In this document: positions 1 to 40,834 of the stretch, piece after piece | Numbering within the stretch: the first letter of the stretch is position 1 | Layout of the letters: each line of letters starts with the position of its first letter | Source of the DNA: an uncultured Pelagibacteraceae bacterium | GTDB taxonomy: Bacteria; Pseudomonadota; Alphaproteobacteria; Pelagibacterales; Pelagibacteraceae | Length of the DNA: 40,834 bases | Direction: 5' to 3' | Assembly (NCBI GenBank): GCA_905612235.1 | Contig: CAJQRF010000011.1 | Location: 1 to 40,834, forward strand | The notes under the pieces: model-generated | Database searches by the model: none | What the model saw: only the letters and a program-made list of their open reading frames with translations | What the model was told of the DNA's origin: nothing | Translations under genes and position numbers: made by a program

Positions 1-1
1 A

Positions 2-1801
2 GAACCAGAAGGTCTTCCTGCAGTTAAACTAAAACCACTCTTGAGTTTAAAAAATAAAAAGTACCTATCTGATGAAGATATGGTGAGTTTTCAAAAAAGA
101 AATTTAATAAATATTAAATCACCAAATCCGTCTGTGGAGACTTTTTTGCATGCCTTTTTGCCATTTAAATTTGTTGATCATACTCATGCTGATGCAATTT
201 TAAATGTTACTAATAGACCTGAGGGATTTAAACTTTGTAATAAAATTTTCGGTGTTAAAGTTGCTTTAGTGCCATACGTAATGCCAGGATTTATGCTTGC
301 TAAGAAAGTCTATGAAATTTATAAAAAAAACCCAAAAATCAATTGTCTTATATTAATGAATCATGGCATTTTTACATTCGCTAATGATGCTAAAGAAGCT
401 TATGGTTTAATGATCAAATATGTTTCTCAAGCAGAAAAAGCAATTAAAAAATTAAAAGTTAAAAAAATAAAACAAATTAAAAAGTTCTCTACAAAATTTG
501 AACCTCATGAAGTAGCTCCGATAATTAGAGGCCTGTTGTGTGATAATCGCCCAGATCAAAAATTTATAGTTAATTATAAGTCAAGCAAACATTTAAAATA
601 TTTTACTAATGGTAAAAATGTGAGAACTTATTCGTCAAAAGGTACCGCAACACCTGATCATGTTATTAGGGTAAAACCTTTTCCCTTAATAATAACGCCA
701 AAGAAAAATTCATCATTAAATGATTTTAAAATTATGGCTCAAAGAGCTATGGCAAGTTATAGAAAAAAGTACATTAGTTATTTCAATAAGAATAAGAAAA
801 AGATTAAAGATAAAAAGGTCATGCTAGATACTTCTCCAAGAGTTGTGTTAGTACAAAACGTAGGAGTTTTTACTGCTGGTAAAGATTTGAGTGCAGCCAA
901 AATTGCTGGAGATTTAACTGAAACTAATGCAAAAGTAATAACTACTGTTGAAGAAACTTCTAAATATAAATTCATATCTGAAAAAGACCTTTTTGATGTT
1001 GAATATTGGTCGCTGGAACAGGCCAAAATTAAAAGAAAGAAAAAACTGCTTGAAGGTAACGTCGTTGTTGTTTCTGGCGCAACGGGAACTATTGGTTTTG
1101 CAACTTATAAAATGTTTAAAAGTTATGGAGCTGAAGTGGTTTTATTAGATAATAATTTACGAAAACTAAATGAATTAAAAACAAAAATTAATGATCTTTG
1201 TATCCATTGTGATGTTACTAATAAAAAAAACATTAAAAATGCTTTTAAACAAATTTGTGAAAAATTTGGTGGTATTGATATTCTAATTTCAAATGCTGGA
1301 ACAGCTCCTAGTGGTTTGATAGGTGAAGTAAGTGACGATCATTTAAGAAAAAGTTTTGAAATTAATTTTTTTGCTCACCAAAATTGTGCTTCTGAAGCTG
1401 TTAAAATAATGAAACAACAAAGTATTAATGGTTGTTTGCTTTTTAATATTTCAAAACAAGCTGTTAATCCTGGAAAAAACTTTGGTCCTTATGGTTTACC
1501 AAAGTCTGCTTTATTGAGCTTGTGTAAACAGTATGCTGTTGATTACGGGTCTTACGGAATTAGATCTAACGGTGTTAATGCAGATAGAATAAGAAGTGGT
1601 TTAATGACCGATAGAATGATTAAGACTAGAGCAAAAGCAAGATCTGTCTCTGAGGATAATTATATGCGTGGAAACCTATTATTAGATGAGGTTAAGGCAG
1701 AAGATGTTGCTAAAGCATTTTTTCATCTAGCAACTTCAAAAAAGACTACTGGTGCTGTTCTTACTGTTGATGGTGGAAACATAGCTGCTTCTCTAAGATA
1801 A
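2..1801 (+). CDS. Class II aldolase / short-chain dehydrogenase fusion (RhaD-like), 5' end outside window
   Basis: The reading frame is open from the first bases of the window, so the N-terminus (perhaps 80-100 residues by comparison with the usual ~700-residue family) is missing. The first half is a class II aldolase: a metal-ligand HTH pattern (about 178-189, in FVDHTHAD) and a later NHG motif (about 358-366). From about 1040 a Rossmann dehydrogenase begins: GATGTIG (about 1075), SNAG (about 1290), an upstream Ser and YGLPK as the Tyr-x3-Lys catalytic pair (about 1489). Characterised relatives cleave rhamnulose-1-phosphate to dihydroxyacetone phosphate and lactaldehyde and oxidise the aldehyde. 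Given the nearby mtnP/mtnA genes, another 5-deoxy- or methylthio-pentulose phosphate may be the substrate; that is inference. It ends 29 bp before the convergent pdxA. Confidence 0.85.
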   Translation, partial: EPEGLPAVKLKPLLSLKNKKYLSDEDMVSFQKRNLINIKSPNPSVETFLHAFLPFKFVDHTHADAILNVTNRPEGFKLCNKIFGVKVALVPYVMPGFMLAKKVYEIYKKNPKINCLILMNHGIFTFANDAKEAYGLMIKYVSQAEKAIKKLKVKKIKQIKKFSTKFEPHEVAPIIRGLLCDNRPDQKFIVNYKSSKHLKYFTNGKNVRTYSSKGTATPDHVIRVKPFPLIITPKKNSSLNDFKIMAQRAMASYRKKYISYFNKNKKKIKDKKVMLDTSPRVVLVQNVGVFTAGKDLSAAKIAGDLTETNAKVITTVEETSKYKFISEKDLFDVEYWSLEQAKIKRKKKLLEGNVVVVSGATGTIGFATYKMFKSYGAEVVLLDNNLRKLNELKTKINDLCIHCDVTNKKNIKNAFKQICEKFGGIDILISNAGTAPSGLIGEVSDDHLRKSFEINFFAHQNCASEAVKIMKQQSINGCLLFNISKQAVNPGKNFGPYGLPKSALLSLCKQYAVDYGSYGIRSNGVNADRIRSGLMTDRMIKTRAKARSVSEDNYMRGNLLLDEVKAEDVAKAFFHLATSKKTTGAVLTVDGGNIAASLR

Positions 1802-1830
1802 TTATAATAAGTTTTCTTAAAATAAATATT

Positions 1831-2808
1831 CTAATAATTTCCAATTATATTAAAAAATTTAATTGATTCAATCAAACTATTTGGGTTTGCTATTTTTTTC
1901 CCAACTATATTACTTGCAACTCCATGATCTGGAGATATTCTTATACACGGGAGGCCTAGTGTGATATTTATTGCATCGAAATTATATAATGCTTTAAATG
2001 GGGTAAGTACCTGATCATGATACATCCCGACTATCACATCAAATTTTGATTTATTTGAAATCATGAAACTTGAATCAGGTGAAACTGGTCCAATAACTTT
2101 CAATTTGCTTTTTTTTAAAATTTTTATTGCTTTTTTTATAATTTCCATTTTTTCTATTTTATTTTTTGATGAATAATTGTGTGGGTTAATCCCAAGAATA
2201 GCAATGTTAGGTTTTTTTTTTAAAATTTTTTTATAAAAGCTATCTATAATTTTAACTTTTTTTATAATTTGAGATTTGCTTATTTTTCTATTTACCTCGC
2301 TTAGCGGCAGATGTGTAGTAATAGGAGATACAGAAAGATCTTTATTATAAATTAACATAACCTCATTTCCTTGAGTTTTGTATTTTCTAGATAAAAATTC
2401 AGTTACTCCTTGGTGCTTTTCTTTAAATAAAGTTTCTTTAACCACTGGACAATTTATAATTCCATTAATTTTTTTTTTTTTTGATAAATTAATAGCAATA
2501 TCAAAACATTTAAAAATATACTTGTTTGATTTATCTGATATTTTTTCAAAAGTTTTTTTTTGAAAATACTTAACATCATAAATTGGTAATGCTTTTCCTG
2601 TTAAATCAGTTTTTTTGAAATTATCATCAATTTCTTTTATTTTTATTTTATATTTAAGTCTTTTTTTTTGCAGGTTAAATAGATTTATGCTTCCTATTAT
2701 AAAAAAAGGTTTTTTTGCAAATTTTTTCCTTAACATCCAGCTTTTAAAAATTATTTCAGAAGAAATGCTGTTTGGTTCTCCAGCAACTATTGCTATAGGC
2801 TTGATCAT
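1831..2808 (-). CDS. pdxA: 4-hydroxythreonine-4-phosphate dehydrogenase (PdxA)
   Basis: This enzyme oxidises 4-phosphohydroxy-L-threonine in de novo pyridoxal phosphate synthesis, in the cytosol. All three expected metal-binding histidines are visible: ITTHLPL, GINPH and MYHDQ. The C-terminal substrate motif ITLGLPCIRISPDHG also matches the family. The N-terminal motif reads GEPNSISSE instead of the common GDPAGIGPE, and the usual Gly/Glu-rich stretch after GINPH is replaced by a Lys/Ser-rich one, so this is a divergent member. The frame extends upstream to a TTG at 2832. I prefer the ATG at 2808 (MIKPIAIV, 325 aa), which begins at the normal family N-terminus. A 14-T run (about 2469-2482) lies inside the gene. 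Usual neighbours such as ksgA or surA are not present here. Confidence 0.87.
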   Translation of the reverse strand: MIKPIAIVAGEPNSISSEIIFKSWMLRKKFAKKPFFIIGSINLFNLQKKRLKYKIKIKEIDDNFKKTDLTGKALPIYDVKYFQKKTFEKISDKSNKYIFKCFDIAINLSKKKKINGIINCPVVKETLFKEKHQGVTEFLSRKYKTQGNEVMLIYNKDLSVSPITTHLPLSEVNRKISKSQIIKKVKIIDSFYKKILKKKPNIAILGINPHNYSSKNKIEKMEIIKKAIKILKKSKLKVIGPVSPDSSFMISNKSKFDVIVGMYHDQVLTPFKALYNFDAINITLGLPCIRISPDHGVASNIVGKKIANPNSLIESIKFFNIIGNY

Positions 2809-2877
2809 TTTTATATTAAGTTTTCTTTCCAAAAATTAAAAAATTGAGGCATATATTCTTCATTAATAATATTTTTT

Positions 2878-3954
2878 TTATTTAAATAATCCTTTCAATC
2901 CTTTTTCTGATGCTTCACAGACTCCTTTTTCTGTAATTAAACCTGTCACATATTTAGCAGGTGTTACGTCAAAAGCTAGATTCATTGCTTTACTTTTCTG
3001 TGGATAAATTAATATTTTTTGAAGATTCTTATTTTTGTCCAATCCTTCAATATGCGTTAATTCATCTGGGTTTCTTTCTTCAATGGGAATATCTTTAAAA
3101 TCTTTTATGTCCCAATCAATTGTTGAACTAGGTAACGCTACATAAAAAGGAACATTATTGTCATGAGCTGCCAAAGCTTTTAGGTAAGTTCCAATTTTAT
3201 TACAAACATCTCCAGTTGATAAAGTTCTATCAGTTCCAACAATACACATATCTACCTGCCCTCTTTGCATTAATATTCCACCCGTATTATCTGCAATAAT
3301 CGTATTAGGTACATCTTCCTCATTTAATTCATAAGAAGTTAAATTAGCTCCTTGGTTTCGTGGTCTTGTTTCATCAACCCAAACATGAACTGGAATTCCT
3401 TTTTTGTGAGCATGATAAATAGGTGATGTTGCAGTTCCCCAATTAATTGTTGCGAGCCAACCAGCGTTACAATGAGTTAAAATATTTACAGTATCTTTCT
3501 TTTTGTTATAAATTTCTTCAATAATTTTTAATCCATTTAATCCAATATTTTCACTAAATTTAACATCTTCATCGCAAATAGCTTTTGCTTCAACTAACGC
3601 TACTTTTAATAACTCATTATTATTAACTTCTGATAATTTTTTCATCATTCGATCTACAGCCCACTTAAGATTGATTGCGGTAGGTCTTGATTGAATTAAA
3701 TCTTCTGAGCTTTTTTTAATAAAATTAGGATCATTTTTCTCCATTATGGCTAAAACAATTCCATAAGCTGCTGTTCCGCCTATTAACGGCGCTCCCCTAA
3801 CTTTCATAATTTTTATGGCATTAATTGCATCTTTTACTGTTTTGAGATCTTTAATTATAAATTGATGTGGAAGTTTTGTTTGATCAATAATTTTAACTGT
3901 TTGATTTTTCTCATCAAACCAAATTGTACGATATTCTTTTCCATTAATTTTCAT
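2878..3954 (-). CDS. mtnA: S-methyl-5-thioribose-1-phosphate isomerase
   Basis: MtnA converts 5-methylthioribose-1-phosphate to methylthioribulose-1-phosphate, the second step after MTA phosphorolysis. The 358 aa length is normal. Visible family motifs are RGAPLIGGTAAYG near residue 54, THCNAGWLAT with the catalytic cysteine, WVDETRPRNQGANLT, and GTDRT with the catalytic aspartate followed by GDVCNKIGTY. The ATG overlaps the end of mtnP by 4 bp (ATGA), so the two are translationally coupled in a minus-strand operon. No MtnB/C/D genes for the full methionine salvage pathway are visible downstream; pdxA follows. Confidence 0.95.
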   Translation of the reverse strand: MKINGKEYRTIWFDEKNQTVKIIDQTKLPHQFIIKDLKTVKDAINAIKIMKVRGAPLIGGTAAYGIVLAIMEKNDPNFIKKSSEDLIQSRPTAINLKWAVDRMMKKLSEVNNNELLKVALVEAKAICDEDVKFSENIGLNGLKIIEEIYNKKKDTVNILTHCNAGWLATINWGTATSPIYHAHKKGIPVHVWVDETRPRNQGANLTSYELNEEDVPNTIIADNTGGILMQRGQVDMCIVGTDRTLSTGDVCNKIGTYLKALAAHDNNVPFYVALPSSTIDWDIKDFKDIPIEERNPDELTHIEGLDKNKNLQKILIYPQKSKAMNLAFDVTPAKYVTGLITEKGVCEASEKGLKGLFK

Positions 3955-4823
3955 TTATTTAAAACTCTACCAGCAACTGTATTTAATTTATCTTTGGTTT
4001 TTTGAGTTCTTTTTTCTCGAGCTGTTATAATTGCTACATCTAAACAATTATTTGTAGGGTCTTTGGGGTCTATATGATTTTCAAAGTTTTCAATAATGTT
4101 TTTAACCATATTTTTAGCTTTAGCAGCGTTTCCTAGTAAAACTTTAATGACTGTTTGAACGTCCACATTTTCATGATCTGGATGCCAACAATCATAATCG
4201 GTAACCATCGATACTGATGAATATCTAATTTCAGCTTCTCTTGCTAACTTCGCTTCAGGCATATTTGTCATTCCAATAACATCAGCTTTCCATGAGCGAT
4301 ATAAATTAGATTCTGCCAATGTTGAAAATTGAGGTCCCTCCATAACTACATATGTACCTCCCCTTTGGTAATCTATTTTTTCTTTTTTGATTGCTTCTTC
4401 ACAAGCATTCATTAAACCATTGGAGGTTGGGTGAGCCATTGAAACATGTGCAACTATATCTTCATCAAAAAAAGTTTTTTTTCTTGCAAAAGTTCTATCT
4501 ATAAATTGATCAACAATTACAAATTTTCCTGGCGGTAAATCTTCTTTTAATGACCCAGCTGCGGATACTGAAACGATATCAGTAATACCCAATTGTTTTA
4601 AAGCATCAATATTAGCTCTAAAATTAATATTTGAGGGTGATATTTTATGACCTCTTGCATGACGTGGTAAAAAGCAAACTTCTTTTTCTTTATATTTAAA
4701 ATTTAATATTTCATCAGAAGGTTTTCCCCAGGGAGTTGATAAAGATTTCCAACTTGAGTTTTCTAAACCTTCTATGTCGTAGAGACCGCTACCTCCTATA
4801 ATTGCCAGTTTGTTTTTTGTCAT
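3951..4823 (-). CDS. mtnP: S-methyl-5'-thioadenosine phosphorylase
   Basis: MtnP splits methylthioadenosine (a by-product of polyamine synthesis and other SAM chemistry) with phosphate to adenine and methylthioribose-1-phosphate. The 290 aa length is typical. Evidence: the N-terminal phosphate-loop IGGSGLYDI, RHARGHKISPSNINFRAN, MEGPQFSTLAES, GMTNMPEAKLAREAEI and the purine-site TDYDCWH. It is first in the operon and coupled to mtnA by an ATGA overlap. It is divergent from apt across a 49-bp gap; apt consumes the adenine product, so the divergent promoter region serves one salvage pathway. Confidence 0.96.
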   Translation of the reverse strand: MTKNKLAIIGGSGLYDIEGLENSSWKSLSTPWGKPSDEILNFKYKEKEVCFLPRHARGHKISPSNINFRANIDALKQLGITDIVSVSAAGSLKEDLPPGKFVIVDQFIDRTFARKKTFFDEDIVAHVSMAHPTSNGLMNACEEAIKKEKIDYQRGGTYVVMEGPQFSTLAESNLYRSWKADVIGMTNMPEAKLAREAEIRYSSVSMVTDYDCWHPDHENVDVQTVIKVLLGNAAKAKNMVKNIIENFENHIDPKDPTNNCLDVAIITAREKRTQKTKDKLNTVAGRVLNK

Positions 4824-4872
4824 AAATTATTATAATTAGTATGTTCTTTTTTATTAATTTTGAAGCTAAAAA

Positions 4873-5400
4873 ATGGACTTAAAAAAATACATACGCTCAA
4901 TTCAAGATTACCCTAAAAAAGGTGTACTATTTAGAGACATAACCACATTAATAAAAGATAAAGGTGCATTTAAAGAATGCATAGATCAAATGTCTAAAAT
5001 TACAGAAGAATTAAATTGCGATAAAATAGCATCCATTGAATCCCGTGGGTTTATTTTTGCCTCCCCCCTTTCATACAATTTATCTAAACCTAATATTTTA
5101 ATGAGAAAAAAAAATAAATTACCATATGAAAAATATTCGGTAGATTTTGAATTAGAATATGGGAAGGCAACTTTAGAGATGCATAAGGACTCGTTAAATG
5201 TTGGTGAAAAAGTAATTGTAATTGATGATTTGATAGCAACTGGAGGTACTGCAGAAGCTGCTGCTAAACTGGTAGAAAAATCCGGCGCTGAAGTTTTGGG
5301 ATTTGTTTTTGTAATTAATCTTTATGATTTGGGTGGAGTAAAATTACTAGAAGGAAAAGGTTATAAAACTTTTAGCTTAATGAACTTTCCAGGACACTAG
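4873..5400 (+). CDS. apt: Adenine phosphoribosyltransferase
   Basis: Apt condenses adenine with PRPP to AMP. The 175 aa protein has DYPKKGVLFRDIT at the N-terminus, IESRGFIFASPL, and the PRPP-binding loop VIDDLIATGGTAEAA near residues 116-130. It is divergent from mtnP, whose reaction liberates adenine. A TATAAT hexamer at 4831-4836 in the 49-bp gap is a plausible -10 for apt, but I see no convincing -35. The stop TAG (5398-5400) overlaps the convergent epimerase stop in a CTAG palindrome. Confidence 0.96.
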   Translation: MDLKKYIRSIQDYPKKGVLFRDITTLIKDKGAFKECIDQMSKITEELNCDKIASIESRGFIFASPLSYNLSKPNILMRKKNKLPYEKYSVDFELEYGKATLEMHKDSLNVGEKVIVIDDLIATGGTAEAAAKLVEKSGAEVLGFVFVINLYDLGGVKLLEGKGYKTFSLMNFPGH

Positions 5401-6413
5401 AGCTCTCTTTTGGTCCAAACTTCAGGAGTAAGTTCATTTTCAATCTCTATATTAATATAATAATCAAAAGGTTTAGTGCCTCTTTTTTTTATATATTCAT
5501 ATGTTTTAGTAATTCCTTTTTTCAAGTCTACTGTTGTTTTGTAATTTAGTAATTTTCTTGCTTTATCTGCGGAACATGTTGCGTGTTTGACTTCCCTAGG
5601 TCTATCTTTTTTATGTATAGGTTTTAGATTGCTGCCAGTTATGTTTGAACAAATTTCTGAAACTTCATTTATAGTTACAAACTCTTCGTCAGGACCAATG
5701 TTTATAATTTGCTTATGCAAATTTTTTTGATCTAACATTGGCAACAAGCAGCTAATACAATCATCAATATATGAAAAGCATCGTTTTTGCTTTCCATCTC
5801 CATAAATCAGTGGTGCTTTTTGTTGCATCATTCTATTAAGCATAATGGAAACTACATTTCTAAAAGGATCGTCATATTTTTGTCTAGGACCAATTATATT
5901 GTGCGGAACTGCTATAACCCACTCAATATTATTTAACTCACATAAATTTATCAAAACTCCTTCAGCTGCAACTTTAGAAATAGCGTATGGATCAATAGGT
6001 TTAGGAATCATATCTTCTGTAAATGGTGTTTGTTGATCTCCATATCGCGCCATGGAAGAGCAAAATATTATTCTTTTGACTTTGCTAGCAATAGCAGAAG
6101 TAAAAACAGATACTGAAGCCATATAATTATTTTTTGTAATTTCTACAGGAGAAAAAACTGATAAACCTTCATGAGCAGTGGCGGCACAATGATAGACAAC
6201 ATCAACGTCTTTCATTATTTTATTCATTTTATTTAAATCGCAACAATCAAAATTATAAAATTCAATATTTTTTGGTATATTATCTTTATATCCACCAATC
6301 ATGTTATCTACACCAACTACTTTATGTTTTAGTGCAGACAATTTTTCAGCCAAGTGTGAGCCTAAAAAACCAGCAACACCTGTAACTAATATTTTTTTAA
6401 TAGATTCACTCAT
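5397..6413 (-). CDS. NAD-dependent nucleotide-sugar epimerase/dehydratase (extended SDR)
   Basis: A 338 aa extended short-chain dehydrogenase of the UDP-glucose/UDP-glucuronate epimerase type. The NAD-binding loop is GVAGFLGSH near residue 11. The catalytic Tyr-x3-Lys is in YAISK, and SSMARYG stands where UDP-sugar epimerases usually have SSAAVYG. GDGKQKRCFSYIDD and the INIGPDE segment fit the substrate half. The exact sugar cannot be read from sequence; UDP-hexose or UDP-hexuronate is most likely. It is followed on the same strand only by the convergent apt, with which it shares 4 bp. It begins 39 bp downstream of the GT2 gene, so the two may be co-transcribed. Confidence 0.85.
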   Translation of the reverse strand: MSESIKKILVTGVAGFLGSHLAEKLSALKHKVVGVDNMIGGYKDNIPKNIEFYNFDCCDLNKMNKIMKDVDVVYHCAATAHEGLSVFSPVEITKNNYMASVSVFTSAIASKVKRIIFCSSMARYGDQQTPFTEDMIPKPIDPYAISKVAAEGVLINLCELNNIEWVIAVPHNIIGPRQKYDDPFRNVVSIMLNRMMQQKAPLIYGDGKQKRCFSYIDDCISCLLPMLDQKNLHKQIINIGPDEEFVTINEVSEICSNITGSNLKPIHKKDRPREVKHATCSADKARKLLNYKTTVDLKKGITKTYEYIKKRGTKPFDYYINIEIENELTPEVWTKREL

Positions 6414-6452
6414 TTAAAGTTTTGTATATTTTTAATTGTTATAAATCAATAA

Positions 6453-7298
6453 TTAAACTTTTGGGCGATACCAAGAATCTTTTCCAACTATTGCGTTAAA
6501 TAAACCAGAAAGTCTCTGATAATATATTTCTTTTTTTTCTTTATTAAATATTAAAAAATAAATAAAAATTTTTATAGTCGCTGATAACATCTTGGGCAAA
6601 ATCATTAAAAAAGAAATTAAAAAACCCTTATATTTTTTATTGTAATAGAAAGTTGACCACATCCAGTGCCAATTTCTTGAAAGTTCCATCTGATAATTTA
6701 CGTTATTATCATGAGATTGACCGCCCTGATGAAAAATTGGAATATTTGAATCCCAATAGATTTTTTTATTTTTATTAATTAATCTCCTACATAAATCAAT
6801 TTCTTCAAGATATATAAAAAAACTTTCATCAAAAAAACCTATGTCTTTAAATTCAGATAAGTTTAAAAACATGGCAAATCCTTTTACATTTTCCGCTTCA
6901 TGAATTTTAGGTTTTGCAGAATAATCAACTCTTCTTTTTTTTTCTGCGTATATTATATTTGGAGCTATGATTGCAAAATCAGGATACGCATGGGCTGAAA
7001 GCAAAAAAGCCTCAAGTGTTTCAGGGTACAATTCAGTATCAGGATTAATTATTAGTGCATATTTGGTTTTGGTTTCTCTAATGCCAATATTATTTGCTCT
7101 ACCATAACCTAAATTCTTTCCTGTCAGTATACACTTAACATTAGTAAATTCTTTCTCAATATTTTTTTTAAACTCAGTATCATTGGAATTTTCAACATTA
7201 ATTACATAACAATTTTTATCAATTGAATTTAAACATTTTTTGATTTTTGTTTTGCTTCGAAAAGACGTTATTACTATGGTTATATCTTTAATTGACAT
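6453..7298 (-). CDS. Family 2 glycosyltransferase (rhamnosyltransferase-like)
   Basis: A 281 aa GT-A transferase. It starts with the nucleotide-binding strand ITIVITSFRS; NLGYGRANNIGI and the metal-binding INPDTELYPE follow. GFFDESFFIYLEEIDLCRRL is characteristic of WbbL/RfbF-type rhamnosyltransferases. A hydrophobic C-terminal segment (FLISFLMILPKM plus a following strongly hydrophobic stretch) suggests membrane association. It probably adds a sugar, possibly rhamnose, to a lipid-linked glycan at the inner face of the inner membrane. It is divergent from rfbB over about 78 bp, where both promoters must lie. Donor specificity is inferred from family and from the neighbouring dTDP-sugar genes. 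Confidence 0.88.
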   Translation of the reverse strand: MSIKDITIVITSFRSKTKIKKCLNSIDKNCYVINVENSNDTEFKKNIEKEFTNVKCILTGKNLGYGRANNIGIRETKTKYALIINPDTELYPETLEAFLLSAHAYPDFAIIAPNIIYAEKKRRVDYSAKPKIHEAENVKGFAMFLNLSEFKDIGFFDESFFIYLEEIDLCRRLINKNKKIYWDSNIPIFHQGGQSHDNNVNYQMELSRNWHWMWSTFYYNKKYKGFLISFLMILPKMLSATIKIFIYFLIFNKEKKEIYYQRLSGLFNAIVGKDSWYRPKV

Positions 7299-7376
7299 TA
7301 TTTTAACATATTTGATTTTATACTGAAATTATTTTAATACTTTAAAAAATTAGATCATACCTTATTTTTATATAAA

Positions 7377-8408
7377 ATGAAAAAATTTATTGTAACGGGT
7401 GGCTCAGGGTTTATTGGAAGTAATTTAGTAAAATTCTTACTAAGTAAAAATTACTTTGTGGTTAATATTGATAAATTAAGTTATTCAGCAAACCCTTTCA
7501 ACTTAAAAAAAATAAAAAATAATAAAAAATATAGATTTTTCAAAAAAGATATAAATGATCAGCATCAAATATTTAAAATCATAAATCAGTTTAAACCGAA
7601 TTGTATTTTTAATTTAGCTGCTGAAACACATGTTGATAGATCGATAGACAATCCTAAAGACTTTATTAATAGCAATATCTTGGGTGTATATAATTTACTT
7701 CAAGCTTTAAATAAATATTCAAAGAATAAAAAAAATAAAATAAAGTTAATTCATGTATCTACAGATGAAGTTTATGGGGACATTAAACCTGGTGTTAAAT
7801 CAGATGAAAACTTTCCTTATAACCCTAGCTCACCTTATTCAGCAACAAAAGCTAGTGCAGATTTGTTGATAAAATCATTTGTAAGAACATACAAGCTTCC
7901 AGTCGTAATATCTAATTGTTGCAACAATTATGGGCCAAATCAATTTCCAGAAAAATTAATTCCTAAACTAATTTATAATATTATTAACAACAAGCCTCTG
8001 CAAATATATGGAAATGGTTTAAATTGTAGAGAGTGGATGCATGTTCAAGATCACTGTGAGGCACTTTTAAAAATTTTTTATAAAGGAAAATCTGGAGAAA
8101 GTTATAACGTAGGATCAAATCAAAATATAAGTAATATTAATTTAGTTAAAAAATTATTAAAATTATTAAGAAAAAAACTTATTAAAATTGATAAAAAAAC
8201 AAAAATTGTTTTTGTAAAAGATAGACCTGGACATGACTTTAGATACTCTCTTAATAGTAAAAAAATATTAAAAGAACTAAAATGGGAAGCTAAAATATCT
8301 CTAGATAAAGGATTATCACAAACTTTTAATTGGTATCTTAATAATCAAAATTTTTTTAATAGTGTTCCAAAAAAACTTCATATAAATAGATTAGGTTTAA
8401 AACTATGA
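7377..8408 (+). CDS. rfbB: dTDP-glucose 4,6-dehydratase
   Basis: RfbB/RmlB converts dTDP-glucose to dTDP-4-keto-6-deoxyglucose, step two of dTDP-rhamnose synthesis. The 343 aa protein has GGSGFIGSN at residues 8-16, NLAAETHVDRSIDNP, the active-site STDEVYGD (Thr-Asp-Glu), YSATKA (Tyr-x3-Lys), NNYGPNQFPEKLIP and REWMHVQDH. It is translationally coupled to rfbA by an ATGA overlap. RfbC and RmlD are not adjacent; candidates lie at 31843-33112. Confidence 0.96.
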   Translation: MKKFIVTGGSGFIGSNLVKFLLSKNYFVVNIDKLSYSANPFNLKKIKNNKKYRFFKKDINDQHQIFKIINQFKPNCIFNLAAETHVDRSIDNPKDFINSNILGVYNLLQALNKYSKNKKNKIKLIHVSTDEVYGDIKPGVKSDENFPYNPSSPYSATKASADLLIKSFVRTYKLPVVISNCCNNYGPNQFPEKLIPKLIYNIINNKPLQIYGNGLNCREWMHVQDHCEALLKIFYKGKSGESYNVGSNQNISNINLVKKLLKLLRKKLIKIDKKTKIVFVKDRPGHDFRYSLNSKKILKELKWEAKISLDKGLSQTFNWYLNNQNFFNSVPKKLHINRLGLKL

Positions 8409-9280
8409 TTAAAAAAGGAATTATATTAGCTGGTGGAAATGGTACTCGCATGAGTCCATTGACTAAAGCTGTTAATAAGCAGCTATTGCCGATTTACGAT
8501 AAGCCTTTAATATATTACCCTCTGTCCGTACTTATGCTTTCTGGCATTAAAGATATTTTAATTATTGTAAATAAAGGACAGCTAAACCAATTCAAAAAAA
8601 TTTTACCTAATGGAAACAATTTAGGAATAAAAATTACTTACGCTGAACAAAGTCATCCAAGGGGATTACCTGATGCATTTGTAATTGGTAAAAAATTTAT
8701 TGGTAATAATAATGTTGCTTTAATACTAGGTGATAATTTTTTTTACGGTCAAAGTTTAACAAAAAAATTAAAAAATTGTGTTATGTTAAACCGAGGAGCT
8801 AAAGTAATACTTCATCCGGTAAATAACACTAGCTCATATGGTATAGCAACTATCAATAAAAAAAATAAAATTATAAAAATTGTTGAAAAACCAAAAAAAA
8901 CCTCTTCAAACTTGGCCGTTACAGGCCTTTACTTTTTTGACAAAAATGTTGTTAAATATAGCGAAAGTTTAAAACCATCTCGAAGAAAAGAAATTGAAAT
9001 TGTAGATTTGTTAAATAAATATAAAAGGAGAAATAAGCTATCTGCTGAATTTTTAGGAAGAGGCGGTGCTTGGCTAGATACTGGATCTATTAAAGATTTC
9101 TATGATACATCAGCCTTTGTTTCAGCTTTAGAAAAAAGACAAGGTCTTAAGATTGCATGTTTGGAAGAAATTGCAATTAAAAATAAATGGATTAATAAAA
9201 AAAATATAGTAGAAGCTATTAAATTCTATGGAAAATGTGATTATTCTCTATACTTACTTAAACTTTTAAAACAAAAATAA
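8405..9280 (+). CDS. rfbA: Glucose-1-phosphate thymidylyltransferase
   Basis: RfbA/RmlA makes dTDP-glucose from dTTP and glucose-1-phosphate, the first step of dTDP-rhamnose synthesis. The 291 aa length is normal. GIILAGGNGTRMSPLT is the nucleotidyltransferase signature, followed by KQLLPIYDKPLIYYPLS, then LGDNFFYG (metal-binding Asp), VEKPKK, and GGAWLDTGS. It overlaps rfbB by 4 bp. Its stop lies 2 bp from the convergent stop of the DUF4422 gene, leaving no room for a terminator. Confidence 0.97.
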   Translation: MIKKGIILAGGNGTRMSPLTKAVNKQLLPIYDKPLIYYPLSVLMLSGIKDILIIVNKGQLNQFKKILPNGNNLGIKITYAEQSHPRGLPDAFVIGKKFIGNNNVALILGDNFFYGQSLTKKLKNCVMLNRGAKVILHPVNNTSSYGIATINKKNKIIKIVEKPKKTSSNLAVTGLYFFDKNVVKYSESLKPSRRKEIEIVDLLNKYKRRNKLSAEFLGRGGAWLDTGSIKDFYDTSAFVSALEKRQGLKIACLEEIAIKNKWINKKNIVEAIKFYGKCDYSLYLLKLLKQK

Positions 9281-9282
9281 TT

Positions 9283-10107
9283 TTACATATTAAAATTTTT
9301 TCTAATATCATAGAACAATATAGGTATTTCTTTATATATAGTGTTCTTTTTAAACCAATAAGACATAAATCTTTCTGCTAAAAAACCATAGATTCTAGTT
9401 TGACCATAGCCTTTTAAATTTTCAAAACCAAATATCTGCTCACATTTCTCAAGCCAAGGGAATAAATCTTCATAATAATTTTTTAATTGTTTTTTTGATT
9501 TGCAAATAAACATATTGTGTGGGTTAAAAGAAACTTCATTATTCACAAATTTTCTAAAATCATTTTTATTTGAATCATCTAATAAATCTATCGCCTTATT
9601 TAAGTTATTTTCTCCATGCATCCAATCAAAATGAAAATTAAGATTTCTTTTTGTTTTACTAATTAAACTTGGTTTTTTAACAAAAAGTTTTAATGCAGTT
9701 TTTATAAATTTCATTGTCCTCCATTGATTTACAAACATCTGCTCTCCAAGAATTGACTCGCATGATTCGAGGTCTTTAGGAATGCTCTTTAATGCATGGG
9801 TATTAATTGTATCAATATTTATATTTTCGTTCTTGATATGATGTAAGCTCCAAAATTTTCTATACTGACAAAAACCTACCCATTCATCATCGTCGAGTTT
9901 ATCTAAATAATTTTTCCACAGCCAGTAGTGGAAAGTATATTCCCCATAATTTTTATTTTTTTCAGAAATATTTATTCCTGTATTATCCTGCGTCCAATGA
10001 TTATTAAATTTTTTATCTCCAAGGCCTACAGGTATATAATTAAGATTTTTAATAAAATCGTAGTGACTTGGTTCTAAACTTAAACAAAACATATTTAGGT
10101 TTTTCAT
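9283..10107 (-). CDS. DUF4422-family glycosyltransferase-like protein
   Basis: A 274 aa protein matching the pattern of DUF4422 proteins of capsule and LPS loci. These features are YGEYTFHYWLWKNY (family norm roughly ELTALYWAWKN), WVGFCQYRKFW (roughly VGLCHYRRYF), FNPHNMFICKSKKQLKNYYEDLFPWLEKCE, and the C-terminal RIYGFLAERFMSYWF. Function is inferred as glycosyl transfer; the acceptor and donor are unknown. The start codon overlaps the TGA of the truncated GT61 remnant upstream, so it was once translationally coupled to a gene that is now gone. A working promoter or ribosome site of its own is therefore uncertain. Confidence 0.8.
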   Translation of the reverse strand: MKNLNMFCLSLEPSHYDFIKNLNYIPVGLGDKKFNNHWTQDNTGINISEKNKNYGEYTFHYWLWKNYLDKLDDDEWVGFCQYRKFWSLHHIKNENINIDTINTHALKSIPKDLESCESILGEQMFVNQWRTMKFIKTALKLFVKKPSLISKTKRNLNFHFDWMHGENNLNKAIDLLDDSNKNDFRKFVNNEVSFNPHNMFICKSKKQLKNYYEDLFPWLEKCEQIFGFENLKGYGQTRIYGFLAERFMSYWFKKNTIYKEIPILFYDIRKNFNM

Positions 10108-10212
10108 ATTAAATTAATCCTTATTTCCTCAGATAAAGTTTGAACCGAAACCTGAATACTGCGTTGTTGATTTGGATGACTATATTTTTGTATTTCTTGA
10201 GCATCAGAGATA
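10104..10212 (-). pseudogene. C-terminal remnant of a GT61 (DUF563) glycosyltransferase gene
   Basis: Read on the minus strand, this stretch encodes ISDAQEIQKYSHPNQQRSI followed by about 15 more residues and a TGA. It aligns with the last 34 residues of the intact GT61 protein at 11572-12699 (ISDAKEIKKFDHPNQQGSI and onward). The upstream side stops being open immediately: in-frame TAA and TGA codons occur where the leader repeat at 10213 begins. The TGA overlaps the ATG of the DUF4422 gene in an ATGA, so the intact ancestor was coupled to it. It therefore looks like the stump left when the rest of the gene was replaced. The homology was found by eye and covers the diagnostic HPNQQ block. Confidence 0.8.
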
Positions 10213-10314
10213 AATTTTTATCAGCTTATACGTTAAAAGTTAAACATAAATTGAATTAATTTTACCTATCAATCTGAACTTATTAATATATAAATCAAAT
10301 AAAGAATTAGAAAA
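10213..10314 (+). repeat. Leader repeat copy A (inverted relative to copy B), promoter region of the 3-dehydratase gene
   Basis: About 95 of these bases recur, inverted, at 17513-17613 with five substitutions in the core. Both copies end within a few bases of an ATG, and both read in the direction of that gene. Shared blocks include TTTTATCAGCTTATACGTTAA, AAACATAAATTGAA, TAATTTTACCTATCAAT and ATTAATATATAAATCAAATA. A tandem 7-mer (GTTAAAA, GTTAAAC at 10232-10245) resembles a protein-binding site. TTTACC (10261-10266) and TAATAT (10284-10289), 17 bp apart, could be a sigma-70-type -35/-10 pair. The left edge coincides with the break in the GT61 remnant. Confidence 0.88.
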
Positions 10315-11571
10315 ATGAGTTTAACATCTGAATTAAATAAAGTTTTAGGGACCAAAGAAATAAAAAGAACAAATCATCTTTTTCCACTAAAAGATTCAAC
10401 CTTTAGAAATAAAGATTTAATTGAAGGAATTAAAGTTATTTTGAGTAAAGATGTAACTATGTCAAAAATTACTAAAAAGTTTGAAAAAACATTTAGTAAG
10501 AAAATGAAGATTCCTTATTCATTGATGGTAAACTCTGGATCATCAGCTAATCTTTTGGCATTTCAATGTTTAATTAATCCATATAGAAAAAAAAGATTAA
10601 AAAATGGTGATGAAGTTTTAATACCTTCAATATGTTGGTCAACTTCACTTTGGCCAATCATTCAATGTGGATTAAAACCAGTTTTTGTAGATGTTGATAA
10701 AGAAAATTTTAATATATCTTTAAAAGATCTTGAAAAAAAAATTACAAAAAAGACAAAAGCATTAATGCTCATTCATGTTCTTGGAATATCCACGAACATG
10801 TCAAAACTTTTAAAAATAATAAAAAAAAATAAAATTATTCTAGTAGAAGACACTTGTGAAAGTATAGGAGCTAAGTATAAAAAAAAATCTCTTGGTAGTT
10901 TTGGAGATTTTTCAACTTTTTCTTTTTATTTTTCTCACCAAATTTCATCAGTAGAAGGTGGCATGATATGTTGCCAAAATAAAGAAGATGAAAATATTAT
11001 TAAATCTCTTAGGTCTCATGGGTGGGCAAAAGATTTATCAAATCAGAAGAAAATAGAAAATAAAAATAAAAAAATAAACAAAAATTTTTTGTTTTATAAT
11101 TCTGGCTTTAATTTAAGACCTACTGATATACAGGCAGCAATTGGATTAAGCCAATTTAATTCTTTAGAAAGTTTTATTAAAGTGAGAAGTTTTAATAGAA
11201 ATAAAATTATTAAAAAATTAATTCAGGATAAAAGATGGAGAAAACAAGTTAGTTTTATTAACAACGATTCAAATACTAAACCCTCATGGTTTGGTTTAAC
11301 AATGCTGTTAAATAAGAAATATAAAAATTTGAAAGATAAAATATTTAATAATTTAGATAAATTAGGTATTGAAAATAGACCAATTATTAGTGGAAACTTT
11401 TTAAGACAACCCGCTATAAAAAAATATAATCTTAAACAAAAAAGTATAAATTTTCCTAATTCAAATTTTGTGCATGATCATGGATTGTTTGTGGGTTTAA
11501 AACATAAAGTTTTAAATGATAAAGATGTTCTTAAATTTGCAGATATATTTTTTAAGGCTTTTACAATTTAA
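10315..11571 (+). CDS. PLP-dependent sugar 3-dehydratase, DegT family with His at the Lys position (ColD/RfbH-like)
   Basis: A 418 aa DegT/DnrJ/EryC1-fold protein. NSGSSANLLA (73-82) binds the cofactor phosphate, IPSICWSTSLWPIIQCGLKPVFVDVD is typical of the RfbH/ColD branch, and VEDTCES supplies the cofactor-pairing Asp179. Where aminotransferases of this family have the Schiff-base lysine, this protein has His208 (SFYFSHQISSVEGG). In ColD and RfbH/E1 that Lys-to-His change converts an aminotransferase into a 3-deoxygenating dehydratase that makes 3,6-dideoxyhexose precursors. Gmd at 17696 could supply GDP-4-keto-6-deoxymannose, the ColD substrate. It is preceded by leader repeat A and abuts the convergent GT61 stop (TAA|TTA). 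Confidence 0.85.
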   Translation: MSLTSELNKVLGTKEIKRTNHLFPLKDSTFRNKDLIEGIKVILSKDVTMSKITKKFEKTFSKKMKIPYSLMVNSGSSANLLAFQCLINPYRKKRLKNGDEVLIPSICWSTSLWPIIQCGLKPVFVDVDKENFNISLKDLEKKITKKTKALMLIHVLGISTNMSKLLKIIKKNKIILVEDTCESIGAKYKKKSLGSFGDFSTFSFYFSHQISSVEGGMICCQNKEDENIIKSLRSHGWAKDLSNQKKIENKNKKINKNFLFYNSGFNLRPTDIQAAIGLSQFNSLESFIKVRSFNRNKIIKKLIQDKRWRKQVSFINNDSNTKPSWFGLTMLLNKKYKNLKDKIFNNLDKLGIENRPIISGNFLRQPAIKKYNLKQKSINFPNSNFVHDHGLFVGLKHKVLNDKDVLKFADIFFKAFTI

Positions 11572-12699
11572 TTAATCTTTAAGTGCTTTAGCTAAATTTT
11601 CAACTAATATCTCAATACTACCTTGCTGGTTTGGGTGGTCAAATTTTTTTATTTCTTTGGCATCAGAAATTATTGGGACATAATTTAAATTATTTTTTTT
11701 TGATACATTTTCATACATTGCTCCAGCATTAGTGCTTCTAAGTTCAATTACTTTAGTATTTGGTTTACAAAAAACTAAATTAGCTAATCCAGCACCATGA
11801 AGACCTACAACACATTCTGCGTTGTTAAATATATCTACCTGCTTAGTAAATGCCATTTCATGAAGTTTTACTGTAGTAAAATTATTCTTTAAAAGATAAT
11901 CTTTTATTTCTTCCTCATTTGATACTAATCTTTGTGCTTGATAATTATTAATTGTTTCACCTCTGTCAATATAAATTTTATTTTCTTCTTTTTTATTTCT
12001 TAATATATTGTTGTTTAAAAAAGTTTTTCTTAACCAATAAATAATCCAAGCAGGAATATTGTGAGTATCTTCTGTCGCATTACCGCTTACTACAACTGGA
12101 TGGTCAGTAACTATTAATTTTTTCGCTTTTATATGTCTAAACTTTTTACTAGAAAGTCTTTTGCTATTAGGTATATTTAAAAAATCTAGTGTTTCTTTTT
12201 GAAATTTTTTTATATCATCAGGCAAAAGAAAATAATCTACTTCGCTTAAATTAATAGTTTTGCTACACAATCCTATTCTTGGAAGCACATCTACTAACCA
12301 GTGCCAATAATTATTATTTCCTCCACCACCTGTTAATAAAGATAGTGCTGTGCCATTTAAATTTCTTAATATTCTTGGTGTCCCTTTTTTAAAAACAACA
12401 TTTTCTTTTATTTTTCCATTATAAATTCTTGAATCATTTGTGTATCTTAATTGAAATGATGCTTCTTCTATAATGTTTTTGTCAACCAAGACGGCCGTGT
12501 CTTGTATTCGGTCTGTATACAGCCTTCCATTAGTAATATTATAAACTTTATAAATTAAATCTTTTTCTATTTCTAAGTTATAAATTTTTACACGTTTATC
12601 CTCTTTAATATTTATAGATTTTTTAATTTTTCCATATATTACGAAGAAAAGACTATAAGAAAATATTTTAAATATATTTTGTAAACTTTTTTTTATCAC
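11572..12699 (-). CDS. GT61 (DUF563) family glycosyltransferase
   Basis: A 375 aa protein with an N-terminal hydrophobic segment (about residues 8-24, signal-anchor type). The GGGGNNNYWHWLVDVLPRI block (124-142) and GLHGAGLANLVF with NTKVIELRS are hallmarks of the DUF563/GT61 family. Such proteins transfer xylose, GlcNAc or other sugars; specificity here is unknown. The annotated start is GTG, 13 nt after the CCA end of the upstream tRNA gene on the same strand, with no clear Shine-Dalgarno. It may be translated from a processed tRNA-mRNA transcript, or the true start may lie slightly downstream. A broken paralogue lies at 10104-10212. Confidence 0.83.
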   Translation of the reverse strand: MIKKSLQNIFKIFSYSLFFVIYGKIKKSINIKEDKRVKIYNLEIEKDLIYKVYNITNGRLYTDRIQDTAVLVDKNIIEEASFQLRYTNDSRIYNGKIKENVVFKKGTPRILRNLNGTALSLLTGGGGNNNYWHWLVDVLPRIGLCSKTINLSEVDYFLLPDDIKKFQKETLDFLNIPNSKRLSSKKFRHIKAKKLIVTDHPVVVSGNATEDTHNIPAWIIYWLRKTFLNNNILRNKKEENKIYIDRGETINNYQAQRLVSNEEEIKDYLLKNNFTTVKLHEMAFTKQVDIFNNAECVVGLHGAGLANLVFCKPNTKVIELRSTNAGAMYENVSKKNNLNYVPIISDAKEIKKFDHPNQQGSIEILVENLAKALKD

Positions 12700-12712
12700 G
12701 TTGTGCCAATTA

Positions 12713-12789
12713 TGGTAGCGGAGAGTGGGATCGAACCACCGACCTCAGGCTTATGAGTCCTGCGCTCTAACCAACTGAGCTACCCCGCC
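12713..12789 (-). tRNA. tRNA with CAU anticodon, probably elongator tRNA-Met
   Basis: The minus strand folds into a complete 77-nt cloverleaf including encoded CCA. The acceptor stem is GGCGGGG/CTCCGCT with two G-U pairs. The D arm is GCTC/GAGC, the anticodon loop CTCATAA on a CAGG/CCTG stem, and the T arm GGTGG-TTCGATC-CCACT. Position 31-39 of the anticodon stem is an A-G mismatch. CAU could be initiator Met, elongator Met or lysidine-modified Ile. The paired first position and loop argue against initiator, and the acceptor stem resembles alphaproteobacterial elongator Met. It lies inside the polysaccharide island. Confidence 0.95.
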
Positions 12790-12942
12790 ATTTAATTTAT
12801 ATTGATTTATAATACTATTTATTTTCAATTCAACACAAGTATAGCTAGGAGTTGTATGAAATCAATTTGAATTAAGTTATGAATTTAAAAATTAAGACTA
12901 ATTACTTTGAAATTGGATTAAAAAGATTATAAAGATATTAAT

Positions 12943-13560
12943 ATGGACGAAATCTCATCAATAGTAATTTTAATATCTGGAGGTTTATTATTAAGGTTTT
13001 CACTAACTCTCACAGGTCAAGCGTGGGCCAAATCCCATGCTCAAACAGTAGCTTTTATGATTCTTCCTGTAATAACTTATGTAATAACTAAAACGATTAC
13101 TGGGAATATTGCTTTATCATTAGGTATGATTGGAGCACTATCAATTGTAAGATTTAGACATCCTGTAAAAAGTGCTTTAGAGCTAATTATGTACTTTGAT
13201 TTAATTACAATTGGAATAGCAACAAGTGTAAGAACAAAATGGGCGATTCAACTTATTTTATGCACTATAGCAATTATTGTATTAGTAAAATTTACACAAA
13301 TACTTTTTAAAAAATTTGGAAAATCTTTTTATAACGTTTCTTTTAATGAAGGAATATCCTTAAATTCTATAGAAATTTTTGCTAAGGAAAAAATTGACTT
13401 AATTGAAAGTAGTAATAATTTAGTGAGCTTATTTAAAGATTCATCCCAACAGGAAATTATTTATAGATTAACTTTTGACAATAAAAAAGAACTTAATCAA
13501 TTTAAAAAAAAAATTGAAGAGTCAAAAAGTATTAACAAGATTGATATAAACTTCGTTTAA
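12943..13560 (+). CDS. DUF4956 membrane protein
   Basis: A 205 aa protein with an N-terminal half of about four hydrophobic segments and a soluble C-terminal domain of about 80 residues. The conserved block SLGMIGALSIVRFRHPVK (about 58-75), followed by a membrane segment containing TIGIATSV, is the signature of DUF4956. No biochemical function is established for the family to my knowledge. Its recurrent genomic partners are CotH-like and VTC-domain proteins, and exactly these follow at gaps of 5 and 28 bp, supporting a shared membrane complex. Start ATG at 12943; no strong ribosome site is visible. Confidence 0.88.
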   Translation: MDEISSIVILISGGLLLRFSLTLTGQAWAKSHAQTVAFMILPVITYVITKTITGNIALSLGMIGALSIVRFRHPVKSALELIMYFDLITIGIATSVRTKWAIQLILCTIAIIVLVKFTQILFKKFGKSFYNVSFNEGISLNSIEIFAKEKIDLIESSNNLVSLFKDSSQQEIIYRLTFDNKKELNQFKKKIEESKSINKIDINFV

Positions 13561-13565
13561 AATTA

Positions 13566-15089
13566 ATGAAAGAAAAAATTTTTATTTTTTTTTTTTTATT
13601 TTGTTTTCCGCAAATAGGATCAAGTGATACTTTAAAAAAATACTGTAATGAAACTATTTATCAAATTGAAGATGAGGATATAAATAATCTTAAAATTAAA
13701 AATATTACTATAAATGTTGATAAACATAAAAAATGGACAAAAAATAGTTTAAAAATTTTAATAGGTAATTTCAGATGGATACCAGAAAAATTTAAAAAGA
13801 GATTTAATGCAGACGTTTCAGTTTTATTTGACAATAATTTGTTGTGTAATTTTAGAGGAAGAATAAGAAATAATGGAAATCAAAAAGACCATATCGCATT
13901 AAAAGATAACTCTATTGTTCAAAGCATAGATGTTCATTTACAAAATGGACATATTTATGGAATTAAAAAATTTAAACTTTTAAGAACTAATACTAGAGGC
14001 AATTACAAAGATGAAATATTGCTTACAGAAATATTAAGAGAATTAAATTATATTTCTCCACGCACAAGTATGATTGCAACAAAAATTAATAATGTTGACT
14101 CAAAAATGTTGTTTCAAGAAAAACCTGACGAAGCAATGCTTAAGTTTAACTCGAGAAAAAACGGTCCTATATTTGAAGGTGACGAGAGATTTATGTTTAG
14201 GCTTGCAAAAAATTTACCTGATAATCACTTAAGTAATATGTCTCTAGGAATGCTTCCGTTATTAGAAAAAGGTGTCAATGCAATGCTAGCCAGACAGATT
14301 AATTCAGAATGGAATCAAGAAAATGAAAATAATTTCAATATTGCGCACACCTCATTAACAAAATTAAATATTTCATATCTGCTTTATCTTAATTCATATA
14401 GAAATGAAAAAAATAACTTTGATTATCACAATTACAGTCTAAACAATAATTTATTGGGTTTGAATAATGACAAAAATATTTTAAAGCTTGATATATATAA
14501 TTTATTAGTATTTTCAACAAATGGATGGCATGGTTTAGGTCCTAACAATAGAAAATTTTATTGGAATTCGATAGAAAATTTTTTTGAACCAATAAATTCA
14601 GATACTAATGCAAACATTGATATAAAAACTACTGTATTTCATCTACCATACAGTAAGCAAGTTGATAATGCTTTTAATATTTTGCAAAAATTATTAAATA
14701 ATTTAAATATTAGAAAATTAAAATACAATATTGCTTTTAGGGGAATAAATTTAAGTGAAAAAAAAGTTAAGGAAAAAATTAATAAAATAAAAAGTAATCT
14801 TAATGAACTTAAGAAAATATACCATGAAGCTGACCAGGAAGTTGTTAAATATAATAGAAATAATATAATTGAAGAAAAAATGTGGTATAATTATTATGAA
14901 TATTTATATGAGATTAATCCTAATATTTATGTTGTTAAAAAATCTAAAAAAAATGGCGCATTTAAGAGATGTAAAATAAAACCCTTTGTATGTAATGATT
15001 TTAGCTTTAATAAAGAGCAATTAATTAACTTGGTAGAAGGTAGACTTGTTATAAAAGGAATGGAATATCAGTATTTAGGAGTAATGTAG
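13566..15089 (+). CDS. CotH kinase-like secreted protein
   Basis: A 507 aa protein with a signal-peptide-like N-terminus (KEKIFIFFFLFCFPQIGSSD, partly encoded by a 13-T run). The central region resembles the CotH fold. KKFKLLRTNTRGNYKDEILLTEILRELNYISPRTSMIATKIN is followed by LFQEKP and FEGDERF. Near residues 310-350, DIYNLLVFSTNGWHGLGPNNRKFYW is followed by FEPINSDTNAN. CotH proteins are atypical protein kinases that phosphorylate secreted proteins, but the catalytic residues cannot be assigned safely here. The lysine-rich C-terminal third may be helical. It sits between DUF4956 and VTC-domain genes in one transcription unit; the export signal suggests it acts in the periplasm or at the surface. 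Confidence 0.72.
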   Translation: MKEKIFIFFFLFCFPQIGSSDTLKKYCNETIYQIEDEDINNLKIKNITINVDKHKKWTKNSLKILIGNFRWIPEKFKKRFNADVSVLFDNNLLCNFRGRIRNNGNQKDHIALKDNSIVQSIDVHLQNGHIYGIKKFKLLRTNTRGNYKDEILLTEILRELNYISPRTSMIATKINNVDSKMLFQEKPDEAMLKFNSRKNGPIFEGDERFMFRLAKNLPDNHLSNMSLGMLPLLEKGVNAMLARQINSEWNQENENNFNIAHTSLTKLNISYLLYLNSYRNEKNNFDYHNYSLNNNLLGLNNDKNILKLDIYNLLVFSTNGWHGLGPNNRKFYWNSIENFFEPINSDTNANIDIKTTVFHLPYSKQVDNAFNILQKLLNNLNIRKLKYNIAFRGINLSEKKVKEKINKIKSNLNELKKIYHEADQEVVKYNRNNIIEEKMWYNYYEYLYEINPNIYVVKKSKKNGAFKRCKIKPFVCNDFSFNKEQLINLVEGRLVIKGMEYQYLGVM

Positions 15090-15117
15090 ATAGAATTTAA
15101 GATTTTTAAGCTGAAAT

Positions 15118-15711
15118 ATGACTTTTAGAATAGAACAAAAATTTTCAATTGATAGCTGCAGAATAACTGACTTTAAAAATTATCTTGAAGATAAAAATAT
15201 AAAACAAATTTATCAGCGTAGAAAAATCAAAAGCCTTTATTTTGATAATAATAACTTTGGAATGTATAATGATTCTGTTGAGGGTTTAACTCCCAGGAAA
15301 AAAATACGTCTAAGAACATATCCTAAAACAAAAGATTTAAACCAATATCTCGAAATCAAAATATCAAGCGTAGAAGGAAGATTTAAAACTAGCAATATTA
15401 TCAATACAAATAAGTATAATTTTTTTAAGACAAAAGGTATTTTAGACTTACAATATGGATTATGTAAACCATGCCTTTATGTAGTTTATGATAGGGAATA
15501 TTTTATAATGAATGACGTCAGAATATCTATAGATAATAATATAAGCTACATGCCAAAGTATAAAAATGTTTATCAAAGAGAGTATGGGTCTATAGTTGAG
15601 ATTAAAACTGGAGCAAAAAAGGAGTTAGATGAACTAACTAATGACTTTCCATTTCAAAAAATAAGATATTCCAAATATTGCAATGCTGTAGAAAAAACAC
15701 TTTTAAGATAA
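15118..15711 (+). CDS. VTC-domain protein (polyphosphate polymerase-like)
   Basis: A 197 aa soluble protein with the beta-barrel signature of the VTC/triphosphate-tunnel family. Visible blocks are RIEQKF (Glu6, Lys8), SLYFDNNNFGMYNDSVEG, KKIRLRTYP (Lys62, Arg64, Arg66), YLEIKISSVEGRFK (Glu79, Lys81, Lys90), YDREYF (Arg126), VRISID (Arg135, Asp139), GSIVEIKTG (Glu161, Lys163) and the terminal RYSKYCNAVEK (Ser185, Lys186). In yeast Vtc4 the corresponding basic tunnel residues bind ATP and the growing polyphosphate chain, and the acidic ones bind metal. Catalytic competence is plausible because these residues are retained, but polyphosphate synthesis is inferred. FkbM follows with no spacer. Confidence 0.86.
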   Translation: MTFRIEQKFSIDSCRITDFKNYLEDKNIKQIYQRRKIKSLYFDNNNFGMYNDSVEGLTPRKKIRLRTYPKTKDLNQYLEIKISSVEGRFKTSNIINTNKYNFFKTKGILDLQYGLCKPCLYVVYDREYFIMNDVRISIDNNISYMPKYKNVYQREYGSIVEIKTGAKKELDELTNDFPFQKIRYSKYCNAVEKTLLR

Positions 15712-16593
15712 ATGTATTTTACAAAAAGATATTATAGAATTTTGGAGTCCATCATTAAAAAAACTTTAAATTTTAAAAATCATTCAAATAATGTTGCATT
15801 AGAAAAAACCATTCAAAGTGCGATTTATAATTCAACTAAAAAAGAAAAAATATTATTTTTAAATAAAAATAATAAAAAATATATTGTCCATAACAACGAT
15901 CATATTTCAAAGTTATTATTTATTAATGCCGAATTTGACTTTAAAATTTTAAAGAAAGCATTAAAATATTTAGGAAAAAAACATAAAAGACATACGCTAA
16001 TAAATATTGGTGCTCATATAGGCTCAACCTGTATTGAAGCTATAAAAATGAATTATTTTAAAAACTCAATAGCATTTGAACCAGCAATACGAAATTTTAG
16101 ACTGTTAAAGGCAAATATTTTAATAAACTCTCTTGAGAATAGAATTAAAGTTTTCCATTTAGCTATTAGTAATGAGAAAAAGGTTTTACGTTTAAGTATC
16201 AATAAACTTGCTAATTCTGGAGACAATAGAATTTTAAAAAAAAAAGACAAAATAAAATACGAAAAAGTTAAAAGTGAAAAGCTTGATAATTTTACATCAA
16301 CACTAAATAGAAACAACACTTTAGTGTTTATGGATGTTCAAGGACATGAGCCTTATGTCTTTCTTGGTGCAAAAAAAACAATTAAAAAGAAAATACCAAT
16401 AGTTTTTGAATTTTCACCTTATCTATTCGATAAAAATTGGCTTAAATATTTTAAAGAATTATTTAAAAACTACAATTACTTATACGATTTACAAAATGAT
16501 ACGAAATTAAAATTCACATCTGAAAATCTTTTAAAATTGCATAAAAAATTAAAACTAAAAAATGAAGGTTATACAGATTTATTAATTTTATAA
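15712..16593 (+). CDS. FkbM-family methyltransferase
   Basis: A 293 aa protein with a SAM-binding core beginning near residue 95: LINIGAHIGSTCIEA, then SIAFEPAIRNFRLLKANI, NRIKVFHLAISN, SGDNRI and LVFMDVQGHEPYVFLGA. This order is typical of FkbM methyltransferases, which often O-methylate sugars of glycans or lipids. The target here is unknown. Its ATG directly follows the VTC-gene stop, so it belongs to the DUF4956-CotH-VTC unit or has been attached to it. It ends 4 bp from the convergent GT9-like gene. Confidence 0.87.
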   Translation: MYFTKRYYRILESIIKKTLNFKNHSNNVALEKTIQSAIYNSTKKEKILFLNKNNKKYIVHNNDHISKLLFINAEFDFKILKKALKYLGKKHKRHTLINIGAHIGSTCIEAIKMNYFKNSIAFEPAIRNFRLLKANILINSLENRIKVFHLAISNEKKVLRLSINKLANSGDNRILKKKDKIKYEKVKSEKLDNFTSTLNRNNTLVFMDVQGHEPYVFLGAKKTIKKKIPIVFEFSPYLFDKNWLKYFKELFKNYNYLYDLQNDTKLKFTSENLLKLHKKLKLKNEGYTDLLIL

Positions 16594-16597
16594 TCTT

Positions 16598-17512
16598 TTA
16601 AGATTTGTTTAAGGTGTTAAAAAATTTCTCAAAATGGTTTTGGTGATAAAAATCAAAAGCTTTTGGCCCTACTGGAAAAACAACCGGAAAATCTGGCGAA
16701 GCCTCTAATAATCTTGGTACTTTGAGAGCTTCTGCTACAGAATAAGCAAAACATAAATTTCCTATAAAAAATTTACTAGCTTTAATTATTTGTGCCATTT
16801 CTAAAAAATTTTTACAATCATGAAATTCTAGATGGTGAATTTCTTTTTTTATATTCTCAAACTCCGTCTTTAGTCCTACACATAATATGTTTTTTTCATT
16901 TTTTAAAAAATTATAATTAATATATTCATTTCTGTATCTGGAGCTACGCACTATTACTATTTTGTTTTTAATTGATTCGTGTGGCTGGACAGATAAATAA
17001 GGATTTTCCATATTCGCATGTGTTCCTGTAACGTGATAGTACCACCTTATTGAATGAAATCTTATATTTATTGGTATATCTCTAAATAAATCTAGATTTA
17101 CATCTATTTTTTCCTTTTCGTAAATCTTAACAGTATCTAAGTAATCTTGTGTTTTTAATAAGGGTAAAATTAAATTTATAATTCTCTTATCTAAAAAAAC
17201 TTTTCCAGAAGGGTGATTTTGATACTCAAGATCCATTGGTTTGTCTGCTTGAATATAAAGTTTGCAAGTATGTTTTTTCGATAATTCTTTAATAACTGAC
17301 AAAGAGTACATTAAGTCTCCTAAATGACCAGAGTGCAAAAAGGAAAGTTCGTGATTATTTTCAATATTTCTTTCTATATTAAGAATTTTATTGTAAATTT
17401 TGGCGTTATAAAAATTTAATCGATTGGATAAATTTTTATTGTATTTTAGTTGTTGGTATTTATTTTTGTTAAAAATTTTATACCATAATTTTAACAAAGG
17501 ATTTGCTGACAT
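16598..17512 (-). CDS. GT9-like glycosyltransferase
   Basis: A 304 aa protein with HSGHLGDLMYSLSVIKEL (60-77), which resembles the GD-motif at the start of heptosyltransferases and other GT-B ADP-heptose:LPS transferase-like proteins. The C-terminal half, with FLEMAQIIKASKFFIGNLCFAYSVAEALKVPRLLE, matches the nucleotide-sugar half of that fold, in which a conserved G-x-D/N segment precedes the helix. The usual D-x-G-P-x-H motif is not present in standard form, so it is a divergent member and the donor is unknown. Its ATG directly follows leader repeat B, nearly identical to that in front of the ColD-like gene at the other end of the segment. Confidence 0.65.
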   Translation of the reverse strand: MSANPLLKLWYKIFNKNKYQQLKYNKNLSNRLNFYNAKIYNKILNIERNIENNHELSFLHSGHLGDLMYSLSVIKELSKKHTCKLYIQADKPMDLEYQNHPSGKVFLDKRIINLILPLLKTQDYLDTVKIYEKEKIDVNLDLFRDIPINIRFHSIRWYYHVTGTHANMENPYLSVQPHESIKNKIVIVRSSRYRNEYINYNFLKNEKNILCVGLKTEFENIKKEIHHLEFHDCKNFLEMAQIIKASKFFIGNLCFAYSVAEALKVPRLLEASPDFPVVFPVGPKAFDFYHQNHFEKFFNTLNKS

Positions 17513-17613
17513 TTTTTGTTTCTTTATTTGATTTATATATTAATAAATTAAAATTGATAGGTAAAATTAGTTCAATTTATGTTTAACTGTTAACGTATAA
17601 GCTGATAAAAATT
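17513..17613 (-). repeat. Leader repeat copy B (inverted partner of copy A), promoter region of the GT9-like gene
   Basis: Read on the minus strand this stretch repeats 10213-10314, with five core substitutions, up to the ATG of the gene at 17512. The tandem 7-mer appears as GTTAACA/GTTAAAC, and the putative -35 and -10 elements are retained. Copies A and B face each other across about 7.3 kb, so recombination between them would invert the intervening segment while keeping a leader in front of each end gene. The outer flank (17614 to the gmd start) shows no further similarity to copy A's outer flank. Confidence 0.88.
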
Positions 17614-17695
17614 ATTTCTCCGTTAGGTGTATAATTTATTAGTGCACAAGAGTTAATTTTAATATATATACATTTTAAAAATAAAATATTTAATA

Positions 17696-18673
17696 ATGAC
17701 AAAAGTTGCGCTTATAACAGGGATCACAGGTCAAGATGGTTCGTATCTTGCTGAATTGCTATTATCCAAAGGATATGAGGTTCATGGAATTGTCCGAAGA
17801 GTAGCCTTGGAAGATGAAACACATCGACTTTTTAGAATTAGAAATATATTGGATGATGTAACTCTGCATGCTGCATCTTTAGAAAGTTACGCAAGTTTGT
17901 TTAATATTATTCACAAAATTAAACCTAATGAAGTTTATCATTTAGCTGCGCAAAGTTATGTCTCATACTCATTTGAAGATGAATTTTCTACACTTAATAT
18001 TAATGTTAATGGAACTCATTATTTACTTTCTGCAGTTAAAGAATTTGCTACCAGTAAAGTAAAATTTTATTTTGCTGGATCTTCTGAAATGTTTGGAAAA
18101 GTAAGAGAGTCTCGTCAAAATGAAGATACTCCATTTAACCCAAGATCATCTTATGGAATATCTAAAGTCACAGGATATTTTTTAACAAAAAATTATAGAG
18201 AAGCTTATAACTTACATGCATCAAGCGGAATTCTTTTTAACCACGAATCTCCTCGTAGAGGTTTCGAGTTTGTTACTAGAAAAATTTCTCATGCTGTAGC
18301 AAGAATTAAAAAAGGTTTTCAAAAAAAATTAAAATTAGGTAATATTTATTCTAAGAGGGATTGGGGTCATGCAAAAGATTATGTTGAAGCAATGTGGTTA
18401 ATGCTACAACAAGATAATCCCAATGATTTTGTTATAGGAACTGGTAAAGAATATTCTGTAGAAGAGTTTGCTAAAAAAGCTTTTGCTCATGTTGGATTAA
18501 ATTATAAAGATTATCTTGTTATAGATAAAAAACTAATGAGACCTTCGGATGTTGAAACTTTATTAGCCGATCATAGTAAAGCTAAAAAAATTCTTAATTG
18601 GGAGCCGAAAATTACATTTGATGAATTGGTAACAAGTATGGTTGAGAATGATCTAGAGCAAACTAAAAACTAA
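17696..18673 (+). CDS. gmd: GDP-mannose 4,6-dehydratase
   Basis: Gmd converts GDP-mannose to GDP-4-keto-6-deoxymannose, precursor of GDP-fucose, GDP-rhamnose, perosamine or colitose. The 325 aa protein has ITGITGQDGSYLAELLL (7-23), YHLAAQSYVSYSF, the catalytic Thr/Ser region GSSEMFG, YGISKVTGYF (Tyr-x3-Lys), LFNHESPRRGFEFVTRKI, RDWGHAKDYVEAMW and GTGKEYSVEEF. Where E. coli Gmd has RSSSFNTGR, this protein has RVALEDETHR, marking a distinct subgroup that deserves a specificity check. No Fcl or Rmd lies next to it; the ColD-like enzyme at 10315 could use its product. The stop overlaps the convergent TauE gene by 11 bp. Confidence 0.92.
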   Translation: MTKVALITGITGQDGSYLAELLLSKGYEVHGIVRRVALEDETHRLFRIRNILDDVTLHAASLESYASLFNIIHKIKPNEVYHLAAQSYVSYSFEDEFSTLNINVNGTHYLLSAVKEFATSKVKFYFAGSSEMFGKVRESRQNEDTPFNPRSSYGISKVTGYFLTKNYREAYNLHASSGILFNHESPRRGFEFVTRKISHAVARIKKGFQKKLKLGNIYSKRDWGHAKDYVEAMWLMLQQDNPNDFVIGTGKEYSVEEFAKKAFAHVGLNYKDYLVIDKKLMRPSDVETLLADHSKAKKILNWEPKITFDELVTSMVENDLEQTKN

Positions 18674-19412
18674 AAAAAATCAACCCCATGCGACCTGCAA
18701 CAAAAAGCACAAGTAGAGATGTGATTAATGCCAAAACACGAGTAGAAAATATTTTTAAATTTAAAAAATTTCCAATTTGTCCACCAATAAGAACAGCACC
18801 TAACAAATACCAATAATTTTGCAGCTCAATTAAAACTGAATTTTTTGTTAGCTGACCAAGAACTCCAGAAATCGAATTTATTAATATGAATAATGAAGAT
18901 GTTGTTACTATTTGCTGAGGCCTTGCAGTTCTTAAAACAAACAATATTGGACTTAAAAATACACCCCCGCCTATTCCAACTATTCCAGAAACTAGTCCTA
19001 GTAAAGCTCCAATTAATATAGAAAGTGAAACTGGAAGTGTTTTATAAATTTCTTTTTTATTATCGTATGATTTGTAATTTATTAACAACAAAATTCCTGC
19101 TGTAGAAAGAACTACAAACAATAATATTTCAAATAGTTCTTTTTCTATAGACAGGGATCCACCTAAATATGACAAAGGAATTGAGCCAACTAAATAAGGA
19201 ATGAGAAGTTTAATATTCAAATTTCCTGCTCGAATATAATTAATAGAATTTCCTGAAACTACAATTATATTACAAATTAGAGCAATTACTGGAAATATAT
19301 AGTATGGAATTTCCCAAATTAAAAGTAGAGCTAAGTAGGTAGATCCGCCACCAAAACCAACGCTAGAATATAAAATAGCTGTGACTAAAAATAATATTGA
19401 TAACAAAATCAT
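18663..19412 (-). CDS. TauE/SafE-family membrane transporter
   Basis: A 249 aa polytopic inner-membrane protein with about seven to eight hydrophobic segments. The N-terminal SSVGFGGGSTYLALLL and the repeated GLVSGIVGIGGGVFLSPILF are the two half-repeats of the TauE/SafE (DUF81) family, which exports sulfite, sulfoacetate or other organic anions. Cargo cannot be told from sequence. A TauABC-type importer lies about 15 kb away in the same window, so sulfonate metabolism is one possible role. It is divergent from moaB over 23 bp and overlaps gmd tail to tail. Confidence 0.9.
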   Translation of the reverse strand: MILLSILFLVTAILYSSVGFGGGSTYLALLLIWEIPYYIFPVIALICNIIVVSGNSINYIRAGNLNIKLLIPYLVGSIPLSYLGGSLSIEKELFEILLFVVLSTAGILLLINYKSYDNKKEIYKTLPVSLSILIGALLGLVSGIVGIGGGVFLSPILFVLRTARPQQIVTTSSLFILINSISGVLGQLTKNSVLIELQNYWYLLGAVLIGGQIGNFLNLKIFSTRVLALITSLLVLFVAGRMGLIFFSF

Positions 19413-19435
19413 TATTAACTATCCTATAATCTAGA

Positions 19436-19936
19436 ATGCAAGTAAATATAGCATTATTAACTGTAACTGATACCAGAACATTGGAAAATGATAAATCTGG
19501 TAAAATCTTAGTTGAAAAAATAAAAGAACAAAATCATAATTTAGTTGATAGAGAAATTGTGAAGGATGAAAAAGAAAAAATTAAACAAATTTTATTAAAA
19601 TGGATTAAAAAAGATAATCTTGATGTAATCATCACAACAGGAGGAACTGGTTTAACAGGACGTGACATAACCCCTGAAGCCATTAAAGAAATTGCTGATA
19701 AAGAAATTCCTGGCTTTGGGGAACTATTTAGAGAGTTAAGTTATAAAACTATTGGAACATCTGCAATGCAATCGCGTGCTTGTGCTGTTTTAGCCAATGG
19801 TAAGTATATATTTGCTCTGCCAGGATCATCAGGTGGAGTTACTGATGCATGGGATGGGATATTAAAATACCAGTTAGATACTAATCACAAACCATGTAAT
19901 TTTGTTGAATTATTTCCACGTTTGAAAGAAAAATAA
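19436..19936 (+). CDS. moaB: Molybdenum cofactor biosynthesis protein MoaB (MogA family)
   Basis: A 166 aa MoaB/Mog-fold protein that adenylylates molybdopterin or otherwise prepares it for metal insertion. Motifs seen: [19 protein letters not shown] (substrate-binding GGTG loop), [24 protein letters not shown] and [18 protein letters not shown]. It sits just upstream of a molybdenum hydroxylase cluster, consistent with dedicated cofactor supply. A 59-aa membrane protein gene begins 4 bp after its stop. Confidence 0.93.
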
Positions 19937-19939
19937 CTT

Positions 19940-20119
19940 ATGAAAATAAATGGTGTAAGAGCAATGCTTGTTGTTTCTCTTCTTATAATTTTACTGTACA
20001 TCTTAGGATTGTTTCTTCCTATTATTAATAATACGAAAAATTCTAAAATTTTTACTGATAATTTAACTAGATATACAAAATTGATAAAATCTCAACTAAA
20101 CACAACGCAACTAAAATAA
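19940..20119 (+). CDS. Small single-span membrane protein, 59 aa
   Basis: The ATG at 19940 lies 4 bp after the moaB stop and opens a 59-codon frame. It has a basic N-terminus (MKINGVRA), one strong hydrophobic segment (about residues 9-29, MLVVSLLIILLYILGLFLPII) and a polar, basic C-terminal tail. The tight coupling to moaB and the clean TM-plus-tail layout argue for a real gene. I do not recognise a family. It fills the gap between moaB and the convergent DUF1244 gene, which would otherwise be nearly 200 bp in a genome with almost no spacers. Confidence 0.65.
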   Translation: MKINGVRAMLVVSLLIILLYILGLFLPIINNTKNSKIFTDNLTRYTKLIKSQLNTTQLK

Positions 20120-20132
20120 ATATTACTGTTAA

Positions 20133-20378
20133 TTACTTTTGATACTTTTCTTTCCACTTAGAATAAGGCATTCCATAAACATGCTCTCTTGCATCAAGAT
20201 CTGAAATTTCGATTCCTTTTTTTTTGGCTTCTTCACGGTACCACTTTGATAGGCAATTTCTGCAAAATCCTGCAAGATTCATTAAATCGAGGTTTTGAAC
20301 ATCTTTTCTTTCTCGCAAATGTTGTATTAATCTTTCAAACGCAGCTGATTGTAATTCTTTTTTTCTAGTGTCGTTCAT
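20133..20378 (-). CDS. DUF1244 protein
   Basis: An 81 aa protein matching the small, highly conserved DUF1244 family of proteobacteria. AAFERLIQHLRERKDVQNLDLMNLAGFCRNCLSKWY is followed by AREHVYGMPYSKWKEKYQ. The family structure is helical, and its function is not established. The paired cysteines in CRNC could bind metal, which is inference. It starts 32 bp from the divergent coxG, so regulatory elements of both must overlap. Confidence 0.92.
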   Translation of the reverse strand: MNDTRKKELQSAAFERLIQHLRERKDVQNLDLMNLAGFCRNCLSKWYREEAKKKGIEISDLDAREHVYGMPYSKWKEKYQK

Positions 20379-20410
20379 TATAGAATTTATTATATACTAT
20401 TTATTAAATT

Positions 20411-21001
20411 ATGAAACTTTCTGGAAGCTATAAATTAAATGTTAAAAAAGAGGTGGTGTGGAAGGCTTTAAATGATTCCAATATTTTAAAACAATGTATT
20501 CCAGGATGCAAAACATTTCAAAAAGAGAATGATAATACTTTTAATGCAACAGCAACAAACCAAATAGGTCCTATGAATGCATCTTTTTCTGGTACGGTGA
20601 ATTTATTAAACATTATACCAAATGAAAGCTATACACTTTCAGGAGAAGGCAATTCACCAGTAGGATTTGTTAATGGTAAGGCAGATGTAAAATTAATTGA
20701 AGAAAATAGTATTACAACACTAAGTTACGAAGTTGATGTAAATGTTGGAGGCAAAATAGCTCAGCTAGGCTCCCGATTAATTGATGGTGTAGCTAAAAAA
20801 ATGTCAGACTATTTCTTTGGACATTTTGCGGACTTAGTATCTCCATTAGAAAAAAATTATTTAGAAATTACATCTCCTGGTAGAGAAAATTCAAAAAGAG
20901 TTAAAAAATTAAAATCTAACTTTTTAAATAAGCATATCTATTCAGCTCTTCTAGGTTTTGTTCTACTCTTAGTTGTAATTTTTTATTTTGTTTCACGTTA
21001 A
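20411..21001 (+). CDS. coxG: CoxG-like membrane-anchored SRPBCC protein
   Basis: A 196 aa protein with an N-terminal START/SRPBCC hydrophobic-cavity domain (about 1-150). It begins MKLSGSYKLNVKKEVVWKALND and contains IPGCKTFQ and SGEGNSPVGFVNGKADVKL, the CO-dehydrogenase subunit G pattern. One C-terminal transmembrane helix follows (about 175-194, SALLGFVLLLVVIFYFV). Family members help attach CoxSML-type enzymes to the membrane and pass electrons to quinone; that role fits the tail anchor here. It is 72 bp upstream of coxS. Confidence 0.88.
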   Translation: MKLSGSYKLNVKKEVVWKALNDSNILKQCIPGCKTFQKENDNTFNATATNQIGPMNASFSGTVNLLNIIPNESYTLSGEGNSPVGFVNGKADVKLIEENSITTLSYEVDVNVGGKIAQLGSRLIDGVAKKMSDYFFGHFADLVSPLEKNYLEITSPGRENSKRVKKLKSNFLNKHIYSALLGFVLLLVVIFYFVSR

Positions 21002-21073
21002 ATACTAGTTGAAGTATCTAATTTATTAAGTTCTAATATTTTTCCAATATTATTTTTTTAGAGGGTGATAATA

Positions 21074-21535
21074 ATGGCAAATGTAAATATAAAAATTAAT
21101 GGAAAAAAAATCTCAAAAGAGATTTCTGACAATATTCTATTATCTGATTTTTTAAGAGATAAATTACTACTTACTGGAACTCATATTGGATGTGATACAT
21201 CTCAATGTGGAGCATGCGTTGTTCATTTAAATGGAAATTCAGTGAAAAGTTGCACTACTTTAGTGGCTGATTGTGATGGTTGTGAAGTTACAACAATTGA
21301 AGGATTGTCAAGTAATGGCAAAATGCACGTTATGCAAGAATCTTTTAAAAAGCACCATGGATTACAATGTGGTTTTTGTACTCCTGGAATGGTTATGAGT
21401 GCAATTGATTTATTGCAAAAAAATAAAAATCCCAATGAACAAGAAATAAGAGATTGGCTTGAAGGAAACATTTGTCGCTGCACAGGTTATCAAAATATTG
21501 TTGCTGCTGTAAAAGACGCAGCTTCTAAAATGTAA
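21074..21535 (+). CDS. coxS: Molybdenum hydroxylase [2Fe-2S] subunit (CoxS type)
   Basis: A 153 aa small subunit that carries electrons from the molybdenum site to FAD through two [2Fe-2S] clusters. The plant-type cluster uses Cys40, Cys45, Cys48 and Cys60 (GCDTSQCGACVV onward). The second uses Cys99, Cys102, Cys134 and Cys136 (CGFCTPGM and CRCTGYQN). An in-frame GTG at 21065 lies inside a GAGGGTG sequence that is better read as the Shine-Dalgarno, so I start at the ATG at 21074. The order S-L-M matches form II clusters. The coxL start is 11 bp downstream, preceded by AAGGA. Confidence 0.95.
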   Translation: MANVNIKINGKKISKEISDNILLSDFLRDKLLLTGTHIGCDTSQCGACVVHLNGNSVKSCTTLVADCDGCEVTTIEGLSSNGKMHVMQESFKKHHGLQCGFCTPGMVMSAIDLLQKNKNPNEQEIRDWLEGNICRCTGYQNIVAAVKDAASKM

Positions 21536-21546
21536 GGATATAAAAT

Positions 21547-23919
21547 ATGGTAAGTTTAATTGGTTCTAAAATTGAAAGAAAAGAGGATAAAAAATTTCTA
21601 ACTGGTAAAGGTAGATACACCGCTGACATTAATCTTGTTAACCAAACTTATGCCTATTTTGTTCGATCCCCTCACGCGAGAGCTAAAATCCTTAATGTTA
21701 ACATAACTAAAGCATCTAAATCACCAGGTGTTGTAAAAATTTTTACAGGTGAAGAAATTGCTAGCGAAAAAATAGGAGGTTTAATAGCAGGTTGGAAAAT
21801 TGTAAGTCAGGATGGAAAAGATATGAAGGTGCCAAATCACCCTCCTTTGGCAAAACATGCTGTAAATTATGTCGGAGATCACGTTGCGATCGTTATTGCA
21901 GAAACACTTGAGCAAGCTAAGAATGCTGCTGAATTAGTTGATGTATCTTATAAAATACATAAAGCTGTAGTCAATACTGCTGATGCAATGCAATCAGAAG
22001 CTATTTATGAAGGCATAGATCAAAATCTTTGCTTCGATTTTATTTTAGGTGACAAACGAAAAACAGAAGACTCTTTTTCTTCTGCTGACAAAATAGTTAA
22101 ACTTGATTTAAGAAATAACAGGCTAATACCTAATGCTATGGAGCCAAGAGCGTGTATTGGAGATTACAATTCTTCTTCTGATGAATTAACATTATATACA
22201 ACAAGTCAAAATCCACATTTATCTAGATTAGTTTTGTCAGCTTTTGGAGGAATTCATCCAGAACATAAATTTAGAGTTGTTGCTCCTGATGTTGGTGGTG
22301 GATTTGGTTCTAAAATTTATGCGTACGCGGAAGATGCAGTTGCAGCATGGGCATCTAAAAAAATAGAAAGACCAGTCAAATGGGTTGCTGAAAGAAGTGA
22401 ATCATTTTTATCAGACTGTCATGGTCGAGATCATATTACACATGTTGAGTTAGCTATTAAAAATGATGGTAAAATAATTGGATTAAAAGTTGATACTATT
22501 GCAAATATTGGTGCATACGCATCTCTTTTTGCAACCGTTACACCAACATATTTGTACGCACCATTAATATTAGGTTTGTATGATATTCCCACTGCATTTA
22601 TTAATGTAAAAGCTGTTTTTACAAATACAGCTCCTGTTGATGCGTATAGAGGAGCAGGAAGACCAGAAGCAACTTACCTAATAGAAAGAATAGTCCATAA
22701 AGCTGCAAACGAAATTGGCATGGATCAAGCTGAGTTTAGAAGAAAAAATTTTATAAAAAAATTTCCACACCAACAATGCTTGGTTCATAATATAGATTCT
22801 GGAGACTATGTTGCTCATTTAGATAAAGCTTTAGAAATTTCTGATTATAAAAATTTTGAAAATAGAAAATCTGAATCTGCAAAAAAGGGAAAATTAAGAG
22901 GCCTAGGTTTTTCTACATATATTGAAGCTTGTGGAATTGCTCCATCAGCTGTTGTTATGTCTATAGGTTGCGGTGTAGGTCTTTGGGAATCTGCAGAAGT
23001 AAGATTTAATGCTACAGGAAATGTTACTGTTTTTTCAGGGGCTCATAGTCATGGACAAGGTCATGATACAACATTTGCACAAATTGTAGGTGATAGATTG
23101 GGAGTACCTATGGAAAGTATAGATGTTGTTCATGGAGATACTGACAAAGGACCGTTTGGTATGGGAACATATGGATCAAGATCCCTTGCTGTTGGAGGTT
23201 CAGCAATAGCTAAAGCTTGTGATAAAATAATTGAAAAAGGAAAAAAGGTTGCCGCTCATATGTTAGAAGGTAAACCAGAGGATATAGATTTTAAAGATGG
23301 AGATTTCATTTTAAAAAATTCAAATAAAAAGAAAACAATTGCTGAAGTTGCATTTGCTTGTTATCTTCCAGGTCAGTTCGGAGAAATTAAATCTCCACTT
23401 CCTCCTGGCGTAGAACCAGGTTTGAAAGAAACATCTTTCTATGATCCTGTTAATTTTTCATTTCCAGCTGGCACACATATATGTGAAGTTGAAGTTGATC
23501 AGAACACTGGGGAGACACAAGTTGTTAAATATACTGCTGTAGATGATTTTGGAACAATTATAAATCCTATGATTGTAGAAGGCCAAGTTCATGGTGGTAT
23601 TGCCCAAGGAATTGGTCAAGCATTGTATGAAAATGGCCACTATGATGAATCAGGACAACTTATAACAGCTTCATATATGGATTATACAATGCCTAGAGCA
23701 GATAATTTTCCTCAAATTAAAGTTGATTATACAACGACACCAGCTACATCAAATCCACTAGGATCAAAAGGTTGTGGAGAAGCAGGTGCGATTGCATCAC
23801 CACCAGCAGTCATGAACGCAGTTATAGATGCAATCGGTGCAGATGTTTCTATGCCCGCTACTGCTGAAAAAGTTTGGAACGCTATTAAAAAAAATGATTA
23901 TAAAAAATCTGCAGCTTAA
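21547..23919 (+). CDS. coxL: Molybdenum hydroxylase large subunit, CoxL form II type
   Basis: A 790 aa catalytic subunit binding the molybdopterin cytosine dinucleotide cofactor. It starts with the family segment GSKIERKEDKKFLTGKGRYTADI. VGGGFGSK and GSRSLAVGGSA are cofactor motifs, and GCGEAG carries the catalytic glutamate (Glu745). The active-site loop reads AYRGAGR (366-372), not AYxCSFR. The cysteine used by true form I CO dehydrogenases is absent, so this is a form II/BMS-type enzyme. CO oxidation should not be assumed; purines, aldehydes, N-heterocycles or other carbonyl compounds are possible substrates. It is expressed with coxS, coxM, an XdhC pair and MocA. Confidence 0.95.
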   Translation: MVSLIGSKIERKEDKKFLTGKGRYTADINLVNQTYAYFVRSPHARAKILNVNITKASKSPGVVKIFTGEEIASEKIGGLIAGWKIVSQDGKDMKVPNHPPLAKHAVNYVGDHVAIVIAETLEQAKNAAELVDVSYKIHKAVVNTADAMQSEAIYEGIDQNLCFDFILGDKRKTEDSFSSADKIVKLDLRNNRLIPNAMEPRACIGDYNSSSDELTLYTTSQNPHLSRLVLSAFGGIHPEHKFRVVAPDVGGGFGSKIYAYAEDAVAAWASKKIERPVKWVAERSESFLSDCHGRDHITHVELAIKNDGKIIGLKVDTIANIGAYASLFATVTPTYLYAPLILGLYDIPTAFINVKAVFTNTAPVDAYRGAGRPEATYLIERIVHKAANEIGMDQAEFRRKNFIKKFPHQQCLVHNIDSGDYVAHLDKALEISDYKNFENRKSESAKKGKLRGLGFSTYIEACGIAPSAVVMSIGCGVGLWESAEVRFNATGNVTVFSGAHSHGQGHDTTFAQIVGDRLGVPMESIDVVHGDTDKGPFGMGTYGSRSLAVGGSAIAKACDKIIEKGKKVAAHMLEGKPEDIDFKDGDFILKNSNKKKTIAEVAFACYLPGQFGEIKSPLPPGVEPGLKETSFYDPVNFSFPAGTHICEVEVDQNTGETQVVKYTAVDDFGTIINPMIVEGQVHGGIAQGIGQALYENGHYDESGQLITASYMDYTMPRADNFPQIKVDYTTTPATSNPLGSKGCGEAGAIASPPAVMNAVIDAIGADVSMPATAEKVWNAIKKNDYKKSAA

Positions 23920-23922
23920 ATT

Positions 23923-24708
23923 ATGAAAAGTTTTAATTATAAAACAGCAACAAGTACAAAAGAAGCTATAAAATTATTTTCAGGCAGATCTGCTTTTTTA
24001 GCTGGAGGGATGACATTGTTGCCTGCTATTAAACTTAGATTGGCAGCTTATTCAGATCTTATAAATATAAAAAAAATTAAAGGATTGTCTGGGATAAGAG
24101 CATCAAGTAAATCTTTAAAGATTGGATCTGCAATAACACACGCTGCAGTAGCTTCGTCTAAAGAAGTTATAAAATCTATTCCTTCTTTAGCACTGTTGGC
24201 TGATGGTATTGGAGATCCGCAAGTTAGAAATAGAGGAACTATAGGAGGGTCAATAGCAAACAATGATCCGGCTGCAGATTATCCGGCTGCTTGTTTAGCT
24301 TTAAACGCAACAATTCATACAAATAAAAGAAAAATCCCTGCAGACAAATTCTTTAAAGGAATGTTTGAAACAGATTTAAAAAAAGGTGAACTTATAGAAG
24401 CAATTGAGTTTGAGGTCCCAGAAAAATCAAGTTATACAAAATTTCCTAATCCCGCGTCAAGATACGCAATTGTAGGTGTTTATATTGCCAAACTAAAGAA
24501 AGAAATAAGAGTTGCGGTAACTGGTGTTGAAAGTTGCGTTTTTAGATGTAAAAAAATTGAAAAAGCTTTGACAGACAACTTTTCAGAGTCATCTATAGAT
24601 AATATAAATATTTCTAGCAATGGATTTAATTCAGATATCCATGCCTCAGCAGAATATAGAGCCCATATTATTAAAGTAATGGCTAAAAAAGCAGTATCAA
24701 CTTGCTAA
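23923..24708 (+). CDS. coxM: Molybdenum hydroxylase FAD subunit (CoxM type)
   Basis: A 261 aa medium subunit that holds FAD and passes electrons from the iron-sulfur clusters to an acceptor. The two FAD-binding motifs are AGGMTLLPAIKLRLA (about 27-41) and TIGGSIANNDPAADYPA (about 106-122), with DPQVRNRGTIGG between domains. It is slightly shorter than the usual ~285 residues, mostly at the C-terminus. The start is 3 bp after coxL. The XdhC N-terminal half follows 38 bp later. Confidence 0.93.
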   Translation: MKSFNYKTATSTKEAIKLFSGRSAFLAGGMTLLPAIKLRLAAYSDLINIKKIKGLSGIRASSKSLKIGSAITHAAVASSKEVIKSIPSLALLADGIGDPQVRNRGTIGGSIANNDPAADYPAACLALNATIHTNKRKIPADKFFKGMFETDLKKGELIEAIEFEVPEKSSYTKFPNPASRYAIVGVYIAKLKKEIRVAVTGVESCVFRCKKIEKALTDNFSESSIDNINISSNGFNSDIHASAEYRAHIIKVMAKKAVSTC

Positions 24709-24746
24709 TAGTTCTAAAACAATAAATTTTAATCTAAAATATAATA

Positions 24747-25079
24747 ATGAAAAATTCATTCGATGAAAAAATATTAGATGAGGCCATGGATTGGGTTGAA
24801 GCAAATAAAACAGTTATTCTTGCTACTGTAATACAAACTTGGGGGTCTTCACCTAGACCGATCGGAAGCAGAATGATTGTTAATGAAAAGGGTGATTTTT
24901 CAGGTTCTGTTTCAGGAGGTTGTGTGGAAACAGCTGTGGTTAGAGAAAGTTTAAAATTAATCAAAAAAAACAAAAATTCCAAAAAAATAGAATTTAAGGT
25001 TTCAAATGAAAGCGCATGGGAAGTAGGTTTAGCGTGTGGTGGTGAGATTGCTGTATATCTAGAAAAAATTATCAAATGA
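24747..25079 (+). CDS. XdhC/CoxI family maturation factor, N-terminal domain
   Basis: A 110 aa protein equal to the N-terminal XdhC_CoxI domain: WVEANKTVILATVIQTWGSSPRPIGSRMIVNEKGDFSGSVSGGCVE and VGLACGGEI. XdhC/CoxF-type proteins bind molybdenum cofactor, promote its sulfuration and protect it before insertion into the hydroxylase. In many bacteria this domain and the Rossmann domain are one protein; here they are two genes overlapping by ATGA. SGGCVE and ACGG carry the conserved cysteines. Confidence 0.92.
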   Translation: MKNSFDEKILDEAMDWVEANKTVILATVIQTWGSSPRPIGSRMIVNEKGDFSGSVSGGCVETAVVRESLKLIKKNKNSKKIEFKVSNESAWEVGLACGGEIAVYLEKIIK

Positions 25080-25759
25080 AAAAAGAATTATTAAACGAAA
25101 TAATAAAAAAAAAAAAAAAAAAAATAGAATTTACTATTATTACAAATTTAGAAAACGGTGAGAGTTGTATTTACGAAAAAGATAAACCTATACATAAAAA
25201 CTTTAAAAAACACCAAGAGGATATAAATCTATGTTTCGATAAAAAGAAAAATGGTATTATAGATGGCACAAATATTTTTGTTGAAAATTACATTAAACCA
25301 ATAAAAGTTATTATTGTTGGTGCGGTTCATATTGCTCAATACTTAGTAAGCTTCGTTGCTAATTTAAACTTTGAAGTTTTTATAATTGATCCTAGAGGGT
25401 ATTTTGCTTCAAAAAAGAGATTTCCAAATATTAAGGTTATAAATAAATGGCCTAGGGAAGCTTTTTCTGAAATTCAAACTGATAAAAATACAGCATTGAT
25501 AGCATTAACTCATGATCCTAAAATTGATGATCCCGCACTCCAGTTTGCCATGAACAATAACTTTTTTTATATTGGGGCTTTAGGAAGCAAAAAAACTCAT
25601 ACCAATAGATGTCAAAGGCTAGTGGAAGCTAATTTTCCTAAAGAAAGTATTGATAAAATTTGTGGCCCAATCGGAATTAAGTTGGGCGGCAAATCTGCAC
25701 CAGAAATAGCTTTGTCAATTACGGCCCAATTAGTTTCAGAAGTTTATAAAAACAAATGA
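25076..25759 (+). CDS. XdhC family maturation factor, Rossmann domain
   Basis: A 227 aa protein. Its C-terminal 140 residues are the XdhC Rossmann domain: KVIIVGAVHIAQYLVSF, FIIDPRGYFASKKRFP, ALTHDPKIDDPALQFAM, FFYIGALGSKKTHTNRCQRL and GPIGIKLGGKSAPEIALSI. The N-terminal 70 residues are lysine-rich and include a run of six lysines encoded within an uninterrupted tract of 20 A (25105-25124). It overlaps both neighbours by ATGA, so translation is coupled through XdhC-N to MocA. The A tract makes this frame vulnerable to slippage, either biological or from sequencing. Confidence 0.92.
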   Translation: MKKELLNEIIKKKKKKIEFTIITNLENGESCIYEKDKPIHKNFKKHQEDINLCFDKKKNGIIDGTNIFVENYIKPIKVIIVGAVHIAQYLVSFVANLNFEVFIIDPRGYFASKKRFPNIKVINKWPREAFSEIQTDKNTALIALTHDPKIDDPALQFAMNNNFFYIGALGSKKTHTNRCQRLVEANFPKESIDKICGPIGIKLGGKSAPEIALSITAQLVSEVYKNK

Positions 25760-26358
25760 TTTCATCAATACTGTTAGCAGCTGGTCAATCCTTAAGGATG
25801 AAAGGTGGAAATAAACTTACTAAAGAAATTAATGGAATTCCTTTAATAAAATATGCTATAAAAAATATTCTCGGTAGCGCAGTAGATGAATTGGTAATTG
25901 TAGTTGGTCATGAAAAAGAAGTTATAGAAAAAATTATCGAAAAAAATAAAAAAATAAGATTTATCTATAATAGCAATTTTGCAGATGGAATTTCTTCTTC
26001 TATTAAAATTGGATTAGAAAATATATCAAAAAAAAGCGAAGCTTTTTTTATTTCTTTAGGAGATATGCCTGATGTTAATCAAAATATTTATAATAAGTTA
26101 ATTAAAACAAGATATAATTATAATAAAAAACTTAAAACTAATTTTAAAAAAGAAATTTTTATACCTACCTTCGAAAATGAAAAAGGAAATCCTATTTTAT
26201 TCTCTAAACATATGAGGGAAAAAATTATGCAAATTAAAGGTGATAATGGAGCTAAAGAATTAATAGAATTAAATAAAGATAAAACTTTAAACGTTCCTTT
26301 GAAAAGTAGAGGTGTAACTTTAGATTTTGATGAGCAGGAAGATTTTATTTCTTCATAA
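25756..26358 (+). CDS. mocA: Molybdenum cofactor cytidylyltransferase (MocA/MobA-like)
   Basis: A 200 aa nucleotidyltransferase: SILLAAGQSLRMKGGNKL is the NTP-binding signature, SLGDMPDVN the metal site, and GNPILFSKHMREKIMQIKGDNGAKELI the C-terminal family block. MocA-type enzymes attach CMP to molybdopterin, producing the MCD cofactor used by CoxL/XDH-like hydroxylases of bacteria. Its place at the end of the cox operon supports MCD rather than MGD synthesis. It overlaps the XdhC gene by 4 bp and the convergent dimethylglycine dehydrogenase gene by 14 bp. Confidence 0.9.
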   Translation: MISSILLAAGQSLRMKGGNKLTKEINGIPLIKYAIKNILGSAVDELVIVVGHEKEVIEKIIEKNKKIRFIYNSNFADGISSSIKIGLENISKKSEAFFISLGDMPDVNQNIYNKLIKTRYNYNKKLKTNFKKEIFIPTFENEKGNPILFSKHMREKIMQIKGDNGAKELIELNKDKTLNVPLKSRGVTLDFDEQEDFISS

Positions 26359-28783
26359 TTTTATTATCCGAGTCATGAAGTGGTTTAAGTTCTATTATTG
26401 CCTCATACTTTTTTTTCTCTACTTCTATCTCTATATTTTTTTTTTCTAAATTTTCTTCTGTTGTGACATACCCAAAAGCGAAATTCTTCTTATAAACAAA
26501 TGAATAATTTCCAGAAGTTGTTCTTCCTATTATTTTACCATCTAAGTAAATAGGTTCATCATGAAGCAATAATGGAAAGCCAGGTTTACTATTTTTTAAG
26601 CTTAGAGTAATAAGTTTTTTTTTTACTTTTTCTTTTTTTTTCTTAATTAAAGCATCCATTCCGATAAAATTGATGCCTTTTTTAAAACTTACTGCAAAAT
26701 TTAAATTAGCTTCATATTGGTTTTCTTCTGGAGATATATCGTGTCCCCAATGCAAATAACCTTTTTCCATTCTGAGTATATCCATGGCATGAACTCCCGC
26801 GTTACAAAGGTTATATTTTTTTCCATTACTAACTATTTTTTTATATATTTTTTTTGCTTTATCTGTTGGTATATATAACTCCCACCCTAACTCACCTACA
26901 TAAGATAGTCTTTGTGACCAAACTTTAATATTATCAATAGTAATCTCTTTACCGGTTGCGAATGGAAAATCACTTGTTTTAAAAAAATCTCCTGCAATTG
27001 CGGTCATTAAACTTCTGCTTTTAGGACCAAATAGACCTAGACAAGCATAATCTTCTGTAGCATCTTTAAATTCTACTTTGGTATCCAGATTTTTTAATAT
27101 GTGATGTTTGTCACGAACTCGTACTGCTGCCGAACTAACAATTCTAAAATAATCTTTATCTAAACAAACAACAGTCAAGTCAGCTTCAATTCCACCATCA
27201 TTATTTAGCATTTGTGTATAGGTGGTTTTACCTTTTTCATTTTTTATATTTGCTGTGCATAAACGTTGTAATTCACTGAATGCCAGAGATCCTTTTAAAT
27301 CAAATTTAGAAAATGGAGTTAAATCAAATAAACCAACATTTTCTCGCGTATTTATGGTTTCGTACTGTGCTGAAGGATACCAGTTTTGATAATTGTAACT
27401 ATATTCATAATTAGGTTTGATTCCATTTTTAGCAAACCACATAGGTCTTTCATAGCCTGCTACAGCTCCAAAGCAAGCTCCCTCTTTTTTTAATTCTTCA
27501 TGATAAGGAAGTAATTTTTGATTCCTTGAAGTTTTGTGTTGTTTATAAGGCCAATGCATCCCATATAAATCACCAAGAGTTTCGGTTACTCTTTCTTTAA
27601 TAAAATTTGTTTTTGAATGAAAATTTTCAAATCTCTTTATGTCATAGATGAATAAATCCTCATTCGTATGACCATTCATCATCCATTCTGCTGTAACTTT
27701 TCCAACCCCTCCTCCACTTCCAATTCCAATACTATTTAAACCACAGCACGCGAACAAGTTTTTTACCTCTGGTACTTCGCCTAAAAGTGTATTTGTATCA
27801 GGTGTAAAAGATTCTGGGCCTACAAAAAATTTCCTTATCCCTGCTTTTTCTAGAATTGGCACTCTTTTTAAGGACGCATTTAGATATGGTTCAAAATGTT
27901 CAAAGTTTTCAGAAAATTCACCAAATGAAAAATCTTCTGGAACCCTGTTGGTCTTGTCAAAAGCTGGAATTGATTTACCTTCAAAAATTCCAATTAACAT
28001 TTTTCCTGCATCTTCTTTTAAATATAAACTGTCGTCAAAATCTCTAAGTACTGGAATATTTTTCGGGAGATCTTTTAGTGGTTCTGTAATCACATAAAAG
28101 TGTTCCGCAGGATACAGTGGAATACTTATGCCCATATCCTCACCTATTTGCCTTGACCACATTCCTGTTGCAAGAACTACATACTCACATTCAATTGTAT
28201 GATTCTTTAATTTGACACCATGGACCCTTCCATTTTTTGTAAGTATTTTTTGAACCGGTGAATTTTGAAATACTTGAACACCTTCATTTCTCGCAGCTTT
28301 TGCTAATAAATTTGTAACACCTACTGGATCTGCTTGACCATCGCCTGGCATAAAAATTCCACCCAAAATATCCTTATCATTAATTATTGGGTATATTTTT
28401 TTAATTTGATCAATATTTAAAACTTCAACATTTACATTAAATAATTGTGCTGTTGTAGCTTGTCTCATGAGTTCTTGCCAACGACCTTTGGTTGTTGCAA
28501 TAGAAAGCGCTCCATTTAATTTTAATCCACTAGAAAAATCTATTTCTTTTTCTAATTTTTTGTATAGCTCTAAACTATATTTTCTTATTTTAGTTATTGC
28601 AGCAGAGGGCCCAAGTTGGCTAACTAAACCTGCGGCATGCCAAGTAGTTCCTGATGTTAACTGATCTCTTTCAAGTAAAATTGTATCTTTCCAACCAAAT
28701 TTTGCTAGATGATAAGCTACAGAGCAGCCCACTACTCCTCCACCAATAACAACAGCTTTTGAACTTGATGGCAACTCTTTCAT
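26345..28783 (-). CDS. Dimethylglycine/sarcosine dehydrogenase-type flavoprotein with GcvT domain
   Basis: An 812 aa two-domain enzyme. Residues 1-400 are a DAO-type FAD oxidoreductase: VVIGGGVVGCSVAYHLAKFG (10-30) and SGTTWHAAGL, in which His49 is expected to carry covalent FAD as in DMGDH and SARDH. Residues about 420-800 are an aminomethyltransferase (GcvT) domain with YERPMWFA, NVGLFDLTPFSKF, GELGWELYIP, GMDALIKKK and GNYSFVYKKNFAFGYV. It oxidatively demethylates dimethylglycine or sarcosine and passes the one-carbon unit to tetrahydrofolate. In SAR11-like bacteria this forms part of glycine betaine breakdown. It is last in a minus-strand operon, directly after the SET-domain gene. Confidence 0.93.
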   Translation of the reverse strand: MKELPSSSKAVVIGGGVVGCSVAYHLAKFGWKDTILLERDQLTSGTTWHAAGLVSQLGPSAAITKIRKYSLELYKKLEKEIDFSSGLKLNGALSIATTKGRWQELMRQATTAQLFNVNVEVLNIDQIKKIYPIINDKDILGGIFMPGDGQADPVGVTNLLAKAARNEGVQVFQNSPVQKILTKNGRVHGVKLKNHTIECEYVVLATGMWSRQIGEDMGISIPLYPAEHFYVITEPLKDLPKNIPVLRDFDDSLYLKEDAGKMLIGIFEGKSIPAFDKTNRVPEDFSFGEFSENFEHFEPYLNASLKRVPILEKAGIRKFFVGPESFTPDTNTLLGEVPEVKNLFACCGLNSIGIGSGGGVGKVTAEWMMNGHTNEDLFIYDIKRFENFHSKTNFIKERVTETLGDLYGMHWPYKQHKTSRNQKLLPYHEELKKEGACFGAVAGYERPMWFAKNGIKPNYEYSYNYQNWYPSAQYETINTRENVGLFDLTPFSKFDLKGSLAFSELQRLCTANIKNEKGKTTYTQMLNNDGGIEADLTVVCLDKDYFRIVSSAAVRVRDKHHILKNLDTKVEFKDATEDYACLGLFGPKSRSLMTAIAGDFFKTSDFPFATGKEITIDNIKVWSQRLSYVGELGWELYIPTDKAKKIYKKIVSNGKKYNLCNAGVHAMDILRMEKGYLHWGHDISPEENQYEANLNFAVSFKKGINFIGMDALIKKKKEKVKKKLITLSLKNSKPGFPLLLHDEPIYLDGKIIGRTTSGNYSFVYKKNFAFGYVTTEENLEKKNIEIEVEKKKYEAIIELKPLHDSDNKIMKK

Positions 28784-29212
28784 TTAAAACGATTGGAAAC
28801 CAACTCCAGTTTTAGGATACGTATACAAATTATAATTTGCTGCTAATTCTTCGCCTGCTTTAATATCTTTAATTGTCACTAGATACATAAATCTTGCGTA
28901 GACGTTTGGATATAAATGTTCTCTAGATCCTTCTATATTTTTTACTTCACTTTGTTCATCGGGGTTTGGTGCTGGATCACCAAATTTCAATTTAGGCAAA
29001 ACATTGGTTACCATTCTTTGTATGTTAGGTTTATCAGAGTGATTATAAAAACCACCTAAAGGTGTTCTTAGATAATTATTTTCAAATCTTTCATCTAAAA
29101 TATGAGTTAATCCAATATATGTATTAGCTTTAATATCTTTTATTGCATAAAGCCCTAGACCTTCAATAGGTGATTTTTTAATTGTTAAACTTTCTGGTAA
29201 TGGTCTGTACAT
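28784..29212 (-). CDS. SET-domain protein (lysine methyltransferase-like)
   Basis: A 142 aa protein consisting almost entirely of a SET domain: IEGLGLYAIKDIKANTYIG (SAM-binding N-terminal motif), GGFYNHSDKPN (the pseudoknot NHS), and IKAGEELAANYNLYTY with the terminal tyrosine region. These are the essential SAM-binding elements, so activity is plausible; substrate is unknown. GGAGG lies about 8 bases upstream of the ATG, one of the best Shine-Dalgarno sequences in the window. It sits between alanine dehydrogenase and dimethylglycine dehydrogenase genes with no spacer to the latter, which suggests a link to that operon's enzymes. Confidence 0.88.
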   Translation of the reverse strand: MYRPLPESLTIKKSPIEGLGLYAIKDIKANTYIGLTHILDERFENNYLRTPLGGFYNHSDKPNIQRMVTNVLPKLKFGDPAPNPDEQSEVKNIEGSREHLYPNVYARFMYLVTIKDIKAGEELAANYNLYTYPKTGVGFQSF

Positions 29213-29241
29213 TTTCTTTCTCCTCCAAGAAAGAAGCTATG

Positions 29242-30360
29242 CTAAGCTCCCATAACATCAGCCGGTGAAATATAATTATGCCCAAATACATCAGCTACAG
29301 CTTTGTAAGTAACTTGTCCTTTAAAAACGTTTAAGCCTGCAAGAAAATTTTTATCTTCTTTAAGTGCTTTTTCATAACCTTTGTCAGCTAATTTTGATAA
29401 AAAAGGAATAGTGGCCTTATTTAATGCAAGTGTTGAGGTTCTTGGAACTCCTCCAGGCATGTTAGCTACACAATAATGAACTACATCATCAACAATATAT
29501 GTTGGGTTTGCGTGAGTTGTTGGTTTGCTGGTTTCTACGCATCCGCCTTGATCTATAGCTACATCAACAATTACTGATCCTCTTTTCATTAATTTTAACA
29601 TATTTTTAGTAACTAATTTTGGCGCTTCTGCACCAGGAATTAAAACTCCACCAATCAATAGATCGCAATCTGAAATTAATTTTTTTAAGTCAGTTTTGTC
29701 ACTTAACTCAGGAATAATTGTATCACCAAATATTTTTTTTAATTGATCTAAACGTTCCTGTGATTTGTCTACAATGTGTACTTTGGATCTCATTCCAGTT
29801 GCTATTAAGGCAGCATTTTCACCAACTACTCCACCACCAAGAATAACCACAGTTGCTGGATCAATGCCTGGAGCTCCACCTAATAATAAACCTCTTCCTT
29901 TTTGGTGTTTTTCTAATGAGTGGGCGCCAGCTTGAATGGACATACGCCCTGCTACTGCACTCATGGGCGCTAATAAAGGTAAACGACCATTATTATCTGT
30001 AACTGTTTCATATGCTATACACACAGATTTTGATTTAACTAAGCCTTCTGTTAGTTCTTTTGCTGCAGCTAAATGTAAATAAGTAAAAACAATCTGATTT
30101 TCTTTAATCATTTTTATTTCTTCGCTTAAAGGTTCTTTAACTTTAACAATTATTTCTGAATCATTAAATATATCTTCAGCTTTTTCTACTATTTGAGCTC
30201 CGGCTTTTACATATTGATCATTTTCAAATCCAGCTTCAAAACCACCATTACTTTCAATTAAAACTTTATGGCCATTTGCTGTTAGAATTTTTACACTATC
30301 TGGAGTTAAGCCTATTCTATTCTCTTGAGGTTTAATTTCTTTAGGAACGCCTATTTTCAT
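29242..30360 (-). CDS. ald: Alanine dehydrogenase
   Basis: A 372 aa NAD-dependent enzyme interconverting L-alanine with pyruvate and ammonia. MKIGVPKEIKPQENRIGLTP is the family N-terminus. LHLAAAKELTEGLVKS, VILGGGVVGENAALIATGMRSKVHIVD (NAD-binding) and the NMPGGVPRTSTLALN block complete the signature. It follows an omega-amino-acid:pyruvate aminotransferase gene by 5 bp. The pair can strip amino groups onto pyruvate, release ammonia and regenerate pyruvate, the classic arrangement of taurine and beta-alanine catabolism. Confidence 0.97.
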   Translation of the reverse strand: MKIGVPKEIKPQENRIGLTPDSVKILTANGHKVLIESNGGFEAGFENDQYVKAGAQIVEKAEDIFNDSEIIVKVKEPLSEEIKMIKENQIVFTYLHLAAAKELTEGLVKSKSVCIAYETVTDNNGRLPLLAPMSAVAGRMSIQAGAHSLEKHQKGRGLLLGGAPGIDPATVVILGGGVVGENAALIATGMRSKVHIVDKSQERLDQLKKIFGDTIIPELSDKTDLKKLISDCDLLIGGVLIPGAEAPKLVTKNMLKLMKRGSVIVDVAIDQGGCVETSKPTTHANPTYIVDDVVHYCVANMPGGVPRTSTLALNKATIPFLSKLADKGYEKALKEDKNFLAGLNVFKGQVTYKAVADVFGHNYISPADVMGA

Positions 30361-30365
30361 GTAAA

Positions 30366-31712
30366 TCAGTTCTTAAGGTTTTTAGAATAAGTTAATATTC
30401 CTGTTCTTAATTTATCAATAATTTCATCAATATGTTTTTTTTCACAAATAAATTGTGGGGCTATAATTAAACAATCTCCCGTAGCTTTAAAATTAACACC
30501 AGCTTCATAACAAGCTTTAAAACATTCAAAACCAGCTTTACCTGGTTTAACATTCATTTTAATATCAATGCCACCCATCATTCCATAACCTCTAATATTT
30601 TCTACTACATCTATATCTTTAAGTGTAAATAATCCTTTTTGAAAATATGGAGCCATCTCTTTTGCTCTGGTAAATATATCTTCTTTCTCAATAATATCTT
30701 GAACAGCTAATGCTGCTGCTACCGCAACAGGAATTCCTGAATATGTATATCCATGAAAAAGCTCAACTGCACCTTTTGGTGAAGCATCCATAACTGCATC
30801 GTAAATTTCTTCTTTGCAAGCAACCACACCCATTGGCACAACACCATTGGTTGTTGCTTTAGCCATCGTTATTATATCTGGTGTAACGCCAAATTCTTGT
30901 GAAGCAAAAGCCGAGCCAGTTCTTCCCCAACCAGTAATTACTTCATCAAAAATTAAAAGTATTCCATGTTTGTCACAAATTTCTCTTAATCTTTTTAAAT
31001 ATCCTTTAGGTGGAACTAATGTTCCTGTGGATCCTGCAATTGGCTCAACTATACATGCTGCAATGTTTTCGCCACCAAAATTAGCTGCTATTCTTTCTAA
31101 ATCATCCGCTAACTCAACTCCAGTAGCAGGCTGACCACTTATAAATTTATGTTCAGGTAAGTGAGTATGTCTCATATGAGCTACACCTGGCATTAGTATA
31201 CTTGCAAATGTTTTTATATTATTAACCATTCCTCCAACTGAAATTGCTCCTATATTCATTCCGTGATATCCTCTTTCTCTTCCAATAAAACGAAACCTTT
31301 GGCTGTCACCTTTTGCTCTATGATAAGCAACTGAAATTTTAATTGCAGTTTCTACTGCCGTGGATCCACAAATTGTATAAAAAATTCTGTTTAAATTTCC
31401 CGGGGTATGTCTTGAAATTCTTGTTGCAAGTTCAAATGATCCACCAAATCCTTGTTGGAAAGGCTGGCAATAATCAAGTTGTTCTAATTGCTTTGCTACC
31501 GCTTCTGTAATTTCTTTTCTACCATGACCAAATGGATTGCAAAAAAGTCCTGAGCTTGCATCAATCATTCTTTTACCTTTATGATTGGTTAGGTAAACAC
31601 CTTTAGCTGCAGTTATTAATCTCGGGTTTTCCTTAAAATCTTTATTAGACGTAAACGGCATCCAATGTTCTTGAAGAGAATTTGGTATTTTTGATGTAAC
31701 GCCTGAACTCAT
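30366..31712 (-). CDS. Class III omega-amino acid:pyruvate aminotransferase
   Basis: A 448 aa PLP enzyme. The N-terminal EHWMPFTSNKDFKENPRLI and GHGRKEITEAVAKQLEQLDYCQPFQ are very close to beta-alanine:pyruvate transaminase. GSTAVETAIKIS binds the cofactor phosphate, LIFDEVITGWGRTG contains the PLP-contacting Asp, and ITMAKATTNGVVPMG has the Schiff-base lysine. Likely donors are beta-alanine, taurine, GABA or a related omega-amine, with pyruvate as acceptor; sequence alone does not decide. It is first in the operon, preceded by AGAGGG upstream of the ATG, and followed by ald, SET and DMGDH-type genes. Confidence 0.92.
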   Translation of the reverse strand: MSSGVTSKIPNSLQEHWMPFTSNKDFKENPRLITAAKGVYLTNHKGKRMIDASSGLFCNPFGHGRKEITEAVAKQLEQLDYCQPFQQGFGGSFELATRISRHTPGNLNRIFYTICGSTAVETAIKISVAYHRAKGDSQRFRFIGRERGYHGMNIGAISVGGMVNNIKTFASILMPGVAHMRHTHLPEHKFISGQPATGVELADDLERIAANFGGENIAACIVEPIAGSTGTLVPPKGYLKRLREICDKHGILLIFDEVITGWGRTGSAFASQEFGVTPDIITMAKATTNGVVPMGVVACKEEIYDAVMDASPKGAVELFHGYTYSGIPVAVAAALAVQDIIEKEDIFTRAKEMAPYFQKGLFTLKDIDVVENIRGYGMMGGIDIKMNVKPGKAGFECFKACYEAGVNFKATGDCLIIAPQFICEKKHIDEIIDKLRTGILTYSKNLKN

Positions 31713-31842
31713 TTTTGTCCCTCTATAAATTATTTGTAGACTATCATTTTTACTAAAACTACCAATAAAAAATATTAGGATACAACTTTAAGTAGAAATT
31801 TCGTTTTTTTTATTATTTTTAATGTATATATAAGGAGATTAA

Positions 31843-32385
31843 ATGAAAATAACATCCACAAAATTTTCAGGCCTTAAAATCATACAATCAAAAATCCATA
31901 CTGACAAAAGAGGATATTTTAAAGAAGACTTTAAAAAGAAATGTTTTAATAAAATAAATTTTGTCTTTTGTTGCACCTCTAAATCAAAGAAAAATGTTAT
32001 TCGTGGACTTCATCTACAAACAAAATTTTCACAAGGTAAATATGTATCAATTTTAAAAGGCTCAGTTTTTGACGTTGCTGTTGACTTAAGAAAAAATTCT
32101 AAAACTTTTGGTAAACATTTTAAAATTATACTATCTGATAAAAATGCAAAATCTCTTTTTATACCAGCAGGCTTTGCTCATGGTTTTTTGGGGTTAGAAA
32201 ATGAGAATATAATCTATTATCATTGTACCAATTACAGATCTAAAACACATGAAGTTGGTTTAAAATGGAATGACAAAGATTTAAAAATACAATGGCCTAG
32301 TAAAAGTTCTCAAATTTCTAAACAAGATAAAAATAATTTAACGTTTAATCAATTTAAAAAAATATATATTAAAAAAAAATACTAA
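31843..32385 (+). CDS. rfbC: dTDP-4-dehydrorhamnose 3,5-epimerase
   Basis: A 180 aa cupin-fold epimerase, third enzyme of dTDP-rhamnose synthesis. Seen: DKRGYFKEDF, NVIRGLHLQTKFSQGKYVSILKGSVFDVAVDLRKNSKTFG with the catalytic histidine in RGLH, and IPAGFAHGFLGLEN, then YYHCTNYRSKTHEVGLKWND. A strong AAGGAG lies 6 bp before the ATG. It begins a three-gene plus-strand block (rfbC, RmlD-like, GT17-like) physically separated from rfbBA at 7377-9280 by about 22.6 kb. Confidence 0.95.
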   Translation: MKITSTKFSGLKIIQSKIHTDKRGYFKEDFKKKCFNKINFVFCCTSKSKKNVIRGLHLQTKFSQGKYVSILKGSVFDVAVDLRKNSKTFGKHFKIILSDKNAKSLFIPAGFAHGFLGLENENIIYYHCTNYRSKTHEVGLKWNDKDLKIQWPSKSSQISKQDKNNLTFNQFKKIYIKKKY

Positions 32386-32392
32386 AAATATA

Positions 32393-33112
32393 ATGCGTCT
32401 TGATAAAAAAAGAATTGTTGTTACAGGAGGAACAGGTAGATTTGCTATTGAACTTAAAAAAATTAAAAATAAATATGATTTAATTTTACCTTCAAAAAAG
32501 GAGCTAAATATATTAAAAATTAATTCAATATATAATTTCATAAAATTAAAAAAACCTAAATACTTACTTCATCTTGCTGGCTTATCTAGACCTATGGAAA
32601 TCCATAAAAAAAATATTAACAAAAGCATTGATTTAAATATCATCGGAACCTCAAATATTACGAAAGTTTGTGCAGATCTAGGCGTAAAATTAATTTACTT
32701 TTCTACAAGCTATGTTTATCCAGGAACAAAAGGGAATTACAAAGAGACTGATCCTGTGCTCCCATGGAATAATTATTCCTGGTCAAAATTAGGTGGCGAG
32801 TGTGCGGTTCATATGTACAATAATTCTTTAATTTTAAGAATGTCTATGACAGAAGAGCCGTTTGTTCACAACAAAGCATTTGTGGACTTCACTACAAATT
32901 TTATTTTTTATAAAGATGTTATAAAATTTTTATTTAAATTAATTGATAAAAAAGGAATAATTAATGTAGGGGGAAAAACTCAAAGCGTTTATTCCTTTAT
33001 TAAAAAATATAACCCTAAAATTAAGAAAAATTACGCAAGACAATTACTTAGAAAAAATCACCCTCTCAACCCATCTATAAATATAAATAAATTAATAAAA
33101 ATTTTAAAATGA
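32393..33112 (+). CDS. RmlD-like sugar-nucleotide reductase
   Basis: A 239 aa short RmlD-type SDR. IVVTGGTGRFAIELKK is the nucleotide-binding loop. LHLAGLSRPMEIHKKN and FSTSYVYPGTKGNYKETDPVLPWNNYSWSK give the catalytic Ser/Thr and Tyr-x3-Lys. It is about 50 residues shorter than typical dTDP-4-dehydrorhamnose reductase, with compaction in the substrate-binding C-terminal half. Its place 7 bp after rfbC makes dTDP-L-rhamnose formation the most likely role. Another 4-keto sugar reductase is possible. It overlaps the GT17-like gene by ATGA. Confidence 0.82.
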   Translation: MRLDKKRIVVTGGTGRFAIELKKIKNKYDLILPSKKELNILKINSIYNFIKLKKPKYLLHLAGLSRPMEIHKKNINKSIDLNIIGTSNITKVCADLGVKLIYFSTSYVYPGTKGNYKETDPVLPWNNYSWSKLGGECAVHMYNNSLILRMSMTEEPFVHNKAFVDFTTNFIFYKDVIKFLFKLIDKKGIINVGGKTQSVYSFIKKYNPKIKKNYARQLLRKNHPLNPSININKLIKILK

Positions 33113-34002
33113 AAATCTACGATTGTTTTATGTTTTTTGACGAAGAGATGCTTTTAGATCTTCGATTAAATATGATGAATAAATATGTTGATAAATTTGT
33201 CATTACTGAAGCAACTTATATGCATAATGGAAAATCTAAAAAATTAATTTTTGATATTAATAAATATCCTAAATTTAAAGATAAAATTATTTATATTGTA
33301 GTCAACAAAAATCCTCCAGACATTGAAAAAATAAATGATAATGATAATGAAGAAATGATTAATTCAAAAATGCATTCTAATGCGTACAAAAGGCACATTT
33401 ATCAATTGGAGCAAACTAGGTTAGGCATTAAAAAAGCAGAATCTAATGATATAATTATTGTAAGCGACTTGGATGAAATACCAAACCTAGAAGTTGTTGA
33501 TTTTAAAAAAATTAAAGAAAAACTTATTTTTTTTAAGCAAAAAATGTTTTATTACAAATTAAATCTGTATTACAAAATGCCATGGTTTGGTTCTAGAGCT
33601 TGTAAAAAAAAATATTTTAAATCTGCAAAATGGCTTCAATGGATTAAAAATAAAAAATATCCTCTTTGGAGGGCAGATATTTTTTTTTCACATAAAAAGT
33701 ATAATGACATTTATTTTGTTTCTAATGGAGGTTGGCATTTTACAAATATTAAGTCACCTCAAGATATAGAAAGAAAACTTAAAAGTTTTGTACATTACAA
33801 AGATTTCGAAAGTAGTGGATTAAGCCTTAATGATCTTAAAAACCTAATAAATGAAAAAAAAGTTATGTACAATCATAAAATTGATAAGAAGGAAAATAAA
33901 TGGTCTGGTGGTGAAAAATTACAAACTTTAAGCCTGAATGAAATGCCTAGTTATATAGTTCAAAATTATGAGATTTATAAACCTTGGCTTGAAAATATTT
34001 AA
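33109..34002 (+). CDS. GT17-like glycosyltransferase (MGAT3-like)
   Basis: A 297 aa protein that begins KIYDCFMFFDEEMLLDLRLNMMNKYVDKFVITEATYMHNGKSKKL, the pattern of bacterial glycosyltransferase family 17. HIYQLEQTRLGIKKAESNDIIIVSDLDEIPNLE contains the DxD metal-binding motif. NGGWHFTNIKSPQDIERKLKSFVHYKDFES is the conserved C-terminal block. It probably transfers a hexosamine or related sugar to a surface glycan in the cytosol. It is translationally coupled to the RmlD-like gene. Confidence 0.88.
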   Translation: MKIYDCFMFFDEEMLLDLRLNMMNKYVDKFVITEATYMHNGKSKKLIFDINKYPKFKDKIIYIVVNKNPPDIEKINDNDNEEMINSKMHSNAYKRHIYQLEQTRLGIKKAESNDIIIVSDLDEIPNLEVVDFKKIKEKLIFFKQKMFYYKLNLYYKMPWFGSRACKKKYFKSAKWLQWIKNKKYPLWRADIFFSHKKYNDIYFVSNGGWHFTNIKSPQDIERKLKSFVHYKDFESSGLSLNDLKNLINEKKVMYNHKIDKKENKWSGGEKLQTLSLNEMPSYIVQNYEIYKPWLENI

Positions 34003-34117
34003 GTAAAATAGAATAAATCTAAAAATACAACCTGTAGTAAATATACAATTAAAGCTTGTAAAATAATGATATTTAATTTTTAATACCAGCTTACTTAATA
34101 ATTATTAAGGGGAAAAC

Positions 34118-35062
34118 ATGAAAAAAATAATAACAATGATACTAGGAAGTTTAGTTGCTTTATCTTTGTCTATGTCAGCTGCTTTTTCAGCTGCTAAAGA
34201 AGTAAGAGTAGCTTTCTTTTTAGAATGGCCTACACCAAACCAAGAAGATAAAGTGAAAAAAACTTTTGATGACGCTTTAGGAGTTCCAGTTAAATGGACA
34301 AACTTCTCAAATGGTGGAGCAATGACTGACGCAATGTTAGCTGGAGATATTGATATCTCTTACTCACAAGGCTTAGTGCCATTTATAAATGCAGTTAAAT
34401 CTAACGCACCTTTAAAGCTTGTTGATGTTGCTATGGAATACGGAATGGGCGGTACAACTTGTGTTACATCTAAAGCATCAGGAATTACAAAAGCTAATGC
34501 TTCTGAATTAGAAGGCAAAAAAGTTGCAGTTCCACTAGGAACTATGGCTGAGTATGTTTTTGACGAAAGTATGAAAGTTGTAGGGGCTGATAAAGGTAAA
34601 ATGGAAGTTATTCAAATGGATCCTGAAGAAGGTGCTGCAGCAATAGTTGCAGGAGATGTTGTTATGGCATGTCTATTTGGTGGTAATTCTATTAAAGCAG
34701 CACTAACTGTTGGTACAAGATTGTTAACAGTTCAAGAAGCTCGTGATGCAGGCATCAAAGGTATCGACATTACATCTGTTACTACAAAATTTATGAAAGA
34801 AAACCCAGGTATGCTTAGAACTTTCATAGAAGTAACTCATGAAGCTAATGCTAGACTCGCAGCAGGTAAAAGCGATATGAACATTATAGCTAAAGATGCT
34901 GAAATGACTGTTGCAGATATGAAAGAAACTTTAGACGGGTTTGTATTCTTAAATGCTGCAGCAACTAAAAAATCTATGGAAAAAGGTGGTACACTTGATG
35001 GATTCCTAAAAGGAATGGGTACTCCAAAAGGTGCTGTAGATACTAGTTTTTTACCTTTGTAG
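34118..35062 (+). CDS. TauA-like periplasmic binding protein of an ABC importer
   Basis: A 314 aa secreted solute-binding protein. Its signal peptide is about residues 1-25 (MKKIITMILGSLVALSLSMS then AAFSAA), and the mature chain starts KEVRVAFFLEWPTPNQ. The type-2 binding fold of the TauA/SsuA/NMT1 group is visible in VKWTNFSNGGAMTDAMLAGDIDISYSQGLVPF and ELEGKKVAVPLGTMAEY. The ligand could be taurine, another sulfonate or a small nitrogen compound. AAGGGGA lies 4 bases before the ATG, and a 115-bp spacer upstream probably holds the operon promoter. Codon use is more GC-balanced than in the polysaccharide genes, as expected of a highly expressed protein. A hairpin follows the stop. Confidence 0.9.
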   Translation: MKKIITMILGSLVALSLSMSAAFSAAKEVRVAFFLEWPTPNQEDKVKKTFDDALGVPVKWTNFSNGGAMTDAMLAGDIDISYSQGLVPFINAVKSNAPLKLVDVAMEYGMGGTTCVTSKASGITKANASELEGKKVAVPLGTMAEYVFDESMKVVGADKGKMEVIQMDPEEGAAAIVAGDVVMACLFGGNSIKAALTVGTRLLTVQEARDAGIKGIDITSVTTKFMKENPGMLRTFIEVTHEANARLAAGKSDMNIIAKDAEMTVADMKETLDGFVFLNAAATKKSMEKGGTLDGFLKGMGTPKGAVDTSFLPL

Positions 35063-35084
35063 TTTAAAGGGTAAGATAAAATTT

Positions 35085-35121
35085 AAAATAGGCGCTAATC
35101 TTATACATTAGTGCCTATTTT
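35085..35121 (+). terminator. Stem-loop terminator/attenuator after the binding-protein gene
   Basis: AAAATAGGCGCTAAT (35085-35099) pairs with ATTAGTGCCTATTTT (35107-35121). That gives a 15-bp stem with one G-U pair and a 7-base loop, ending in a T-rich arm. It lies 22 bp after the binding-protein stop and 32 bp before the ATPase start. Such hairpins commonly lower expression of importer genes relative to the binding protein, or stabilise the upstream mRNA 3' end. Confidence 0.85.
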
Positions 35122-35153
35122 TGTAATAAAAATTCTAATACAAAATTATTACT

Positions 35154-35951
35154 ATGAGTGATTTAGTTTCCCAAAATCTAAACATGATTTTTAAAACTCC
35201 AAAGGGAGACACTGTTCACGCATTAAAAGATTTGAATTTTACTCTTAAAAAAGGAGAACTTTTAACAGTTCTTGGTCCTTCAGGTTGTGGAAAAACAACT
35301 TTATTAAATATTACCGCAGGCTTTCTTAGACCTACGTCTGGTTCAATTGTTTTAGCTGGAAAAGAAATTAACGGTCCTGGTGTAGAAAGAGGAATGGTTT
35401 TTCAACAAGGTGCTTTGTTTGAATGGTTGACTGTCGCTGAAAATGTAAACTTTGGCTTAAGAATGAAAAAAGAGGATCCAATAAAAACTGCAAAAAAAGT
35501 TGAAGAGTGGTTAGAGATTGTAGGATTAAAAGGGTTTGGCAATACTCCAACCTATCAATTGTCTGGTGGTATGCAGCAAAGAGTAGCTCTTGCAAGATGT
35601 CTAATTAATGATCCAGATTTAATTTTAATGGATGAGCCATTAGGTGCATTAGATGCTTTAACAAGAGAAAAAATGCAATCTTTAGTTCTAAAAATTTGGA
35701 AAGAAACAGGAAAAACTATAATTTTAATTACTCATTCTGTTGAAGAAGCTCTATTGCTTGGAGAAAGATTATACGTAATGGCACCAAGACCGGGTCGTAT
35801 ACATAAAGAATATAAACTACCTTTTGCATTGATGGGATTAAGTGGAGACTTAAGAGAGATTAAAAAAAATAAGGATTTTAATAATAAAAGAGAAGAAATC
35901 TTAACCATGATTTGGGATATGGAAGAAGAAATAATGGGTCAAGATATTTAA
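35154..35951 (+). CDS. TauB-like ABC transporter ATPase
   Basis: A 265 aa nucleotide-binding subunit of a nitrate/sulfonate/taurine-type importer. Walker A is GPSGCGKTT (41-49), the Q-loop FQQGALFEWLTVAENV, the signature LSGGMQQRVALAR (about 136), Walker B LILMDEP with the D-loop LGALDALT, and the H-loop ITHSVEEALLL. It powers uptake through the permease encoded 1 bp downstream. It is separated from the binding-protein gene by the 35085 hairpin. Confidence 0.95.
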   Translation: MSDLVSQNLNMIFKTPKGDTVHALKDLNFTLKKGELLTVLGPSGCGKTTLLNITAGFLRPTSGSIVLAGKEINGPGVERGMVFQQGALFEWLTVAENVNFGLRMKKEDPIKTAKKVEEWLEIVGLKGFGNTPTYQLSGGMQQRVALARCLINDPDLILMDEPLGALDALTREKMQSLVLKIWKETGKTIILITHSVEEALLLGERLYVMAPRPGRIHKEYKLPFALMGLSGDLREIKKNKDFNNKREEILTMIWDMEEEIMGQDI

Positions 35952-35952
35952 T

Positions 35953-37863
35953 ATGATTACTGGAATTTTAACATTTTTTACTATTTTTGCTGTTGTGGGC
36001 TGTGTACTTTATGGGAGAAAATTAATTAAAACTGAAAAAGTTGATGCTGTTTTTGGAAATCCAGAAAAAGCTAAAGGAGGAACTCACTGGGTTATTGTTG
36101 GAAGTAGCTTTTTATTATTGGTATGGCTCTACTATTCGTGGGACATGGCAAAATCATTTTACCCAAAATCAGCTAATGAGCTTTGCCAAGTTGCAAAAGT
36201 AAACGAATCTTTACGTTCATTAAAATATTTGTTTCCAATAGACGAAAGAGAGCTCAAGAGCACTTCTATTATTAAAATTGAAGGGAAAAATATTAAAAAA
36301 TATTTTTCTAAAATTCAAAATTCACCGAACTTAAATAAACAAAACAGAGATAAACTTTTAAAACTTCTTACGAACACTAAAAATACAATTCCATTATTAA
36401 CTAATGAAAGTTTATTAGATATAAAAACTAAAATTAAAATTAAGGAAATAACTAGCAAAATTAATAAATTAACGGAAGAGTTCCAAAAAATAAGTTACGA
36501 ATCTGAAACTATCGAAGAAGAAAACAAAAGAATAGAAGCTGTTAGAAAACAAGGTGAATGGGGATCGTCAGGAACAGCATTAGATAATAAAGCTGAAATT
36601 CCTGCCATTCCTTCTTCAAAAAATGGTTTAAAATTTGATAGAGCTGCAAAAGAATTAATGCTTATTAGCGATGAGTTCTTTAAATTAAAAAACCACAATT
36701 CTGAATATAAAAATGCGATAAACGAAATAAAAGATGAGGTTAAAAAATATAGATCAGAATTAAGTGAGTCTCAGGAAGTTGCCTCAATCTTTGCAAAAGA
36801 TATTCTTAAAATAGCAAGAAGGATTGAATATGCTAGTATTTTTCCACCTGAAACTTTAATAGTTTTGGAAGAATCAATTGTTGAGTTTGATAAGGTTCAA
36901 AAAAAGGAGCAAGGAAGTTTATGGTTTGTAGATACTTTTTTATTTCCTACTGGAAATATAGGATATAGTGGACGAGCTTGTTTTGAGGCTGGATCTGGTA
37001 GATGGCTACCCAAACCTTCTGATACTTTAAATAAATTTATTCTTTTATTAAAACCAAGCGTTGGATTTAAAAATATCCCTCTGATTTGGTATGAAATGAT
37101 GGATGTGAGTAAAATAGTAGGATTTATTTTACCAGATTGGATAGCGGATATTTTGCCTGGGAAATATCCAGTGCACAGTGAAGATGGTACTGTAAAACCA
37201 AATCTCAAAAGTAAAATCTTAAATATTGCAACTGGTGAATTTAAAGCATTTAAGATACCTGTGCCTTCAGGACATATATGGGACTCTTTTTTAAGAGTAT
37301 TTTTAGGTTTAACTTTTGGTATTATTCTTGGTGTCCCTTTAGGTTTATTTATGGGTCTAAATAGATTTGCTAAAGGATTCTTTGATCCATTGATTGAATT
37401 ATATAGACCAGTTCCTCCACTTGCTTGGGCCCCATTAGTTATTACTGTATTTGGAATTGATAATGTTGGAAAAATATTTTTATTATTTATGGTATCTTTA
37501 TCTATTATGATTATTTCTGCAAGAGCTGGAGCATCAAGTACTCAATTATCAAAAATACATGCAGCTCATTCTTTGGGGGCTTCTAGATGGCAAATTTTAA
37601 GACACGTCATATTTCCAAATTCACTACCCGAAATATTAACTGGTGTAAGAGTTGCTGTCGGTATGTGTTGGGGAACATTGGTTGCTGCTGAGTTCTTGGC
37701 AGGAACTACCGGTATAGGTTTTGTTGAAAACGTTGCAAAAAAATATTTTCAATATGAAGTTATTTGGATAACAATCTTTATAATGGGGATGTTAGGACTT
37801 CTATTCGATATTACCCTTCGTAAAATTATTAATAAAACAATACCTTGGAGAGGAAAAGGTTAA
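35953..37863 (+). CDS. TauC-like ABC permease with a large N-terminal extension
   Basis: A 636 aa protein; usual TauC/SsuC permeases are about 250-290 residues. Residues 439-636 form the ordinary BPD permease core: SFLRVFLGLTFGIILGVPLGLFMGL, then PVPPLAWAPLVITVFGI, the EAA-loop AAHSLGASRWQILRHVIFPNSLPEI (about 535), and LVAAEFLAGTTGIGF. In front are two membrane segments (about 4-20 and 46-64). A long charged, lysine/glutamate-rich region (about 90-320) looks helical and in part coiled-coil, and a Trp/Pro-rich linker (about 325-435) holds further short hydrophobic stretches. The extension probably lies in the periplasm, possibly contacting the binding protein. The frame is continuous with no sign of a sequencing fusion. 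Confidence 0.88.
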   Translation: MITGILTFFTIFAVVGCVLYGRKLIKTEKVDAVFGNPEKAKGGTHWVIVGSSFLLLVWLYYSWDMAKSFYPKSANELCQVAKVNESLRSLKYLFPIDERELKSTSIIKIEGKNIKKYFSKIQNSPNLNKQNRDKLLKLLTNTKNTIPLLTNESLLDIKTKIKIKEITSKINKLTEEFQKISYESETIEEENKRIEAVRKQGEWGSSGTALDNKAEIPAIPSSKNGLKFDRAAKELMLISDEFFKLKNHNSEYKNAINEIKDEVKKYRSELSESQEVASIFAKDILKIARRIEYASIFPPETLIVLEESIVEFDKVQKKEQGSLWFVDTFLFPTGNIGYSGRACFEAGSGRWLPKPSDTLNKFILLLKPSVGFKNIPLIWYEMMDVSKIVGFILPDWIADILPGKYPVHSEDGTVKPNLKSKILNIATGEFKAFKIPVPSGHIWDSFLRVFLGLTFGIILGVPLGLFMGLNRFAKGFFDPLIELYRPVPPLAWAPLVITVFGIDNVGKIFLLFMVSLSIMIISARAGASSTQLSKIHAAHSLGASRWQILRHVIFPNSLPEILTGVRVAVGMCWGTLVAAEFLAGTTGIGFVENVAKKYFQYEVIWITIFIMGMLGLLFDITLRKIINKTIPWRGKG

Positions 37864-37870
37864 GAAGGCT

Positions 37871-37900
37871 GAGGTGGTTTAAGTCTCCCGCTACCACCTC
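37871..37900 (+). terminator. Stem-loop after the TauABC-like operon
   Basis: GAGGTGGT (37871-37878) pairs with ACCACCTC (37893-37900), enclosing a 14-base loop (TTAAGTCTCCCGCT). It is unusually GC-rich for this genome. It begins 7 bp after the permease stop. There is no clean U tract after the stem (TATTGAATT), so it may be an mRNA-protecting hairpin or a factor-assisted terminator instead of a classical intrinsic terminator. Confidence 0.6.
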
Positions 37901-37958
37901 TATTGAATTATATCTGATTCGTTATATAAACTTTAACGCGTAATAGGTGTATTTATAT

Positions 37959-38405
37959 ATGAGAAAAATTCTAAAAATATTTTTTTTAAATTTATTAATT
38001 GCTAATTCAACTTTTGCAGAAACAAAAGAACAAGAAAAAGCAAAGTATGTTTTGTTAAACATGCATCAAGACTATATTACCTGCTATTCTTTTTACAAAA
38101 TTGGCGCTGAATACGTTAGAAAATCTAATAGTAATAACAAAATAATTAATGGTATAGAAAAAAGCTCAAACACATCACTTAGACATGTATATGAAACTGC
38201 TGAATTAATGGGCATGCAAACACAAGAAATGTCTTCGAAAATTAAACCCGAAATGGAAAATCAATTAAATTTAATAGATAATAATTTTAATAATGCATCA
38301 GTATTATTAGAAAAATATGCGCAGACATGTAAAAATTTAATTGAAAATAAGAAACAAAGAATTTCTTTTTGGGAAAAAAAAGCAACAGAAAAATTTAATG
38401 AATAA
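37959..38405 (+). CDS. Small secreted protein of unknown function
   Basis: A 148 aa protein with a signal peptide (MRKILKIFFLNLLIANSTFA, cleavage probably before ETKEQ). The mature part is predicted helical from its pattern and has two cysteines (in ITCYSF and QTCKNL) that could form a disulfide. It is charged at the C-terminus. An in-frame GTG at 37947 forms part of AGGTG, which suits a ribosome site better, so I use the ATG at 37959. I recognise no family. Its stop overlaps the start of the following dehydrogenase gene by 8 bp, so the two are co-expressed. Confidence 0.8.
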   Translation: MRKILKIFFLNLLIANSTFAETKEQEKAKYVLLNMHQDYITCYSFYKIGAEYVRKSNSNNKIINGIEKSSNTSLRHVYETAELMGMQTQEMSSKIKPEMENQLNLIDNNFNNASVLLEKYAQTCKNLIENKKQRISFWEKKATEKFNE

Positions 38406-39408
38406 AAACAACTTAAAAAAGATTGTTAAAAAGATATTTCTAAAGCATGGTTTAAAAAATAGTCATGCTGAAATTTCGTCAAACTATATAATTCAAGCTG
38501 AGCTTATGGGTGCGCCAACTCATGGTTTAGCTAGATTAAAGATGTACTGTGATAGAATCAAAAAAAAACTTATAAATTCAAAACCTCAAATTAAAATTAA
38601 AAAAATTTCTCAATCAATTTCATATATTGATGCTAATAACTCTATTGGGTTTGTTGCTGCTGATATAGGTATTAAAAAAGCTATTTTTAATGCAAAAAAA
38701 ACTGGAATAGGATTGGTTGCTGTTAAAAATAGTGGGCACTATGGTTTATCAAGTTTTTATGCAGAACAAGCTGTTAAGAAAAATTTGACTGTTTTTTGTT
38801 TTACTAATGCACCTCCAGCTATTGCTCCTTATGGTGCTAAAAAGAAGTTATTTGGAACAAATCCAATTTGCTTTGGGGCTCCCACAGCAACAAGAATACC
38901 ATTTATTTTAGACACATCTGTGTCAATGATTAACAGAGGAAAGATAAGGGTGGCGGCAAGAGAAGGTAAAAAAATTCCTGCTGGTGTCGCTTTAGATAAA
39001 TTTGGAGAACCTACTGAAGATGCAAAGAAAGCTTTAGAAGGTGTTCAATTACCAATAGCAAGTTTTAGAGGATCTGGTTTAGCTTGGATGGTGGATATAT
39101 TAAGTGGAGTTTTTACTGGAGGAAACCATGCAGGAAAAGTTAAGGATCCGTTTGATGATTTTAGTGGACCACAAAATATTGGACATTTGTTTATTGTGAT
39201 GAAATCAAATCTATTTGTTGGTAGTAGCTATAATAAAAGAATTAAAGAGAACATTAGAACAATAAAAAAATTACCTAAAGTCAAAGGTGTAAAAGAAATT
39301 CTTTTTCCAGGACAAAACAAATACAAAAAATATAAAAGTAACTTAAAAAAAAATATCAAAATACCAAAAAAAATATTGGAAGACTTAAAAAGTTTAAACT
39401 CCCATTAA
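38398..39408 (+). CDS. Malate/L-lactate dehydrogenase-family oxidoreductase (Ldh2 type)
   Basis: A 336 aa NAD(P)-dependent member of the Ldh_2 family, which acts on malate, lactate, sulfolactate, ureidoglycolate or related 2-hydroxy/2-keto acids. Motifs: AELMGAPTHGLARL, KNSGHYGLSSFYAEQA with the catalytic histidine, LFGTNPICFGAPT, and FRGSGLAWMVDILSGVFTGG. An in-frame TTG exists upstream at 38341, but the ATG at 38398 gives the family N-terminus and only an 8-bp overlap with the preceding gene. Substrate is not readable from sequence. It abuts the convergent epoxide hydrolase stop (TAA|TTA). Confidence 0.9.
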   Translation: MNKNNLKKIVKKIFLKHGLKNSHAEISSNYIIQAELMGAPTHGLARLKMYCDRIKKKLINSKPQIKIKKISQSISYIDANNSIGFVAADIGIKKAIFNAKKTGIGLVAVKNSGHYGLSSFYAEQAVKKNLTVFCFTNAPPAIAPYGAKKKLFGTNPICFGAPTATRIPFILDTSVSMINRGKIRVAAREGKKIPAGVALDKFGEPTEDAKKALEGVQLPIASFRGSGLAWMVDILSGVFTGGNHAGKVKDPFDDFSGPQNIGHLFIVMKSNLFVGSSYNKRIKENIRTIKKLPKVKGVKEILFPGQNKYKKYKSNLKKNIKIPKKILEDLKSLNSH

Positions 39409-40551
39409 TTAGCGCACACTTCTTGCAAACTCCACTATATCACTGATGAGCAGTTCCGGCTGTTCTAATGCTGCAAAGTGACCACCTTTTGGCATCGTAC
39501 TCCAACGTTTAATATTAAAAATACGTTCTACATACGATCTGGGGGGCCATTCTGCCATTTCCGCTGGAAATATTGCTGCAGCTGTAGGGACATTAATGCG
39601 ATGAAAATCTTGAGGAAAAAATCTTCCACCTTCTTCACGTCTACCATAGTAAATCCAAGAAGCAGAATCAAATGTATCTGTGATTATATAAATCATAATA
39701 TTAGCTAGCAAAATATCTTTTGAATAAACGCTTTCAATATTATGATTCTTAAGATCTGACCAAAAGTAAAACTTTTCTATTATCCAGGCAGCTACACCAA
39801 TAGGACTATCTATCATTGCATAACTTAGTGTCTGAGGTTTTGTTGCCTGTTGAGTTCTGTATCCATCTTGTTTTATTTGATCATTTTCAAATTTAATTTG
39901 CCAATCTTTTTCTTCCTGAGTTTTGGGTCCTTCAGGATGTCTCATAGTTAAGCAATTTATATGTATACCTTTACATGTTTTAGAATGATCGTGGCCGAGC
40001 CAATTTGAAATAGTAGCTCCCCAATCACCTCCCTGTGCTAAATAATTTTCGTATCCAAGATTTTCTGTCATTAGTTTATCAAAAATTTTGGCTATTTGTC
40101 TTGGTCCTATAGGATCATGAGGTTTAGATGAAAATCCAAATCCAGGCAATGAAGGAACTATTACGTCAAAAGAGTCTTCTTCTTTGCCACCAAACTTTTC
40201 AGGATGAGCTAGTTTTTCAATGATATGAAGAAATTCAATTATAGATCCTGGCCATCCATGCATAATAAGTAAAGGAGTGGGATTAGATCCGCTTCCTTTT
40301 TCTAGGATAAAATGAATATCTAAATTGTCAACTTTTGCTATAAAATTTGAAAATTTATTTATCTTTGCTTCATATTTTTTCCAATTAAAATCTTTAATCC
40401 AATAATCTGAAATTTCTTTCATATATTTTAAATTTGTTCCGTGTTCCCATCCGTCTAAATTTGGCATTTTATTCCAAGGGAACTTTTTTATCTTGTTATA
40501 GATATTTTCTATAATTTGATCGGAAATATCAATTTTAAATGGTTTAACCAT
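39409..40551 (-). CDS. Epoxide hydrolase (microsomal type, alpha/beta-hydrolase with EHN domain)
   Basis: A 380 aa protein. Residues 1-110 are the N-terminal EHN domain (KPFKIDISDQIIENIYNKI onward). The hydrolase core has HGWPGSIIEF (oxyanion hole), PSLPGFGFSSKP, GGDWGATISNWLG with the nucleophilic Asp, and PKGGHFAALEQPE with the catalytic His. Members open epoxides to diols or act on related esters. The physiological substrate is unknown. The preceding same-strand aldehyde dehydrogenase gene ends 3 bp upstream, so the pair probably handles a reactive aldehyde or epoxide intermediate. Confidence 0.93.
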   Translation of the reverse strand: MVKPFKIDISDQIIENIYNKIKKFPWNKMPNLDGWEHGTNLKYMKEISDYWIKDFNWKKYEAKINKFSNFIAKVDNLDIHFILEKGSGSNPTPLLIMHGWPGSIIEFLHIIEKLAHPEKFGGKEEDSFDVIVPSLPGFGFSSKPHDPIGPRQIAKIFDKLMTENLGYENYLAQGGDWGATISNWLGHDHSKTCKGIHINCLTMRHPEGPKTQEEKDWQIKFENDQIKQDGYRTQQATKPQTLSYAMIDSPIGVAAWIIEKFYFWSDLKNHNIESVYSKDILLANIMIYIITDTFDSASWIYYGRREEGGRFFPQDFHRINVPTAAAIFPAEMAEWPPRSYVERIFNIKRWSTMPKGGHFAALEQPELLISDIVEFARSVR

Positions 40552-40554
40552 TTT

Positions 40555-40834
40555 TTATGAATGACTAATCCAAATAGTTTTAGTTTGAAGATATTGATTT
40601 AAAGCTTCAGTACCTTGATCTCTGCTTAATGACCCAGATTGTTTATAACCACCAAAGGGAGTTTTAATATCGCCTTCGGAAAAAGTATTAATTGATATTG
40701 TTCCACATGGTAAATTTTTAGCTATATAAAATGCTTTATCTATATCCTGTGTAAACACACTGCCATGCAAACCATATTTAGAATTTTTTGCAATTTTTAA
40801 TGCTTCATCTGTGCTATTTACTGTAAGAACTCCT
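40555..40834 (-). CDS. Aldehyde dehydrogenase (PuuC-like), C-terminal part; 5' end outside window
   Basis: The frame is open to the right end of the window, so only about the last 92 residues are seen. They include YGLHGSVFTQDIDKAFYIA, CGTISINTFSEGDIKTPFGGYKQSG and NQYLQTKTIWI, the C-terminal cap of NAD-dependent aldehyde dehydrogenases. The INTFSEGDIKTPFGGYKQSG wording and the KTIWI end are nearest to gamma-glutamyl-gamma-aminobutyraldehyde dehydrogenase (PuuC). The catalytic cysteine lies outside the window. It is probably co-transcribed with the epoxide hydrolase. Confidence 0.9.
   Translation of the reverse strand, partial: GVLTVNSTDEALKIAKNSKYGLHGSVFTQDIDKAFYIAKNLPCGTISINTFSEGDIKTPFGGYKQSGSLSRDQGTEALNQYLQTKTIWISHS

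Follow-up and report, generated by a model that had tools for sequence, protein, structure and literature searches.

Near-identical upstream regions in front of non-homologous genes of one genome have reportedly been described by Matus-Garcia et al. in 2012 (NAR), under the names of promoter propagation and putative mobile promoters. The locus presented here lies in a window of 40,834 nucleotides from an uncultured Pelagibacteraceae bacterium and resembles those cases in having one such region before two non-homologous genes; it differs in that the window has two copies only, with no sign of autonomous mobility, and in that relatives of the window show the source state, with one copy between divergent genes. 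The copying of upstream regions to non-homologous genes is known as promoter propagation or promoter capture, and promoter capture is ascribed to illegitimate recombination or tandem duplication (PMC11111574, which also cites Matus-Garcia et al., and the work it draws on). As in promoter capture, a gene at our locus appears to have acquired, through a non-homologous join, a promoter region that already existed; the differences are that the event is a natural one inside an island, that the donor gene keeps its own copy, and that the promoter is putative. Replaced upstream regions have also been described as horizontal regulatory transfer, or switched intergenic regions (PMC5890482); here too the upstream region of a gene seems to have been replaced by a non-homologous one, but the incoming region can be identified as that of another gene from the same locus.

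Surface-glycan islands of aquatic bacteria, including SAR11, are known to be exchanged, and the studies concerned stress whole-cluster exchange by homologous recombination at the flanks (PMC4033161, PMC2217521). As in replacement flexible genomic islands and HVR2 of SAR11, surface-glycan gene content is swapped between strains at our locus, and no mobile elements were found in the window; by contrast with them, the window shows single-gene cassettes with relics inside the island. The locus is likened to HVR2, not equated with it (the 23S rRNA that would place it was not found in the window's own genome, which is 62% complete). JUMPstart/ops leaders likewise lie upstream of polysaccharide genes, but the leader in the window has neither an ops element nor recurrence nor RNA structure. 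We conclude that the locus is no flipping switch but a clear example of a known route by which bacterial genes gain new control regions; it belongs to the known promoter-duplication kind, with a history that is unusually readable.

Genes of the Glycan Island

The features discussed are listed in Table 1.

Table 1. Features of the glycan island in the window, with positions in the whole stretch.
Feature	Position	Strand	Evidence or remark
GT61 relic	10108..10212	-	Final ~34 codons of a second GT61 gene, in frame
Leader copy A	10213..10314	+	Upstream region of the ColD gene, putatively native, promoter-sized; orthologous single copies before ColD in G011, G104, and G059
ColD (3-dehydratase of 4-keto-6-deoxymannose type)	10315..11571	+	PDB 2gms/3gr9, E 1e-74 to 1e-72; putative moved cassette
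GT61 glycosyltransferase	11572..12699	-	PF04577, E 1e-28; abuts the ColD stop; its 3′ end borders the putative cassette on the other side
tRNA-Met (CAT)	12713..12789	-	Directly before GT61 in the window, G011, G014, and G019; edge of the variable slot
FkbM-type methyltransferase	15712..16593	+	PF05050
“GT9-like” gene	16598..17512	-	Family label unconfirmed; in the G014/G019 clade by tree; now behind leader B
Leader copy B	17512-17613	-	Upstream region of the “GT9” gene, putatively a captured copy; 92% to A; absent before the closest “GT9” relatives (G014, G019)
GDP-mannose 4,6-dehydratase-like (Gmd-like)	17696..18673	+	TIGR01472, 400 bits vs. cut-off 415; fixed right neighbor of leader B

The best solved relative of the first end gene is ColD/WbdK (2gms, E 1e-74), which bears out its ColD-like label; the protein shares 78% identity with the ColD of G011, a genome of the same genus, and retains the histidine at the position of the PLP lysine (SHQ vs. 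SHH in 2gms). The “GT9” label of the other end gene fared worse: sequence searches of Pfam, NCBIfam, and PDB gave it no support, and structure prediction from the single sequence yielded no usable model (pLDDT 33), so we keep the name in quotation marks. The Gmd-like gene is found in the same place in G011 and G014; in the established pathway of colitose-type sugars, GDP-mannose 4,6-dehydratase makes the substrate of ColD, as the product of this neighbor would.

Gene content between tRNA-Met and TauE varies among the genomes, and this region is therefore a tRNA-bounded variable slot. The FkbM-type gene, for example, occupies the interval from VTC to Gmd only in the window among the compared genomes, and has no match in the compared loci. 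The gene between DUF4956 and VTC (13566-15089), for which “CotH-like” is a working name since it has no Pfam match, differs widely among genomes in both length and sequence (507 aa in the window, 787 aa in G011, and 995 aa in G010, at 43-46% identity). Another single-gene difference in the island is the RmlA gene (8405-9280) beside the RmlB-like gene, present in the window, G014, and G019, and missing in G011. Base composition ranges from 24 to 35% G+C and, along with genome size and gene content, points to a SAR11-like, probably marine bacterium. At 8000-18000 it drops to 24-26% (flanks about 30%), which fits an island.

The Inverted Leader Pair

Leaders A and B form a 102-nt inverted repeat with 7197 nt between the copies, which are identical at 94 of 102 positions (92%). 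The preliminary description had noticed near-identical inverted leaders of about 100 bases with about five substitutions in 95 bases, and we count five in the first 94; the mismatches are at positions 25, 44, 62, 64, 67, 95, 96, and 98, leaving exact runs of 24, 18, 17, and 27 nt, and the 27-nt core adjoins the gene. The repeat is genuine and chance is excluded: the search of the own genome gave E = 8e-38, the self-match of the pair reached 150 bits (ten simulated windows gave 45.5 at most), and a 40-nt core of the leader had no match in 100 shuffles. An inversion artefact of assembly or amplification is unlikely, because the copies differ at eight sites and each lies in its own syntenic setting. 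In the self-comparison of the window only two repeats exceed chance, the leader pair and a pair of GT61 3′ ends; a 34-nt match between 17664-17697 and 11319-11352 (inside ColD) was rejected as background (44.6 bits vs. a null maximum of 45.5). No third copy was found in the 835-kb assembly of the own genome (62% complete), bar one short chance-like match.

The similarity between A and B is restricted to non-coding upstream DNA and the downstream proteins are unrelated, as in a duplicated promoter region and as the preliminary description held when it read the repeat as regulatory DNA ahead of unrelated genes and not as a gene duplication. Its statement that the similarity stops at the ATG is right as to this confinement and slightly off as to the exact end, which is about 8 nt before the ATG; the final bases are A-rich, with 3/8 differing. 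The upstream edge of copy A (10212/10213) is the junction with the GT61 3′-end relic. A tandem 7-mer had also been noted in the leaders; GTTAAAA/GTTAAAC is present in copy A, and both copy B (GTTAACA/GTTAAAC) and G011 (CTTGAAA/GTTAAAT) diverge from it, so the 7-mer is not a conserved unit.

Over aligned columns, copies A and B are 88.5% and 86% identical to the G011 leader, and over the full length 83% and 80%. Only 41% of the fourfold sites of ColD are identical between the window and G011, vs. 88.5% for leader A, so the leader region is constrained. Stronger conservation than in other intergenic DNA was ruled out by intergenic controls, since most other short intergenic regions shared by the window and G011 fall at 58-88% (leader A 83%). 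By its size and place, the leader thus appears to be an ordinary conserved upstream region, namely a promoter region. The scan for consensus promoters found 71 sites where 66.7 are expected, so none can be told from the AT-rich background; abutting divergent promoters picked by eye (TTTACC-N17-TAATAT and TTGATA-N17-TTATGT) were dropped, being absent from the scanner sites shown, and shuffled sequences are as rich in sites. The ops element GGCGGTAG has no match within two mismatches in either leader, and the search for RNA structure returned z-scores of 0.46, 0.12, and -0.54, no consensus pairs, and no Rfam match.

The Leader in Related Genomes

A listing of the genes behind the leader in 397 genomes of the family returned ColD orthologs and this one “GT9” gene only. 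Three relatives carry the leader, so it is not private to the window; the duplicated state is found in one genome only. In G011 a single leader (82-88% identical, depending on how this is measured) separates ColD from a divergent “GT9” gene, and G104 and G059, of another genus, have the same “GT9”/ColD pair with a diverged leader; in all three the leader reads into ColD. No nhmmer match to the leader was obtained before the “GT9” genes of G014, G019, and others. Weak matches of 20-55 nt in other family genomes were set aside as AT-rich background, and exact-pattern scans of viral and genome contigs gave nothing, or two unrelated chance matches (Bacteriovorax, Prolixibacteraceae).

The two genes behind the leaders have different affinities. 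ColD of the window groups with those of G011, G104, and G059 (tree support 100/100), whereas its “GT9” groups with G014/G019 (93/96), apart from the “GT9” clade of G011, G104, and G059 (100/99). Since the ColD clade carries the leader and the “GT9” clade to which the window's gene belongs is without it, the leader is ColD's own upstream region, and the polarity runs from ColD to “GT9.” Like the window, G014 has its “GT9” gene facing the Gmd-like gene; in G019, “GT9” follows TauE itself.

Read in the window's orientation, G011 has the order DUF4422 (-), GT61 (-), tRNA-Met, DUF4956 (+), CotH-like (+), VTC (+), ColD (-), leader, “GT9” (+), Gmd-like (+), and TauE (-); the window has DUF4422 (-), leader A, ColD (+), GT61 (-), tRNA-Met, DUF4956 (+), CotH-like (+), VTC (+), FkbM (+), “GT9” (-), leader B, Gmd-like (+), and TauE (-). 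The interior genes GT61, DUF4956, CotH-like, and VTC thus have equal order and strand in the window and in G011 with its one leader, and copy B, flanked by the swapped gene and the Gmd-like gene, sits where G011 has its single leader. Copy B may therefore be the old site and copy A the moved one; because the similarity between the flank of copy B beyond 17613 and the 5′ region in G011 is not significant, it is the gene order that suggests this assignment.

The GT61 Relic and the ColD Cassette

The second repeat of the window, absent from the preliminary description, adjoins leader A and pairs 10094-10211 with 11552-11670 (63.5 bits, 72% identity; simulated maximum 45.5). It matches the relic in Table 1 to the intact GT61 3′ end (11566-11670) at 72-73% over 105-119 nt (E 3e-11). 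On the minus strand, 10108-10212 encodes ISDAQEIQKYSHPNQQRSIQVSVQTLSEEIRINL, which aligns in frame to the GT61 C-terminus ISDAKEIKKFDHPNQQGSIEILVENLAKALKD (score 92 vs. a shuffled mean of 26), and the stop of the relic overlaps the start codon of DUF4422.

DUF4422 comes directly after GT61 in G011, G014, and G019, while in the window the GT61 relic abuts leader A; judging from this comparison, leader A and ColD (10213-11571) form an inserted cassette that has a GT61 3′ end on either side, one truncated and one intact. The arrangement is the footprint of the recombination that brought in the cassette. It would result equally from one-sided homology with a non-homologous join and from a circular molecule integrated by a single crossover.

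Origin of the Two Copies

We favor, with a probability of roughly 0.7, a duplication of the promoter region (promoter capture) during cassette shuffling of the glycan island. The ancestral state would have been a single leader between ColD and a divergent sugar gene, as in the relatives; the unit of leader and ColD would have been placed between GT61 and DUF4422 by recombination, leaving the GT61 3′-end relic (copy A), and in the old slot beside the Gmd-like gene a different “GT9” gene would have come to follow the leader left there (copy B). The join between “GT9” and leader B would fall among the A-rich bases immediately ahead of the start codon; A-rich sequence precedes the ATG in both gene lineages, so a short-homology join is possible. 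Because both genes carry the same upstream region, ColD and “GT9,” about 5 kb apart and read in opposite directions, probably share promoter and regulation, with copy B putatively driving transcription of “GT9.”

The two roles proposed earlier for the leader pair were those of a shared regulatory cassette and of recombination arms. As arms of an invertible segment, flipped in the manner of phase variation or by RecA, the copies would keep a leader before whichever gene ends outside, and 102-nt inverted repeats with exact runs of up to 27 nt do flank the segment. This is nevertheless very improbable: the interior lies the same way round in G011, so the window needs no inversion to explain it, and the compared relatives show one orientation; Pfam scans of about 30 ORFs of the window (a few small ones left out) returned no recombinase gene; a flip would leave the kind of leader before each gene unchanged; and the relic and the trees are explained without one. 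That two glycan-type genes share a regulatory region is plausible, and the idea survives in our preferred reading, but its analogy with JUMPstart/ops does not. Both genes do lie within the glycan island, as a recurring regulatory leader of surface-glycan operons, dispersed over many genes, would lead one to expect; against it, neither the own genome (62% complete) nor the 397 family genomes have a third gene with the leader, which also has no ops, no RNA fold, and no Rfam match, and we give this explanation hardly any credence.

Copy B could also be a passive scar of the replacement of ColD, with no role, “GT9” being transcribed otherwise or not at all. The island does have other scars, such as the GT61 relic and a TauE 3′-end relic before “GT9” in G014. 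We consider this explanation unlikely, however, as copy B is about as conserved as copy A relative to G011 (86% vs. 88.5%), the 27-nt core beside the gene is identical in A and B, and the ORF immediately behind B is intact and has no gene of the same strand close upstream.

ColD and “GT9” as Possible Partners

Under promoter capture, shared regulation of ColD and “GT9” makes sense, since the two occur together in 20 genomes vs. 8.4 expected (p = 2e-5) and lie within about 5 kb of each other in 16/16 genomes that have both on one contig. From this distribution it is reasonable to suppose that both contribute to one glycan and benefit from being controlled alike. Their counterparts in the relatives share one divergent intergenic region. 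A tentative extension, which we hold to be possible though doubtful, is that the duplicated leader acts as a regulatory tag common to ColD and the transferase-like gene, maintained by selection because it preserves their co-regulation now that they lie apart in the island; if so, cassettes of single genes in these islands would carry a common control region along with them or be selected for having one.

The locus offers a resolved multi-genome snapshot of a streamlined bacterium whose glycan-island genes are swapped one at a time, and of the way in which an incoming gene can fall under control that was already in place. Such swaps leave readable footprints, as the relics of GT61 and TauE show, and a family-wide survey of them could reveal how such islands change without mobile elements. 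The TauE relic is in the spacer before “GT9” in G014 (L141, G014:C15, 1739-1919), where 61 nt match the TauE 3′ end of G019 at 75%; G014 has an intact TauE beyond its Gmd-like gene all the same, making this a second 3′-end relic beside a swapped gene.
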